From Helicobacter trogontum (GTDB lineage Bacteria; Campylobacterota; Campylobacteria; Campylobacterales; Helicobacteraceae), in assembly GCF_000765905.2 (NCBI RefSeq), contig NZ_JRPL02000003.1:1-64000 (forward strand): 64,000 nucleotides of DNA. The letters are read 5' to 3'. Of this stretch, positions 1-64,000 are shown piece after piece. The notes under the pieces are model-generated. The model did not search any database and was not told the origin of the DNA. It worked only from the letters and a program-made list of their open reading frames with translations. The translations under genes and the position numbers were made by a program. Numbering within the stretch: the first letter of the stretch is position 1; the number at the start of each line of letters is the position of its first letter.

Positions 1-3000
1 TTTTTCTAGCAGTTAATCTTTCTTGTATGTCGTGTAATGTTAATTGCTGTGCATTGGTATTGCTTTGCACTTGTGACAAGCCTTGCTCTTTGGCTTGTTG
101 TGTTAGCTCGTTTGTATTTTTTATGCTAGAATTAGAGCTATCAATCTTGTTGGCTAAAGATTGCGAGGCTTGTAAAAGCTCTGGCGTGTAGAAAATTGAC
201 TCGGAGTTTGGAGATTGATAGATTATTTTTGCTCCCTTTTCTACTTTATTTTTTAATATGTTTTCTTTCTTTGGTGCATTTGAAATACTGATTAAAAAAT
301 CATCTGTTTCCAAATTAATGCTTGTAAAATACTGCTTGTCATCGATTTTCTTTGCTAAAATAATCATTTCATCTATATCTTTTAAAATATAATCTGGATT
401 ATCCAAAGTCTCCTTTACCTGCGGTATATATCGCTCTCTTTCTTTACTCACAAGCTTTAATAAACTCCCCTTTGTGAGTTTTATTTCTTTACCACCTAGA
501 GCTTGTTGTATCTCTTGTGAGTGTTTTGGGATATAGCTTTGTTCTAGGTTTTCAAGCCCAAAGGTTTTTAGCCATTGTTCTTGTGTCTCTTTGCTTAGAA
601 TCTTTTCATTGCCTCTCTTATCTGTGAATGAAATGTCTTGTAGCTCTGTATTTGCATGATTAGCCCTATTTATATCATATACTTTTTGATAGGCTTTTAG
701 TATGTCTTTATTAGTTGATTCTTTATAATGGCGTGTCTGATAGCTTGTTTTCATAACTTCTTCTAAATACTTCTCTTTAAGGTTATTGTTTTGTAGCATA
801 TCTGCCATACCCAAACATCTTTGTGCTATTCCACTATCCTTAAAGCCAAATTCCTCTGCAAAAAATTCAAGCACCTTTTTTTCATTAACCATGAATTCAT
901 CAAACTTATCTGTTTGTCCTGCGTTTATTTGCTCTATTAGCTCTATTTGCTTTGATTCTTGTTCCACTAGCCTTTTTCTTGTTTTTCCACTCTCGCTTAG
1001 TATAAAGTCTGGTATTTTTATGACTTCTTTGTTGTCTATCATTTTATAGCTATGATATTTAGGGTTAAAAACATTATAGCGTTCATCCTCATGCCATGTA
1101 TTCTTTTTCATGTTTTCAACAAGTATGCTATCAGTCTGAAAAGGCTTTCCCATCACATTACCAAACTGATCTAGTGCTTTATTTTCAGTATGCTTATGAT
1201 AAGGCAATAACTTTATCTCTTGTGTGCTCTTTTTAAACTCCTGCACTGAATCTAAGAAATCATTAGTCTTAGCATTAATGTCGTTTAAATGTGCTTTTAG
1301 ATTGGCATTAGCCTTGTAGGGCAGTGCCTTTATCTCATGAGATAAAGGCTTAAAGTCTAGGGCTAATGTAGGCTTATCTAGGGCTTTTATTACACTCATA
1401 TACTCTTTATAGAGATTATGAAATATAAAGTTTTTTATCGCTTGTGAAGTTAAAGGCAGTGCATTGCCCTTAGAATCTACAATAATACTAAAAGGCAAGG
1501 ACATGAAATCTTTAAAGCTTTTTTCTAGCTTTTGCAAGGTATTTAGGGTTTGCTTATACTCAAGGAGTTTAGCTTCATTACGTGCTAATAGTTTGGGATC
1601 TTGTGCTCTGTTATAAGAGATTAAAGCATTATTTGCCTCTTTATTTGTGTTATAAGGGATTAGGACTTGTGTTGTGTTATTTTGTGGTTTTATGAGATTT
1701 GCAATAAAGCTTGGTTTAGATTGAGTAGAGACTATGTTAGTTTTTGTTGTAGCTTGTGTTAAAAGATTATTGCCTAAGCCTTGTATTTTTGGTCCTGCAT
1801 GTTGTATAACATTATATGGCATTAAAGCCTTATTGCTATTTGCACCTAATTCATTCTCTATATCTTTTATAGCTTCTTTGGTAAAGCTAATATTATCTTG
1901 CACTGCATTTAAAGCTCTTTGTGTTTGGCTTATAATAGTGCTATTAGTTTTTAATATGCTTTCCTCATCAAGAACTTTAAGGCTCTTTAAACTCTCTTCT
2001 AGTTCTCTTGCTCTCTCTTGCAACATCTCATATTGTTTATATATATTGTCTAAATGTCTTTGTGTTGCTTTTTCTAATTGTATTTCTCCATTTTCTATCC
2101 TTCTTTGGAATTCAGCCATACCTTGTCTATCAAACTCTACTTGTGTATTATATGGGATTTCTCTTTCCATATCTTGCTTTGTTTGTTTTATTGTGGTAGC
2201 GTTAGGGTTAGGATTTTTGCCACTACTATGGTTAGCGGGGTATGTAATCTGCAAGTCAGAGGGCTTAGTAGTAGTTCCGCCCGATTCTAATATATCAGAC
2301 GCACCAGCAACTTCTCCGCCTTTAAATCCGTTATTGTAAATCACCTTAGATTTTTGCAATTCATTGTTAATATTATTTAACTCTCTTCGTGTATGGCTTG
2401 AGAATATCCATTCATTATTAAAATCTTTTGCAACACTCATGAAATATCGATTTTTATCGCTATCCACAAATTCTTTAATGAATAATATGCCTTTCCCATT
2501 GTCTAAAATAAGATTAGGGTGTTCAATTGTTGGCTTAATATAGGGTAAAAATGCTTCTCTTTGCTTATTATCAAGCTTTACAAGACTTCCTAACTTTAAG
2601 TGAAAATCTTGCCTAATTCCCGCTTTATCTAGAGCCTGTCTTATTTCATCGTTAAACTGCGGTATAAAATCCTCTGTAATGCTTTTAAGGTTAAATTCTT
2701 TTAACCAAGCTTCTTGTAGGTTTTGTGGGATTTCTCTTTCCATATCTTGGTTTGTTTGTTTTTGTGTGGTAGTATCCTCTTTAGAGTTTGATAAGGGAGC
2801 CTTATCTGTAAAAGTGTCGTGGTAGGAAGTCTCGGCACTTCCTCGCTTTATTTGTGGATTGTATTCGTATGCAGTTATTACCCATTTATTTTCACCTTTA
2901 CCATTAAAACCTTTTGACAAACCTACTCTATATTCTTTGTTGTTTTTACTTAAAATGATTGTATTAACTCCATTTTTGCTTAATACTTTTCCTTTTTCTA

Positions 3001-6000
3001 TAATTTCATTAAGCCCATTAATCAGTTTAGTCTCTTTTGTATCTCCTATAAAATCCTTAAATTCATCAATATGTTTTTCTAATATCTTAACAAGTCCAAA
3101 GCCTTTGGCGTCTTTACCGCTCCCTTGCACTTCTCCCCATACCAAATCAATATCCCCTAAGCCATCTTTATGGAATGCACCTGCGACTTGTCCTTGTTTG
3201 ACTTGTAATAAATGCTCTATTGCTAAAGCACCCTTGCCTTGAAACTCTGCGTAATTTTCTCCAAATTGTTGTAAAGGGATTATTTGTTGTTGAGCCACTC
3301 CCTTTATAGAATCTACAACCCCCTTATGTAAGCCCTGCATATCCTGTTCTGTTTTCTGCATAGCATGATTAATAACTGCTTTATACTCTATTAATTGTGC
3401 TTGGTGTGCATTGATGGCATATTGTGTTTGCTGTGCTTCTTTTATGGTATAAAAACTTGCAATGTGATCTTTTTCAAATTGATCTTTCCAATATGATAGT
3501 TCTCTTAATATCCTACCTGTTTCTTTATCTTCTTTTGGCATATTCTTAGAGATAGAATCTATACTAACATGTATAAAATCTTTTGTATCTCTTGCATATC
3601 TTAGTGCCAGAGCTAATTGATGTTCTAGACTTTGATGAGCAAGGTTTTCAGATAAAGCCCCTGCAAATCTTGACATACTCTTATGCACAAAATTATAAAA
3701 GAGTAACAATGTCCTCCCAAATAATCCACTCGCACTGCTTATAAGCACATTAGCAGGTTTGCTGCCTATACTTCTTTGCACCGCTTGTAAAAACTCATTG
3801 TCTGCATGATAAAGCTTTTGGGCTTGTTTGAAGTTAGCAATTAAGCTCTTTAAACCAGAATCTGTAATGCTGTGTTCAATCTTTTCTAAATCCTCTATGA
3901 GTTCTTGCCATTTTATTGCTTTTAGCTGTCCGTTTCCATTGGTGATATTCTTTTGTATAAGCTCCTTTATAACTTGGGCTTGCAGGTTTTTATCTGTATT
4001 GTTTGCAATTTTGTTAAAGACTTTATTGTTAAAGCCCTCACTTCTTTGTGCTTGTTTTAATATTGCTTTGTTAAAGTTTTCATTACTTAGATCTTTTTCT
4101 TTTTTTTTCGTTTTTACAACGTCTTTATAAAATTCGCTTTCTTTGAATCTCGCATAATCTGCATACTCTTTATTGATGTCTTTGTAATTGTTTAAAAGCT
4201 TAGTTGTATTTATTCCGCTTTTGTTCTCTAAATCTTTAAGACTAGATTCTATAGCAGAATCTATTTCTTTATTGATAGCTTGCAAATGCTTGTAGCTTGC
4301 GTTTTTAAAATCCTTAGAACGCAATATATCATTATAATATTTACGAATATCAAGCAAATCATCTATCTTTAGAGCTATATCCCCTTGTGTATTGCTTCGT
4401 GCTTGAAGCTTTTCTAGCATAGCACTGATAGTTTGTCCTGCATTTGTTACATGCGGTATAGATTGTTTTAAATTGATTAAAGTATCTTGTATGTTCTTTG
4501 CAGTATCGCTAAAATCTAGATGATCTAGCGAACGCACAATATCAAATTCTACCCTGCCATATCTTTCTTTTAACCCTTTTGCATAGTCGCTATCCATATC
4601 TTTAAACATTCTTTGCGTTAGAGCTTCACTCTCTATACTTTTTGCGACATTATTTGCCCTTTTATCTATGAATTTTCCAAAGTTTTGGGCAAGTGTTGGA
4701 TTTTTAGAGATAACACTACTTAAAGCAGAATGCAAGGCTTCATTTTGAGCTACAAAGCGTAAGAACTTTTCTCTTTCAATGCGTGTAGCCTTACCTTCAA
4801 ACATATCTTGCAGTATATCCATTATAGGACGATTAGATTCCATACTTGTAGTTTGAAAGCTTTCAAAATCTTTGCTTAAAGCTTCTAGCTTTTCTTTCCC
4901 TTTTGCCATACTCTCTTTATTGATATATTTTTCATACTGCCATGCAGCTTTTAATCGCTCTAGCTTTGGGATACTTGTATCGCTCTTATACTCTGCAAGG
5001 CTTCTGCCATTTAAGAATTGTTTTTGTGCGGTCTGCATTATAGCTTCTCTTTCGTTGCTATCTAGTGCATTTTTAGCTAAGAAGTTTGTCACTGAATTGA
5101 CATTGCCATGAAGGAATAATGCAGATTTATTGCCAATGTTTTTTGCTGCTTGTTGTATATCAAACTTGGAAAATACATCTTGTGCTTTAGCTACGCCTTT
5201 AGCCATACCCATTATAGCCGCATTTCCAATTAGATCAAGGCTTGCAGCCTCTAGTGCCTTTTTTACACCCAAATCACTATTGGCATAACCAGTCACAATT
5301 TTATTGATAGCAGAATCTGTTAATGCTCCAATGCTTGTCCCAATCATAGAACCAAGAATACCACCTGTTAAAGCTCCAGTAGCTTTCCCTGCAGCACCTC
5401 CAATTTTTACTTTACTTGCCCCCTGCATTGCCCCATATGCAGCACCAGCAATACCGCCTATTACCTCGCCCTTAGCCGCATAAAGACTATAGAGTATGCT
5501 AGACATTAAAGTAGGGTTGATCGCATAAGCTTTTTGCCCCTCTTTTTCATTCATGATAGCAATGAGTGTATTATCTTTAGTGAAGGCAAGAGAATCTAAA
5601 TCTTTGTATTTTTCATCTTTTTTCAAGATAGTTGCAAAATCACTTAGAAAAGCTTGTTTTACCTCTTTTTGTATGTTTTTATCTCGCAAGAAATTAAATA
5701 TTCTGCCATAATCGTGCTCATGCTTTATTGTTTCAGCAATTCTATCAAGGTTAGAGTCTGCATAGACTTTAGCAGGGCTGCTCTCATATTTTTCTTTTGC
5801 TTCTTTGAGTTTCTTGTATGCTTTTTCTTTTAGTTGTGCTTGTTTTGAAGGTGAATCTTCATTGAGCATATCTGCATAGATATCTCTAAATTCATTGAAA
5901 GCCTTAGAAGCTCCCTCGCTCACACTTATTGCCATATCCATATACTTAAAGAACTCTTCTACATGTTGGTATTGCCCTTCTGGTAGCAAGGAGGTTAGCC

Positions 6001-7282
6001 CAAAAGTAAGGGTATCTAGTGCCCCTTTTGCTATATCTCTCTGACCATTAATATAACTTGCGAAGTGGCTATGAGCATTAAGTGGTCTTCCATCTATTGT
6101 TGTTATGCCTTCAAGATTTTTTTTATATTCTCCTAAAACCTTTTCTAATCCACCTGCTTCTAGTATATTAAAGCCTTCAATCGGACTAAATCCATTTTTT
6201 ATTTGTTCCTCTAAGTTATTTTTATTATCAAATTTATATGTATTGTTAAACCAATCTGAAACTTGTTCTAAGTATCCCTTGTCTTTTTGCTCTCTTTCTT
6301 GTTTTTTTGTGCTAAAATCCTTAAGTGCTGTAACAAATTCTTTTATGTCACGTTGTTTGTTTGTTGTATCTGCTTCCTCATTTTTTGCCTCTTCTTTTGT
6401 CTCTGTTTTTTGAGGCTTACTCTCTTTAAACTTTATCTTAAATCCTACATTCCCTCCACGTTCATAAAATCTTGCCAAACTTTCATAATCTGTAATATCA
6501 TTGTCTTTTAATATGCCATATTGCATGTATTGTTCTAAAACATTTTTATATTCCTTTGAATCTTTGCCATAAGTCTTTTTGGCAGTCTCAAGAGCTGCTA
6601 CTGCCCTATCTATTAATCTAAATCTTTTAAAGACTTCATCATCCACATTTGCATCATCATCGATATTGTGTAATAGATTTGATTTTGCTGCCATAGCAAG
6701 TTTATAGTTTTTAAATTCATGCGGTTCGCCTAAGAATGCAGTTGTGTTTCTTGTGTATGCAGATTGATTAAAGTGTGTATCATATTTTGTTGCTTCTCTT
6801 TCTCTTTGCAATGTGCTTTTCTTGGATTTAAATGGTGTTTGTGGAATCTGTGCTTGTTGTGTAGTCTGGCTTTGTGGTTTAAAATCTTTGTTACTGCTTA
6901 GAGCTATTTCTTTATCAAAGGCATTTGCATGTGTGTTATTTTGCGTAGTGGTGTATGCTTGTGTAGGCGTGGTATTTGTTTGTGGTTTTGTAATGCTTTC
7001 TTGTGGTAGCATGTTTTGACTTTGCGTGGATGAGACATTGCTACCTATATTGATATTACCGATATTTTGTTGTGTTTGTTTATCTTGTGGAATTTGTGCG
7101 TTATTTGCAGTATGTTGTGAGATTGTGTTTTGAGGTATGTTTGTGTTCTGTGCGTTTAAATTAGCATTATTTACGCTTTCTTGTGCTTGTTTTAATAGAT
7201 TTGTAGTTTTTAGTTCTTCAAGTGTAGAAGAAATAAAATCTTTATCTTTTTCTTGTTGTTGTGGTGTAAATAAATAACCCAT
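1..7282 (-). CDS. Giant prophage protein (at least 2427 aa, 3' end outside window) with DUF3519/PBECR nuclease-like domains
   Basis: The frame is open without a stop from an ATG at 7282 (AAGGGG five bases upstream) to the left edge, so the protein is C-terminally incomplete here. Residues 1-200 are Gln/Thr/Asn-rich. Around residues 600-665 lies a Gly/Ala-rich glycine-zipper-like hydrophobic stretch (GAAYGAMQGASK, GGILGSMIGTSIGAL), and residues 700-1300 are largely helical. A DUF3519-type domain (putative barnase/colicin E5-like endoribonuclease of Helicobacter and Campylobacter) begins near residue 1365, with GDIDLVWGE and KILEKH. Two mutually similar PBECR-type domains follow, at about 1530-1650 (GSLVKLDNKQRE) and 2240-2370 (GSLLKLVSKERE). 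Family knowledge: podoviruses such as the Bcep22 group carry a giant virion protein of this sort, thought to be ejected into the cell. Inference: an ejected protein carrying polymorphic-toxin-like modules. An in-frame ATG at 7309 lacks a ribosome-binding site. Certain as a gene; role inferred. Confidence 0.85.
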   Translation of the reverse strand, partial: MGYLFTPQQQEKDKDFISSTLEELKTTNLLKQAQESVNNANLNAQNTNIPQNTISQHTANNAQIPQDKQTQQNIGNINIGSNVSSTQSQNMLPQESITKPQTNTTPTQAYTTTQNNTHANAFDKEIALSSNKDFKPQSQTTQQAQIPQTPFKSKKSTLQREREATKYDTHFNQSAYTRNTTAFLGEPHEFKNYKLAMAAKSNLLHNIDDDANVDDEVFKRFRLIDRAVAALETAKKTYGKDSKEYKNVLEQYMQYGILKDNDITDYESLARFYERGGNVGFKIKFKESKPQKTETKEEAKNEEADTTNKQRDIKEFVTALKDFSTKKQEREQKDKGYLEQVSDWFNNTYKFDNKNNLEEQIKNGFSPIEGFNILEAGGLEKVLGEYKKNLEGITTIDGRPLNAHSHFASYINGQRDIAKGALDTLTFGLTSLLPEGQYQHVEEFFKYMDMAISVSEGASKAFNEFRDIYADMLNEDSPSKQAQLKEKAYKKLKEAKEKYESSPAKVYADSNLDRIAETIKHEHDYGRIFNFLRDKNIQKEVKQAFLSDFATILKKDEKYKDLDSLAFTKDNTLIAIMNEKEGQKAYAINPTLMSSILYSLYAAKGEVIGGIAGAAYGAMQGASKVKIGGAAGKATGALTGGILGSMIGTSIGALTDSAINKIVTGYANSDLGVKKALEAASLDLIGNAAIMGMAKGVAKAQDVFSKFDIQQAAKNIGNKSALFLHGNVNSVTNFLAKNALDSNEREAIMQTAQKQFLNGRSLAEYKSDTSIPKLERLKAAWQYEKYINKESMAKGKEKLEALSKDFESFQTTSMESNRPIMDILQDMFEGKATRIEREKFLRFVAQNEALHSALSSVISKNPTLAQNFGKFIDKRANNVAKSIESEALTQRMFKDMDSDYAKGLKERYGRVEFDIVRSLDHLDFSDTAKNIQDTLINLKQSIPHVTNAGQTISAMLEKLQARSNTQGDIALKIDDLLDIRKYYNDILRSKDFKNASYKHLQAINKEIDSAIESSLKDLENKSGINTTKLLNNYKDINKEYADYARFKESEFYKDVVKTKKKEKDLSNENFNKAILKQAQRSEGFNNKVFNKIANNTDKNLQAQVIKELIQKNITNGNGQLKAIKWQELIEDLEKIEHSITDSGLKSLIANFKQAQKLYHADNEFLQAVQRSIGSKPANVLISSASGLFGRTLLLFYNFVHKSMSRFAGALSENLAHQSLEHQLALALRYARDTKDFIHVSIDSISKNMPKEDKETGRILRELSYWKDQFEKDHIASFYTIKEAQQTQYAINAHQAQLIEYKAVINHAMQKTEQDMQGLHKGVVDSIKGVAQQQIIPLQQFGENYAEFQGKGALAIEHLLQVKQGQVAGAFHKDGLGDIDLVWGEVQGSGKDAKGFGLVKILEKHIDEFKDFIGDTKETKLINGLNEIIEKGKVLSKNGVNTIILSKNNKEYRVGLSKGFNGKGENKWVITAYEYNPQIKRGSAETSYHDTFTDKAPLSNSKEDTTTQKQTNQDMEREIPQNLQEAWLKEFNLKSITEDFIPQFNDEIRQALDKAGIRQDFHLKLGSLVKLDNKQREAFLPYIKPTIEHPNLILDNGKGILFIKEFVDSDKNRYFMSVAKDFNNEWIFSSHTRRELNNINNELQKSKVIYNNGFKGGEVAGASDILESGGTTTKPSDLQITYPANHSSGKNPNPNATTIKQTKQDMEREIPYNTQVEFDRQGMAEFQRRIENGEIQLEKATQRHLDNIYKQYEMLQERARELEESLKSLKVLDEESILKTNSTIISQTQRALNAVQDNISFTKEAIKDIENELGANSNKALMPYNVIQHAGPKIQGLGNNLLTQATTKTNIVSTQSKPSFIANLIKPQNNTTQVLIPYNTNKEANNALISYNRAQDPKLLARNEAKLLEYKQTLNTLQKLEKSFKDFMSLPFSIIVDSKGNALPLTSQAIKNFIFHNLYKEYMSVIKALDKPTLALDFKPLSHEIKALPYKANANLKAHLNDINAKTNDFLDSVQEFKKSTQEIKLLPYHKHTENKALDQFGNVMGKPFQTDSILVENMKKNTWHEDERYNVFNPKYHSYKMIDNKEVIKIPDFILSESGKTRKRLVEQESKQIELIEQINAGQTDKFDEFMVNEKKVLEFFAEEFGFKDSGIAQRCLGMADMLQNNNLKEKYLEEVMKTSYQTRHYKESTNKDILKAYQKVYDINRANHANTELQDISFTDKRGNEKILSKETQEQWLKTFGLENLEQSYIPKHSQEIQQALGGKEIKLTKGSLLKLVSKERERYIPQVKETLDNPDYILKDIDEMIILAKKIDDKQYFTSINLETDDFLISISNAPKKENILKNKVEKGAKIIYQSPNSESIFYTPELLQASQSLANKIDSSNSSIKNTNELTQQAKEQGLSQVQSNTNAQQLTLHDIQERLTARK

Positions 7283-7338
7283 GCAAACCCCTTGAGAATC
7301 TTTTTGCATGAGTTTAATATAAGTAAAAGCATAAGTAT

Positions 7339-7345
7339 ATATCGG
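7339..7345 (-). promoter_or_regulatory. CCGATAT motif upstream of the giant gene
   Basis: The coding strand reads AACCGATATATA, and 56 nt separate the motif from the ATG at 7282. GCAAAT lies just upstream. Same motif and spacing occur before three other prophage genes. It resembles the sigma-28 -10 element, but no good -35 TAAA is seen at the canonical distance. Confidence 0.5.
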
Positions 7346-7372
7346 TTATTTGCTACCTATCATCCATTATAT

Positions 7373-9490
7373 TTAGCCCTTATTTATCGCATATACCCTT
7401 TGACATGCCTTTGTGAAAAGTTCTATTAATTCTTTATTACTCAATGTGTAGATACTCTCCTTTAACCTCATTTTATACAGATCTTCTTCATAAGTTTCAA
7501 ATAATTCATCTTTCATATCAGTTTCATAAGCTTTTATAAATATCTCTCCTATTACATTAGGTTTGATATTAATAAAATCTTGCCTTTTTTCTGGTGTATT
7601 TGATACATTATTGTCTCCTGCTGTGTTTTTTTGCAATGCCCATGTTTCTTTTACTTGCTGCATTGTATAATTTACTCCTGCTTGTGCATATATGATAAAG
7701 AAGTAAAGTTCATGGATATAATCAGTGTCTATTGGATCATTCCAAGTTTGATTAAAGCTTTCTACCTTTAGCTCTTCTTTTGTTTCATTCCTAGTAATAT
7801 AACTATTTGGCTCTTTAGAAAAGATCACATCAAGAGAATTAAGCTCTACATTGCTTGTATTCTCTTCTTCTGTAATAAGATTTCGGGTAATAAGTTTATC
7901 AAGCTCTTTTACCCATATTGTAATATTTGTAACCAAGCTTTCATGGTCCATGTTCTTAACAAAGTCTTTGAGCTCATAGTTATATTCAATCCCTTCTATG
8001 ACTTGTATTTTCTCTTGTATAAGGTTTTTTAATGATTCCAAATGTGCTTCATCTCTATTTGCAACAAACTGATACAAGTTAATATAACTTCCAATATTAG
8101 CAAGCAAGACAAGCCCATATTGCTCTAGTGTTGTTCGCATGGTAGGATCACTCACCCTATACGTATCATATATTGTTTGCAACTCTGCTTTTTTCTCTTG
8201 ACTAAAAGGTTTAAATATAACATTTGGTAAATTCTCATTTGTTGCAATTGCAATAAACTCTGAAAAAGCAAGAGATAACACATATAAATAGCTTAGCTCC
8301 TCTATATTAAACATACTCATATCAAAACGATATGGAGCTACATTGATCATTTCTGTTTGTTCCTCTGGCTCTGGCTGTGTAGGGGGTGTAATGATTTCTT
8401 TTTCAATGACTTTTATAGCTACTGCTCTGCGTATAGTTTCATTATCTCTCACTGCTTCAATAATTAGCATGGTATCACCTTTTAGATTTGCAGTGATTTC
8501 TTTTGTGGTCTCATCAAAACTTGCAATAGTATCATCTTGCATATTGCTTGTGAAACTTGGAGCATTTGTGATAATCTCTATTGTTTCTTTAGTCCCTCTT
8601 TCTAATTCTAGCCTATCAGGTTTTATGGCAAGTGTTAAAGGCAATATAACAGGCGGTGTTTGCGTGTCTTCTTTTGGTGGCGTTGTAGGTATATTTTGTG
8701 TTACATCATTTGGATTACTTGGTTTTGATATAGCCTCATTATTGCCATTTCTTAATTCAAAATAGACTATATCTATATGCCCATTTACAAAACCTTTGCC
8801 TACAGAAATAGGCACTACTTCATTTGGTGCAAGGCGAAATACTCCAAATCTTACTTGAGCATCACTTCCAAGCAAATCTCCATCAAATGCTCCGCTAGAA
8901 AGCTTTATGTTTTGGGTTTCGCTTCTATATCTATACTGCCCATTGCCCCAATCCCAACCACTCTCCCAACCTCTAATCGTCCAAGTCCTATAATTTTGGT
9001 ACTGCGTGATTGTATTTTCTGCTATGTTTAAACCTGCATTGGCACTCAAATAGCTCCCAAAGCTTGAGGGAGTAGCAAGGCTTTGTGGTGGATTATGCAC
9101 ATAATCTGTTCTTCTTAATACCTTATCATAGATTTGAGTTCTATCATCTGTTTTATCATCAATTTGCCACCCTCCTACAGGATCACTCCAAGTGCTAGGA
9201 TATTGTGTTCCATATCCCTTAGTCTGTGTGCCATATCCACTTGCCCCAACACATAATACAAATATAACACATCCTTCTCTTCCAGCAATAAAGATGTCAT
9301 TTTCTCTATAAGTCTTAGAGATGGGAGCATAATAATCACTTGGATTTATTGTTTGATTTTGGAATCTTAAAATATTAAAAATACTTGGCTTTTTAGCAAT
9401 CCATTCCTTTTTTGTCTGCGTGTTGAGATTAAATTTACTTGTATATTCATCTCTTGGCTTCGCGATAGTTGAGACTTGAATTTTATTCAT
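7373..9490 (-). CDS. Prophage tail/virion protein with Ig-like domain
   Basis: 705 residues; ATG at 9490 preceded by GAGAGGA. The N-terminal 230 residues are rich in Tyr, Trp and Gly, typical of beta-structured tail proteins. A Pro/Thr-rich linker (about 260-285) leads to a stretch at about 285-365 that reads like a BIG2-type Ig-like domain (beta pattern ending in RRAVAIKVIEKE). A second Pro-rich hinge near 370 precedes a helical C-terminal half. The gene lies between the adaptor gene and the giant gene in the leftward structural block, so a tail or host-recognition role is likely. No enzymatic motif is visible. The Ig-like assignment rests on pattern only. Confidence 0.6.
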   Translation of the reverse strand: MNKIQVSTIAKPRDEYTSKFNLNTQTKKEWIAKKPSIFNILRFQNQTINPSDYYAPISKTYRENDIFIAGREGCVIFVLCVGASGYGTQTKGYGTQYPSTWSDPVGGWQIDDKTDDRTQIYDKVLRRTDYVHNPPQSLATPSSFGSYLSANAGLNIAENTITQYQNYRTWTIRGWESGWDWGNGQYRYRSETQNIKLSSGAFDGDLLGSDAQVRFGVFRLAPNEVVPISVGKGFVNGHIDIVYFELRNGNNEAISKPSNPNDVTQNIPTTPPKEDTQTPPVILPLTLAIKPDRLELERGTKETIEIITNAPSFTSNMQDDTIASFDETTKEITANLKGDTMLIIEAVRDNETIRRAVAIKVIEKEIITPPTQPEPEEQTEMINVAPYRFDMSMFNIEELSYLYVLSLAFSEFIAIATNENLPNVIFKPFSQEKKAELQTIYDTYRVSDPTMRTTLEQYGLVLLANIGSYINLYQFVANRDEAHLESLKNLIQEKIQVIEGIEYNYELKDFVKNMDHESLVTNITIWVKELDKLITRNLITEEENTSNVELNSLDVIFSKEPNSYITRNETKEELKVESFNQTWNDPIDTDYIHELYFFIIYAQAGVNYTMQQVKETWALQKNTAGDNNVSNTPEKRQDFINIKPNVIGEIFIKAYETDMKDELFETYEEDLYKMRLKESIYTLSNKELIELFTKACQRVYAINKG

Positions 9491-9553
9491 AATAATCCTC
9501 TCTTTAAGTGTTTTTAGACATTATGCAAAATAGTGTATTAACAGATGTGTTTC

Positions 9554-10129
9554 TCATAAAAGAACATAGCTGCTTGTCAAAAACCTACTCTCATGCATTC
9601 TGTAAGTATCTCTTTGTAATTCTTTGATCTCATTTTCATATAATCCCTTATAAAAGCTAACTTCTTGCAGTGCATTTGCACTAGGCTTTTTTTGCAATAA
9701 CAAATACAAGGCATGAAACAACAACGCATTGTGAGCAATATATGTGATATTGAGTTTATCTTCTTTACCCACAATGATGTAGTAACAATAATATGTCATG
9801 ATATAATTTCCAGTCTTGTTAAATATAATCTTATCATTATTAATACTCACATATTCATAAGGTTTTTGCCCTGTTTGATATGCTCTTAATATAGGGATTT
9901 CTTTATTATCCCTTTGTATATTCTTTATATCTAAAAAGTTTGTGGGTAAATCTTGCACTAAATCTTTTTGTATCTTATATTCTCGTTGTTGCAAAAAAAG
10001 TCTTAAGATTCTTGCTAAATTAATATAAGCTAGATTAATGCAATCAAGTATTTCAGTATCATTCCATTTTTCCGACTTTTCATCATGCAATCTTGATCTC
10101 ACCTCTAATAGTAGTCTAGATACTTCCAT
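9554..10129 (-). CDS. Phage head-tail adaptor-like protein
   Basis: 191 residues; ATG at 10129 follows AAAGGGG. The N-terminus (LLLEVRSRLHDEK, then WNDTEILDCINLAYINLAR) matches the pattern of podovirus adaptor proteins (DUF6682-like, P22 gp4/T7 gp11-like): a helix, a short loop with W(N/S)D.E(I/L)L, and a helix with N.A. The rest is mixed alpha/beta. Such proteins form the ring joining the portal to the tail. It is ten bases downstream of the tail-fibre gene and on the same strand, which fits this role. Assignment is by motif and context. Confidence 0.55.
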   Translation of the reverse strand: MEVSRLLLEVRSRLHDEKSEKWNDTEILDCINLAYINLARILRLFLQQREYKIQKDLVQDLPTNFLDIKNIQRDNKEIPILRAYQTGQKPYEYVSINNDKIIFNKTGNYIMTYYCYYIIVGKEDKLNITYIAHNALLFHALYLLLQKKPSANALQEVSFYKGLYENEIKELQRDTYRMHESRFLTSSYVLL

Positions 10130-10138
10130 AAAGCCCCT

Positions 10139-12121
10139 TTATACGCTTTGTGTCTCATCCTCTTGTTCTGTGCCATCTTCTGCTTGTTGTGCTTGTGAGA
10201 TACCTTCTAAAGTATAGCTAATACTTACAAAACCAGATGTCCTACCCTCACCAATAGTTATATTTATACTTACTCCGCCCTCTAAGAGTGCAGTAAAAAA
10301 GCTACATTCTCCACTGCTCCCACGTCCTGCACTCGATCCAAGTCCTCCATTAACACTCTTTAAATCCCCAAAGCTAGTAATCCCACCATTCTTGCTAGAA
10401 TTATCATACCCGCTACCGCCTTGCAAAAATATAAGATAATTTCTCTTAGCTCCTAGTGGTGTGGTCCAAGTTTGAGTTTGTGTGATATGCTCTGTTTTAA
10501 AATCATGTCCAAATGCGATCAATTCGCCCTTAATGCCAAGTATTTCAGCATTAAGCCTTGCAATCTCTGCCATAAACGCAGCTCCAGCTCCAGCAAAAGC
10601 CTCATTGATACTATTTATAGAATCTGTTTTGGTGTCTTGAAGCTCTACTAAATAGTCTGCTTTATGCTGCGTAAGTTCTTCGATTGCCTCATCTGTTTGC
10701 ACATTAATTAAATCAAGAATTACTTGTTTTGTCTTTTGCAAACTATCAAGACTTGAGAGCGTAGTAATATTGATTTGATCAAGTGCTTCTAACTTTTTAT
10801 CATCAATAAGTTCTATAATCTCTCTTGATAAAGAATCCAAAGCATTTGAATACTCCTTAAAATCCCCTAGAAGCAATGCTTTATAATCAAGCAATATTTC
10901 TTTTAGTTCTGCTTTATATTGATCTCCTAAAATGCTAATAGCCTCTAGCATTTCTTGCTTCTTTTGTTCTCCCATAGTATTAATCAAAGCTTCTAATTGA
11001 TTGATTTTTGCTACAAGCTTATCATAGCCCATATTTACTAAGCTTGTATGCCAGAACTCTACCTGATCTCTATAGCTTCTTGTCTCCTCTTTGATTGCTT
11101 CTATATCAATTTGGAGTGCTTTCATATCATCACGCAAAGTAATACAATCATTTTTTATATTCACACAAAAACTTGCATAATCATCACATAAAACATATAA
11201 TGCAAAGCTCTCATCATGGTAATACTTTGTTTCATGTTTTAAAAGCTCATAATACTCCCTCTCCTTTGTGAGTGTTTGCATAATCACCTTAATATCTTTT
11301 ACTTCTGTCTCTAGGGCTTGTATTATGGTTTCAAACTGCGTTAAAGCCTCATCCCTTTTATCTAATATATCTTGCAAGGCTTGTTTTAACTCTTCTTTCA
11401 ATTGAGTTACATCTCCTTGAAAATCATTATTTACATAATCAAGTGTGCTTAAAAGTCTTAAAAGCTCTCTTGAAGTGTTAAGCGTCTCTCGCACTTGTGC
11501 AAATATATCACTATTTGCATCAACCAAAGGATTGAGATTAAAGGGTGGGAAATTATGTGGATTCTTTAAAATCTCTTGAATGATTTCTTGTGCTTTCTTT
11601 GGATCCTTTAAAATATCATTTAAGATAAAATCAGGACTTAAACCATTTTCTATATTATTTAATTGCTCCTTGATTGCTTCTAGCTCTTTTTTAGTCGCCA
11701 TGTCATCATTTGCATTTGCTTCTAGATCAGCTTTTATCTTGTCTTGCTCTAGTGCTTCAGCTGCTGCTTCTTGCCTTAGGGCTTCTAATTGTTTTTTTAG
11801 CTCAACTAAAGTGTTCCCAATATTTGGATCATTAGGATCTACTGGCTGATTAAGCAATAAATCATTGATTTGCTTTTCTAGCTCTGCAATCTTATCGTTT
11901 TTCTCTTTTAATTGTTCTGCAAACTCTTTATTAAGTTGCTCTAGGGCTTGTTTTTGTTGCTCAATAACCTCTTTTAATGCTTCATCGCCTAAGGACGCAT
12001 TAAGCTTTTTTAGAATCTCTTCTAGATTTTTTTCAGTTACATAAATATCGCCTGTTGTTTTATCGATTGGTTGTACTTGATTCTGTGTTTGGTCTTGTGT
12101 CTGATTTAATTGTGTAGGCAT
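10139..12121 (-). CDS. Tail fibre-like protein: long coiled coil with glycine-rich tip
   Basis: Start chosen at ATG 12121 (660 aa) because GGGAG lies five bases upstream; a longer frame to 12178 has no ribosome-binding site and would spoil the promoter spacing. Residues 1-25 are Gln-rich, about 30-530 are almost continuous heptad-type coiled coil (Glu/Lys/Leu/Gln-rich), and about 560-645 form a Gly/Ser-rich domain (FLQGGSGYDNSS, INITIGEGRTSGFVSISY) resembling the glycine-rich receptor-binding tips of phage fibres. The last 20 residues are acidic. Likely a trimeric fibre shaft with adhesin tip. CCGATAT stands 57 nt upstream of the start. Confidence 0.65.
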   Translation of the reverse strand: MPTQLNQTQDQTQNQVQPIDKTTGDIYVTEKNLEEILKKLNASLGDEALKEVIEQQKQALEQLNKEFAEQLKEKNDKIAELEKQINDLLLNQPVDPNDPNIGNTLVELKKQLEALRQEAAAEALEQDKIKADLEANANDDMATKKELEAIKEQLNNIENGLSPDFILNDILKDPKKAQEIIQEILKNPHNFPPFNLNPLVDANSDIFAQVRETLNTSRELLRLLSTLDYVNNDFQGDVTQLKEELKQALQDILDKRDEALTQFETIIQALETEVKDIKVIMQTLTKEREYYELLKHETKYYHDESFALYVLCDDYASFCVNIKNDCITLRDDMKALQIDIEAIKEETRSYRDQVEFWHTSLVNMGYDKLVAKINQLEALINTMGEQKKQEMLEAISILGDQYKAELKEILLDYKALLLGDFKEYSNALDSLSREIIELIDDKKLEALDQINITTLSSLDSLQKTKQVILDLINVQTDEAIEELTQHKADYLVELQDTKTDSINSINEAFAGAGAAFMAEIARLNAEILGIKGELIAFGHDFKTEHITQTQTWTTPLGAKRNYLIFLQGGSGYDNSSKNGGITSFGDLKSVNGGLGSSAGRGSSGECSFFTALLEGGVSINITIGEGRTSGFVSISYTLEGISQAQQAEDGTEQEDETQSV

Positions 12122-12178
12122 TATAACTCCCATCCGTAATAAAATGCCATATTGTAGAGAAAAACATACAAAAAGCAA

Positions 12179-12185
12179 ATATCGG
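12179..12185 (-). promoter_or_regulatory. CCGATAT motif upstream of the tail-fibre gene
   Basis: Coding strand TTAACCGATATTTGC; 57 nt separate the motif from the ATG at 12121. Same motif and near-identical spacing as at 7345, 19546 and 20150. Probably starts a separate transcript for the fibre, adaptor and tail genes. Confidence 0.5.
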
Positions 12186-12236
12186 TTAAGATTTTAATAT
12201 TTATCTTTGATTATAGATAATTAAGCGAATAGTGGA

Positions 12237-12285
12237 TATAATTCTATTTGAGGTTGCTAACCGAAAGGGTCGCGACCTTTCGGTT
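12237..12285 (+). promoter_or_regulatory. Promoter and 5' stem-loop of the small hydrophobic peptide
   Basis: TATAAT at 12237-12242 is a plausible -10 box. An inverted repeat at 12259-12285 has 10-bp perfect arms (AACCGAAAGG and CCTTTCGGTT) around a 7-nt centre. It is conspicuously GC-rich for this DNA and would fold in the leader of the transcript, or serve as an operator. It is not followed by a T run in either direction, so it is probably not a terminator. Confidence 0.5.
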
Positions 12286-12318
12286 AAATCTAAACAACCT
12301 TGTAGAAAGGAAGTTTAT

Positions 12319-12396
12319 ATGAACGCCGAATTGCTACTAACAATTCTTGGGTTTATTATATCTTTTTTGAGCTTAATTTTAGCTTTGCTAAAATAG
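12319..12396 (+). CDS. 25-aa hydrophobic peptide, type I/holin-like toxin candidate
   Basis: ATG at 12319 with AAAGGAAG about seven bases upstream; TAG at 12394-12396. The peptide starts MNAELLLTILGF, is one continuous transmembrane segment and ends in a single Lys. It is encoded opposite to the surrounding phage structural genes, in an otherwise non-coding gap. Short, single-span, Lys-terminated peptides with a structured leader are typical of type I toxins (TxpA/BsrG, Fst and AapA classes) and of 'putative holin-like toxins'. It could also be a small phage membrane modulator. No antitoxin RNA was identified. Function inferred. Confidence 0.5.
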   Translation: MNAELLLTILGFIISFLSLILALLK

Positions 12397-12436
12397 GTTT
12401 TAAAGGATAAACTAAGAATGCCTGTGATAAGCAGGG

Positions 12437-12456
12437 GCAAAGCTTTTTAGCTTTGC
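12437..12456 (+). terminator. Hairpin downstream of the small peptide gene
   Basis: Perfect 8-bp stem (GCAAAGCT / AGCTTTGC) with a TTTT loop, 40 bases after the peptide stop. No strong T run follows, so termination efficiency is uncertain. A second AT-only hairpin follows near 12466-12482. The remaining sequence to 12664 has no convincing gene. Confidence 0.4.
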
Positions 12457-12664
12457 TGTAGTCGCAATAAAAAGTTTTTATTTTGATTTCTAAGACTTTA
12501 AGATTTTTGCAAACATAATCGCATAAAGCAGATTCTGCGTGCAGCAATATCTTTGATTGATTTTAAGTGCTGTTGAAATTTTTATGAGAGTGTATATATA
12601 ATACATGACCGAAACAAAATTTATAACTCACTTAAAAGCAACAAAGAGATAACGCACTACTAAT

Positions 12665-14335
12665 CTATTTATCTCCCTTTGGCAGCTTTATATCCCCTGC
12701 ATTTGCTTGTGCTTCATATTTCATAGCCTTAGCTTCTTTCTCTTTAGCAGTAGCTTGTAAGACTTGAAGTTGGAGTTGTTGCATCTGCATTTGCAATTGT
12801 TGCATTTGTTGTGCTAAAGGATTGTTTTTGGCTTCTTCTGCCTTTTGTGCTAAGACTTTTCTCACCTTAGCACTTACACTAGAATCTGAATCATCTAATA
12901 CCAAAGGAAGTATATCATTCATAGCCTCTTGTGGCACAAATCCGCTTTTAATGAGCTCTACCCATTGGCTAAACCTCTCTTCTCTTGTAGAATTATTCTT
13001 AGCCTTAGTCTCTATTACAATATCATAGCTTCCTATCTCTATTTTATTTGTGTCATTGGTATTAATCTCAAAATAGTTTTCAAAAGTGTCTTCTTCTACA
13101 ATTCTAAAGATCTGTGCTTTATCGAAATATTTGGTAATATATTCCAAACATACAGAAAACACGCTTTTATCAAATAAATCACTAGAGGTTAAAAATCTTT
13201 GTATGCCCATAAGCCCCGCATTTGTCCTTTGTTGCACAACTACGCCACTAGCTCTGCTTGTAACCTGTCCTAATGCTTCATCATTAAAACCTGCTTGCAT
13301 ACGTGCTATCTGTCTGTGTTCATTACTTTTTGCACTTAAACTTGCAACATCGTTAGAATGGTTTTGAAATTGTATTTTTGAGTTACTTAATGCCCCATCT
13401 CTCACCCCTACAACTGCATTATCTAAGCTTACATGTTTGCTAAAATCCTCTGCATTATCTACCGCACTCATTTCATAGAGGATTTTTTGACTTCCTAGCA
13501 TATTTGCCATTCTATTTTCAGCAAAATTTACATAATCTTGATGAGGCTTTACATTCCTAAATATTCCATAAAAAGCATTAGAAGAATCTGTATAAAGCTT
13601 TCGTATCACAATCGGACAAGATTTTAAATCAAATATACTCTTATCAGTATGCAATATTTGTGTTTTATCCCATATAAATCTATCATATTTGCGTGTTTGC
13701 GAGTTTAATACAAAGCTTTCAAAATACCTCACTCTCCTTCTATATGTATTCTGCCCTGCATTATGAATAATATCATAATTATGTTTCCCATAAAGCTTAA
13801 TCATATCTTCTTCATCACTATAAAGCACTTTATGAAAATATTTACAATCACTCCCATCTTCTTTTTGTGAATACGGATCAATATAGAGTGCATTAATTGG
13901 TATATGCTTAATTGTGATCTTTAAATCAGAGTCTATATCGCTTTCTTCTAGCCATACTTCAGCCGCACAGATTCCACACATTAAATCAAGATCGCATTTT
14001 TGTTTATTGATTTGATAGTCTTTTGTTTGTGTTATGCTTTTTATAATGTTGGTTAGAATTTGTGCTTTTTCTCTATCATTTTTTTGAAAGCCTATTGCAT
14101 TCATTTCTGTAGAAGCATTCAGTTTATAGCCTAAAAGCTTTTCACCTATTAAAGCATACATATTTTCAAAGAGTATAGGCTGACCCCTGCTTGCTAATAT
14201 CGTTTTAATTCCATCTGGAAGTTGATTGCCCTCATAGTATTCTTTTGTTTCTAAAAACTCCTCATAACTATCCCTTAAGAGATTTATACTCTCTCTTAAG
14301 CTTTCAAGTAATTTTGTATGTGTCTCATTTTGCAT
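12665..14335 (-). CDS. Phage portal protein (P22-like type)
   Basis: 556 residues; ATG at 14335 with AAAGGT upstream. The pattern is that of podovirus portals: an early helical segment with FLETKEYYEGNQLP, NMYALIGEKLLGYKLNA, a mid-protein block with IPINALYIDPYSQKEDGSD (the conserved P..D..P/D..A region), and a Gln/Met/Lys-rich helical C-terminus (residues about 505-540). Portals form the dodecameric DNA channel at one capsid vertex. Size fits the 500-700-residue range of short-tailed phages. It lies in the leftward structural block upstream of fibre and adaptor genes. Confidence 0.7.
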   Translation of the reverse strand: MQNETHTKLLESLRESINLLRDSYEEFLETKEYYEGNQLPDGIKTILASRGQPILFENMYALIGEKLLGYKLNASTEMNAIGFQKNDREKAQILTNIIKSITQTKDYQINKQKCDLDLMCGICAAEVWLEESDIDSDLKITIKHIPINALYIDPYSQKEDGSDCKYFHKVLYSDEEDMIKLYGKHNYDIIHNAGQNTYRRRVRYFESFVLNSQTRKYDRFIWDKTQILHTDKSIFDLKSCPIVIRKLYTDSSNAFYGIFRNVKPHQDYVNFAENRMANMLGSQKILYEMSAVDNAEDFSKHVSLDNAVVGVRDGALSNSKIQFQNHSNDVASLSAKSNEHRQIARMQAGFNDEALGQVTSRASGVVVQQRTNAGLMGIQRFLTSSDLFDKSVFSVCLEYITKYFDKAQIFRIVEEDTFENYFEINTNDTNKIEIGSYDIVIETKAKNNSTREERFSQWVELIKSGFVPQEAMNDILPLVLDDSDSSVSAKVRKVLAQKAEEAKNNPLAQQMQQLQMQMQQLQLQVLQATAKEKEAKAMKYEAQANAGDIKLPKGDK

Positions 14336-14519
14336 ATATTACCTTTTTGTTATGAGTTCTTAGGATATGAAGCCTCATAAGAATTTTTAAAAAAGCTAAT
14401 CATCCAGAAAAAATAAAGCTCTAAAATAGGATTGAAGCCTTATTTATAGAATTATGGTTATCTTTTATAAGTGTATTGTTCATACATCTCATTTCCATTG
14501 TATTACCCTTAATTGCATT

Positions 14520-15149
14520 TTAAGAAGTTTCATTTTGTTGCGTTGCTTCATTATTATTACTTGTCAAACTCTCGCTATACCCTACAGGCGTGATCGTTCC
14601 TGCACTCATTATAGGCGTATTCCCACTACCGCTTAATTCATTGGAGCTTACAGCCTGTGTTGAAGTGCTGCTAGGTCCCATAACCTCTCCAGCTCCAGCT
14701 CCGCTATTCACTAAACTAGCTCCACCTTTATCATTATCTACTTTATATTGACTATAATCAATCGTATTTTCGACTTTACCATCTCCACCCCAAGCCCTAT
14801 CAATACTTGCAGCTAATTGATTATAAGCCAACTCCTGTTTTTGATCTTTTTCTAGCTCAAGATTAAAGTTCTTTTTTGCTAAATCCAATTGTTCTTGTGC
14901 TTTCTTTTGAGATTCAATAGTATTGTATATATCAAATCCCAAACCTACTGCACTGCCTGCAGCTTGAATTGGTGCTATAAATTGATTTGCTGCATCTAAT
15001 CCTTTAGTGAATTTAGACATGGCTCCAGTTGTTTTATTGATAGGATTAGCAACATTACCAGCTTTACTAGCCATACCAGTAAAAGGAGTCGTTCCACCAA
15101 CAGCCATAGCAGGATTTATTAGTGCATTAATTCCCAAATCATATTTCAT
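14520..15149 (-). CDS. Prophage virion-associated protein, unknown
   Basis: 209 residues; ATG at 15149 after AAAGGAG. The N-terminus is Gly/Ala-rich (AMAVGGTTPFTGMASKAG), then a short amphipathic/hydrophobic stretch (AAGSAVGLGF), a charged helix (about 85-115) and a Ser/Asn/Gly-rich low-complexity tail. This composition resembles small internal virion or DNA-ejection proteins of podoviruses, but no family is recognised. It is transcribed with the portal gene downstream. Confidence 0.5.
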   Translation of the reverse strand: MKYDLGINALINPAMAVGGTTPFTGMASKAGNVANPINKTTGAMSKFTKGLDAANQFIAPIQAAGSAVGLGFDIYNTIESQKKAQEQLDLAKKNFNLELEKDQKQELAYNQLAASIDRAWGGDGKVENTIDYSQYKVDNDKGGASLVNSGAGAGEVMGPSSTSTQAVSSNELSGSGNTPIMSAGTITPVGYSESLTSNNNEATQQNETS

Positions 15150-15206
15150 AATAATACTCCTTTAAATAAATATAAAATCATATACAATTTTATAGCCTGC
15201 AAAAAA

Positions 15207-15785
15207 CTAACTTAAGAACTCTTTTGATACGATGTGTTCAAGCATAAAAGCTAAATTGCTCTCTTGTGCTACAAATAGTTGTGCTGTGCTTTTCATTAAA
15301 TAGCTTGTTAATTCATAATTTTTCATAAACTCTTTAAATAGCACCTCTAATCTTGGCAGCACTTGCAGTGAAAAATCATAGTTATCAAGTATGCTTTTAC
15401 TCTCTATTCGAATACGCCTTATCATAGCTTCTCTAATTTCACCAGTGTAATTTTGCATAATATATTCAGTTATGCCTTTTGTATCTAAATTCTTTGTTAG
15501 ATACTCTTTTACCGCCTTATTGACTTGATTTCTATCTAAGTTTATAAGATTGCCTAAGCCGTATTTATCAATGAGTGCTTTTCCGATATCTTGATAGAAT
15601 GTGTCGCTTGTGAAATATTCATCTTGAAGAAACTGCTCATGCATAATTTCTAAGATATTAGAATCACTTGTTTGTGTTTCTACATATGCTTTTAAGTGCG
15701 TGAATTCTTCTCTTGTGCTTTGTAGTTCTTCTTTTGCTGCCTCATTTGAGGCTATCATATCTTGTATAAGAGTGGTTAGAGACAT
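15207..15785 (-). CDS. Prophage protein of unknown function, helical
   Basis: 192 residues; ATG at 15785 after AAAAGGAA. Almost entirely predicted helix with a charged N-terminal coiled-coil-like part (residues 10-40). No membrane segment, signal peptide or catalytic motif is seen. Not recognised. Its place between the endolysin-side genes and the portal in one block suggests a virion or assembly role. Confidence 0.5.
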   Translation of the reverse strand: MSLTTLIQDMIASNEAAKEELQSTREEFTHLKAYVETQTSDSNILEIMHEQFLQDEYFTSDTFYQDIGKALIDKYGLGNLINLDRNQVNKAVKEYLTKNLDTKGITEYIMQNYTGEIREAMIRRIRIESKSILDNYDFSLQVLPRLEVLFKEFMKNYELTSYLMKSTAQLFVAQESNLAFMLEHIVSKEFLS

Positions 15786-15811
15786 GATATTCCTTTTTTA
15801 TATAACTATTT

Positions 15812-16042
15812 TCATTGTTCAATACAAGCCCATCCAGCAATAGCTCTTAAGACATCGTTTTGGTTATTATTCCACATCTCTTCTAGCTCCTTAGCATTAT
15901 CACATTCATAATATGCCTCTTCAAATACTTCTTTTGGACTCCAAGATTCATAACCATCTTTATAAATCACTTTATATCCCTCTTTACCATTTTTTTCCAT
16001 AGGTTCTGCCTGAATAGCTTTAATGCCAATATATGTTTTCAT
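15812..16042 (-). CDS. Small phage protein with YxSWSPKEVFEEAY motif
   Basis: 76 residues; ATG at 16042 after GAAAGGA. The first 50 residues follow a small conserved phage protein found in many tailed phages (begins MKTYIGIKAIQAEPM, then a DGYESWSPKEVFEEAY core). Function of that family is not established. The last 25 residues (from KELEEMW) are not part of the usual pattern. Compact spacing (24 bases after the peptidase gene) indicates the same transcript. Confidence 0.6.
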   Translation of the reverse strand: MKTYIGIKAIQAEPMEKNGKEGYKVIYKDGYESWSPKEVFEEAYYECDNAKELEEMWNNNQNDVLRAIAGWACIEQ

Positions 16043-16066
16043 GTGTATCCTTTCTCATTTTATTAA

Positions 16067-16504
16067 TTACGCCAAATTTAACTCTTTTTTTAACTCTGCT
16101 ACATATGCTTCACCATCTTTATTGTAGCTCCACCTTGCCTTGTAACCCCTTGTATCTAAATGCACAAAACCGCCAAATTCATTATATTGATTAATGCTTA
16201 AAGCGATTCCATAAGATTTGTCATTGTAGGTTTGTAATACATGTTTAAAGACTTCTTTTGTAGGCACATCTTTGATTATGAAATCTACTGCATCACCTAC
16301 TAGATGTCTTGATCTACTTGCACCATTATTCCTTTTGTTGTTTTCAGGACATCTATAAGGGCTATTAATTATCAAAGGCTTACCAAAGTGCTCTCTAATT
16401 TCTACCAACACATCTACAAGCTCATCAGGCGGCATACCTTTAGGCAATTTGCCACAACATTTACATCTAAATTCTTTTTCTTGAAAATATGGATTTTCTT
16501 TCAT
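16067..16504 (-). CDS. M15 family peptidase, probable endolysin
   Basis: 145 residues; ATG at 16504 after AAAGGAAC. Typical Peptidase_M15_3 (D-Ala-D-Ala carboxypeptidase-like): the SRHLVGDAVDF motif supplies zinc ligands His67 and Asp74, and VHLDTRG supplies the third His115 with Asp117. An N-terminal CKCCG cluster (residues 14-18) is common in this subgroup. It cuts peptidoglycan stem peptides. There is no signal peptide, so a holin or virion delivery is needed; membrane proteins at 25750-26387 are candidates. Role as lysin inferred from family and context. Confidence 0.8.
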   Translation of the reverse strand: MKENPYFQEKEFRCKCCGKLPKGMPPDELVDVLVEIREHFGKPLIINSPYRCPENNKRNNGASRSRHLVGDAVDFIIKDVPTKEVFKHVLQTYNDKSYGIALSINQYNEFGGFVHLDTRGYKARWSYNKDGEAYVAELKKELNLA

Positions 16505-16582
16505 GTTGTTCCTTTCATCTCATTAATATCTTTGAAGTATGTGTTAAGTATATAAAAAACCCTTTATAAAATCTATGTCGGC

Positions 16583-18844
16583 TTAAAATGCGGTGATACT
16601 CCTTTGTGCACTTAAAAATGGGCTTATCCCAAAATATGTTGTCCCATCTATAAAATCAGCTCCTAGCATAGTTATCTCATCATTGTTCTTATGATAGATT
16701 GTTACTTCTACAAAACCATTAGAAGCTATCTCTGATAGGGCATAATCCAAAATACTTAGCTCTGCAAACTTTGTATTCCTATCAAAATATCTATATACGT
16801 GCATATTCATTTCCTCTGTAACAATGTAGGGCTTACATTCTGTTTGCAACTCTTCTCTTCTAAAGTCTTTATTAGCGTAATTTATAGAGCAAGTTCTAGC
16901 CTTAAAGCGTATTCTAGCCTTTGCCTCTTCTCTTATAAAGTATTTATAACATTTAAGGGCTTCTATCTCTATTGACGTAATAGGAAGTATGTATTGCTTG
17001 TCTCTCTCTTTTATGCTTGTATAATATCTTACTTCCTTGCCCCCATAGTTATACAGCTCATATTCACATTCATAGAAGAGATTCTCATCTACTATTCTAT
17101 TGCCATGCTCTAAGACGTCTTTTATAGGTTTCATGATGTGATAATACTTAGTGCCACTATTTTGTTTTGGAAAACTTGCTTCACTGCGAATTGGAATCTT
17201 ATTTGTCGAGTCTATAAACACAAATATGTCTATATCCTTTCCTTGCAAAACCTCTTTTTTTATCCCAAGTGAGATAATGTTTGCGTGTTCTGTAATGTTA
17301 TGGTTTTTTGTTTGTGTTTTCTCATCTTCTTGTTTATCCCATGAAGTTGATACATCATGGATATAACCTACTATTGCCATAGTGCCAAAATCATCAACAT
17401 ATTTATATTTTGCAATAATATCAGTAAAACCCATAACATCATTTACATGCTCAAACTCTATGGCATGGTATCTATCAATATTCTTTTTGCTGTCTTCTGG
17501 ATTGTCTTCATAAAGGTAATATGTGCCTAAGTCATTTTGGGTAAGCCACTTAAAACATGTTTCTACAACTTTGTTTCGCATAGAAAGATATATAGGTATT
17601 TCCCCATTTAATAGAGTTTTAAAACTGCTTGGATTGCTCCATTTTCCATCTCTATAAAGATTGCTTAAGTATTGTTCCCCTCCTGCCTTTTTCTCTCCAC
17701 TATTTTTATAATTGAGTGCATCATACATAGAAGAATCGCCAAATGTATCATCTAGGGCATTATATGGTTCATGCACTTTTATAGCATCATATCTTTCTTT
17801 ACCTGCTCCACCTTGCTCCCATAATCTCCCATTGGCATACATCGCATAGGGATCAGTTATGGTAGTGTCTATGAAGTTAGCAGTATGAGGCATATTCTTT
17901 AGCATTAAATCATTTGTTTGCTGTGTGATTTCTTTTAGCTCTGTTGCGTTTATAGAATCTAATATCATATTCACACCCCCTACAATAGAGCTAGACACTC
18001 CCGCAACTGCACTCACAATAGCGGGGATAAAAATCCAAAGGCTTTGACCAAAGCTAAATGGAAGTGATACAACAGATACAATAGCACCAACAATAATCAT
18101 AAAGATTTGCCAAAATTTCTTGTCATCTGCGACTTTTTCAAAATGACTTTTTCTTTCTTGCATTTCAAGTAATGCAAGCAATATTGCCTCATCAATCATA
18201 ATATCGTTACGCAAGATATGACGCACTCTGCATACATTGAGATTGTTTTCTAGCTCTTGTATTTGAGTTAATCTTTTTAGTGGAAATCCATACTCCTTAA
18301 AATACAGCAACACATCATTATAAGTCCATGTGCTCTGATATTTTAAGTGAGTGTCAAATACATTTTTTTCACCGATATAAATCCAATCATTTACAATTTT
18401 ATTTTTTTTGAGTTTTTTTACGTTATTTTGCTTGATATTGTCTTTATTGTCTTGTATTGCTTGTATTTTTTTAGCTTTTTCTGTGTTTAAAACTCTCAAT
18501 GCATCAGTAATGCTCCCACTATAAGAATCTTCTCCAACTCCAATCGCAGGATACCATTCATCTTTTGGGCGTCTAGTCTTGCTTTCAGAATCAATTATAA
18601 ATTGATTGTTATACCAGACTTCAATCTCTATGAGTTGTATTTGTATCTCTTTTTCTGTGAGAAATTGTGCTTCTTCTTCTATGAGTGCTAAATCATTGCT
18701 ATTTAAAATAAAACTTGAGAGGAATAAATAATACGCCTCTTCATTATAGACTTCATTGAGTTCGCATGCAGCCATAAACATACTTGCGATTATGTCTTTA
18801 TCTATTGCTTCAAGTTTTGTTCTGTAAGTGCTTTGAGTTTGCAT
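16583..18844 (-). CDS. 753-aa prophage protein with a membrane hairpin, unknown
   Basis: ATG at 18844, two bases past the terminase-small stop, so translationally linked. Residues about 245-300 contain two closely spaced hydrophobic spans (IFMIIVGAIVSVVSLPF and IFIPAIVSAVAGVSSSIV). The N-terminal 240 residues are helical, and the C-terminal 450 are mixed and Tyr-rich with no known motif. There is no Walker A or nuclease motif, so this is not the large terminase despite its position. A virion protein that inserts into the membrane during DNA entry is one possibility. No family recognised. Confidence 0.55.
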   Translation of the reverse strand: MQTQSTYRTKLEAIDKDIIASMFMAACELNEVYNEEAYYLFLSSFILNSNDLALIEEEAQFLTEKEIQIQLIEIEVWYNNQFIIDSESKTRRPKDEWYPAIGVGEDSYSGSITDALRVLNTEKAKKIQAIQDNKDNIKQNNVKKLKKNKIVNDWIYIGEKNVFDTHLKYQSTWTYNDVLLYFKEYGFPLKRLTQIQELENNLNVCRVRHILRNDIMIDEAILLALLEMQERKSHFEKVADDKKFWQIFMIIVGAIVSVVSLPFSFGQSLWIFIPAIVSAVAGVSSSIVGGVNMILDSINATELKEITQQTNDLMLKNMPHTANFIDTTITDPYAMYANGRLWEQGGAGKERYDAIKVHEPYNALDDTFGDSSMYDALNYKNSGEKKAGGEQYLSNLYRDGKWSNPSSFKTLLNGEIPIYLSMRNKVVETCFKWLTQNDLGTYYLYEDNPEDSKKNIDRYHAIEFEHVNDVMGFTDIIAKYKYVDDFGTMAIVGYIHDVSTSWDKQEDEKTQTKNHNITEHANIISLGIKKEVLQGKDIDIFVFIDSTNKIPIRSEASFPKQNSGTKYYHIMKPIKDVLEHGNRIVDENLFYECEYELYNYGGKEVRYYTSIKERDKQYILPITSIEIEALKCYKYFIREEAKARIRFKARTCSINYANKDFRREELQTECKPYIVTEEMNMHVYRYFDRNTKFAELSILDYALSEIASNGFVEVTIYHKNNDEITMLGADFIDGTTYFGISPFLSAQRSITAF

Positions 18845-18847
18845 ACC

Positions 18848-19483
18848 CTATAGCTTTTCATTTCCCAGATATTCTCGTATCTGATCATCTGTAAGGCTTG
18901 CTATCTGTTCGTTAGAAATGACGCCATTATTTAAAATCGCTTTAATATTGACTTGCGTATTATCTTGGTTAGGATATAAGCATTTTTTCATATCAGTAAA
19001 GATACCTACCACATCTTTTGCTGCTTGTATAACTCTAGGATTAGGCGTGCTAGAATTTACACTAAGACTAGCAAGGCGATTAAACTCGCTTTGTGCTATT
19101 AGTGCAGTCTTTGTGATTTGGGTATGTATAAAAGTCTCACTCATAGCTTTTAGTAAAAGCTCATCAGCAGTATTATCAAGTATCCTCTCCTCATATATAC
19201 TATAAAGGCTATTCATGTTTTCTTTCATGTTGTTTTTTATAGCATTTTTTGCTACGCCTATATTATCCAATATATCTTTATCACTTAAGAGCTTTCTTGC
19301 GATCGCTTTTAATTCTGTGTGTTTGATAAGTTTGCCTTTTTCCCAATTCTCTGTTTGTATCCAATTATAAAGCGTTCTTTCACTAACTTTAAAAAGCTTT
19401 GCGACAGCCTTTGTATCTTCATAATGTGTTTCATAATAGGTTCTAATCTCTTTTTTTAATAACTCTTTTTCGCTTTTAGTCAT
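18848..19483 (-). CDS. Terminase small subunit-like DNA-binding protein
   Basis: 211 residues; first gene of the leftward block. The N-terminus has a helix-turn-helix with AVAKLFKVSERTLYNWIQ, as in DUF1804/TerS-like phage proteins; the middle is a long helix (oligomerisation) and the C-terminus ends TDDQIREYLGNEKL, a TerS-like tail. It would recognise phage DNA for packaging. The upstream ribosome-binding site is weak (AGGGTATTGT before ATG). CCGATAT lies 56 nt upstream. A transcriptional regulator is the alternative. Confidence 0.55.
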   Translation of the reverse strand: MTKSEKELLKKEIRTYYETHYEDTKAVAKLFKVSERTLYNWIQTENWEKGKLIKHTELKAIARKLLSDKDILDNIGVAKNAIKNNMKENMNSLYSIYEERILDNTADELLLKAMSETFIHTQITKTALIAQSEFNRLASLSVNSSTPNPRVIQAAKDVVGIFTDMKKCLYPNQDNTQVNIKAILNNGVISNEQIASLTDDQIREYLGNEKL

Positions 19484-19539
19484 ACAATACCCTATTTTAA
19501 AGTTATACTAAATTATGATATAAATTTTTTTCAAAGCAA

Positions 19540-19546
19540 ATATCGG
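19540..19546 (-). promoter_or_regulatory. CCGATAT motif upstream of the leftward block
   Basis: Coding strand TTTTCCGATATTTGCTTT; 56 nt separate it from the ATG at 19483. It probably drives the leftward structural genes. It pairs with the oppositely oriented copy at 20150 across the divergent region. Confidence 0.5.
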
Positions 19547-19662
19547 AAAAGGGTTAAAATAGATCGACATAGACTATGATATACTTTTTAATGCTCGTTT
19601 GTAGCTTTAAATAATACATAAAAAAGGGGTGTAACTTCCCTTTTAGCTTGTTGTAGGATATA

Positions 19663-19941
19663 ATGATGTTTTTTAGGATATTTTTTCTTTGCGGTATGCA
19701 AGTGGGTATGCTTTATAGTGCTTGTGAATGTATGTGTGTGAATGGACATGTTGAGGCAGTTTGTCAGAAGAGTTATGAGGTGCGTCCCGTATGCACACCC
19801 AGAGTATGCCCTATTACTCCCCCAAGCATAGCACCTATTGAAAGCCCACAACTTCCCCCTTTAGGCACAACTTCATGTCATCAAGCACAAGTTTATAATG
19901 AATATACAAGGCAATATGAATGGCAAAGGATTTGTCAATAG
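19663..19941 (+). CDS. Small secreted Cys/Pro-rich phage protein
   Basis: 92 residues. The N-terminus is a signal peptide or lipoprotein-like segment (FFRIFFLCGMQVGMLYSA), followed by CECMCVNGHVEAVC and a Pro-rich stretch with CTPRVCPITPPSIAPI, ending QYEWQRICQ. I recognise this as a small family found in many tailed phages of Gram-negative bacteria (Cys-pair head, CPI.PPSI.PI centre, C-terminal YEW..C), of unknown function. TATAAT overlaps the start region (19660). The second ATG (19666) is an equally good start. The Cys residues suggest disulphides in the periplasm. Confidence 0.6.
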   Translation: MMFFRIFFLCGMQVGMLYSACECMCVNGHVEAVCQKSYEVRPVCTPRVCPITPPSIAPIESPQLPPLGTTSCHQAQVYNEYTRQYEWQRICQ

Positions 19942-20149
19942 CTCTATAACATATACTCTTTGATTCTATCTAGGAACAATGAAAAATAATTTTATATTTT
20001 CTATACTGAATATATAAGTCAAGCAATTTATAGATATGACTACTAGAATAATCCAATTAATATAGAGATACTTTAGATTTCTATAACTTAAAATACAAAA
20101 TAACTCCAATAACTAGAATATATAAGGTACATAAAAGAGCAAATATTCA

Positions 20150-20156
20150 CCGATAT
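20150..20156 (+). promoter_or_regulatory. CCGATAT motif upstream of the rightward block
   Basis: TTCACCGATATTTTTTT; 57 nt separate it from the GTG at 20214. GCAAATAT lies just upstream. Same arrangement as the three copies on the other strand. Confidence 0.5.
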
Positions 20157-20213
20157 TTTTTTTATTTTATTTTTTTGCTAGACTTTGGTCAAAAAGCTAG
20201 AAAGGATATTGAA

Positions 20214-20606
20214 GTGGATATGCGTGAATTAGACTTTAATGTAACAAAAGCAGTATTAAAAAATGCTTATGGAACGCAAATTAATGTCTATGAAAACACT
20301 AACAAGCTTCCTATCAATACTTGTAGAGACCATTATGATAGTAATTTAGGTATTTTATATATACATGAGGGTAAGGGCAAGTTAAGCCTTGATCTAGCTT
20401 TAAAACCTTTATTACATCTTAAAGCAGCTTTACTACATGAGAGCTTTATAAATGAGCTTGATAAGGCTTTAGTAGGCGAGAAATATAATACAAAGCTTTT
20501 TAAAAATGCAGTAGATGAGTTTAAACTCATTAATAACTTTGAAAAAGAAATAAAGCATGATGATTTCATAGAGACGCTAAACAAACTTATAGCAAATATA
20601 GCCTAA
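20214..20606 (+). CDS. Prophage protein of unknown function, first gene of rightward block
   Basis: About 130 residues. The frame is open from a TTG at 20175, but GTG 20214 is preferred: AAAGGA lies seven bases upstream and the spacing from CCGATAT then equals that of the other units. ATG 20220 is possible too. The protein starts VDMRELDFNVTKAVLK; it is mixed alpha/beta, with a mid-segment SNLGILYIHEGKGKLSLD and a charged helical C-terminus. No family recognised. Confidence 0.5.
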   Translation: MDMRELDFNVTKAVLKNAYGTQINVYENTNKLPINTCRDHYDSNLGILYIHEGKGKLSLDLALKPLLHLKAALLHESFINELDKALVGEKYNTKLFKNAVDEFKLINNFEKEIKHDDFIETLNKLIANIA

Positions 20607-20616
20607 GGAGTGCAAT

Positions 20617-21108
20617 ATGGCAATGCAGACACAAACACTTTTAGAAGCAGCAACTGAAAACAAAGAGGAAGCAAAGAAAGCCACAAAGAAAGAACAAGCA
20701 ATAATGCAGACACAAACACTTTTAGAAGCAGCAACTGAAAACAAAGAGGAAGCAAAGAAAGCCACAAAGAAAGAACAAGCAATAATGCAAGATGCAAGCA
20801 TGTCCCATACACATACAAATCTTGAAAGCTTTAAGAACTCTCTTAGCTCTCAAGAAAAAAAGACATTAAATCAATTCATGCAAAGTAGCGTATTTGATAG
20901 CTTTATGACGTATTTAGAAGGTTTCTTTAGAGACAAAGACACCATAATCCATCGCATTAATTGCTTTTGTTTTAAGGCAAAAGAAGATGTAAGTATTCGC
21001 ATACACGGAAGAATCTATACGATTAAACAAGGTGAGATTGTTTATGTGCAAAAAGATAGCTTTGGGAATGCGATGTTAAGAAATAATAAGCTAGAAAGGA
21101 TTATATAA
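20617..21108 (+). CDS. Prophage protein with duplicated 27-residue N-terminal repeat
   Basis: 163 residues; ATG at 20617 after AAGGAG. Residues 3-29 and 30-56 are identical copies of a Lys/Glu/Ala-rich helical segment (MQTQTLLEAATENKEEAKKA...). The remainder (about 60-163) contains a helical part and a small beta-rich domain (VSIRIHGRIYTIKQGEIVYV). No function recognised. Its stop overlaps the start of the next gene by one base, so they are translationally coupled. Placement before scaffold and capsid genes suggests a head-assembly role. Confidence 0.55.
   Translation: MAMQTQTLLEAATENKEEAKKATKKEQAIMQTQTLLEAATENKEEAKKATKKEQAIMQDASMSHTHTNLESFKNSLSSQEKKTLNQFMQSSVFDSFMTYLEGFFRDKDTIIHRINCFCFKAKEDVSIRIHGRIYTIKQGEIVYVQKDSFGNAMLRNNKLERII
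20623..20784 (+). repeat. Perfect 81-bp tandem duplication
   Basis: Two exact 81-bp copies (20623-20703 and 20704-20784), in frame within the gene, beginning ATGCAGACACAAACAC. The perfect identity points to a recent slippage or unequal-recombination event; the frame is preserved. Confidence 0.95.
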
Positions 21109-21761
21109 TGGAAAACAATATGCTACAACAACAAGAACAAGAGCCATTACTTCCCCCACAAGGAGCAGGAGAAGCAGCCCCAGCTTTAAAGCCTAGCAAT
21201 CCTTTTGACACTAAAGGACAAGAACAGGAGTTAAGCGTATTAGAACAAGAGCTCAATGAGAGCTTAAGTGCTCTAGATAGCGATTTTGCAAATTTTTATG
21301 CAGAAAATATGCCAGAAGATGTTGAAGAGCTATTTTTTGAAGATAGGGTATCTTTTCTTATTGAAGTAGAAAAAGCAAAGGTTGAATATGTGCAAGAAAA
21401 AATAGGACCTATGCAGCAAAGAAAGCAAGAGCTTACGCAAACAATAGAGCAAAACAAACAAGGTTCAGCTATTTGGGAAGCACAAACTGCATTTTCTGCA
21501 GCACACCCAGAAGCTGATTTAGACGAACTATTGAAATTTTATAATGAGAATTTAAGCCCTAAACAAAAGCAAGAGCTAGAAAGAGAGGGAGATTTATTAA
21601 AAACTTATGAAAAAGTATATGAGTATATGCAAGGTGGAGCACAAAAAGAGGAAGGGAAGTCAAAAAGAGACCTCCCAAAACAAACAAATGCACAATTTGG
21701 AAATGCAAAAGGGCTAGATCTTGATTTAAACGATAGCGATCTCCCAATAAACAGGAGATAA
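21108..21761 (+). CDS. Capsid scaffold-like protein
   Basis: 217 residues, acidic and Gln/Glu-rich, with Pro/Gln-rich N-terminus (LLPPQGAGEAAPALKP), coiled-coil middle (about 40-135) and a basic C-terminal end (GKSKRDLPKQT, PINRR). Length, acidity, helix content and a position two genes before the major capsid gene fit a scaffold of short-tailed phages. No protease motif. Inference from composition and synteny only. Confidence 0.5.
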   Translation: MENNMLQQQEQEPLLPPQGAGEAAPALKPSNPFDTKGQEQELSVLEQELNESLSALDSDFANFYAENMPEDVEELFFEDRVSFLIEVEKAKVEYVQEKIGPMQQRKQELTQTIEQNKQGSAIWEAQTAFSAAHPEADLDELLKFYNENLSPKQKQELEREGDLLKTYEKVYEYMQGGAQKEEGKSKRDLPKQTNAQFGNAKGLDLDLNDSDLPINRR

Positions 21762-21772
21762 AAAGATATTGG

Positions 21773-21854
21773 AGTGTCCTTGCGGTCATAAACTAGAAGT
21801 TATAAGTTTATCTTCTTCCTTCTTATAACTCTTTTTTATGACTACAAGGGCACT
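21773..21854. other. Large stem-loop between scaffold and capsid-region genes
   Basis: Three successive paired segments: AGTGTCCTTG (21773-21782) with CAAGGGCACT (21845-21854), one G-T pair; GTCATAA (21785-21791) with TTATGAC (21837-21843); GTTATAAG (21799-21806) with CTTATAAC (21822-21829), around a pyrimidine-rich loop. It ends 33 bases before the next start codon. It could be an RNA processing or attenuation site, or mRNA stabiliser. Confidence 0.6.
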
Positions 21855-21887
21855 CATTCATTTTCACATCAACATAAAGGAGAAAAA

Positions 21888-22526
21888 ATGCCTATTCAAA
21901 GCTATAACCCAAGTGTTTTCATACAACGAATAGAATCTGTTGGAGAAAATGCCACAAAACAAATCGTAGTCAATACGACAGACCCCTTGCAAGTTGCACA
22001 TAGTATTAATATCTTAGGCATTGATTATTTAATAGTAAATATAGACGCAGAGACAAAGATTGTAACACTAGATAAGGATAGAAATGCAAACATTGACTTA
22101 GCACAAACGCCAACCATTGAGGTAAGACAAAATGTTCCCGATCAAAATATAGAAATTAATACACCCATCCCAATTACTGATACAGAGAGAAAAGAAAAGC
22201 TTTTTGCTTTACAAGCAGATCTGTATCAAAGAAAGCTAAACAAAGCACAAGAGTTGCTAGGAACAAACTATTATGGTATGAGACATGCACTAGATTCTGA
22301 AATTAGGAGTTATCTTGGCACATTTAATGATATTCATACACCTATATTAAAAGTGCTATCAAGATCTAGTGGCGAGAGTGTAGAAGTTGTATCAACAAAG
22401 CTGAAAAAAAGTATTGTGGAGTTTGAAAAGGCTAAGCAAATCTTAGAGACAAACTTTATTAATCTAGCTATTAAGGTAACACAAGCTCAAAGCAAGCAAG
22501 AATTAGACGCAATTAGCTTGGCTTAA
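21888..22526 (+). CDS. Prophage protein of unknown function near capsid gene
   Basis: 212 residues; ATG at 21888 after AAAGGAG. Residues 1-110 are beta-rich (FIQRIESVG, DYLIVNIDAETKIVTL), residues 110-212 are helical. No signal peptide or membrane segment. A head-associated or minor structural protein is likely from position between scaffold and major capsid genes, but no family is recognised. Confidence 0.5.
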   Translation: MPIQSYNPSVFIQRIESVGENATKQIVVNTTDPLQVAHSINILGIDYLIVNIDAETKIVTLDKDRNANIDLAQTPTIEVRQNVPDQNIEINTPIPITDTERKEKLFALQADLYQRKLNKAQELLGTNYYGMRHALDSEIRSYLGTFNDIHTPILKVLSRSSGESVEVVSTKLKKSIVEFEKAKQILETNFINLAIKVTQAQSKQELDAISLA

Positions 22527-22569
22527 AGTAACTGCAAATGCAAGCAAAATTTAAAGAAAGGAAATACAA

Positions 22570-22956
22570 ATGGCAACAACATATATAGAGCAATTTGTAA
22601 GATGTAATGCTTTTTTAGAAGAAAAAGAAATCAACCTAGCAGATTTAAAGCAAGGCATAAATACCATTAGTGCATTGCCTGAAAATCATATTTGTATGGG
22701 TATTGATATTGAAGTAGTAGAGGCAGGGACTGGCACCCTTGATATTGGTGTAAAAGATGATCCTAATTACTTTATTAGCAACATAGATTTAAGTGTGGTA
22801 AAAAACAATGCTTCATCTGTTCGTTTAAGCACTAAGGGCAGATTATATCCTATTGTTATCGACCTTAAGGCAGCACAAACAGGTGGCAAAATCATCTTTA
22901 GATTACACATGTTTGGCAATGAAGTCAGAATGAAAGATTACACATTAAGCGTCTAA
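22570..22956 (+). CDS. Small beta-rich head-associated protein, candidate capsid decoration protein
   Basis: 128 residues; ATG at 22570 after AAAGGAAA. Beta-rich, with short hydrophobic alternation (GTLDIGVKDDPNYFI, GGKIIFRLHMFGNEV) and no catalytic motif. It sits 26 bases before the major capsid gene. Proteins of this size and fold next to N4-gp56-type capsid genes are often decoration or head-stabilising proteins. The assignment is by context. Confidence 0.45.
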   Translation: MATTYIEQFVRCNAFLEEKEINLADLKQGINTISALPENHICMGIDIEVVEAGTGTLDIGVKDDPNYFISNIDLSVVKNNASSVRLSTKGRLYPIVIDLKAAQTGGKIIFRLHMFGNEVRMKDYTLSV

Positions 22957-22982
22957 ATTAAAATCTAGGAAAAGGAAATACA

Positions 22983-24164
22983 ATGGCTAATGAGCATATA
23001 AAATATGATAGTTTAGGACAACATCCCTATGTCAATGAAGAGATAGCAAGTGATATAGAAAAAGGATATTGGTCTGATAGTCTTTTTGACTTTTACACAG
23101 GAAGTGGTGCTGATAGAATAATAAGACAATATAAAATCACAGATTTAAGCCCTTTTACTGCAAGATTAAAAGGCAAGAGTTATGGTGATGGTGTTATAGG
23201 GAATGCAAATATTGCTGATAACCTTGATGAAATGGATTGGTATGCAAGGACACTAAGTCCAGAAGTCATTGCAAATGGATTCCAAAGTGAGATTGATATT
23301 TATTCAAACACAAAGAATATAGACTTTATAAAAGAGTGTAAAGAAAATCTTATTCAATGGTTTAGTGAAAGAAGTGATAGATTTATCATCGCAAATCTCA
23401 CAAACAATCTTACCAATGTTGTATGTGCTTCAGCCGCTGCTGCAAATGGTATTCATGCTTATAATAATGGTGATAGTGTTAGAAGTATGTGTGCAAAAGT
23501 ATCAGCTGGTGATGTATGCAGTGTGCAATCTATCCGTAGGCTTATATTCTGTGCTAAAAATGGCATTGGATTAGATGGTAAAGAAAGCTTTGTGATAAAA
23601 CCCACAAGAGTGCAAGTAAAAACTATGGGTGAAGCACAATTTATCAGTAAAGTATATCTCCTCTTTATTGATAGTTATCAAGCAGAACAGCTAAAAAGTG
23701 ATCCAGAATGGCGAGAAATGCAAGCAGTCAATCATAATCAGGGTTTAGAGCATTCATTCTTTACAGGTTTTTTAGGTAAGATTGATAATTGTTGGATTAT
23801 AGAACTTCCCACTTGGAGCAAAGAACAAGCAGGATTACTTCATAGCGAGGTAGACAATAATCAGTTTGCAAAATATGTAAATAAAGACGCTGAACTCATG
23901 AGCGTAAATGATTATCATGGAAATAATCAAGCCACTTCAATTGGCTTTTTACTTGGTGCTAGTGCATGTATATATGCAAATAATGGCAATATTCGTCTTT
24001 TAACACAAAAAGCAGACATGAACAGGAAAACGCTTGTTGCAGCTGATAAGATCATAGGGGTAAGAAAAGCAGTATTTGATGCTATTAAAAGTGGTGGTAA
24101 TCATAACTCGATTTATCATGGGAAAGACTTTGGCGTAATTGGTTATATCACTTCTAAGGAATAA
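22983..24164 (+). CDS. Major capsid protein, N4-gp56/DUF4043 family
   Basis: 393 residues; ATG at 22983 after AAAAGGAAA. It matches the N4-gp56-type HK97-fold capsid proteins: an N-terminal GADRIIRQYKI segment, then the LKGKSYGDGVIGN loop, a helix with LIQWFSERSDRFI (spine helix, D..R/I), and a C-terminal YHGKDFGVIGY. The protein forms the capsid shell. Length is close to the family's 350-420. Stop at 24164 and the next start at 24167 are nearly contiguous. Confidence 0.8.
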   Translation: MANEHIKYDSLGQHPYVNEEIASDIEKGYWSDSLFDFYTGSGADRIIRQYKITDLSPFTARLKGKSYGDGVIGNANIADNLDEMDWYARTLSPEVIANGFQSEIDIYSNTKNIDFIKECKENLIQWFSERSDRFIIANLTNNLTNVVCASAAAANGIHAYNNGDSVRSMCAKVSAGDVCSVQSIRRLIFCAKNGIGLDGKESFVIKPTRVQVKTMGEAQFISKVYLLFIDSYQAEQLKSDPEWREMQAVNHNQGLEHSFFTGFLGKIDNCWIIELPTWSKEQAGLLHSEVDNNQFAKYVNKDAELMSVNDYHGNNQATSIGFLLGASACIYANNGNIRLLTQKADMNRKTLVAADKIIGVRKAVFDAIKSGGNHNSIYHGKDFGVIGYITSKE

Positions 24165-24166
24165 GA

Positions 24167-25063
24167 ATGAAAGCAGTTGCAGGGATTTTTTATGCCAATA
24201 TTATTGCTAATAAAGTTTCATGGATTTTTACTCAAGAAGACATGCCAGAATGGAATGAAAATGATCTTTTGGTTGTTCCCATTCCACATGAGCTTGTTGG
24301 CAAAGTAAAAGTTGGCACAGAATATAGAGAGAATAACTTTATATTCAATGAGGATATTTTTACGGAGCAAGATGTAGTCTATGGTGTGCTTGGGATACAA
24401 AATGAGCTTTTATATGTTTTTACAAAAGAAGAGAGAGAAAGCTATGGAAAAAATGAGAAAGTTGTCATCATTCCAGAGAATCAAAGACAAGAGGTTATAT
24501 TTGGTAACATCTATGACGAATCTACACAAAGCTTTATACTTGATGTAGAGCATGTTAGAGGGCTTTATATACAAAAAGCAAATAATGAATATAATAATAT
24601 TATCAATGCTGTTATGGGCGAAGTTACTCCAATATCTGAAATGATTTCTTGGGAAACTCAAGAAAGAGAAGCAAAAATCTATCTTGAAACAAAAGATGCC
24701 TCACAAGCAACAAGCATTGCATTAATGGCAAATGCACAAGAAAGAGGTTTAGACGAGTTTGCAAATAAAGTATTAGAAAAAGCACAAAAATACAGAATTG
24801 CAAGTAGCTTTTTGATTGGATATAGGCAAAAGGTTATACGTGCTTTAGAAAACGCTCTTGATATTGCAGGTCTTTCTAATGCAAGGTTTGATTCAAACTT
24901 TGCATTAGAGCAATTGCAAGTCATGATGAATAGTTTGCAAACTGCAGAATCTGGCAATACAACAGAGCAGCAAACTAGCCAAGATGCTTCTAACAACACA
25001 CAACAAGCCACTACGCAAAATACACAGCCTAAAACTGCAGCAACAGCAAAAAAAAACTACTAG
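24167..25063 (+). CDS. Prophage protein with DUF4376-like domain
   Basis: 298 residues; ATG at 24167, AAGGA overlapping the capsid stop. The N-terminal 130 residues are beta-rich. Residues about 155-240 resemble DUF4376 (ISWETQEREAKIYLETKDA..., then ...FANKVLEKAQKYRI and a Gln-Lys helix), a domain of tail-fibre and tail-fibre-assembly proteins. The C-terminal 45 residues are Thr/Gln/Asn/Ala-rich and end in Lys-rich sequence. A DUF4376 protein directly behind a capsid gene is unusual. Function inferred only. Confidence 0.5.
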   Translation: MKAVAGIFYANIIANKVSWIFTQEDMPEWNENDLLVVPIPHELVGKVKVGTEYRENNFIFNEDIFTEQDVVYGVLGIQNELLYVFTKEERESYGKNEKVVIIPENQRQEVIFGNIYDESTQSFILDVEHVRGLYIQKANNEYNNIINAVMGEVTPISEMISWETQEREAKIYLETKDASQATSIALMANAQERGLDEFANKVLEKAQKYRIASSFLIGYRQKVIRALENALDIAGLSNARFDSNFALEQLQVMMNSLQTAESGNTTEQQTSQDASNNTQQATTQNTQPKTAATAKKNY

Positions 25064-25081
25064 TAAAAGTAAGGTATAGAT

Positions 25082-25519
25082 ATGTCTAAGTTCAGAGATC
25101 CATTGCATGTTAAGGTTTTAGATGATGGTAAGAGTTATCAGGTTATAGAATCTTTTACGTATTATTTAGAAGATGATAATGAATGTTTGCTTGTAGTAGA
25201 AAATGGCTTTATTACAGACTTTGCAAGTGTGCCTAGAATATTTTGGAGTATCTTTCCTCCTTTTGGTAGATACACAAAACCAGCAGTATTGCATGACAGA
25301 TTATGCGTAGCTTTTTTGAATAAGGAATTATGGAATAACGTGGCAATAAATGAGGCTAAATTGCCTGTTAAGCTACATAATCGTTTTGTACGAAGAAGTG
25401 AAGCTGATAAAATGTTTTTAGAGTCTATGAAATCTATTAAGGTGAATGTCTTTACACGTTATATATTGTATTTTAGCGTCCGTTTGTATGCTATATTACA
25501 ATATGGTAGGAAAGCCTAA
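25082..25519 (+). CDS. DUF1353 family phage protein
   Basis: 145 residues; ATG at 25082. It shows the DUF1353 core: GFITDFASVPRIFWSIFPPFGRYTKPAVLHD..C, with the conserved TDFASVPR and HD motifs, followed by R..AD..FL. DUF1353 proteins are common in tailed-phage genomes near lysis or tail genes; their biochemical role is unknown, though the DxxSVP and HD residues suggest a hydrolase-like fold. A hairpin terminator overlaps the end of the gene. Confidence 0.75.
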   Translation: MSKFRDPLHVKVLDDGKSYQVIESFTYYLEDDNECLLVVENGFITDFASVPRIFWSIFPPFGRYTKPAVLHDRLCVAFLNKELWNNVAINEAKLPVKLHNRFVRRSEADKMFLESMKSIKVNVFTRYILYFSVRLYAILQYGRKA

Positions 25520-25532
25520 GCCCCTTAGGCTT
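25512..25532 (+). terminator. Hairpin terminator after the DUF1353 gene
   Basis: Nine-base perfect arms (AAGCCTAAG / CTTAGGCTT) around a CCC loop, followed by AGGTTTCT. The left arm covers the last codons and stop of the gene. Likely intrinsic terminator or processing site separating the capsid genes from the membrane-protein cassette. Confidence 0.6.
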
Positions 25533-25749
25533 AGGTTTCTAAGATCCTTTTGATTGACACAAAAGAAGCAAAGGGGATTATTACTCCAAATATTTATAAC
25601 ATATAACTAATCCTTAAAAAGCTAAAAAATAGTGCATGATGCTGCATGTGTTCTTTTGTATAAAAATAAAACATATCTTTACTTTTCCCCTACCTTTTCT
25701 AAGGTCTCTTTGCTATTTTGTGTCATTCAAAAGGATTAAAGGAGTGATT

Positions 25750-26244
25750 GTGAAACCAATCTATGATTTTATAGCAAACTATTTTTATGTATTCATCGTG
25801 CCTTTTCTTAGTATTGCAGTGTATCTTTCTTTGCAGTATCTAACACGTGGCATGTCTTTTTTTATAGATGAAAGAGGTAATATTAAATGGAAGTTTTTAG
25901 TGTTTAGTGCTACCTTGCAATTCTTTGTAAGCATAATAATCACTTGGAGCGTTTTAAGTGCTTTTTCAAGTGATTTTTTAAGTGAATATGAAACAATCAA
26001 AATCACATCTGTTATTATTATAGGAGCAGCCCCTTTTAATATCACTATTCTTGTGTGGGTAGCCCTAAAGCTTGAAACCTACAAGATGATGAGAAGCAGA
26101 TATGGTGATGAGTTTATCCAAGATGACTTCTTTATAAAAGCTAGTGAAGTGCAAAAGATAGAAGATACAAGGACACATACAACAAAGCCTGATATAAAAG
26201 ATAGCTCCTATTCTATAAACACTCAAACAAAGGAGACAAAATGA
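25750..26244 (+). CDS. Three-span membrane protein, holin-like
   Basis: GTG at 25750 chosen because AAAGGAG lies five bases upstream (164 aa). Three hydrophobic segments: about 9-28 (FYVFIVPFLSIAVYLSLQYL), 45-68, and 82-105 (ITSVIIIGAAPFNITILVWV), then a hydrophilic Lys/Asp/Thr tail of about 55 residues. Size, topology and neighbourhood suit a phage holin, but no family is recognised. It ends in ATGA overlap with the next gene. Confidence 0.5.
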   Translation: MKPIYDFIANYFYVFIVPFLSIAVYLSLQYLTRGMSFFIDERGNIKWKFLVFSATLQFFVSIIITWSVLSAFSSDFLSEYETIKITSVIIIGAAPFNITILVWVALKLETYKMMRSRYGDEFIQDDFFIKASEVQKIEDTRTHTTKPDIKDSSYSINTQTKETK

Positions 26245-26387
26245 AAAAATCTGATTATTTTATACTCATTTTCATATTTTGTCTAGCTTTTGCCTATCTA
26301 GCTTATGAGCTATATATGATATATAGCATACAAACAGCATTGCAAAACCTTACTCTCATTCTACATAAAAAAGGACTTATCCTATGA
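26241..26387 (+). CDS. 48-aa single-span membrane peptide
   Basis: ATG at 26241 with AAGGAG upstream; stop TGA 26385-26387. MKKSDYF is followed by one transmembrane segment (ILIFIFCLAFAYLAYELY) and a short amphipathic tail. It overlaps both the upstream and the downstream gene by four bases, so all three are translationally coupled. Too short for most gene finders. A lysis accessory (spanin- or antiholin-like) or assembly factor is possible. Confidence 0.6.
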   Translation: MKKSDYFILIFIFCLAFAYLAYELYMIYSIQTALQNLTLILHKKGLIL

Positions 26388-26833
26388 CTAAAATCTTAAT
26401 GATTATTATTTCTCTAATTTTTATCCTATTTTACATGCAAATAAAAGATTTAAGGAGTGATTCTACAGCTATGAAAAAGGATATAAATCATATTGTAAGT
26501 ATGATCTCCTTATTAAAAGATAGATTAGACATAAAAGATAGGGAAATAGAGGAAAGGAATATGCAAATAGCCAAATACAATGCAAACTATGATGCCTTTA
26601 ATGGCACAGCTTGTATGCAATGTCATTTAGATAGTAATCATTTGCTACCTTATTCAGGTAAAGAGCTAATGGGTTTGGATGACTATATACGAGTTGTTAG
26701 AAATGGTATAGGAAATGTCATGCCAAGCTATATTAATAGTCCTAACAAAACGAGTAAAGATATTACAGATAGTGAGCTAAGAAGACAATATAAGATATTA
26801 AAAAACTTTACTGATAAAGTTAAAATACAATAA
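26384..26833 (+). CDS. Membrane-anchored monohaem c-type cytochrome encoded by the prophage
   Basis: 149 residues. Residues 1-19 form an N-terminal membrane anchor, 22-68 a charged coiled coil, and 70-120 a class I cytochrome c-like domain: Cys77-Met-Gln-Cys80-His81 (CxxCH) and a distal GIGNVMPSY with Met113 as probable sixth ligand. The protein would be periplasmic and use host cytochrome c maturation. The arrangement anchor + coiled coil resembles an inner-membrane spanin with a haem domain added. It overlaps the 48-aa gene by four bases. Haem binding is a strong motif prediction; purpose in a phage is unknown. Confidence 0.7.
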   Translation: MTKILMIIISLIFILFYMQIKDLRSDSTAMKKDINHIVSMISLLKDRLDIKDREIEERNMQIAKYNANYDAFNGTACMQCHLDSNHLLPYSGKELMGLDDYIRVVRNGIGNVMPSYINSPNKTSKDITDSELRRQYKILKNFTDKVKIQ

Positions 26834-26895
26834 AAACGACTAGATGAGCTTTATGTATGCTTTACTAGGTTTAATTTAATTATAAGGAGATCAAT

Positions 26896-28371
26896 ATGTT
26901 TAGAGACGGAAATAATAAGGCGATGGGATTTGTTATACAAGGCTATAGTGATACCATAAACACACAGCAAAATAATGGAATTGGCAATGCTCTTAGGAAT
27001 TTTAATCAAAGCTTAGATAATAGCATTGCAAACTATCATAATGCAGAACAAGCAAAGCTTAATCGTGCTTCAACAAAAGAGCAAATACAAACCCAAAAGC
27101 ATAATAATGCTTTCTTACAAGCTACTCATAATGATAGAGTAAAACAAGTTGGACAGCAAACAGCTCTCAATGATCTTGATATTGCATATCAAGGCAGAAC
27201 GCTTGATGATAGAGTAGGACAACAAAAAGAGCAAAGAAGAGCAATGCAACTAGGCAATAACTATCAAGAAAGACTAAATTTAGAACAACAACAAACTTCT
27301 AATTCCAGAGTGAGATCCCAAAATGCAGCTAATAATGCAAATGCCCAACATCATGAAAACGATTACGCTCAATATCAAACGCAACCAGTATACGGAGAGG
27401 AAAACGCATATTATATATTAGAAGGCGAGAAACGAATACCAATAACAAACCAACAAGCACAACAAAGAATGCGACATAACCAACAAGTCGCTCACAACAA
27501 ACATGTAGATGGATTTCAACATGTTGTGCAAAATGAAGTAAATATAGCAGTTAATACAAATGAGAGGGATAGACAACACAAAATAAACTCAATAAATGAT
27601 GAGAACGCAGATTATCTTACATCACAAGGTGAAACATCAGCAAGTATGCAACGCAAAATACTGGAAGCTCAACACAATAAAGAAGATACAGTTACAACCA
27701 AAAACGGCGAAATAATTCCGATTGGATACGCAAATATATTGGCTAATGGTTATTACCCTATGAGTCCTGTTGGGTATAGTGCTGGTATTTCTATAAACAA
27801 TGAAGATAGAAAAACAGATACACAATACTCACAAGAGATGATGGGAATATTACGGGATGAAAATGCAACCCCAGAAAAAAAAGAAGCCGCACGAGCCTAT
27901 TTTCTTTCAAAACATAAAGAAGAAGCTAAAAATATGAGTAAAGATTTTGGCAGTGCTGCACATATAAGTAACACACTACAGAAACTTGCAGGAGAAAATG
28001 CCCCCGATAGAACAGATAAAGCCTTAGGTTTTCTTACACAATATTTTGACACAGATTTTTCGCGGATATATGGAAATCTTTCATCAGCACAAAAAGACGC
28101 CCTAGTAACTTTAGCAACACAATCAATGAGCGGTGCTCTAAGCAATAAGGATATGGTTATTGCAAAGGGTTTAATCCCTTCAATGTGGAAAAGCAACGCC
28201 TATAATATGGGAATTGCACTACAAGCAGTAGAGAAGACAATATCCAAACTAAATCGATACCCAGATACTTATGGTAGTAATGTATTAACCCCTGAACATA
28301 CAAAAATATTGAAAGGGTTATATGATTTTAGAGACATATTAATGGGGAAACAAATAGGACTTAACCTATAG
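26896..28371 (+). CDS. Gln/Asn-rich prophage protein, candidate internal virion protein
   Basis: 491 residues; ATG at 26896 after AAGGAG. Residues 20-270 are extraordinarily rich in Gln, Asn, His and Arg with few hydrophobics; residues 275-491 are a more ordinary helical domain (NMGIALQAVEKTISKL near the end). No signal peptide or catalytic motif. Large hydrophilic Gln/Asn-rich proteins late in a structural block are often internal or ejected proteins of podoviruses. Unrecognised. Confidence 0.5.
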   Translation: MFRDGNNKAMGFVIQGYSDTINTQQNNGIGNALRNFNQSLDNSIANYHNAEQAKLNRASTKEQIQTQKHNNAFLQATHNDRVKQVGQQTALNDLDIAYQGRTLDDRVGQQKEQRRAMQLGNNYQERLNLEQQQTSNSRVRSQNAANNANAQHHENDYAQYQTQPVYGEENAYYILEGEKRIPITNQQAQQRMRHNQQVAHNKHVDGFQHVVQNEVNIAVNTNERDRQHKINSINDENADYLTSQGETSASMQRKILEAQHNKEDTVTTKNGEIIPIGYANILANGYYPMSPVGYSAGISINNEDRKTDTQYSQEMMGILRDENATPEKKEAARAYFLSKHKEEAKNMSKDFGSAAHISNTLQKLAGENAPDRTDKALGFLTQYFDTDFSRIYGNLSSAQKDALVTLATQSMSGALSNKDMVIAKGLIPSMWKSNAYNMGIALQAVEKTISKLNRYPDTYGSNVLTPEHTKILKGLYDFRDILMGKQIGLNL

Positions 28372-28549
28372 TTTAGTTTCTCAAATCTTAAAAATTAACT
28401 TAAGGACTATTATTACCATTAGGTGCATATTTATCGTATATCTATGCAGATTCTAAGCAAGATTTTTAAAAATGTATAGAATTCTTTGATCTACAATAAA
28501 ATATCCTAAAAGCATGTTATAATTACTCCATTCTAAATAAGGGGTATGT

Positions 28550-29161
28550 ATGAAAAAATTTGTCTATCTGTGTCTAAGCTCTTTTATGATTATGCAGGCA
28601 AATCCACTCAAAGAATGTCAAAATGATCAAGATAAAATAAGTGGGTGCATTGAAAAAACTTATCATGAAAATGGTAATTTACAACAAGAAACTCCATATC
28701 AAAATGGTAAGAGACAAGGTATTGGAAAAGCTTATTATAAAAATGGTAATTTAAACTTTGAAACTCCATATCAAAATGACAAGATACAAGGTATTGGAAA
28801 AGCTTATTATGCAAATGGTAATTTGATGGGAGAAACTCCATTTCAAAATGACAAGATACAAGGTATTTCAAAAGCTTATGATGAAAATGGTAATTTACAA
28901 CAAGAAACTCCATATCAAAATGATAAGAGACAAGGTATTTCAAAAGTTTATTATGAAAATGGTAATTTACAACAAGAAACTCCATATCAAAATGACAAGA
29001 TACATGGTATTGTAAAATATTATTATGAAAATGGTAATTTAGGTCTAGAAATTGTATATAAAGATGGCGTAGCAATCTCTGGGAAGTGTGCAAATGGTAA
29101 AAAGCTCACAAATGCACACCTGCATAATTTTACCAATGGAGATGGAGTAAATTGTAATTAG
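28550..29161 (+). CDS. Secreted MORN-variant (YwqK-like) repeat protein
   Basis: 203 residues; ATG at 28550 after AGGGGT. An N-terminal signal peptide (about residues 1-20, hydrophobic, MKKFVYLCLSSFMIMQ) is followed by tandem 24-residue repeats of the type YENGNLQQETPYQNDK, the MORN-variant motif of the 'YwqK family antitoxin' group. The repeats form stacked beta-hairpins, whose role in Helicobacter is unclear. The gene lies at the prophage border and could be host or phage-carried. Repeats make it prone to copy-number change. Confidence 0.65.
   Translation: MKKFVYLCLSSFMIMQANPLKECQNDQDKISGCIEKTYHENGNLQQETPYQNGKRQGIGKAYYKNGNLNFETPYQNDKIQGIGKAYYANGNLMGETPFQNDKIQGISKAYDENGNLQQETPYQNDKRQGISKVYYENGNLQQETPYQNDKIHGIVKYYYENGNLGLEIVYKDGVAISGKCANGKKLTNAHLHNFTNGDGVNCN
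28671..29060 (+). repeat. 72-bp tandem repeats in the MORN-like gene
   Basis: Five full units and a partial sixth, with period exactly 72 bp (ATGGTAAT at 28671, 28743, 28815, 28887, 28959, 29031). Units are near-identical at DNA level, each in frame (24 residues). Confidence 0.9.
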
Positions 29162-29182
29162 TCAAAAAAGCTTGTATCATCT

Positions 29183-30181
29183 TTATAAAGAAGTCCTGAT
29201 ATAGGCTATCTTATCCTGCACACTCGCAGGACTTCTTAAAAATCTCTTTTTCTCCCTCTCTTTTGCATGTTTTATAATATCATTTAAATCTGATATAAAC
29301 TCATTTAAATTATGATAGGGCATAACACACTCATCATGAAATACAATATGTGCTAATGTGTGATTTAACTTATCTTGCATACAAGCTTCATAGCACTCCT
29401 CTAAAGGGTGAAAATAGCTAGGATTTGCATTTTGCCTTAGTATCTCTTTGTATTCTTTATTGTTGTAGGCTTCTTTTAGCACTCTTGCGATTGTGAGGTT
29501 GTAGTATGGAATGTTTGTGTGTGGATTTTGTGCGTGCTTATGCGTATGTATTGAAGAGATTTCAAAGCCAAAGAGATTAGAGGCAAATTTGGCATATTCT
29601 CTTGCTAAAAATTTGTCCTTAATGCTATTTAAGAGTGTGGATACCTCCTTTATTACCCTAGCTTTCATCTCTATGCTATCACCTTGTTGCACTCTATTAT
29701 AGATCTCTTGCACACTATAGGCTATTATAGGCACTTTTTTTACTCTTTTACCCCCTTGTTTTAGATCAGAGAATATAGCCTTATCGTATAAGAGCATATC
29801 ATTAAAATCTTTTTGTTTTGTATCTATACATACAACAAAACTATTATAAAGCTCATATTGTATTAAAAGAGAAATTGCTTTAAGTGTTGCAGCTTTCCCT
29901 GCATTATCATTATCTAGGGCTAGATTGATACTTACATCATCATATTTTGTAAGTAATGCAATATGCTCTTTGCTCAAAGCTGTCCCACAGATTCCAACAG
30001 AGTTTTTTACATCCATAGTATGCAAAGCCATGACATCAAAGTAACCCTCTACAATATAGACGCTTTTTTCTTTTGCTATATGTTTCTTAGCCTTATCATA
30101 GCCAAATAGAATCTTACTTTTATTATAGAGTTTTGTTTGTTTAGAGTTTATATATTTTGGATTATGTTTGGAATCTAGATT
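29183..30181 (-). pseudogene. 5'-truncated DnaG-like primase (TOPRIM half)
   Basis: An open frame reads from a stop at 30182-30184 to 29183. The sequence from about 30177 is that of a DnaG-type catalytic core: YINSKQTKLYNKSKILFGYD, then VYIVEGYFDVMALH (TOPRIM Glu), ICGTALSKEH and LALDNDNAG (TOPRIM DxD), followed by a helical C-terminus. The zinc-binding domain and the N-terminal half of the polymerase core are absent, and no ribosome-binding site precedes the remaining ATGs (30031). Most likely a remnant of a phage primase cut off at the right edge of the prophage, or a recombined one. Function unlikely. Confidence 0.65.
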
Positions 30182-30334
30182 CTATGCTGCCTTTTGTTGA
30201 GTGTTACTTGGTATGGAAAGAAAAATTTCATGGATAATACGGGCGAAAGGATTTACAAAATTGTCTATGACCACATATTTTATGATATACACTTATCAAA
30301 AATACGCTAATTTCATACTGATTTTAATACAACA

Positions 30335-30958
30335 CTAGAATACAAAATCTATATTGATACTGGTTTGCCATGGAGTGCTAGTGGTTATAGATCCATTATA
30401 CATAATATTGCCAAATGAGAAATTACCATTCAAATCATGGTATTTAGAGAATAGGTATCTACTTGCTAGCTCTATGCGAATTCTTTCTTGAATTGTCCAT
30501 GAAAGCCCAAAATTAATATATGCTGCACCAGGCTGCGGATTTTTACCAGATTCAATAAATTCTCCAAAAGCATAATTATATCCAGCTCCAACAAAAAGCC
30601 CAAACACATTCCCAAAATTATATAAAAAGTCAAGTCCTCCACCCGCTGTCATATGATGGAAATCATCATTATCAACCGAAAAAACACCTGAATTAAAATC
30701 AGCATATACTCTAAATGCGTTTTGTGGATTTAATGCGGCTATATACCCAAGCCTAACACCATACATATAATTACCACGAGATGATACAGACATAGATGTT
30801 GCAGTGAGACCAGCATTGGCTATGGTTAAATCTTTTTTGACCGTATTAAAATTAAGGCCACCTGTAAGCCCAGCAAAAATACCACCCTTTTGTCCAGCAT
30901 GAGCAAAATTAAATCCCAAAGCTGATATCAAAACAACAGACATAGTATATTTTTTCAT
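30335..30958 (-). CDS. Outer-membrane beta-barrel protein
   Basis: 207 residues; ATG at 30958 after AAAGGAT. Signal peptide of about 21 residues ending in FAHAG. The mature part alternates aromatic/hydrophobic residues with Gly-rich turns (GGGLDFLYNFGNVFGLFVGAGYNYAFGEF) and ends in Phe (SINIDFVF), the hallmark for insertion by the Bam machinery. It resembles small Helicobacter outer-membrane proteins. No specific family or adhesin function can be assigned. Confidence 0.7.
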   Translation of the reverse strand: MKKYTMSVVLISALGFNFAHAGQKGGIFAGLTGGLNFNTVKKDLTIANAGLTATSMSVSSRGNYMYGVRLGYIAALNPQNAFRVYADFNSGVFSVDNDDFHHMTAGGGLDFLYNFGNVFGLFVGAGYNYAFGEFIESGKNPQPGAAYINFGLSWTIQERIRIELASRYLFSKYHDLNGNFSFGNIMYNGSITTSTPWQTSINIDFVF

Positions 30959-31281
30959 TATACATCCTTTATAAAATAAAATTAGTACTTGCCAAAACTA
31001 GTGCGTTAATAATAACTAAATAAGAAAGCAATGTCCAAAAAGGACTTAATAAAAATAAAGATATAAAGAATAAATTACATAATGTTACGAATTCTTAGAA
31101 CAATAGGGAACAATATTGTTTAAAATGTAGAATTTTAAAATGGATATTTCTTTGCAGTAAGGTTAAGTTATTGTATTTGATGATATATTTAGTTATTTTA
31201 TTATGTAACTATGAGTCATGGTGTATATTTGTGGTATAACTTCATGATTATAAAATACACAAGAAATAAAAAGGAGATTCT
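30959..31281. other. Intergenic, 323 nt
   Basis: Divergent promoter region between the outer-membrane protein gene (-) and aroE (+). AT-rich, with several weak TATAAT-like boxes. No gene or RNA seen. Confidence 0.4.
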
Positions 31282-32112
31282 ATGCAAGATATGCAACAAT
31301 TAAGACTTCTAGCTGTTATTGGCAATCCGATAAAACACTCACTCTCACCACTTATACATAATTATGCCTTGCAAAAGCTAGGATTTAACTCATTTTATAC
31401 GCGTTTTTGTCTTCCACAAGATATAACTCCTAGCGATTTAGCCTCTTTTATCCTATCAAGTGATTTATCAGGCATAAATGTTACCCTACCCTTCAAAGAA
31501 ACATGCTTTAAAATGCTTGATAATATTCAGGGTATTGCAAATGATATTGGAGCAATTAATACAATTGTGCATAAAAACGGCAAACTTATAGGATACAACA
31601 CAGATGCTGAAGGTTTTTATTGTGCGATAAAAAATCACAATCCAAAACATGTTTTGCTACTTGGTGCAGGAGGAAGTGCAAGAAGTATTGCAACCATCTT
31701 AAATAAAAACAATATTAATCTTACAATTGCCAATCGCAGTACAGAAAAATTAGCATATTTTAGTCAATTTGGTGAGACTTTAGGTTTTATGGATTTAAAG
31801 GATAGAGTGCAAAATTATGATATTATAGTCAATGCAACAAGTGCTAGCGTCAATGGTATGCTACCTATGCAAAAAGAGCTTTTAATCCCATTATTACAGC
31901 AAAGTAAACTTGCTTATGATCTAATGTATCAAGATGGCAATACACCATTTTGTGCCCTTGCAAGACACTACACACAAGCCCTAGATGGCAAAGCAATGCT
32001 TATCTATCAAGGCGCTCTTGCTTTAATGTATTTTCATGATATGGAAATACAGGATACACAATTTACACATATCGCAAAACTCATGGCAGAAGCTTTGAAT
32101 ATAAATTTATAA
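31282..32112 (+). CDS. aroE: Shikimate dehydrogenase
   Basis: 276 residues; ATG at 31282 after AAAGGAG. It reduces 3-dehydroshikimate to shikimate with NADPH in aromatic amino acid synthesis. Motifs: NPIKHSLSPLIHNYALQK (shikimate site), NVTLPFKE with the catalytic Lys, NTD, and LLGAGGSARSI (nucleotide-binding glycine loop). Length is normal for AroE. It heads a same-strand run with trxA, trxB and dapB but is 268 nt from trxA, so probably a separate transcript. Confidence 0.93.
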   Translation: MQDMQQLRLLAVIGNPIKHSLSPLIHNYALQKLGFNSFYTRFCLPQDITPSDLASFILSSDLSGINVTLPFKETCFKMLDNIQGIANDIGAINTIVHKNGKLIGYNTDAEGFYCAIKNHNPKHVLLLGAGGSARSIATILNKNNINLTIANRSTEKLAYFSQFGETLGFMDLKDRVQNYDIIVNATSASVNGMLPMQKELLIPLLQQSKLAYDLMYQDGNTPFCALARHYTQALDGKAMLIYQGALALMYFHDMEIQDTQFTHIAKLMAEALNINL

Positions 32113-32380
32113 TAATTAATTTGATGAGAATTTTGAAAGCTAGATTCTTTAAGACTAAATATAATAAAACAATAGTATAAAGGCGCAACATTACCTAACA
32201 AGATGATAATGTTGCAGAAATTTTAGATTCTATATAGATAATTATAGAATTACAATAATTACCTGCTAAAACATGTAATGTTTATATTAAGACGCTACAA
32301 TGCAGTACCGCTTTGTAATTAACCCATTAATAATTAATAACAAAGTGGTTACAATATTTATAGTATTTGAGGAGCATATT

Positions 32381-32698
32381 ATGGGACAATATATTGAGTT
32401 AAATCAAAGTAATTTTGCGGAAGTAACACAAAATGGCATTTCTCTTGTGGATTTTTGGGCACCTTGGTGTGGACCATGTCGTATGTTAGCACCAGTTATT
32501 GATGAGCTTGCAAATGAGTTTGCAGGTCGTGCGAACATTTGTAAAGTAAATACTGATGAGGAGGAAGCATTGAGTGCACAATTTGGAATCCGCAGTATCC
32601 CAACTATTCTGTTTATGAAGAATGGTGAGGTAGTAGATCAGATTATTGGTGCTACTACAAAAGCAGTCCTTGCAGAAAAAATTAACGCATTGTTGTAA
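32381..32698 (+). CDS. trxA: Thioredoxin 1
   Basis: 105 residues from the ATG at 32381 (GAGGAG upstream); an upstream extension to 32300 has no ribosome-binding site and is not conserved in the family. Active site WAPWCGPCRM with Cys30 and Cys33; the cis-Pro is in RSIPTILF. Reduces disulphides in the cytoplasm using TrxB, encoded 20 bases downstream, so the pair is clearly an operon. Confidence 0.96.
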   Translation: MGQYIELNQSNFAEVTQNGISLVDFWAPWCGPCRMLAPVIDELANEFAGRANICKVNTDEEEALSAQFGIRSIPTILFMKNGEVVDQIIGATTKAVLAEKINALL

Positions 32699-32718
32699 CA
32701 TATATTTAGGAGTAAGCC

Positions 32719-33666
32719 ATGATAGATTTAGCAATCATTGGTGGTGGTCCCGCAGGTTTATCTGCAGGATTATATGCTACACGAGGCGGCATAAAAGATG
32801 TAATTTTGTATGAAAAAGGTATGCCAGGTGGGCAAATTACAGGTAGTAGTGAAATTGAAAACTATCCTGGAATTAAAGAGATAAAATCTGGTATTGACTT
32901 TATGGAGCCATGGCAGGAGCAATGTTTTCGTTTTGGCTTGAAACATACAATGTCAGAAGTTATACGTGTTGAAAAACATGGTGACATTTTTCATATCATA
33001 CACAATCCTGGAAAAGGTGAAGAGATTCAGGAAGCAAGAAGTGTCATTATCACAACGGGTGGTCGCCCTAAAAAGTCAAATATTAAGGGTGAACAAGAAT
33101 TTTGGGGTAAAGGTGTTAGCACATGTGCAACTTGTGATGCATTCTTTTATAAAAAACGCGAAGTCGCTGTGCTTGGTGGTGGAGATACTGCATTAGAAGA
33201 AGCAATCTATCTTACAAAGTTTGCTTCAAAAGTGCATCTTATCCACAGAAGAGATGGTTTTAGAGCAGCACCAGTAACTGTCCAGCACGCAAAAAGTAAT
33301 GAGCAAATCAATTTCCTCACCCCTTATGTTGTTACAGAAATTTGTGGTGATGAAAATGGTGTAAATGCGTTAATGATTAAAAACCTCAGCACAAATAAAG
33401 AAGAAAAATTGGAAGTACCAGTTATTTTCGAATTTGTTGGATATGAAGTTAATAATCAAATTCTACAGCAAAAAGATGGTTCATTTCTTTGCGATGTAGA
33501 TTCTTATGGTTCAGTAATTGTGGATCTAAAAATGCATACAAATGTGCCTGGGTTATTTGCCGCAGGAGATATACGCATAGATGCACCAAAACAGGTTGTA
33601 TGTGCTGCTGGAGATGGCGCACAAGCAGCGCTTGAGGCTATTGCATATTTAGAACAAAAACATTAA
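32719..33666 (+). CDS. trxB: Thioredoxin reductase
   Basis: 315 residues. FAD-binding [17 protein letters not shown] at the N-terminus, redox-active CATC at about residue 135-138 followed by the NADPH-binding [10 protein letters not shown], and a C-terminal GLFAAGDIR (FAD). It passes electrons from NADPH to thioredoxin. Directly follows trxA. Confidence 0.95.
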
Positions 33667-33675
33667 GGGTGGATA

Positions 33676-34437
33676 ATGGTAGAAGTTGGTATTTTTGGAG
33701 CAACTGGCAGAGTAGGTAAATTATTAATTGATGAAATACTAGAATGTAAACAAGCTAGTCTAGCAAGCGTGTACGTGCGTAATGAACTGCATTACAACAT
33801 TCCCGCCAATACACTTGTTACAAGCAACATGACTGATTTCTTAGAATCAAGTCAGGTAATCATTGATTTTTCAAGTGCAGAAGCAACTAAGAATTTACTA
33901 GAACATGCAAGGATGCATCCCACGCCACTTGTAATTGGCACAACAGGGCTACAGACATCACATATGCAGCTTTTAGAGCAATGTGCAAAGTCTATGCCAA
34001 TTTTATATGCGACAAATATGAGTGAGGGTGTGGCTATGTTAAACAAGCTTGTTGCACTACTTAGTACGCAACTTCGCAACTATGACATTGAGATTACAGA
34101 GATTCATCATCGGCATAAAAAAGATGCACCATCTGGCACAGCCCTCACTCTTGCAAAAACTGCCGCAACTGCACGAAATTTAGATGAAAACGTCTTAAAA
34201 TTTGGCAGAGAAGGACTAGCATTGCGTAATAAAGATGAAATAGGTGTGTTAAGTCTTCGTGGTGGTGATGTTGTTGGACGACACACTGTTGGTTTCTATG
34301 CAGATGGCGAGTATATCGAGCTAACACATAATGCAACCTCAAGGGCTACTTTTGCTAAAGGTGCTTTACATGCAGCACTTTGGCTTATAAATCAGCCAAG
34401 TGGGCTTTATAGTATGCAAGATATATTTGAATTTTAA
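33676..34437 (+). CDS. dapB: 4-hydroxy-tetrahydrodipicolinate reductase
   Basis: 253 residues; ATG at 33676, nine bases after the trxB stop. Nicotinamide-nucleotide site GIFGATGRVGKLL, and the catalytic EIHHRHKKDAPSGTAL with His/Lys typical of DapB. It acts in the lysine/diaminopimelate pathway and so feeds peptidoglycan. Full-length. It is immediately followed by the phase-variable methyltransferase. Confidence 0.95.
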   Translation: MVEVGIFGATGRVGKLLIDEILECKQASLASVYVRNELHYNIPANTLVTSNMTDFLESSQVIIDFSSAEATKNLLEHARMHPTPLVIGTTGLQTSHMQLLEQCAKSMPILYATNMSEGVAMLNKLVALLSTQLRNYDIEITEIHHRHKKDAPSGTALTLAKTAATARNLDENVLKFGREGLALRNKDEIGVLSLRGGDVVGRHTVGFYADGEYIELTHNATSRATFAKGALHAALWLINQPSGLYSMQDIFEF

Positions 34438-34449
34438 TATGAGGTTACT

Positions 34450-35528
34450 ATGCAAATAAAAAAATCTCATATCATCAATGGCATTACATACTTCACCCCC
34501 CCCCCCCCATATTAGACACCTTTGCTAAAAAATCTCATGATACTTCTTTATCTAACCCATCTTCCAAGCACCCTGCATCACAAGCATTAGAAACTAATGC
34601 TGATTTTCATTTCCCTAGTGAAGGCATGGATATGCTATATCTAGCTGAAAATAAACATTTTTGGCATATTGCAAGACGAGAGTTTATTTATCAAGAAATA
34701 AGTCGCATTCTCACATGTCTGTATCCACAAGATAGTGGCAAAAATGTAAAAATTCTAGATGTAGGTGCTGGCACAGGAAGTATTACAAGACATTTTTTAT
34801 CACAGGGATTTAGCAATATCGCTTTAGGTGAAATCCATCCACAAGGTTTAGAATATGCTAAAACCTATGGTATAAAGGATCTGTATTGTATGGATTTGCT
34901 TGACGTACCTTTTCAAGATGAGTTTGACTGCATCTTTGCTTTTGATGTATTAGAGCATATTGATAATGACGCTGAAGCATTAAAAAATATGAAAAGTATG
35001 CTAAAAAATAACACAAAAAGTCTTTTGGCACTTAGTGTTCCTGCTCACAAATGGTTATGGAATATGCATGATGTTCATGTACATCATAAACGAAGATACA
35101 CTAAGATTGAACTTGTAAATCTCATGAAACAGAATGGATTTGAAATTGTATGTGCAAAATATTTTTTTATCTCTATCACTCCATTGTTGTGGATTAGAGC
35201 ATTACTGCATTCTGCACCATATCCAAATAAACAATTAGATTCTATAAACAATCTTAATATAACATCAATATCTAGTAATACTGCAAAATCAAACCCAAAT
35301 CAGCAGATAAACACACATATGATGCAAAACAAGAAAACAAGTTGCTATGTAGAATCTTGTGAAAAAACTAGCAAAGAAGAACTACGTGATACGCCACCGC
35401 CTTCACTTATTAACAGCTCGTTACTTGGACTTTGTCGACTAGAAAATAAAATTCAGTATTATCTTCCACAAAACCTTAGTGCACCATTTGGTGGTTCACT
35501 GCTTATAATTGGACGAAGTGTATCCTAA
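34450..35528 (+). CDS. Phase-variable SAM-dependent methyltransferase (OFF frame as read)
   Basis: ATG at 34450 with GAGG six bases upstream, 13 bases after dapB. With the 13-C tract at 34496-34508 the frame ends at a TAG (34513); with 14 or 11 C it would join the long downstream frame and give about 360 residues. The downstream part is a class I methyltransferase: motif I ILDVGAGTGSITRHF, then CIFAFDVLEHIDND (motif II/post-II). The C-terminal 100 residues are low-complexity Ser/Asn/Lys. Homologous enzymes often act on lipids, quinones or glycans; substrate unknown here. The downstream frame could only start from an internal ATG (34626) with no good ribosome-binding site. Confidence 0.75.
34496..34508 (+). 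repeat. 13-C homopolymeric tract (contingency locus)
   Basis: Thirteen consecutive C within codons 16-20 of the methyltransferase. Slippage by +1 or -2 would restore the frame. Such tracts are the classical phase-variation device of Helicobacter and Campylobacter. Confidence 0.9.
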
Positions 35529-36074
35529 TATGTTGTATAAATTATCATTCACATATATTAACCATCCACAAAACCACATAAATCACGTGGATACATTAAA
35601 AAAGATCTAAAAATAATTTATATATAGTTTTTGCAAGGTATCAAAGAAACTTCAACGTATTTACAAACCAAACATAAAAACATTTGATGAAGCATGATTT
35701 AGGTTTTCTTGACTTTTTGGAATCTTCTAAGTGTTTTTTACGCAATGAGTATATAAGACTTATTTACTAAGTTATTTCATATTTGTATCAAACGCTTAAG
35801 CCTAGATGTTTCATGTAGTTATCTTTGCTACTATTATGTATATAAAGATTTTTGATTTGTAATCATCTAGCAATAGCTGCCAAATGATTTTTAAGATTCT
35901 ATAATGTGAGGTAATGAAAAACACTTTTAAAAAGTTACTCTTTGGAGGATAACACGATTAAAGCCAACAAAAAGAGAAAAAGAGCAATAAGAGCTTATAA
36001 AAGGAAACTTTGCCTAGTGCATTCTCAAAATCTTGCAACGCCTAAAGAGGGTCGCAAGTCTTTCAATCAAGCCT
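35529..36074. other. Intergenic, 546 nt
   Basis: Convergent region between the methyltransferase and cmeB. AT-rich; a short basic frame near 35950-36090 lacks a normal start codon. Nothing convincing seen. Confidence 0.4.
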
Positions 36075-39000
36075 TTAGCCTTTTCTTTTATTGAGCCATT
36101 CACCAAATCTTGCTACATAACTCCAAAAAAGCGGGATAAAAAATATTGCAATAAAAGTTGCCGCCATCATACCGCCAATCACACCCGTTCCAATAGCATG
36201 TCTACTTGCACTTCCTGCACCACTACTTAATGCTAAAGGTAATACACCTATACTAAATGCCAAAGAAGTCATAATAATAGGGCGGAATCTAAGTTTTGCT
36301 GCACCTATAGCGGCTTCCACAATGCTTTTTCCCTCTCTCTCATGTAAATGCTGTGCAAACTCTACAATTAAGATTGCATTTTTGGCTGATAAGGCAATAA
36401 GCATAACAAGACCAATTTGAAAATATATGTCGTTATCAAGACCACGCAACATTGTCGCAATAACTGCACCAAAAACTGCAAATGGCACAGCGGTAAGTAC
36501 AGATAAAGGCATAAGCCATCGTTCATATTGAGCACATAAAATAAGAAATACAAACACAATTCCAAAAACAAAGGCTATAACCCCTGCACCATCTGTATTC
36601 TTTTCTTGATAGCTAGAACCAGAATAGGCTATAGTATAACCTTGAGGTAACACCTCTTTTGCTATTTCCTCAATCGCCCTTAGTGCATCTCCACTTGAAT
36701 AATCACCTTGTGGTTGTCCTGTTATTTTTGCACTCATAAAGAGGTTGAACCTATCAACAATGTCTGCACCAGTAACACGTTTGAAATCCACCAAAGAACT
36801 TACGGGAACCAAATCGCCCTTATTTGACTTCACAAACACTCTACTTAAATCCTCTGGAGATTTTCTAAATTCACTTTGTGCTTGTATATTCACTTGGTAG
36901 GTTTTTCCATATAAATTAAAGTCATTGACATAATATTGTCCAAAAACACTCTGCATCGTAGTGAAAACATCATCTATATTTACACCCATAGATTTTGCTT
37001 TTTCTCTATCAAGTGTAATAAAGTACTGCGGAACATTTGGATTAAACATGTTATTTACACGTGTTAATTCTGGTCTCTGTTTTGCCTTTTCAACAATCAA
37101 ATTTGCATATTTTTCAAGATCTTGTATTGTACCATTACTTCTATCTTGGACATATATCTCAAATCCACCAGCAAGAGATAAACCATTAATAGGGGGTGCG
37201 CCAAACACAATAGCATTTGCTTCCAATTGCTTATTTAATAAACCATAGAATTTACCCACAACACTTGCTGAATCTTGTTCTCTTTCATTCCATTTTTTAA
37301 GTGTTGTAAAGATTGTGGCACTACTTGTTCTAGCAGATCCAGCAAGCATATCATAACCTGCAATCAAAAAGCTATAATCCACATTTGGATCCTGCTCAAA
37401 TAAAGCCAATGCTTTTTTACCTTCTGTGATAGTACGTGAAAGTGATGAAGCGGGTGGCAATTGCAATGAAGTTATAACAAGACCTTTATCTTCATTTGGC
37501 ACAAGCCCTGTTGGTAATTTCATAAAAAGTCCCCATGTGACACCAATGATAGCAACAAAACAGAGTATTAAGAGAATACCATGTCGCAATGCTTTTGCAA
37601 TTTGTTTGCCAAATTTAAATGTAAGCCAATCAAATACATCATTAAATCGTTTTACAAGATAAAAAGGTTTGTGTGCTTTTGCTTTTAGGATGGACACACA
37701 AAGTGCGGGTGTAAGTGTCAATGCAACAAAACCAGAAATAACTACAGAAATAACAATAGTGATTGCAAATTGTTTATAAATCGCACCAGTAAAACCTCCA
37801 ATAAATGCCACTGGAATAAATACCGAACAAAGCACAAGCACAATTGCTACAACTGGTCCTTGAATCTCACTCATAGCTTTTAATGTGGCTTCTTTTACAG
37901 AATATTTCTCACCATTTTCTTTTGTCTCTGTATGCAATATCCTCTCCACATTCTCGATAACAATAATAGCATCATCCACAACAATACCAATTGCTAAAAT
38001 AAGTCCAAAAAGCGTCAATAGGTTGATTGAAAATCCAAGCATATACATCCCTGCAAATGCACCCACAATGGATACAGGGATAGCAATCACAGGAATGATG
38101 GTAGCACGGAAGTTTTGCAAGAAAAAATACATAATGATAATAACAAGCACAATAGCTTCAATAAATGTTTTTACAACTTCCTTGATAGAGATTCTAACAA
38201 ATGTAGTGGTATCATATACATTTTCATATTGTATCCCATTTGGAAAATTCTCCGATAATTCCTGCAATTTCTTTGCAACACCATTAGCCACATCAAGTGC
38301 ATTTGCCCCAGGTTGTGCTGCAATACCAAAGCCAACAGAATCTTTTCCTTTGAAAAGTGGGCTTACGCTATAATCTTTTGCACCAAGCTCTATTCTTGCT
38401 ACATCTTTCAATCTTAGTGAACTTCCATCTGCATTAGAACGAATAATAATATTACCAAATTCTTCAGGATCAATAAATCTTCCTTGCGTTGTCACAGAAT
38501 ATGTAAAAGCAACTTGTCCTTTCAATGGTTCTGCACCAAATGAACCAGCTGCAAACTGCGCATTTTGCTCTGAAATAACCTGTGCAACTTCACTTGGTGA
38601 AAGATGATTTTGTGATAATTTATTAATATCAAGCCAAATTCTCATTGAATAATCACGACTGCTAAAAACAACTACATCCCCTACCCCTCGCACTCTTTTA
38701 AGCTCATCAACAACATTAATCAAAGCATAGTTTGCCACATAAGTTGAATCATAAATAGTGTTATCAGAATACATCGCATAAATGGCAAGTAAAGTCGAAG
38801 ACTTTTTAAACACATTAACACCCACTCTTTGGACATCTGCAGGTAATCTCGACAAAGCAGCTTGCACCCTATTGTTAACATTTACCATTGCCATATCTGC
38901 ATTTGTGTCATTACTAAAATATACGCTGATATTTACCATTCCACTTGATGATGATGAGGACTTCATGTATAGCATACCTTCAACACCATTAATGCTATCT

Positions 39001-39197
39001 TCTAGTATGCTTGCAACAGTATTGGCAACGACTTCAGCACTCGCTCCAGTGTATGTCGCCCTTACAACAATTTCATTTGGAACAACTTGGGGATACTCTT
39101 CTACGGGTAAAATTAATATAGAAATCGCACCAACAAGAGTTATTACTATGGATAAGACCATAGCAAAAATAGGACGATTGATACAGAATTTTGACAT
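36075..39197 (-). CDS. cmeB: RND multidrug efflux inner-membrane pump, AcrB/CmeB type
   Basis: 1040 residues. ATG at 39197 preferred (AAGGAG upstream, TGATG overlap with cmeA); a TTG three bases earlier is less likely. Typical HAE1 RND pump: MSKFCINRPIFAMVLSIVI start, TM2-6 with GLILAIGIVVDDAIIVIENVER (the Asp pair for proton relay is in TM4), periplasmic pore and porter domains, and TM12 region. It exports drugs, bile salts and dyes with the periplasmic adaptor CmeA and an outer-membrane channel. No channel gene is adjacent. Confidence 0.93.
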   Translation of the reverse strand: MSKFCINRPIFAMVLSIVITLVGAISILILPVEEYPQVVPNEIVVRATYTGASAEVVANTVASILEDSINGVEGMLYMKSSSSSSGMVNISVYFSNDTNADMAMVNVNNRVQAALSRLPADVQRVGVNVFKKSSTLLAIYAMYSDNTIYDSTYVANYALINVVDELKRVRGVGDVVVFSSRDYSMRIWLDINKLSQNHLSPSEVAQVISEQNAQFAAGSFGAEPLKGQVAFTYSVTTQGRFIDPEEFGNIIIRSNADGSSLRLKDVARIELGAKDYSVSPLFKGKDSVGFGIAAQPGANALDVANGVAKKLQELSENFPNGIQYENVYDTTTFVRISIKEVVKTFIEAIVLVIIIMYFFLQNFRATIIPVIAIPVSIVGAFAGMYMLGFSINLLTLFGLILAIGIVVDDAIIVIENVERILHTETKENGEKYSVKEATLKAMSEIQGPVVAIVLVLCSVFIPVAFIGGFTGAIYKQFAITIVISVVISGFVALTLTPALCVSILKAKAHKPFYLVKRFNDVFDWLTFKFGKQIAKALRHGILLILCFVAIIGVTWGLFMKLPTGLVPNEDKGLVITSLQLPPASSLSRTITEGKKALALFEQDPNVDYSFLIAGYDMLAGSARTSSATIFTTLKKWNEREQDSASVVGKFYGLLNKQLEANAIVFGAPPINGLSLAGGFEIYVQDRSNGTIQDLEKYANLIVEKAKQRPELTRVNNMFNPNVPQYFITLDREKAKSMGVNIDDVFTTMQSVFGQYYVNDFNLYGKTYQVNIQAQSEFRKSPEDLSRVFVKSNKGDLVPVSSLVDFKRVTGADIVDRFNLFMSAKITGQPQGDYSSGDALRAIEEIAKEVLPQGYTIAYSGSSYQEKNTDGAGVIAFVFGIVFVFLILCAQYERWLMPLSVLTAVPFAVFGAVIATMLRGLDNDIYFQIGLVMLIALSAKNAILIVEFAQHLHEREGKSIVEAAIGAAKLRFRPIIMTSLAFSIGVLPLALSSGAGSASRHAIGTGVIGGMMAATFIAIFFIPLFWSYVARFGEWLNKRKG

Positions 39198-40471
39198 CAA
39201 ATCTCCTTTTTATGTGTAGCATCTGCTTGATTAGATTCCATGCTATGTTTCATAAGATCTGCACTCTTTGAGTTTCCAGAGTTTTGCAAGATCGGAGTTA
39301 CAGGTGTATTTGCATGAATTTTTGGCAATTGATTTGTAATCAAAATATCACCATTACTAAGCCCATCAAGAATTAACACTTCATTATTTGGAAGATTTTG
39401 CCCTAGTGTTACCCTTGCAACCTGTGCTTTATTATCCTTGGCTACAAACACATAACTCCCCTCTTTGTCTTGTAAAAGTGAAGTTTGAGGAATTGCGATT
39501 GCATTTTGCACCTCAAAACCCTTTAATCTTACGCGTACAAATTCATTCGGTACAAGCTTATATTCATTGTTATCAATAATCGCTCTTGCTTTAACTGTAG
39601 CAGTTTGTGAGTCCAATACACTATCGATAAAATCCAATTTACCCATCTTGTTATATGTCTTACCATTTCCCAATACAAATTCAACCTGTATACTACTATC
39701 CTCTAAACCTCTCATAAAATAATAATCTCTATTAGGGATAGAAAATTCCGCATATATAGGACTTAACTGCGTAATGGTTGTCAAAACATCTTGACCGCTT
39801 TGACCCACTAGATTTCCAACATCATGTTTCCGCATACCTATACGCCCATTGATACCTGCCATAACTTTTGTGTAACCTAAATCAATTTGAGCATCCTCTA
39901 ATGCAGCCTTTGTGCTTGCAAGATTTGCTTGTGCTTGCAGGTAATTTGCTCTTGAAGTATCGTATTGATCTATGGTATATACACCCTGCTTATACAAACT
40001 CTCTACCCTTTTCCAATCGCGATTCGCCCTTACAAAATTTGCCTCTGCAGAATGATATTGTGCCTTTGCCTGATTTACTTTTGCTTGGTAGCGTACAGGA
40101 TCAATTTTGAAGAGCAATTGTCCTTCTTTTACAATATCCCCCTCATTGAAATTCTGGGTTAAAAGTATACCTTGCACTCTCGCATACACATCAACACTTT
40201 GTATACTTTTCAGTCTCGCTGGATACTCAAAATTAAGTGCCACATTTTGCGATACGATACTTTTTGCTTGAACTTCTAAAGTAGCTTCTTCCTGCGTCTG
40301 CTGTGTGGAATCTTTGCAACCTATAATCATAAGAGCAAACATAATCATACATATCGCTACAAACAAAAACGAATGATGTATTTTGATTATGTTAGCTTTT
40401 ATGATTTTATTCCATGTTTGCATATAAAAAGCATAGAATAACCCTATATATAATTGCATACTTTTTTGCAT
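39197..40471 (-). CDS. cmeA: RND efflux periplasmic adaptor, AcrA/CmeA type
   Basis: 424 residues; ATG at 40471 has AAAGGAG seven bases upstream. A 45-residue N-terminal segment precedes a lipobox (FALMIIGC), so the protein is probably a lipoprotein anchored in the inner membrane. Barrel-sandwich hybrid and coiled-coil hairpin follow (ARVQGILLTQNFNEGDIVKE; AKVNQAKAQYHSAEANFVRA). Long n-region is odd, and an internal start is possible. It overlaps cmeB by one base. No repressor gene is adjacent. Confidence 0.9.
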   Translation of the reverse strand: MQKSMQLYIGLFYAFYMQTWNKIIKANIIKIHHSFLFVAICMIMFALMIIGCKDSTQQTQEEATLEVQAKSIVSQNVALNFEYPARLKSIQSVDVYARVQGILLTQNFNEGDIVKEGQLLFKIDPVRYQAKVNQAKAQYHSAEANFVRANRDWKRVESLYKQGVYTIDQYDTSRANYLQAQANLASTKAALEDAQIDLGYTKVMAGINGRIGMRKHDVGNLVGQSGQDVLTTITQLSPIYAEFSIPNRDYYFMRGLEDSSIQVEFVLGNGKTYNKMGKLDFIDSVLDSQTATVKARAIIDNNEYKLVPNEFVRVRLKGFEVQNAIAIPQTSLLQDKEGSYVFVAKDNKAQVARVTLGQNLPNNEVLILDGLSNGDILITNQLPKIHANTPVTPILQNSGNSKSADLMKHSMESNQADATHKKEI

Positions 40472-41202
40472 AATCTGCTCCTTTCATAAATGCTTGATTA
40501 CAGCTCTAATGAAAGGGATAATTCTAGCACGATTTTATAAATATTTGCGTATGCAACTAATATTTTCTTAAATATCATTGAACATTTTATTCACTAAAAA
40601 ATAATTTTTTTATATAAATATTACAAAATATAGAATATTTTATTAATTAAAAATATATTAAACATATTCCTATGTTGCTTTATAAATAAGAATATCAATA
40701 AACATATAACTGTTTTATAAACCCTAAAGCTTATATAGTAGGAAAGCAATAAACTCTTATCAAGATTATGATGTAAATTGATTCTATATACCCTAATAGA
40801 ATAAGCAGTATAAATAAATTACAGATGAACTTTAGTTATTTATATTATTTTTTTGTATAACTGAATTGCAAAAAAAGTATTTATAATTTTAGATGTAGTG
40901 TATTTAACTTTGATTTTTATGTAAGGATAAATAATAAGTCTTATTTGTGGTTTCTTGATGTAGTCAGAAGCTTTGATTCTATCAAAATTATGCTATTAGA
41001 ATCATAGGTGTAAAACCACACATTAAAGCCTGTTTTAGCTTCTATATCTAAATTCTGCTAAAAGCTAAACCTTAAGCTTTAATATTTCTAAGATAAAAAT
41101 TCCACGTTTATAAACCCAAAAAATGGTTATAAAACATGCTAAATATACATTCTTCTTACGACTGGTCGCCTAAAATGCACTTCACTTTATAAATCTTAAA
41201 AA
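40472..41202. other. Intergenic, 731 nt, between cmeA and amtB
   Basis: Very AT-rich. It holds the promoter of cmeA and a two-part hairpin at 41022-41083. No gene with a good start and ribosome-binding site was found. Confidence 0.4.
41022..41083. terminator. Two-segment hairpin downstream of amtB
   Basis: ATTAAAGC (41022-41029) pairs with GCTTTAAT (41076-41083), and TTTAGCTT (41034-41041) with AAGCTAAA (41062-41069), both perfectly. It could end the amtB transcript, lying 120 bases past its stop, or belong to a small RNA. Confidence 0.4.
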
Positions 41203-42441
41203 TCAGTGCAAATTATATGCATTTTCACCATGTAATGCCCGATCCAATCCTTCTTGCTCTACCTTTTCATCAACACGTAAGTCTGTGAAAAATCCTAGAA
41301 TCCTAAAAATCACAAAGCTTGCCGCGGCAGAAAGCGTGATACACACAACAATACCAAATAATTGCTCTACAAATAAATGGTAACTTCCGCTAATAAGCAA
41401 TCCTTCACCCAAAGTGCCCTCACCCGTAGCCGCAGGATTAACTTTCGCACTTGCAAAAAGCCCAGTCGCAATACCACCCCATACGCCACCAATCCCATGC
41501 AATGAAAACGCATCCAATGAATCATCCCATTTGAGCTTTTCTTTAATATAGCTTAATCCCATATAGCACACGATTGCTGAAATACCACCCACGATAATCG
41601 CACTAAAGATGCCTACATATCCACTTCCAGGCGTTATACCCACAAGTCCAGCCACAAGACCGCTCAAACTACCTAAAATCGTAGGGCGTTTATGAATGAT
41701 CCACTCCATGAGTACCCATACAAGATAGCCGCTTGCTGCTGCAACAATACTCACAATAAAAGCATTAACCGCTATTTCATCTAGTGCACCAGCGCTTCCA
41801 GCATTAAATCCAAGCCAACCAATGAATAAAGGCACTGCACCCAAAAATGCGTAAGGCACAGAATGTGCACCAGTGCTAATATGCACACGCTCTTTTCTTG
41901 GTCCTACCATAAGAGCCCCCACAAGTCCAGCCACACCCGCACTAATATGTACAACGCCACCGCCAGCAAAATCTAAACCTCCACGTGAAAGTAAAAAGCC
42001 ATTTTCACTCCAAATCATATGTGCAAGCACATCATACACAAGTGTACTCCAAATGAGTAGAAAAATTACCAATACGCCAAGTTTTACACGCCCCACAAGT
42101 GAACCAGTTATAATTGCACTTGCAATAAGTGCAAATACCATTTGAAACACTACATAGAGGATATTTGGCACACCATTATCATTATACCCACTGATGCCCT
42201 CCAATGCAAAATGCTCCAATGAGCCAATTACACCCATTGAACTATCCGACCCAAATGCAAGCGAATAGCCAACGATAATCCATTGCAAAGTAATGACACC
42301 AAAGACAATAAAGCAATTCATAATTGTATTGAGCGTATTTTCTCGTTTCACCATACCAGAGTAGAACATCGCAAGTGATGGTGTCATAAGAAGCACGAGT
42401 AATGCGCACATCATTATAAAAAGCGTATTTACTTCATTCAT
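41203..42441 (-). CDS. amtB: Ammonium transporter
   Basis: 412 residues from the ATG at 42441 (GGAGAGAAG upstream). Eleven hydrophobic segments. Twin-His pore: GGGVVHISAGVAGLVGAL and DAFSLHGIGGVWGG. It conducts ammonium/ammonia across the inner membrane. No GlnK (P-II) gene is adjacent, unlike the usual glnK-amtB pair. Divergent from mfd with a 587-nt gap. Confidence 0.93.
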   Translation of the reverse strand: MNEVNTLFIMMCALLVLLMTPSLAMFYSGMVKRENTLNTIMNCFIVFGVITLQWIIVGYSLAFGSDSSMGVIGSLEHFALEGISGYNDNGVPNILYVVFQMVFALIASAIITGSLVGRVKLGVLVIFLLIWSTLVYDVLAHMIWSENGFLLSRGGLDFAGGGVVHISAGVAGLVGALMVGPRKERVHISTGAHSVPYAFLGAVPLFIGWLGFNAGSAGALDEIAVNAFIVSIVAAASGYLVWVLMEWIIHKRPTILGSLSGLVAGLVGITPGSGYVGIFSAIIVGGISAIVCYMGLSYIKEKLKWDDSLDAFSLHGIGGVWGGIATGLFASAKVNPAATGEGTLGEGLLISGSYHLFVEQLFGIVVCITLSAAASFVIFRILGFFTDLRVDEKVEQEGLDRALHGENAYNLH

Positions 42442-43028
42442 AACTTCTCTCCACAATAAAATTATTAGTCCATAGACTAACATATATCATTATAATATAA
42501 TGTATTTATAAAATCATATAAAACATATGTTTTGATGTATAAAAGTCCATATATTTGAATTATAGTAACAAAATAATTATTCTATTACTAATAATAATAA
42601 AAAACATAATCTTTTTTATAGCTACTTATTTAACTCAAAATTTACTTGCAAAATACATATTTTAAGTTTTCTTTAACATCTAAAGATGCCTCACAAGATG
42701 AAGACTATTACACTAAGATGCATTGCAAGGCTTAATTTTTAAATAACCTTATTTTATAGCTAGTCTTTGCAGCATAATACCTCACATTCCAAATATTACA
42801 CAGGAACCACAAAACACAAGAGAAGTAAAAATAGAAAGGAAAATCTAATATTTGATAAAAAATATTCTAAGTTTTACTTGAGACTTAATAAAAGAAACTA
42901 CATCATGTCAGAATGGGAGTAAAGATATATTATTGCATAACAAACCACATAAATGTTTCATATGGATAAATTCTTATTTTTTCTAGTATAATTCAAACTT
43001 TTTAAATCCCTATTAATCTGGTTATTGT
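42442..43028. other. Intergenic, 587 nt, between amtB and mfd
   Basis: Divergent promoters: TATAAT (42491-42500 region) for amtB. Rest is AT-rich with no gene, RNA or repeat recognised. Confidence 0.4.
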
Positions 43029-46000
43029 ATGTTTAGAATTCAAAGTGCTATTTATGAGTTTTTTACACAAAAAGATTCCGAGTGTGTGCAATGTAATTTG
43101 CAGGATTTATCAAATTGTGATGTTTTACATATGCAAATGCAATCACTTAGCAATACAAAAGAAACACAATCAAATAGTAGTTACACACAATTGCTTTTCA
43201 ATCTTGCAAAAGATTCTAAGATTATAAAATCCACACATTTAATAACAGAAGATGAGGCAAGAAAATATTTAAAACAAGATTTAGAGCCTAGCAACAATAT
43301 AACAAGCAACCTAAAATCTAGCAAAGCACCAAAAAATCTAGTAGAAATCATCAATCATTCAAAAACCTCACCACTATGCAGCCATCTCAAAAATCATACA
43401 AAAAATAGCAATACACCTCAAATTCTTATTTGCTCAAGCGAAGAGATTCTATTAGCAAGTGAGGCTCTATGTGCTATCACTGCCCTAACCCACATGCAAA
43501 ATGTAAAAAAAGAAATCTCAAAAGATCTCCTTCCTATTGTTCTGCCAGATATTAGACTTAGCCCATTTGATAGCACACAAAGCTTTTATGAAGAATTTCA
43601 CGAACTTTTTGCAAAACTTTCTTTATGGTATGAAAATGATTGCAAACAGATTCTAATAAGCCCACCTCATACGCTCATGATGATTATGCCAACAAGGGAG
43701 TTATTGCATAGTTTTTGTGTGCATAAAGGCGAAAATCTTGTTGTTAAAGACTTTATAGCAACACTTATTCATTATGGTTATGAACATGTAGAAATTGTTG
43801 AAATGCAAGGAGAGTTTTCGCATCGTGGAGACATCATTGACATTTTTATCCCAAGCCTTGAATTTCCAGTAAGAATAAGCCTTTTTGATACAGAAATTGA
43901 AGAGATTATTTTTTTTAATCATGAAACTCAGTTAAGCCAAAACGAAGTATTAGAAAGTATAAAAATCTATCCTGCCATGTTTAGCCTCAATGAGACACAA
44001 CACACACTTTTGGAATCTTATATTAAAGAGTTAGATAATACGCTAGAACATAACATAAACTCTCTTGGTTTTTGGTTTTTAAAGGATATTGGTGGGATAA
44101 ATTTTTTAACAACTTATAGTCATGTTTTCACACCAAAAGCCCTAGGAGAATATCTCTTAAATCTTGAATTTGTAATGCCAGAAGTATTACCACAAACAAC
44201 AACAGATTTTTTTGTGCTAAAAGATTCTGTAATTTTTAAAGATATAGAACCATTAAAACCTTCACAACTCTATGATACCTTAAAACTAAATCATAATAAA
44301 GACATAACAATTCTTAGCCCCACAAACGCTATGCTAAAAAACTACAATTTTGAATCTTTATCAATAAAAACAACACATATCATCACGCCTTTCTATCTTA
44401 ATATAACCTCTGATACAAAACTATTTATAAGTCTGCAAAAACCCCAAATTACACGTAAAAGAAAAGTCAAGCTCGAACTTGATACATTAAAAGTTGGGAC
44501 ATATGTTGTGCATAGTGAATATGGGATTGGAATTTTTGAAGCTATAAAACAAGTAAGTATTATGGGTGGATTAAAAGATTTTATCAGTATTATATATGCC
44601 AATGATGATAGATTGCTTTTACCAGTTGAAAATCTTAACATGATAGAGCAATATAGTGCCTATGATTCTGTTGTGAGGATAGATAAGCTTGGGAAGTCAA
44701 GCTTTTTAAAACTCAAAGATTCTATTAAAGAAAAGCTCTTTGCCATTGCCAATGAAATCATTAGACTACAAGCACAAAGAACATTAACTAAAGGCGTTAA
44801 AATAGAGCTTGAGACACCAGAGCAAATCACTGCATTTAGTGCTTTTGAGTCCAAACGGGGCTTTATGCTTACACAAGATCAAAATCACGCAATACAAGAG
44901 AGTCTGAAGAATTTAAAAAGTGGCATAATCATGGATAGATTGCTAAATGGTGATGTAGGTTTTGGTAAAACAGAGGTTGCCATGACACTTTGTTTTGTAA
45001 GTGCATTAAATGACTATAATAGTATTATGCTTGTGCCAACCACACTGCTTTGTAATCAGCATTTTGAAAGCTTTAAAGAACGATTGCATAATACAAAATT
45101 ACCTAATGGTAAAACTTTATATGTTGCAAAAATAGATAGATTTACAACTGCAGCACAAAAAAAGGCAATACAAGAAAATTTCAAAGACAACATACAAATT
45201 ATAATTGGCACACATTCACTCTTTAACCTCGAGATAGAGAGGCTTGGGCTAATTGTCATTGACGAAGAACATAAGTTTGGCGTCAAACAAAAAGAGATTT
45301 TGAAACAAAAAAGTTTAACAACTCATATCTTATCAATGTCAGCTACACCAATCCCTCGCACATTAAATATGGCATATTCTAAACTAAAATCAATTAGCGA
45401 GCTTAAAACCCCACCATTTTTTAAACAAGAAAGTAAAACTTTTGTGAAAGTAAAACAAGACTCTCTTATTAAAGAGGTGATCTTGAGAGAATTAAGAAGA
45501 GGTGGACAAGTCTTTTATATCTTTAACAATATAGCAAAAATAGGCACAATAAAAAGTTATTTACTTGATTTATTACCACAGCTTAGAATCTTAATACTAC
45601 ATTCCCAAATTAATCCAAAAGATACAGAAATAGGTATGCTTGCATTCTTAAAAAAGGAATATGATTTATTGCTTTGCACCTCCATTGTAGAATCAGGCAT
45701 TCATCTTCCAAATGCAAACACAATTATAATTGATGATGCACATAATTTTGGAATCGCAGACCTACATCAATTAAGAGGCAGGGTTGGTAGAGGTAAGCAT
45801 GTTGGATTTTGCTATCTTCTAACACATGACAATATCACACAAGATGCAGCAAAAAGGTTGTTGTCTTTAGAGAAAAATTCATATCTTGGCAGTGGTGCAG
45901 CACTTGCTTATCATGACTTAGAAATTAGGGGTGGTGGTAATCTGCTTGGTGAGGCACAAAGTGGGCATATTAAACAGGTGGGCTTTGGTATGTATGTGCG

Positions 46001-46427
46001 TATGTTAGAGGATACTTTGCAAAGCCTTTTACAAAATGAACAACATGAACAAAAAGTAGATATCAAACTTTCAGTTTCAGCATTCCTAAATGAAAGTTTG
46101 GTGGCAAGTGAGCGTATGCGAATTGATCTATATCGCCGCCTATCACAAGTTAAAAGCGAAGCTGAAGTACGTGAAATCGAGGGCGAAATAGAGCAAAGAT
46201 TCGGTAAGCTTGATATATATAGTTTGCAATTTTTAGAGATCATTATCATTAAAACTCTTGCTTTAGAGCTTGGCATTAAAGCTATTAGTAATGCGGGTTA
46301 TAATATCAGTCTTATAGGGTGTGATGATACAAGAATCACATTGCAGTCCCCAACAAAAGATGATGATGATATTTTGAACACTATTAAAACAAAATTAAAA
46401 GAACTTTTACAAACACTAAAGAAGTAA
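43029..46427 (+). CDS. mfd: Transcription-repair coupling factor
   Basis: 1132 residues. Order: N-terminal UvrB-homology part, RNA-polymerase interacting domain with VGTYVVHSEYGIGIFEAI near residues 487-505, SF2 motor with Walker A GDVGFGKTEVAM, DEEH in VIDEEHKFG, SATPIPRTL (motif III), then LRGRVGRGKHVGF (motif VI) and a C-terminal TRCF domain. Moves stalled RNA polymerase off lesions and recruits UvrA. Normal length for Mfd; weak ribosome-binding site. Confidence 0.95.
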   Translation: MFRIQSAIYEFFTQKDSECVQCNLQDLSNCDVLHMQMQSLSNTKETQSNSSYTQLLFNLAKDSKIIKSTHLITEDEARKYLKQDLEPSNNITSNLKSSKAPKNLVEIINHSKTSPLCSHLKNHTKNSNTPQILICSSEEILLASEALCAITALTHMQNVKKEISKDLLPIVLPDIRLSPFDSTQSFYEEFHELFAKLSLWYENDCKQILISPPHTLMMIMPTRELLHSFCVHKGENLVVKDFIATLIHYGYEHVEIVEMQGEFSHRGDIIDIFIPSLEFPVRISLFDTEIEEIIFFNHETQLSQNEVLESIKIYPAMFSLNETQHTLLESYIKELDNTLEHNINSLGFWFLKDIGGINFLTTYSHVFTPKALGEYLLNLEFVMPEVLPQTTTDFFVLKDSVIFKDIEPLKPSQLYDTLKLNHNKDITILSPTNAMLKNYNFESLSIKTTHIITPFYLNITSDTKLFISLQKPQITRKRKVKLELDTLKVGTYVVHSEYGIGIFEAIKQVSIMGGLKDFISIIYANDDRLLLPVENLNMIEQYSAYDSVVRIDKLGKSSFLKLKDSIKEKLFAIANEIIRLQAQRTLTKGVKIELETPEQITAFSAFESKRGFMLTQDQNHAIQESLKNLKSGIIMDRLLNGDVGFGKTEVAMTLCFVSALNDYNSIMLVPTTLLCNQHFESFKERLHNTKLPNGKTLYVAKIDRFTTAAQKKAIQENFKDNIQIIIGTHSLFNLEIERLGLIVIDEEHKFGVKQKEILKQKSLTTHILSMSATPIPRTLNMAYSKLKSISELKTPPFFKQESKTFVKVKQDSLIKEVILRELRRGGQVFYIFNNIAKIGTIKSYLLDLLPQLRILILHSQINPKDTEIGMLAFLKKEYDLLLCTSIVESGIHLPNANTIIIDDAHNFGIADLHQLRGRVGRGKHVGFCYLLTHDNITQDAAKRLLSLEKNSYLGSGAALAYHDLEIRGGGNLLGEAQSGHIKQVGFGMYVRMLEDTLQSLLQNEQHEQKVDIKLSVSAFLNESLVASERMRIDLYRRLSQVKSEAEVREIEGEIEQRFGKLDIYSLQFLEIIIIKTLALELGIKAISNAGYNISLIGCDDTRITLQSPTKDDDDILNTIKTKLKELLQTLKK

Positions 46428-46825
46428 TAAGAAGTATAGTAACATAATAAATAAATAAGAAATTGCACAGGGTATAAAATAGCAAAAGATAGAAGGAATA
46501 AATTACTTAATACTTAAAGATTTCATAATCAATCCCTCTCAAACAAACCTATCTATACAATAAATAATCTTCATTAGGCAGTCATTACAATGCAAACAAT
46601 CACATGATATATGCTTACTGCAAAGCAAATACAAACATTATTTATATAATATTCAATTGCTTACAAAGAAATCAAGAATAAAACGTAATTAATAAACAGA
46701 GCTATTCATCTGCCTAAAATGTAACACATGATAAAAGTTTTCCGCTCTTTCTTATAATGCACACTCACAAAACAAGATCCGCACACAATCCAATAAAAAC
46801 CACATAAAACTATCGTACTCTATGG
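46428..46825. other. Intergenic, 398 nt
   Basis: Convergent region between mfd and clpP. AT-rich, no gene or clear terminator seen. Confidence 0.4.
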
Positions 46826-47416
46826 TTAATTTTTGCTGGAGCGAGACATGACACTATCAATCAAACCATATTTTTGTGCTTCACTAGCACTCATATAAAA
46901 ATCTCTTTCGCAATCTTGTGTAATTTTTTTAACACTCTGTCCAGTGTTTGCAGCTAAGATATCATTGATGATAACCTTTAATCTTAGAATCTCTTTTGCT
47001 TGTATCTCAATATCTGTTGCCTGTCCTCTAGCTCCTCCTAAAGGCTGATGTATCATAATCCTTGCATGTGGTAAAGCATAGCGTTTGCCTTTTGTACCAC
47101 AGCTTAAAAGAAATGCACCCATGGACGCTGCCTGTCCAACACATATAGTACAGATATCAGGCTTAATGTAATTCATTGTGTCATAAATGCTAAACCCACT
47201 CGTGACACTGCCACCAGGAGAGTTAATATATAAAAACACATCTTTTTGTGGATCTTCGGCTTCCAAAAAAAGTAATTGGGCTACAATTGAACTTGATACA
47301 GAATCATCGATTTCGCCGCTTAACATAATAATCCTATCTTTTAGCAATCGAGAATAAATATCATAACTTCTCTCTCCTCTACCTGTCTTTTCAATAACAT
47401 AAGGGATATAATTCAT
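46826..47416 (-). CDS. clpP: ATP-dependent Clp protease proteolytic subunit
   Basis: 196 residues; ATG at 47416 after AAAGGTAAG. Catalytic triad: Ser98 in GQAASMGAF, His123 in [12 protein letters not shown], Asp172 in ERDFYMS. The N-terminus is [20 protein letters not shown] (axial-loop region). It forms a double heptamer and degrades substrates unfolded by ClpX/ClpA. Length normal. 100 bases from hemL and on the same strand. Confidence 0.95.
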
Positions 47417-47516
47417 AACTTACCTTTCACTAGATTCTATACAATAATGGCATTATTATAGCCAAAAACACAATAAAAAAACAAAACTAGCAATGAGCGC
47501 AAAATTGCATCTGATA

Positions 47517-48809
47517 TTATGCTTTTAATTCCTTGAAACTCGCTCTTGCTTTTTCAATAACCTCATCAATGATTGTTTCATTAAAAGGCTTACACATAAA
47601 ACTCGTTTCAAATTGAGATGGTGCAAAATTTACACCTTTTTCAAGCATTTTTGCATGGAATTTTGCATAAAATTCTGTATCAGATTTTGCTGCACTATTC
47701 CAATCTATTACCTCTTCTTGTGCAAAAAAGAAGCCCATCATGCTACCTCTCACACAAGTTTGCAATGGAATATTATATGTTTTTGCTGCACTCATTAAAC
47801 CTTCTGCTAATCTATTTGCCAAAGATTCTAGTCGCTCATAAAGACCTACATCTTGCTTAATGAGTGCAAGTGTCGCAAGCCCTGCACTTACAGCAACTGG
47901 ATTTCCACTTAATGTACCCGCCTGATAAACGCCGCCAATAGGGGATAACATATCCATAATATCTGCTCTACCGCCAAATGCAGCAAGCGGCATACCACCA
48001 CCTATAACTTTACCATAGGTACTTAAATCACCTTTTACACCATAAAATGCGTAAGAACCCTGTAGACTTGCCCTAAACCCACTCATCACTTCATCAATAA
48101 TAAGCACAATATTTTCCTTATCGCAAAGTTCTCGCAAACCTTGTAAAAAGTCTTTTTTCGATGGTACAAGCCCCATATTTCCAGCAATAGGTTCTATAAT
48201 AATACATCCCACGTTACCGCTTAACCTTATACACTCTTTCACAGAATCTAAGTCATTATATCGTGCCACAAGTGTATGTTTTGCAATATCTTGTATAACA
48301 CCTTTAGAGCTTGTCTCACCAAAGGTTGCAAGCCCACTACCACTTTTTACCAAAAGACTATCGCTGTGTCCATGATAACAGCCCTCAAACTTAATAATAT
48401 CATCTTTTCCACTAAATGCACGAGCAAGTCGTATGGCACTCATAGTCGCCTCTGTCCCACTATTTACAAAGCGAATTTTTTCCACACCCTCACACACACT
48501 AATAATTTCTTTAGCAAGATTTGTCTCTAACTCTGTTGGTGCACCATAACTTAAGCCTTTTGCCACAGAATCTTGCACAGCCTGCACTACAAGACTATCA
48601 CTATGTCCTAGTATAAGCGGTCCATAACTCTGCACAAAGTCAATATAGGAGTTATTATCTTCATCAACAATATATGCTCCTCTACCTTCTTTGATAAACC
48701 GAGGTGTGCCACCAACACTACCAAATGCACGCACAGGAGAATTCACTCCGCCAGGTATGACTTGCTTTGCTTCATTGAAAGCATTAATGCTATGTAAAAT
48801 CGTTTGCAT
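47517..48809 (-). CDS. hemL: Glutamate-1-semialdehyde 2,1-aminomutase
   Basis: 430 residues; ATG at 48809 after AAAGGAAC. PLP enzyme converting glutamate-1-semialdehyde to 5-aminolevulinate, the first committed step of C5-pathway tetrapyrrole synthesis. Motifs: [45 protein letters not shown] and [18 protein letters not shown] containing the PLP lysine. Full-length. Confidence 0.95.
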
Positions 48810-49498
48810 ATTGTTCCTTTTTTGTTATTCTATAAAGATGATTTGCTAGGCTATCTATATAATATAACATGTATAAAACTTTAAATAATTGAGCAATAAA
48901 CCCCTATTGACATGTTTATAATCATATAAGAGATGTGATTATAACAAAAAACTAATATTTTGAAGCCTAATATACTGCAACATAACCCTTAAAAGCAATA
49001 AAGATTCACCACAACCATCTAAAAGACTTCCGCAATAAAACACCACGAAGACACGAAATCCATATTAAAGCTAACATAAGTCTTACTTATAAAAATAAGC
49101 TTCATTAACTATACAGCTAAAACCAAATAAACCATTAAGTATTTCATATACTTAATACATCAAGCTATATAAGAATCTAAAACTTTATACTGCCTGATAT
49201 TGGTTTTACAAGATGAATACCATCATATATAAGGACACAAAATATAACTAGATACTTCATTGGTTCAACAAATTAAATCTAGCTAATAAATAAATATGGC
49301 GAGTAAATTTCTAAGTTTGATTTTATGTTATTTGAACGTTACAAGAAAATTAAGGCTAGAATCAATATTATAAAACATTTTTTATTTCTTGATAACAAGT
49401 ATCATAGCGATAAATCCTACTTCATCTAAAAATAAAGTCATCGCATCTTTTATGTTTTTTGTTATAATTTTCTTTCATTTTAAATAAAGTTTGGCATT
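48810..49498. other. Intergenic, 689 nt
   Basis: Divergent region between hemL (-) and the TauE-like gene (+). AT-rich, with a small hairpin-like CTTAT/ATAAG near 49080-49105. No gene, RNA or repeat that I can support. Confidence 0.4.
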
Positions 49499-50296
49499 AT
49501 GGAATTTGTATGTTTAGCTCTGCTTGGGATTCTTACTGGTAGTATTTCTGCTTTATTTGGTATTGGTGGTGGTATGATTATTGTCCCTTTCATGCTATAT
49601 CTACATCATCTATTACCAGATTTTAACTTTTCAACACATGAAGCTGTTGGTATTTCTGTTATGCAAATGATTTTTTCCTCCGTATTTGGGACAGCTATAA
49701 ACATTTTTCAAAAAAAGAATCTTTGTTTAGATTCTGCAATATTTTTAGGTATTGGTGGATTTATTGGAGCTGCATTTAGCGGCATTGTGCTTATGTATAT
49801 AGCAGAAAAGCATTTGGCATTAACATTTCTTTGTGTTAGCCTCTTTACATTCTATAAATTTATTTTTAGCGTGAAAAAGAAACCAAATAATGTAGTTCTC
49901 ACAAAATGGCAGCAAAGAGGCATTCTTGTTGTTATTGGCACTTTGACTGGTGTATTTGCAATTTCACTAGGTATTGGTGGTGGAGTTATGCTTGTACCTT
50001 TACTTATGCATTATCTAGGGTTTGATACAAAAAAGATTGTACCTCTTTCACTCTTTTTTATTATGTGTGCAGCCTTAAGCGGGACGCTTTCGTTTATAAG
50101 GCATGACGTTGTAACAAAGGATGTATTGTATGTAGGATTTTTACTTGGATCTTTTTCTCTTATTGGAGTGGTAATAGGCACAAGGCTAATTGATAACATA
50201 AAAGCACATATACACCATGGAATTTTAGTTGTCATTTATCTAGCCTCTATTCTTGCAACCTTAAACAAGGTGCTAGGATATTATGGTATCATATAG
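49499..50296 (+). CDS. TauE/SafE family membrane exporter
   Basis: 265 residues. Eight hydrophobic segments in two similar halves, each starting with the family signature: GSISALFGIGGGMIIVPFML (residues 15-34) and GVFAISLGIGGGVMLVPLLM. Substrates of the family are sulphite, sulphonates or other small anions; none can be assigned here. The ribosome-binding site is weak. Eleven bases before the M23-like gene, so an operon with it. Confidence 0.85.
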   Translation: MEFVCLALLGILTGSISALFGIGGGMIIVPFMLYLHHLLPDFNFSTHEAVGISVMQMIFSSVFGTAINIFQKKNLCLDSAIFLGIGGFIGAAFSGIVLMYIAEKHLALTFLCVSLFTFYKFIFSVKKKPNNVVLTKWQQRGILVVIGTLTGVFAISLGIGGGVMLVPLLMHYLGFDTKKIVPLSLFFIMCAALSGTLSFIRHDVVTKDVLYVGFLLGSFSLIGVVIGTRLIDNIKAHIHHGILVVIYLASILATLNKVLGYYGII

Positions 50297-50306
50297 AGGG
50301 TAGTTG

Positions 50307-51728
50307 ATGATACGATTGATTCTAGCAGGAATGAGCTGTATTTTTTTTATCTCCATGTTTCTTTTACTTCATACTGCAGGTTTTGAGCGAATCCCTCCTA
50401 ATATAGAGCTTTATGTATCAAAGGAGAGTGATAAAGTATTGCATCATATCTATACTTCCTTTTTCAATCCCGAAAATACCATCTATCTAAGTGCATATGA
50501 CGCAAGTGGACTTGCATCATATCATGTGAGCATTACAGATAAAAATGGCAAAGTGCTGGTTGAGGACAGTGAAGTATTACTTAAAAAGACCGAAGAACTC
50601 AATATTGCATTGCCAAAGATTCCCAATCTAGCTGATGGCGAGGAGGTTTTTTATCATGTAAGCGTGAGGGATTGGAGTAATTCCAATTTTTTTCGTGGAA
50701 ATGAGACAACAATAACAAAACACTTCATCATCAATAAAAGCACACCGCAAGTCCAAGTCATCGCTGCTTCGGAGCAAATTATGTATGGTGGCAGTGCACT
50801 TATAGCCTTTAGTATTCAACAATTAGGGCTTTATGATAAAGTAAAAGATTCTGGAATTGATAAGGTAATAGTAAGTAATGGTCATGATGAGTTTGAAGCT
50901 TATCCTTTCATTAATAAGCAAGGAAAAGTGATTTATCTTTCACTCATTGCATGGCCTATTAAAAACACATTTTTTGATGGCACAATACAAGTTGTTGATA
51001 GTGCAATGAATGAAAAAAAGATACAAGTACCAATTGCTACAAATGTCAATTATCTACGCAGAAAGTTTAATATGATTATAAGCAATTCTCGCTTACAAAC
51101 AATTATGAAAAGATTAGAACACAGCGTAGTAATGCCGCAAGATTTGGCAACAGATGTTGAAAAATTTCAATTCTTCAACGAAACGATAAAACACCAACAT
51201 AATCAAAAAATTGCAAGCTTTTTTCACATATCAACACAAACGTATACTGAATCTAGCATACCAAGATTAAATGTATTTGCTCCTGTAAAGGATGCACAAA
51301 TGTCTGGTCGTTTCGGTGATGAGTATATCTATAAATATCACAAAGAACATATAGGTGCATCTGTGCGATATGGCATAGAATTTATTGGTGAACACAATAA
51401 AGAAATAATAAATAGTAATAATGCTGCAGTAGCTTTCAAGGGTAATATTGGTTCATATGGGAATCTTGTGGTACTAAACCATATATTAGGATTGAGTTCT
51501 ATTTATGGTTATTTGGATACAATTCCAACGCTACCAAATCATATACAATCTCTCATGCAGATAGGACAAATGGGTGCTAGTGGCTTTGCCACTACAAATA
51601 GTCTTTTTTTTGCAGTACTTGTACAAGGGCATTTTGTAAATCCAAATGAATGGCTACAACCAGAATGGATTAATACCAACATTAATCAAGTACTTGATCG
51701 AGCAGATAACTTTGGTGTAAAACGATAA
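50307..51728 (+). CDS. LytM/M23-like protein with degenerate catalytic residues
   Basis: 473 residues from ATG 50307 (GAGGG upstream). N-terminal membrane anchor (MIRLILAGMSCIFFISMFLLL), a large beta-rich periplasmic domain, and a C-terminal M23-type fold: AGRFG-like start (MSGRFGDEY), GASVRYGIEF in place of HxGxD, and YGNLVVLNH...YGYL in place of ..H..YxHL. The zinc-binding His/Asp residues are changed (H to R/S, D to E, H to Y), so it is probably non-hydrolytic, like EnvC-type regulators of other peptidoglycan hydrolases. Known in Helicobacter as conserved M23-like proteins; role inferred. Confidence 0.75.
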   Translation: MIRLILAGMSCIFFISMFLLLHTAGFERIPPNIELYVSKESDKVLHHIYTSFFNPENTIYLSAYDASGLASYHVSITDKNGKVLVEDSEVLLKKTEELNIALPKIPNLADGEEVFYHVSVRDWSNSNFFRGNETTITKHFIINKSTPQVQVIAASEQIMYGGSALIAFSIQQLGLYDKVKDSGIDKVIVSNGHDEFEAYPFINKQGKVIYLSLIAWPIKNTFFDGTIQVVDSAMNEKKIQVPIATNVNYLRRKFNMIISNSRLQTIMKRLEHSVVMPQDLATDVEKFQFFNETIKHQHNQKIASFFHISTQTYTESSIPRLNVFAPVKDAQMSGRFGDEYIYKYHKEHIGASVRYGIEFIGEHNKEIINSNNAAVAFKGNIGSYGNLVVLNHILGLSSIYGYLDTIPTLPNHIQSLMQIGQMGASGFATTNSLFFAVLVQGHFVNPNEWLQPEWINTNINQVLDRADNFGVKR

Positions 51729-51748
51729 TAATAGTGGGAGATAAACTA

Positions 51749-52573
51749 ATGAAAATATTCATTATTAATCTGGAGAGATCGCGGGAGCGAAAAACACATA
51801 TGCAAGAAAAACTTGCATTATTGGAAAAAAATCCACTTTTTCAAGAACTTGGTTTAAGTTATCAGTTTTTCAATGCGGTAGATTCTAAAAGCGAGGGGTT
51901 TAAGGAATATGCAACCATGTTTAATCCTCTATATTGCTATCTTTGGCATGGTAGAATCCTAATTGACAACGAAATTGCATGCTATGCTTCTCATTATAAT
52001 CTATGGGAAGAATGTGTTCGGCTTAATGAACCAATTATCGTGCTTGAAGATGATATATTTTTTGAAGAACATTTCCTTTCTGCCTTGCAAGATATTAAAC
52101 GCACAACATTCTCTCTTGTTAGATTCTATACCATTACAAGATCTAGGGATAAATATATATATAAGCTAGATCAATCAAATTATCATTATTCACTAAAAAA
52201 TACTAATGGCACACAAGGTTATTACATCACACCATTGGCAGCTAAGGTTTTTCTAGCACAAAAAATATGGGATAGTCCTGTTGATATTTATATGGAGCAT
52301 GTTGCATTACATCATATTGATAATATTATTTATAAACCTTTTATAATAGGAGAAGATAATATTGCTGCAAATTCTACAATTACCAATACCGATAGAGGGT
52401 ATACACCAAATGACAGGATGTGGGGGATGGTACCATTACATTATAAGATATTAAAGCCATTCTATCGTACATATATGCAAATAAGACGTGCTTTATTTAA
52501 ACTTAGCTACAAGCCACCACATTTAACATATATAGATCAAGTACACAATGATATAAAACAGCAAAGCAGTTAA
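51749..52573 (+). CDS. Glycosyltransferase family 25
   Basis: 274 residues from ATG 51749 (GGGAG upstream). GT25 pattern: KIFIINLERSRERKTHM at the N-terminus, AVDSK, DNEIACYASHYNLWE, the VLEDDIFFEEHFL metal/donor motif and NTNGTQGYYITPLAAK. GT25 enzymes add galactose or other sugars in LPS/LOS synthesis. The acceptor cannot be predicted. Follows the M23-like gene by 20 bases. Confidence 0.85.
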   Translation: MKIFIINLERSRERKTHMQEKLALLEKNPLFQELGLSYQFFNAVDSKSEGFKEYATMFNPLYCYLWHGRILIDNEIACYASHYNLWEECVRLNEPIIVLEDDIFFEEHFLSALQDIKRTTFSLVRFYTITRSRDKYIYKLDQSNYHYSLKNTNGTQGYYITPLAAKVFLAQKIWDSPVDIYMEHVALHHIDNIIYKPFIIGEDNIAANSTITNTDRGYTPNDRMWGMVPLHYKILKPFYRTYMQIRRALFKLSYKPPHLTYIDQVHNDIKQQSS

Positions 52574-52682
52574 GCATACAAAACAACACAAAAGTAGTTT
52601 TTTTAATAAGTATGCTATACACAATTGAATTTGCTAGAATGGCAGCAATACAATTAATACTTAATTGCAATCAAACCTTTGC

Positions 52683-53783
52683 TTATGAGACTTCCTTATA
52701 AGAATGCAATTCATTATATAAACTATCGCGTTCCACTGGTATAAACCCTGCATCTTTGATTTGAAATATCATTTCTTCTTTACTTACACCATTGCGACTT
52801 TTAGCTCCCGCAGCTGATTGTATGCTCTCATATTCTATTGTTCCATCCATATCATCTGCACCAAACTCCTGTGCTACAATGGCAAGATTAAACGAGAGAG
52901 AAGCCCAGTATGCTTTTAAATGGGGAATATTTTGCAGTAAGATTCTAGCAATTGCCATAGTTTTTAGAATCTCTTGTGCAGTTGGAGCTTCTTTTGCTTT
53001 CAAAAAGTTATTATCTCGTTGATAAAGCAAAGGTATAAAAGCATTAAAACCGCCTGCTTTATTATTGGCTTGTTCTAATGAGGTTTGAATCGATCTTAAA
53101 CGCAACATATGATCTATTCTGTGATGTCGCTCTTCAATATGCCCAAAAAGCATGGTAGCATTACTCATCTTACCAAGTTTATGCCACAATTTATGTATTG
53201 TAAGCCATCTATCTGCATTTGCTTTGCCATGACAAAGCGTTTTTCGCACTTTTTCATCAAAGATTTCTGCACCTCCACCAGGCAAAGAATCAACACCAGA
53301 TTCTATTAAGTCGTTTACAACTTGCTCTAGAGGCAAACTAAATTTTCTTGTGAGGTAGTCAATCTCTGCTGCACCCATTGCTTTTATATGAATCTGTGGT
53401 ACTGCATTTTTTACTGCACGAAACATATCAAGATAGTGTTGATACTCATGTGTTGGATGATGCGCTGCTACAATATGCACTTCCTTTGCTCCATTATTAT
53501 AAGCATTCACGCAAAGCTTCACTACTTCATCAATGCTCATACTATATGGATTTGGATTCTTACGACTTGCTGAAAACGCACAAAACTTGCATACATCAGC
53601 ACAAATATTTGTAGGATTTATATGACGATTTATATTAAAGAAGACTTTTCTATCAAAGTAAGATTCTCTTATCGAATAAGCTGCACTTCCAAGCTCATAT
53701 ATATCATAATCATAAAGTTTAGCAAGCTCAACTGGGCTAAATTCATCAATATCACCTTGCACTACTCTATCAAGTAACCCCAT
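52683..53783 (-). CDS. mqnE: Aminofutalosine synthase (menaquinone, futalosine pathway)
   Basis: 366 residues; ATG at 53783 after AAAGGAA. Radical SAM motif CADVCKFCAF (CxxxCxxC) after NINRHINPTNI, then EVHIVAAHHPTHEYQHY and GGGAEIF. The enzyme converts carboxyvinyl-oxybenzoate and SAM into aminofutalosine. MqnC is the related alternative, but the start MGLLDRVVQGDI and the HINPTNIC.D.CKFCAF block fit MqnE. Other mqn genes are not in the window. Convergent with the glycosyltransferase gene. Confidence 0.85.
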   Translation of the reverse strand: MGLLDRVVQGDIDEFSPVELAKLYDYDIYELGSAAYSIRESYFDRKVFFNINRHINPTNICADVCKFCAFSASRKNPNPYSMSIDEVVKLCVNAYNNGAKEVHIVAAHHPTHEYQHYLDMFRAVKNAVPQIHIKAMGAAEIDYLTRKFSLPLEQVVNDLIESGVDSLPGGGAEIFDEKVRKTLCHGKANADRWLTIHKLWHKLGKMSNATMLFGHIEERHHRIDHMLRLRSIQTSLEQANNKAGGFNAFIPLLYQRDNNFLKAKEAPTAQEILKTMAIARILLQNIPHLKAYWASLSFNLAIVAQEFGADDMDGTIEYESIQSAAGAKSRNGVSKEEMIFQIKDAGFIPVERDSLYNELHSYKEVS

Positions 53784-53994
53784 ACTATTCCTTTTTATTT
53801 TATAATATGTAATTATACGATATTGTGGCTAAAATGTTGTCAATGACTAAAAATTTTAGCACTTTATGTTTAATTGCAATATTAATTAATGATTAACATG
53901 GGTCATACACGTATTTCTTCACATAAACATGATAATATGCAGTTTTTAGATTCTACAAATTAAGAATTATGCAGTAGAAGTACAAAGGAATAAA

Positions 53995-55371
53995 GTGCAA
54001 ATTCAAAGTATTAAGGTTTTACTTGCAGGATATTTAGGTGTGATATTGCTTGGAACATCAATTTTAAGTCTACCGCCTATGTATCACACGAATGTAAGTT
54101 TTTTAGAAGCACTTTTTACAAGTGTCTCCGCAATGACATGCACAGGACTAATTATAAAAAATACAGGACTTGATTTCACCATTTATGGACAAATTGTCAT
54201 CTGTGTTTTGATACAGCTTGGTGGTTTCGGTCATATGAGTATGGCTGGTATACTTTTTCTACTCATTGGCAAAAGATTGAGTGCAGCTGAAAAAGATTTA
54301 ATCAATGTTGTTGATAATCTTAATAATAATTCTGTGCAGGGTATTGATAAGGCAATTTTAAAAGCAATTATATTTGTATTGATTGTTGAATTAATTGGGG
54401 CTTCATTGCTTTGTCCTTACTTCGTATGGCAACTTGGTGATATTAAAGAGGGTATGTGGGTTGGAATCTTTCATGCTGTTTCAGCATTTAATAATGCTGG
54501 TTTTACTATTCTAAAAGATGGCTTATTGCCATATCAAGCAGATGTTGTCGTAAATCTCGTTATACCTATGCTTATTATTATTGGTGGTTTTGGCTATCTT
54601 TCATCATTAGAATTTTCAAACTTTTGTTATGCAAAAATTCGTTATAGTCGCTTATTTGTCCGTAAAGCACCACAAATGCGATTAAGCCTCAACACACGTA
54701 TTGTGCTGGTTATGAGTATATTATTGCTTATTTGTGGCATGATTAATGTGCTTATTTTTGAATGGTCAAACCCAAAAACTTTAGAGAATGTGCCATTTTG
54801 GGGCAAAATTATGAATTCCTTTTTTGTATCTACAAATTATAGAACCTCTGGTTTTAATACATTTGATATTAGTGGATTTGAAGAGCGGACAATGTTTTTT
54901 TCTGTCTTTTTTATGTTGATTGGTGGTGGACCTGGGGGAACTGCTGCTGGAATTAAGGTTACAACCTTTGCAGTACTTGTAGCCCTCTCTATCACCATTA
55001 TTAAAAATCAAAAAAATACAACAATTTTTGGACGTACGATACCGCAGGATATCGTATCAAAGGCATTTTGCGTATTTATTATTGCTCTTGTGTATCTCTC
55101 AGTGGCAACCTTTTTTCTAGCCATATTTGAACCAAATCTTCCTTTTTTACCACTTTTATTTGAGGTCGTATCTGCATTTAGCACAGTAGGAATGTCGATG
55201 GGTGATGGAGATTCACTTAGTCTATGTGCAGATTTTAATACGATTGGGTTATTTATCATTATGGTTTTAATGATCTCTGGTAAAATTGGCATTCTAGCTT
55301 TTACACTCATATTTATGGGTGGGACAAAGACAAAACATGTGCAGTATGTGCAAGAAAAAGTTCTAATTTAA
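53995..55371 (+). CDS. ktrB: Potassium uptake membrane subunit, KtrB/TrkH family
   Basis: 458 residues from GTG 53995 (AAAGGA upstream). Four M1-P-M2 repeats with selectivity-filter glycines: SAMTCTGLIIKNTGLDF, SAFNNAGFTI, STNYRTSGFNT and SAFSTVGMSMGDGD; the gating loop GGGPGGTAAGIKVTTF is in the third repeat. Transports K+ (often with Na+) into the cell. Ten bases before the regulatory KtrA gene. Confidence 0.9.
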   Translation: MQIQSIKVLLAGYLGVILLGTSILSLPPMYHTNVSFLEALFTSVSAMTCTGLIIKNTGLDFTIYGQIVICVLIQLGGFGHMSMAGILFLLIGKRLSAAEKDLINVVDNLNNNSVQGIDKAILKAIIFVLIVELIGASLLCPYFVWQLGDIKEGMWVGIFHAVSAFNNAGFTILKDGLLPYQADVVVNLVIPMLIIIGGFGYLSSLEFSNFCYAKIRYSRLFVRKAPQMRLSLNTRIVLVMSILLLICGMINVLIFEWSNPKTLENVPFWGKIMNSFFVSTNYRTSGFNTFDISGFEERTMFFSVFFMLIGGGPGGTAAGIKVTTFAVLVALSITIIKNQKNTTIFGRTIPQDIVSKAFCVFIIALVYLSVATFFLAIFEPNLPFLPLLFEVVSAFSTVGMSMGDGDSLSLCADFNTIGLFIIMVLMISGKIGILAFTLIFMGGTKTKHVQYVQEKVLI

Positions 55372-55381
55372 AGGATAAAGT

Positions 55382-56032
55382 ATGGCAAAAAGTTACGCAG
55401 TGCTAGGGCTTGGTAAATTTGGATATCATGTAGCACTTGGACTTGTAGAGAATGGTGAGAATGTAATCTTATGTGATAATGCAGAATCTAGCTTTACTGA
55501 CTTACGCGATAAAGCAGAGCAAATTTATATTATTGATTGCACAGATAAAATTGCCTTGAAAGAAGCTGGGGTTAGTGAGCTTGATATTGTTATTGTAAGC
55601 ATTGGAGAAAATATTGAAGCAAGCATACTCACTGTTATGGCATTAAAAGAGTTAAATAATAAAAAGATTATCGCAAAAGCCATCTCAAGTACACATGGGG
55701 CGATTCTAGAAAAACTGGGTGTAGAAGAAGTAGTATATGCAGAAAGACAAGCAGCAAACAGATTGCTAAGTGAAATTACAGAAGCCAATGTTGAAGAAAT
55801 CGAGCTAAGTGCAAATATGCGTGCATGCAAGACGATTGTAACAAATTATTTTGTAAAACGTAGCATTGGCACGATACGAGAAGAAGATAATGTAAAGATT
55901 GTAGCTGTGCGTAGAGGAGAGACTTGGAATATTGATGTGGATTCTGACTTTGTTCTACAAAGAGGTGATGTTGTGCTATTCTTAGGATATACAGAGCATA
56001 TTGAGGCAATTATGCAAACCTTAGAAGATTAA
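55382..56032 (+). CDS. ktrA: Potassium uptake regulatory subunit, KtrA/TrkA-N type
   Basis: 216 residues; ATG at 55382 after AAAGGAT. RCK domain: GLGKFGYHVALGLVENG (Rossmann glycine motif), IIDCTDK, VSIGENIEASI, and a C-terminal TrkA-C part (VDSDFVLQRGDVVLFLGY). Octameric ring that gates KtrB with ATP/ADP or NAD(H). Pairs with the upstream gene. Confidence 0.92.
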   Translation: MAKSYAVLGLGKFGYHVALGLVENGENVILCDNAESSFTDLRDKAEQIYIIDCTDKIALKEAGVSELDIVIVSIGENIEASILTVMALKELNNKKIIAKAISSTHGAILEKLGVEEVVYAERQAANRLLSEITEANVEEIELSANMRACKTIVTNYFVKRSIGTIREEDNVKIVAVRRGETWNIDVDSDFVLQRGDVVLFLGYTEHIEAIMQTLED

Positions 56033-56228
56033 TTAAATATGTATAATATGTTGTTAATCTCTACTAGGATTCTATTTGTTAGAATATCTACATAGATAAG
56101 AATAATACTACAAGCAAAGACTAGACTAAAAAACCGACAATAGAAACTTTATTTTTTATAAAAAGCTATTTTTCTAGCGTTTTATTGTAATATTATACTT
56201 TTATTTTATTGCGACATGAAGGATAAAT

Positions 56229-57209
56229 ATGCGACATTTTCTAACCATCAATGATTTCACAAAGCATGAGATTCTAGAAATGCTTGCACTTGCGATAAAA
56301 ATTAAAACAGAACATAAAAATGGGATTGCAACACCATATCTAAAGGGCAAAACCCTTGCAATGATTTTTGAAAAAAGCTCTACTAGAACTCGCGTTAGCT
56401 TTCAGGTTGGAATCTATCAATTAGGTGGCTTTGGAATCTCTTTGTCAAATAACGAACTGCAGCTTGGTAGGGGAGAGATTGTCCGTGATAGCTCGGCTGT
56501 AATTAGCTCGATGGTTGATATGATCATGGTGCGGACACATATGCATGAGAGATTAGAAGAATTTGCAAGGTTTTCAAGTGTGCCAGTGATCAATGGGCTT
56601 AGCGATGTTTTTCATCCTATGCAACTTTTAGCAGATTATCTTACTATGATTGAATGTGGTATATTTGTGCCAGATCCATTACTGCATAACGTGGGAATGA
56701 AAGAAAACATTGCAAAACCCATTGTCGCCTATATTGGTGATGGAAACAATATGGCAAATTCTTGGCTTATGCTTGCATCAAAGCTTGGCTTTGAAATACG
56801 ACTTGCATGCCCTAACAAATACATGCCGCACAAAGATATTATAAAAATTGCAAATGAAAATGCAAAAAAGAGTGGTGCTACAATAGTTATCACTGATGAT
56901 ATTTTTAGCGTTGCAAAAGGTGCACATGTAATCACAACAGATACTTGGGTATCTATGGGACAAGAAGACGAAAAAGAAAAACGCATGTGGGATTTCAAGG
57001 ATTATAAAGTAGATTCCAATATTATGTCTTTGGCGCACAAAGATGCTATTTTCCTACATTGCTTACCAGCATATCGTGGATTGGAAGTAAGTGAAGAAGT
57101 GATTGATGGGGAACAAAGCAAGATTATTGAAGAAGCACATAATCGACTACATGCTCAAAAAGGAGTAATGGTATGGCTAAACGAGCAAAATCAAACAAAG
57201 AAAAGTTAG
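56229..57209 (+). CDS. argF: Ornithine carbamoyltransferase
   Basis: 326 residues; ATG at 56229 after GAAGGA. Carbamoyl-phosphate motif SSTRTR near residue 52, [26 protein letters not shown], and HCLPAYRG near residue 276 (active-site Cys). Converts ornithine and carbamoyl phosphate to citrulline. The 3' end overlaps the start of the following gene by 37 bases in another frame. Confidence 0.95.
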
Positions 57210-57616
57210 TAGAAAGTCTGCAAAATGTGAGCAATGTAGCTTATATGGCAAAGCTTGATGAAGGTAGATGGTTACTTGAGTTTGTGGAAGGGGAGTTTAA
57301 TGAAAATGAGGCATGGTTTTTAAAAACTACGGAAGGGAAAGAATTTGTTACCCTGCCACAATTTGCCTTGCAAAACCTTTTAGGACATATTCAGCAACAT
57401 AATGAAGAGAAGTTCTTGATGCTACTACGCTATGAGATTAGAGAACTCATGCCAATTGATCTTGAAGATACAATGGCAGTAGCCCTACATGAATTTCAAT
57501 CTTACAAACAATCAAATGGCAACATCCAGGATATTGATGTAAAAGTATTTGCAAAAAATATTAAACTAGCACACCCAAATCTTTTCTTACAATTAGATAA
57601 TGTTTTCCAATTTTAA
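57173..57616 (+). CDS. UPF0763 (DUF2603) family protein
   Basis: 147 residues; ATG at 57173 with AAGGAG six bases upstream, inside the argF 3' end. Family of Campylobacter/Helicobacter proteins of unknown function; matching blocks are [42 protein letters not shown]-like, and [10 protein letters not shown] at the end. No membrane segment or signal. Coupled to argF translation by the overlap. Confidence 0.7.
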
Positions 57617-58102
57617 ATAGCCATCTTTAAAGCACTAAGATTTCACAGAAACATCGCATAATTAAAATCAAATTAAGAAAAAATCATGAATACCTATGTG
57701 AAATAAAACTAAACAATAAAATAAGTTTTTAAGGTGCATTTTACTATAACATACCTTCTAAACATCTCTTTCTAAATGTATAAAACATGAAGTAAAATGC
57801 GGATCACAAAATACACAAACAGCTAAATCATATCTTAATTCATATGTGACAACATATTTCTATTTTGCACTTTCTTAATACCAACAATAAAATGATATTT
57901 CAAGAAGAAACGTAAGCTACATGAGATACAAACACAAAATAATAGTAATGTAAATTAGAGTTATCAAAATCAAGGCTATCTTTTTTAAATTACCTCTATA
58001 CACACACAACACAATAAAAAATTACATTAGGAAATGTTTCAAGGAATCCATTTCTGCTTTTCTACTCCTATTGCTTTAAGGTTTAATCCGTGTTACACAC
58101 AA
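57617..58102. other. Intergenic, 486 nt
   Basis: Convergent region between the UPF0763 and ABC-F genes. AT-rich, no gene or structured element that I can support. Confidence 0.4.
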
Positions 58103-59713
58103 TCACTTGCTTTTTGTTTCTAGGTATTCCTCATAGCTACCACGAAAATCAATTATTTTTGTAGCACCACCTTTAGGATCAGCAACAAGCTCTATAATTC
58201 GATTTGCATACGCACCAATAAGCTCCCTATCATGGCTAACACAAATAATACCACCTGCGTAATTATACAAAGCCTCACCGAGTGCAATAATTGCTTCCAA
58301 ATCCAAGTGATTTGTTGGCTCATCTAATAATAAAAAGTTACTTTTGGCAAGCATAAGTTTTGAAAGCATAATCCTATGCTTTTCACCTCCACTTAATGCG
58401 CCCACACTTTTTTCTTGTTCCTCACCATTAAACAACATGCGTCCAAGTGATGTCCTAATCTCATTGGAATCTACACTTTTATCAAATGCTCGTAGCCATT
58501 CATACAATGTCTCCTCACCCTTAATAATCTCACTTGTATCTTGTGGAAAATACCCCATCTCAATCGTTGCACCCCACTTTACTATGCCGCTATCTTGCTG
58601 CAATTGTTCAGCTAGAATCTTACAAAGCGTTGTTTTCCCAACACCATTTGCACCAATTAATGCAATTTTATCGCCAGGTAAAACCTTGAGTTCTAGGTTC
58701 TGAAAAATCACCAACTCTCCGTATGCATGGCTAAGATTTTCAACTTGCAATACCTCATTACCTATATTTCTCTTAATCTTGAAAGCAATGCTAGGATCTC
58801 TTCTACTTGATATCTGCAAAGCCTCAAGATTTAATTTATCAAGCTGTTTTTGCCTCGAAGTCGCCTGTTTTGCCTTACTTGCATTTGCACCAAAACGGCG
58901 GATAAAATCTTCTAGCTCTGCTTTTTCTTTAAGTTTTTTGTTCCTCTCCATTTCTTGTTGTTTTGCAATTAATGTGCTTGCAATATACCAATCATCATAA
59001 TTGCCACTAAATTCACGAAGTGTTTTAAAGTCAAGATCTAGAATATGTGTGCAAACAGCATTTAAGAAATGCCTATCATGACTAATAACCACTAACGTGC
59101 CCTCATGTCTTTTTAGATTCTCTTCAAGCCATGCAATAGCATTTAAATCAAGGTTATTTGTGGGCTCATCAAGCAACAATACATCTGGCTTTGGAAACAG
59201 AACTTGTGCTAATAGAATCTTAAATTTATCCCCACCTGTGAGTGTTTTCATAAGATCATTATGAGTATTTGCAGGAAATCCTAAGTCTTCTAAAATCTTC
59301 TCAATAACAACCTCACATTCATACATAGGATCTTCTTCAACACAAATCATTTCAAGTTCACCTAAACGAGTGTTAACTTTTTCATCACTTAAATCTGCTG
59401 TTGCATAAAGCTCCTCTTTTTCCTTTATCGCCTCATAAAGTCTTTTATTGCCAATTAGCACTGCGTCCTTAAGACTTAAATCTTCAAATGCATATTGATT
59501 TTGGCTTAATACGCCAAGACGCAAACCGCTATTTAACACAATATCACCACTACTTGCTTCGATTTCACCACTTAAAATCTTAAGAAAAGTTGACTTACCA
59601 GCACCATTTGCACCAATAAGCCCATATCGTTTTCCACTATCAAGTTTTATATTTATATTTTCAAATAATGTCTTTGTCGCATAACGCATACTAACATTGA
59701 CTGCTTGTAACAT
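58103..59713 (-). CDS. ABC-F family ATPase (YbiT/EttA-like)
   Basis: 536 residues from ATG 59713 (AAGGAATATT upstream; a frame extension to 59737 lacks a ribosome-binding site). Two ABC domains, no transmembrane segments: Walker A GANGAGKSTFLKIL and GANGVGKTTLCKIL; signature LTGGDKFKILLAQ and LSGGEKHRIMLSK; Walker B LLLDEPTNNLD and LLLDEPTNHLD; central linker is Lys/Arg-rich (KAKQATSRQKQLDKL). Such proteins act on ribosomes. The first signature LTGGD deviates from LSGGE. Subfamily assignment tentative. Confidence 0.9.
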   Translation of the reverse strand: MLQAVNVSMRYATKTLFENINIKLDSGKRYGLIGANGAGKSTFLKILSGEIEASSGDIVLNSGLRLGVLSQNQYAFEDLSLKDAVLIGNKRLYEAIKEKEELYATADLSDEKVNTRLGELEMICVEEDPMYECEVVIEKILEDLGFPANTHNDLMKTLTGGDKFKILLAQVLFPKPDVLLLDEPTNNLDLNAIAWLEENLKRHEGTLVVISHDRHFLNAVCTHILDLDFKTLREFSGNYDDWYIASTLIAKQQEMERNKKLKEKAELEDFIRRFGANASKAKQATSRQKQLDKLNLEALQISSRRDPSIAFKIKRNIGNEVLQVENLSHAYGELVIFQNLELKVLPGDKIALIGANGVGKTTLCKILAEQLQQDSGIVKWGATIEMGYFPQDTSEIIKGEETLYEWLRAFDKSVDSNEIRTSLGRMLFNGEEQEKSVGALSGGEKHRIMLSKLMLAKSNFLLLDEPTNHLDLEAIIALGEALYNYAGGIICVSHDRELIGAYANRIIELVADPKGGATKIIDFRGSYEEYLETKSK

Positions 59714-59856
59714 AATATTCCTTAGTGTCAATTTCAAATAAAGTTACAAAATTTAACATTTTAATATAATTTTAACATTAAAATATGTATAATAACCAAA
59801 CTAACCCATAAACTTCGATTCTTTTGAGAATTAAAACACAAGCAAAGGATTTGACT

Positions 59857-61311
59857 ATGCAGGACACTTCATCAGATTCTAATACTCAAACAAAAAATGG
59901 TGCTAAGATTGAGAACTTTCGTCGAAAACGACACATTGGCTATATTATACTCACGATTGTGCTTTTGGTTATTCCATTTATTCGCATAGGAGATGCACAA
60001 AACCATGTTTTTTTGCTCTCTTTTGATCATAAAGTTTTACACGTATTAGGCATTGAGTATAGCATTCAGGAATTTTATGTTATGACCTTTATGCTCATGA
60101 TGCTTTTTGTCGGCATATTTTTTATGACAGTTATGGCGGGACGATTTTGGTGCGGTTGGGGTTGTCCGCAAACTATTTTCCGTTCTGTATATCGCGATAT
60201 TATTCAGACAAAATTACTTGGATTGAGAAAAAAAATATCAAATAAGCAAGAGGTTTTGAAACTTGATACGCCGATAAAAAAGCTAAAATACGTGCTTGGA
60301 ATCGTGCTTTTTGCATGTATTGCACTTATTGCTACCGCAGATTTTTTATTCTTCTTTGTGCCACCAGAAGATTTTTTTGCATATGCTAAAGATTTTGGAG
60401 AACATGGAATTTTACTTGGATTTTGGCTTGCTATTGCCTCATTTATGACAATTGAAGTCTGCTTTGTTGCGGAAAATTTTTGTATTTATATGTGCCCTTA
60501 TGCAAGAGTACAATCAGTATTTTTTGATAACGATACACTTATGTCTATTTATGATACAAAACGCGGTGGTTTACTTTATAATCCAAATGGAACTGCGATA
60601 GGAATCCCACCAAAAAAACAAGATCCACACAATGAATGTACAAATTGTCAAAGTTGTGTAAAGGTGTGTCCAACGCATATTGATATTCGAAAAGGTGTGC
60701 AACTTGAATGTATCCATTGTTTGGAATGCGTAGATGCATGCTCTGCTGTTATGGCAAAGTTTAATTTACCAAGCCTTGTTACATGGAGTTCGCCAAATGC
60801 TATGGAAAAACGATCAAAACCAAAACTTTTACGAGCAAAAACTATTGCCTATATGGTTATACTAGCACTTATCTTTGCACTGCTTATTTTTGTTGGCAAA
60901 TCTCACAAAAGCATGTTATTAAACATCACGAGATCTTCAGAGCTTTATCACGTGCGCGAAAGTGGCGCAATCGATAATGTATATAAGTTTGTTGTGCAGA
61001 ATGTCGATAAAGATCCGCACACTTTTGCATTTGAAGTTGATGGCGACATGGCAGACAAATTTGAGATCATTATGCCAGATCATAGAGGTAAAAAGGAATT
61101 TTTGATTGAACCAAATGAGCCAAAATTCCTTGTTGTTATATTGCGTGCAAAAGGTGAATATAATGATTCCATAGACACGGATAAGAATATACCACTTACA
61201 ATTAAGTCTTATGCGACCGATAATAAAGATAACATTAATATTAAATATAGCACGTTCTTTATATATCCAAGCAAAGCTATTATTGAAAAAAAGTTACATA
61301 AACAACATTAA
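59857..61311 (+). CDS. ccoG: Cytochrome c oxidase accessory protein CcoG
   Basis: 484 residues from ATG 59857 (AAAGGA seven bases upstream; a TTG at 59824 is not preferred). Integral membrane ferredoxin-like protein: GYIILTIVLLVIPFIRIG (TM1), the conserved GRFWCGWGCPQT, further TMs, and a cytoplasmic 2x[4Fe-4S] module CTNCQSCVKVCP and CIHCLECVDAC, then a C-terminal periplasmic Ig-like domain. It helps assemble copper into cbb3 oxidase, and reduces Cu(II). Other cco genes are not in the window. Confidence 0.93.
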   Translation: MQDTSSDSNTQTKNGAKIENFRRKRHIGYIILTIVLLVIPFIRIGDAQNHVFLLSFDHKVLHVLGIEYSIQEFYVMTFMLMMLFVGIFFMTVMAGRFWCGWGCPQTIFRSVYRDIIQTKLLGLRKKISNKQEVLKLDTPIKKLKYVLGIVLFACIALIATADFLFFFVPPEDFFAYAKDFGEHGILLGFWLAIASFMTIEVCFVAENFCIYMCPYARVQSVFFDNDTLMSIYDTKRGGLLYNPNGTAIGIPPKKQDPHNECTNCQSCVKVCPTHIDIRKGVQLECIHCLECVDACSAVMAKFNLPSLVTWSSPNAMEKRSKPKLLRAKTIAYMVILALIFALLIFVGKSHKSMLLNITRSSELYHVRESGAIDNVYKFVVQNVDKDPHTFAFEVDGDMADKFEIIMPDHRGKKEFLIEPNEPKFLVVILRAKGEYNDSIDTDKNIPLTIKSYATDNKDNINIKYSTFFIYPSKAIIEKKLHKQH

Positions 61312-61329
61312 TAAAATGCTGCAGCACTA

Positions 61330-61358
61330 ATAGATTCTATTATCTTGGTAGAATCTAT
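61330..61358 (+). terminator. Hairpin terminator after ccoG
   Basis: Perfect 10-bp arms ATAGATTCTA (61330-61339) and TAGAATCTAT (61349-61358) with a 9-nt loop, followed by TTTTA. Low GC, so strength uncertain. Confidence 0.65.
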
Positions 61359-61445
61359 TTTATGTGCAATATTCCCACAAAAACCGATATTATAGAATCT
61401 ACTTTTATGCAATATGTCTATGACTAAAGATATAGGGAGTTTGTT

Positions 61446-62120
61446 TTGAGACGATTTATTATTACATACTTTATTGAGTTTTTCAGAAAGTCTTATTTGG
61501 CGTGTTTTCTTAGTTTTATTTTATGCTATGACCTATATGCATTTGACAGATTAACTGAAGAAGAATGGCATTACACATATAATTTTTGTATGCAAAATAA
61601 TGCAAATGCGTGTGATTATCTCATCGATAATGGTTTAGTAAGTCCACAAGAATGTCTTGGTAAGCAATGTGAAATTGTAGGTATGATATATACACTTGCA
61701 AATAGACATAATGAAGCATTGGCATATTTTGAAAAATTATGTAATAGTGGGAGCATGACAAGTTGTGGTAATGTTGGCGATATTTATTATTTTCACCTCC
61801 ATGATTATTTTCGAGCAAAAGATTTTTATGAACTTTCATGTAAACAAAAAAATAGTGCGAGTTGCTATAGTCTAGGTATCATGTATAGCAATGGAGAAGG
61901 TGTGCGACAAAGCTTTGATAAAGAAGATGACTTTTATAGACAAGCGTGTAATGGCAAGGAGCCACTTGGCTGTTATAATCTAGGTGTAATATATCAACAA
62001 AGAACTGATGCAAAAAATCATTTAAACATCGCTAAAGAATTTTATGGCAAATCATGTGATTATGGTTATCAGACTGGCTGTGATAAGTATAGAGAGCTAA
62101 ATGAAAATGGGATTAAATAA
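61446..62120 (+). CDS. Sel1-repeat cysteine-rich protein (Hcp-like)
   Basis: 224 residues; TTG start at 61446 after AGGGAG. N-terminal signal region (about 1-33, hydrophobic YLACFLSFILCYDLYAF), then Sel1/TPR-like repeats each with a Cys pair: ACDYLIDNGLVSPQECLG, CNSGSMTSCGNVGDIYY, CKQKNSASCYSLGIMY, CNGKEPLGCYNLGVIY, CDYGYQTGCDKY. This is the Helicobacter cysteine-rich (Hcp) pattern; such proteins are secreted and disulphide-bridged, with some reported beta-lactamase-type activity in H. pylori members. CCGATAT lies 55 nt upstream. Confidence 0.8.
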   Translation: MRRFIITYFIEFFRKSYLACFLSFILCYDLYAFDRLTEEEWHYTYNFCMQNNANACDYLIDNGLVSPQECLGKQCEIVGMIYTLANRHNEALAYFEKLCNSGSMTSCGNVGDIYYFHLHDYFRAKDFYELSCKQKNSASCYSLGIMYSNGEGVRQSFDKEDDFYRQACNGKEPLGCYNLGVIYQQRTDAKNHLNIAKEFYGKSCDYGYQTGCDKYRELNENGIK

Positions 62121-62147
62121 CTACACTACACATAGAGGATAGATACA

Positions 62148-62537
62148 TTGAAACAATATATAAAAAAATATGTCGATAAAAGTGCTATTGTCTATGGAAT
62201 AGTGGGGATTATTAATACCATTATTGGATATAGTATTATGTTTGGCTTAACATTTATTGGTGTTATTCCAGAACTTGCAAATGCACTGGGTTATGGGATT
62301 GCTTTTGTAGTCTCATATTTGCTTAATAAAAAATTTACTTTTCAATCAAAGCATACCCATAAAAGGGATTTCATACGCTTTGCATTGGTAAGCTGTTTTG
62401 CCTATATTGCCAATCTATCTGTGCTTGTCATATGTCATAGAATCTTAATGTGGAATGAATATATAGCACTTATAATTGCAAACATAGTCTATGTCTTTAT
62501 CGGTTACTTGCTGCATAAGTGCTGGACCTTTCGCTAA
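62148..62537 (+). CDS. GtrA-like membrane protein
   Basis: 129 residues; TTG start at 62148 after AGAGGATAGATACA. Four hydrophobic segments with the GtrA pattern: YGIVGIINTIIGYSIMF, ALGYGIAFVVSYLLNKKFTF (the conserved NKKFTF), and the C-terminal YLLHKCWTFR. GtrA proteins take part in flipping polyprenol-linked sugars in O-antigen modification or cell-wall synthesis; partner unknown here. Confidence 0.85.
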   Translation: MKQYIKKYVDKSAIVYGIVGIINTIIGYSIMFGLTFIGVIPELANALGYGIAFVVSYLLNKKFTFQSKHTHKRDFIRFALVSCFAYIANLSVLVICHRILMWNEYIALIIANIVYVFIGYLLHKCWTFR

Positions 62538-62633
62538 AATAATACTTATCTGATTATAAAACATTACATTAATTTTTTATACTAAACTATGTTTATAAAA
62601 TTAAACTTAGTCTCATACACTCAAGGAGAAAAC

Positions 62634-63413
62634 ATGAGAGTTGATTTGCATAATCATACCACCTATTGCAATCATGCAAGTGGCAGTATAGAATCTTATT
62701 TGCAAAGGGCAAAAAGTCTTGGTATAGATATTTTTGGATTTTCCTGTCATGCACCAATGCATTTTGATGAAAAATATCGCATGAGCTTTTTAGATATGCC
62801 AGATTATTTAGCACAAATACCAAAGAGCTATGAATCTGTGGAAGTGTTACGTGCATTGGAGGTAGATTATATACTTGGTAGGGAGGATTTACTTGATCAA
62901 TCCGTACTACATGCTGATGTGGATTATTTGATAGGTTCTGTGCATTTCTTAGATGATTGGGGTTTTGACAACCCAGAATTTCTAGGTAAATGGCAAAAAA
63001 TAGGTGTATTTGCCACTTGGGATAAATATCTCTCATCATTACAAAGCATGGCTAAAACAGGATATTTTCAAATAGTCGGTCATTTTGATTTACCAAAGCT
63101 TTTTGGTGATGTTATGCCACAAAGTCTTAATACAAAAATGCTAGAAACTCTGCAAATTATAAAAGACATGGATATGGTATTAGAAGTCAATGCTGCTGGT
63201 TTAAGAAAAAATATCAAAGAACAATATCCTTCATATGAGATTCTAAAAAAAGCAAAAGAAATGAACATTCATATAACGATGGGTAGTGATGCACACGATA
63301 CACAACAAGTTGGTTTTGGTTATGAGACATGCATAGAGATTCTAAGAGATATTGGCTTTGATAAACTTGCAATTTTTCGCAACAAAAAGAAATTTTTGGT
63401 AGATTTAGGTTGA
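62634..63413 (+). CDS. PHP-domain phosphatase, probable histidinol-phosphatase
   Basis: 259 residues from ATG 62634 (AAGGAG upstream). Starts MRVDLHNHTTYCNHASGS: the PHP HxH metal motif and following His. Further metal residues: FGFSCHAP, ALEVDYI, DVDYLIGSVHFLDDW, IVGHFDLPKLFG and GSDAHDTQQVG. This is the K-type (HisJ/HisK) histidinol-phosphatase pattern; substrate is inferred from family only. It precedes ruvB by 95 bases. Confidence 0.8.
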   Translation: MRVDLHNHTTYCNHASGSIESYLQRAKSLGIDIFGFSCHAPMHFDEKYRMSFLDMPDYLAQIPKSYESVEVLRALEVDYILGREDLLDQSVLHADVDYLIGSVHFLDDWGFDNPEFLGKWQKIGVFATWDKYLSSLQSMAKTGYFQIVGHFDLPKLFGDVMPQSLNTKMLETLQIIKDMDMVLEVNAAGLRKNIKEQYPSYEILKKAKEMNIHITMGSDAHDTQQVGFGYETCIEILRDIGFDKLAIFRNKKKFLVDLG

Positions 63414-63508
63414 TGTGATAGTTAATATTCAAAAATTATTTAACAATGTGGATATATCATAAGATGCTTGAAATTTGCTATAATTAAGCAAAAAATAAGG
63501 CTATATTG

Positions 63509-64000
63509 ATGGAAAAAATTTCACTACTAAAAAGCGAACAAATAGAAACAGAACGTATAGTGATTGGTGATAAAAAGACAACAGATTCTCAAAATGAGAA
63601 TACATTGCGACCTATATCATGGGAAAACTACATAGGTCAAGATAAGATTAAGAAAAACCTACAAGTATTCATAGAAGCGAGTAAAAAACGCAATGAGTGT
63701 TTGGATCATATTCTCTTCTTTGGACCACCTGGTCTTGGTAAAACCACAATTAGCCATATTATAGCACATGAGATGGGAGCAAACATTAAAGTCAGTGCAG
63801 CACCCATGATAGAAAAAGCTGGGGATTTAGCTGCAATCATGACAAATCTTAGTCATGGTGATATTTTATTTATCGATGAGATTCACAGACTTAGTCCAGC
63901 TATCGAAGAGATTTTATATCCTGCCATGGAAGACTTTCGTCTTGATATTATTATAGGACAAGGAGCAGCAGCACAAACAATCAAGATTGATTTAGCACCA
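63509..64000 (+). CDS. ruvB: Holliday junction branch-migration ATPase RuvB (5' part)
   Basis: 164 codons present, frame open to the right edge. [16 protein letters not shown] start, Walker [12 protein letters not shown] (about residues 71-78), [19 protein letters not shown], Walker [12 protein letters not shown], and the sensor region following. With RuvA it drives Holliday-junction migration. 3' end outside the window. ATG at 63509 has a weak upstream site (AATAAGG). Confidence 0.95.

Follow-up and report, generated by a model that had tools for sequence, protein, structure and literature searches.

Class I holins (lambda S105 type) have three transmembrane (TM) segments arranged N-out/C-in, and the proton motive force has been linked to holin triggering (PMC9636201). 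The antiholin RI of T4, a periplasmic protein, binds the holin T and has been proposed as a sensor of DNA in the periplasm (PMC8385771). The locus analysed here was a prophage region in which a predicted membrane-anchored c-type cytochrome was encoded together with a 3-TM protein, and neither of these two families had a convincing match in PHROGs, Pfam, or NCBIfam. No phage c-type cytochrome of such kind was found in the open-access literature (most subscription journals and all preprints lay outside it), and the words cytochrome, heme, and lysis were absent from the main text of the 2025 Helicobacter prophage survey (PMC11840440).

The first ~30 kb of the window (the whole 64,000-nt stretch of DNA that was analysed), which belonged to a Helicobacteraceae-like contig, constituted a prophage cut by the contig start, and host genes followed from ~31 kb, including those for shikimate dehydrogenase, thioredoxin, and thioredoxin reductase (names read off the sequences). 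The prophage encoded a portal protein (phrog_156), a major capsid protein (phrog_334/Phage_capsid_3), and tape-measure-like plus tail-type proteins; its M15-type endolysin was, by eye, devoid of an export signal. It also contained (i) an open frame of 2,436 aa at 2-7309 (- strand) that ran off the contig start (a very large ORF, 33949-40893, was likewise found close to the lysis genes of the H. canis prophage BK070053); (ii) a repeat protein at 28550-29161 (+ strand), just 3' of the cassette described below, with MORN-like units YxENGNLxxETPYQNDK and a weak match to phrog_7324; and (iii) an apparently exported protein of 92 aa at 19663-19941 (+ strand), rich in Cys and Pro and without a PHROG match, possibly a secreted protein or an o-spanin-like one that escaped recognition.

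The three cassette genes (25750-26833) were chained by successive ATGA overlaps and were therefore coupled (Table 1), as the first-pass annotation had proposed. The 48-aa ORF in the middle was present in the window only, of all the loci compared.

Table 1. Positions of the cassette, its neighbours, and the haem-ligand candidates in the window
Feature	Position	Strand	Remarks
M15-type endolysin of the window prophage	16067..16504	-	phrog_894 endolysin, E 8e-36
DUF1353 protein	25082..25519	+	phrog_1158, tail assembly chaperone; upstream of cassette
3-TM partner, holin candidate	25750..26244	+	GTG start; conserved family adjoining cytochrome
48-aa single-TM ORF	26241..26387	+	Bridges 3-TM and cytochrome genes via ATGA overlaps
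Predicted membrane-anchored c-type cytochrome, 149 aa	26384..26833	+	Anchor, coiled coil, CxxCH, distal Met
CMQCH, predicted haem-attachment motif, residues 77-81	26612..26626	+	C, C, H invariant (16 members)
Met 113, candidate distal haem ligand	26720..26722	+	Invariant; in 'VMPSY', 32 residues past His

The cytochrome ORF was confirmed to be real, and the anatomy first read from it (N-terminal anchor, coiled coil, C77-x2-C80-H81, and distal M113) held. The hydrophobic anchor occupied ~residues 3-19 (TM segments, here and below, were called with simple hydropathy), a predicted helix spanned residues 2-72 with the coiled coil extending to ~72, and the haem motif was followed by the landmarks LP 88-89, VR-G 105-108, and M113-P114 and then by a C-terminal helix; with this arrangement, the haem domain would face the periplasm. 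Given the composition of the protein, a CxxCH was expected by chance at ~5e-4, and a chance origin was rejected by conservation of the motif across the family.

Homologues of the cytochrome, some of them remnants, were detected in 14/121 genomes of the window's family; 15 genomes matched at first, and G110 was removed as a coiled-coil match only, with no haem motif. Some copies in these 14 genomes were truncated, lay at the edge of a contig, or were broken up by stops, and the matches at G000:C8 and C42 were discarded as loci without a cytochrome-like ORF in the gene calls. Two further families of the order carried homologues, represented by G140 (listed with 8% contamination) and G522. Among 50,697 phage records, nine Helicobacter records (H. 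canis, cinaedi, jaachi, and equorum prophages) encoded the cytochrome, annotated as 'hypothetical' in all nine; these records and many additional prophage loci excluded a host insertion without phage relatives, and the gene was prophage-encoded, as first suggested. Viral contigs scanned with the window, G522, G040, and G047 proteins singly gave no match, and scans with group-B members gave only Helicobacter loci of known type.

Anchor, stalk, and haem motif were all retained in the full-length members, and proteins of the family were mostly 20-43% identical to the window protein. Just eight columns (C77, C80, H81, L88, P89, V105, M113, and I127) were invariant in the alignment of 16 members, the His-Met spacing was 31-33 residues in every member, and the V-R-G motif was kept in nearly all. 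Pairwise dN/dS values of 0.09-0.33 pointed to purifying selection on the cytochrome. The gene was common to three capsid groups without detectable similarity to one another (phrog_334, phrog_617, and phrog_1328), which argued that it passes from one phage type to another and is retained. As for degenerate or isolated copies, the truncated cytochrome of G115 (L039, 9166-9992) directly adjoined an IS605 TnpB-like ORF, which seems to have replaced its N-terminus, while a pseudogene in G041 (L038, 9305-9665) and the lone intact copy in G036 (L032, 1272-1700) lay near the same host gene (obg-like), suggesting a shared prophage site.

The profile of the family was aligned to host CcoP-/c553-type cytochrome domains by hhalign with a probability of 87% (E 3.7e-6), and both CxxCH and Met-Pro lined up in this alignment. 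Cytochrome_CBB3 (PF13442) was matched by 11/14 members at E <= 0.1, the best at 1e-5. Two features of class I c-type cytochromes were present, namely a CxxCH conserved in 16 members and a distal Met C-terminal to it. AlphaFold models built from shallow alignments were of moderate quality (pLDDT 79 and 72); their top Foldseek matches were cytochromes c6A and c6, a PCMH cytochrome, and cd1 nitrite reductase, all short of significance (E > 0.1), and Foldseek against viral proteins gave no match. PDB profile matches to DsbC and nitrite reductases covered only short CxxCH-like stretches and were set aside. The host genome encoded ResB/CcsBA (System II haem ligase) as well as cytochromes of CcoP/c553 type, and queries with host c553/CcoP-type sequences yielded no other phage cytochromes. 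Because of the profile match, the Cytochrome_CBB3 matches, and the host ResB/CcsBA, the phage protein very likely binds haem.

The usual neighbour of the cytochrome gene encoded a 3-TM protein of one family (~160-220 aa) with a charged C-terminal tail. Three TM segments, the hallmark of class I holins, were called by hydropathy, with a fourth segment scored in some members; no PHROG or Pfam holin family was matched, and the partner is therefore termed a candidate rather than a class I holin member. The possibility that it was a b-type cytochrome was rejected, there being no conserved His in the family. A subgroup of the partners carried a CxxC (CETCG, CQTCG, or CEHCG) in the tail past the last TM segment (L018, 6498-6992; L028, 1206-1721; L029, 8994-9551; and L031, 6684-7223).

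Both the cytochrome and the 3-TM holin candidate were encoded in nine of 50,697 phage records, and the H. canis partner query retrieved the same nine records as the H. canis cytochrome query. Among 397 genomes sampled across the class, all partner-bearing genomes also had the cytochrome (8/8), while two had the cytochrome without the partner: G088, whose contig stopped just past the cytochrome, and G115, whose copy was the truncated remnant. The gene order took two forms: (i) the partner gene preceded the cytochrome gene in H. jaachi, G055, G037, G040, G047, and the window and (ii) the cytochrome gene preceded the partner gene in H. canis, cinaedi, magdeburgensis, equorum, and G522. Overlaps of 1-4 nt occurred at several junctions, and three pairs (H. 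canis, G047, and G522) were 200-270 nt apart. Pairwise distances of cytochrome and partner co-varied (r = 0.88; 0/9,999 permutations), with shared phage ancestry as one contributor to the correlation. Few partners lacked a cytochrome next to them, namely three apparent prophage remnants (L076-L078), one of which had a cytochrome pseudogene 15 kb off, and G039, where the two genes were on separate contigs; in G140, the cytochrome adjoined an unrelated 2-TM protein and a GH108 endolysin.

The surroundings of the pair were those of lysis genes, in agreement with the initial description of the cassette as lysis-like. GH108 endolysins were encoded with the pair, or with the cytochrome, in H. cinaedi, magdeburgensis, equorum, MIT 00-7814, G044, and G140, an M15 endolysin accompanied the pair in G522, and a TM coiled-coil i-spanin plus a lipoprotein o-spanin were encoded alongside in H. 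jaachi, magdeburgensis, cinaedi, and equorum. In H. canis, the o-spanin gene overlapped the cytochrome gene, and an i-spanin relative lay elsewhere. The partner was the sole multi-TM protein of the H. equorum prophage record and the only convincing small multi-TM protein of the window prophage; the endolysins, lacking an export signal by eye, would need a holin, and the partner thus became the holin candidate by elimination. BK070053 also contained a gene annotated as retron-type reverse transcriptase (L108, 29883-30935).

A periplasm-facing haem protein acting as the redox-gated, antiholin-like regulatory partner of a 3-TM holin is the reading that we prefer, tentatively and with somewhat less than even confidence. 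The N-terminal anchor would fix the phage cytochrome in the inner membrane, the coiled-coil stalk would hold its haem domain in the periplasm, and the haem would be attached by the host CcsBA system. The adjoining 3-TM protein would be the phage holin and the cytochrome its regulator, as either an antiholin or a trigger. In microaerophiles, the redox state of the host cytochrome pool follows oxygen and electron supply; the phage haem would take its redox or ligand state from the terminal oxidase and the periplasmic cytochrome pool of the host, this state would restrain or release the holin, and lysis timing would then track respiration. The T4 RI precedent and the link between holins and the proton motive force speak for this reading, the haem would be exposed to the host cytochrome pool, and a redox- or ligand-gated holin partner is the economical model. 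The missing holin-family match of the partner, the lack of significant structural matches, the pairs 200-270 nt apart, and the unrelated 2-TM neighbour in G140 count against it. The narrower proposal, that the cytochrome reads the electron pressure of the respiratory chain and gates the holin by direct contact as a redox-sensing lysis switch, is possible but rather doubtful; if it is true, the phage would lyse or hold off depending on oxygen or respiration.

The same class-I-like domain, with its His/Met ligands, would also suit electron transfer as such, and the cytochrome might be an auxiliary respiratory protein that passes electrons to or from a host oxidase or peroxidase during infection, maintaining energy or removing oxygen, with the partner as a scaffold or assembly factor. 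CcoP/c553-type cytochromes were indeed present in the host, and the 3-TM protein matched no holin family; but the pair was found among endolysin and spanin genes across unrelated phages, neither His nor any other redox residue was conserved in the partner family, and the H. equorum prophage would be left without any holin candidate, so that a respiratory role is unlikely. Service to the lysogen, by blocking the DNA entry of other phages or by detoxifying peroxide or nitric oxide, would account for a membrane pair kept by prophages and for its varying position in the window and G039. Most loci with enough flank nevertheless placed the pair in the cassette beside endolysin and spanins, and no immunity-region location was seen among the loci compared; superinfection exclusion or host protection is accordingly highly unlikely.

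The cytochrome shared an N-terminal anchor and a coiled coil with Rz-like i-spanins and had weak Rz-like profile matches (phrog_739, E 0.021), which, together with the overlapping o-spanin gene of H. canis and the failure to find any spanin in the window prophage (cut by the contig start), would fit an i-spanin that bears haem, or a component of a spanin complex, with the haem domain forming the periplasmic tip. The separate i-spanin and o-spanin genes in the prophage cassettes of four host species and the i-spanin relative elsewhere in H. canis stand against such a role, as does the co-divergence of the cytochrome with the 3-TM protein; given these separate genes, the cytochrome probably does not serve as the spanin, it is unlikely to be the only spanin of these phages, and a haem-tipped spanin is distinctly unlikely. 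Of the spanin-likeness noted at first, the anchor and coiled coil stood, while the closest genetic tie was to the 3-TM holin candidate. That the CxxCH is structural or metal-binding, with no haem attached, would agree with the weak fold matches and with the score of the window protein against Cytochrome_CBB3 (15.7 bits), under the curated cut-off of 27; it is extremely unlikely in view of C, C, H, and Met invariant at constant spacing, of LP and V-R-G kept in nearly all members, and of the hhalign match to host cytochromes.

Under the preferred reading of a haem protein regulating the 3-TM holin, phages of Helicobacter and its relatives may couple host bursting to host respiration, and phages of microaerophiles would have, in a haem protein dedicated to their lysis cassettes, a direct connection between respiration and lysis. 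A defined sensor would then make it possible to test how holins perceive the energy state of the membrane, an old question, and two 'hypothetical' families in prophages of enteric Helicobacter become a named, testable pair.

Compared to class I c-type cytochromes (CcoP domains, c553, and c6; PF13442), the phage family shared CxxCH, the distal Met-Pro, and the C-terminal helix, but it was phage-encoded, was anchored on a long coiled coil, was located in lysis cassettes, and had a His-Met spacing of only 31-33. Compared to T4 RI, the cytochrome was likewise predicted to be exported with a periplasmic domain and was genetically tied to a holin candidate, but it had no detected relation to RI and differed in its haem domain on a coiled coil and its uncleaved-looking anchor. 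Compared to Rz-like i-spanins, it likewise combined an N-terminal anchor with a coiled coil and lay in a lysis region but carried a haem domain, and several of the same cassettes held a separate i-spanin. Compared to lambda S105-type holins, the partner similarly displayed three predicted TM segments, a charged C-terminal tail, and endolysin/spanin neighbours, but it was larger (~160-220 aa), was paired with a cytochrome gene, and had a CxxC tail in some members. Lysis cassettes are a known kind of system, and the haem member of this one appears to be new.
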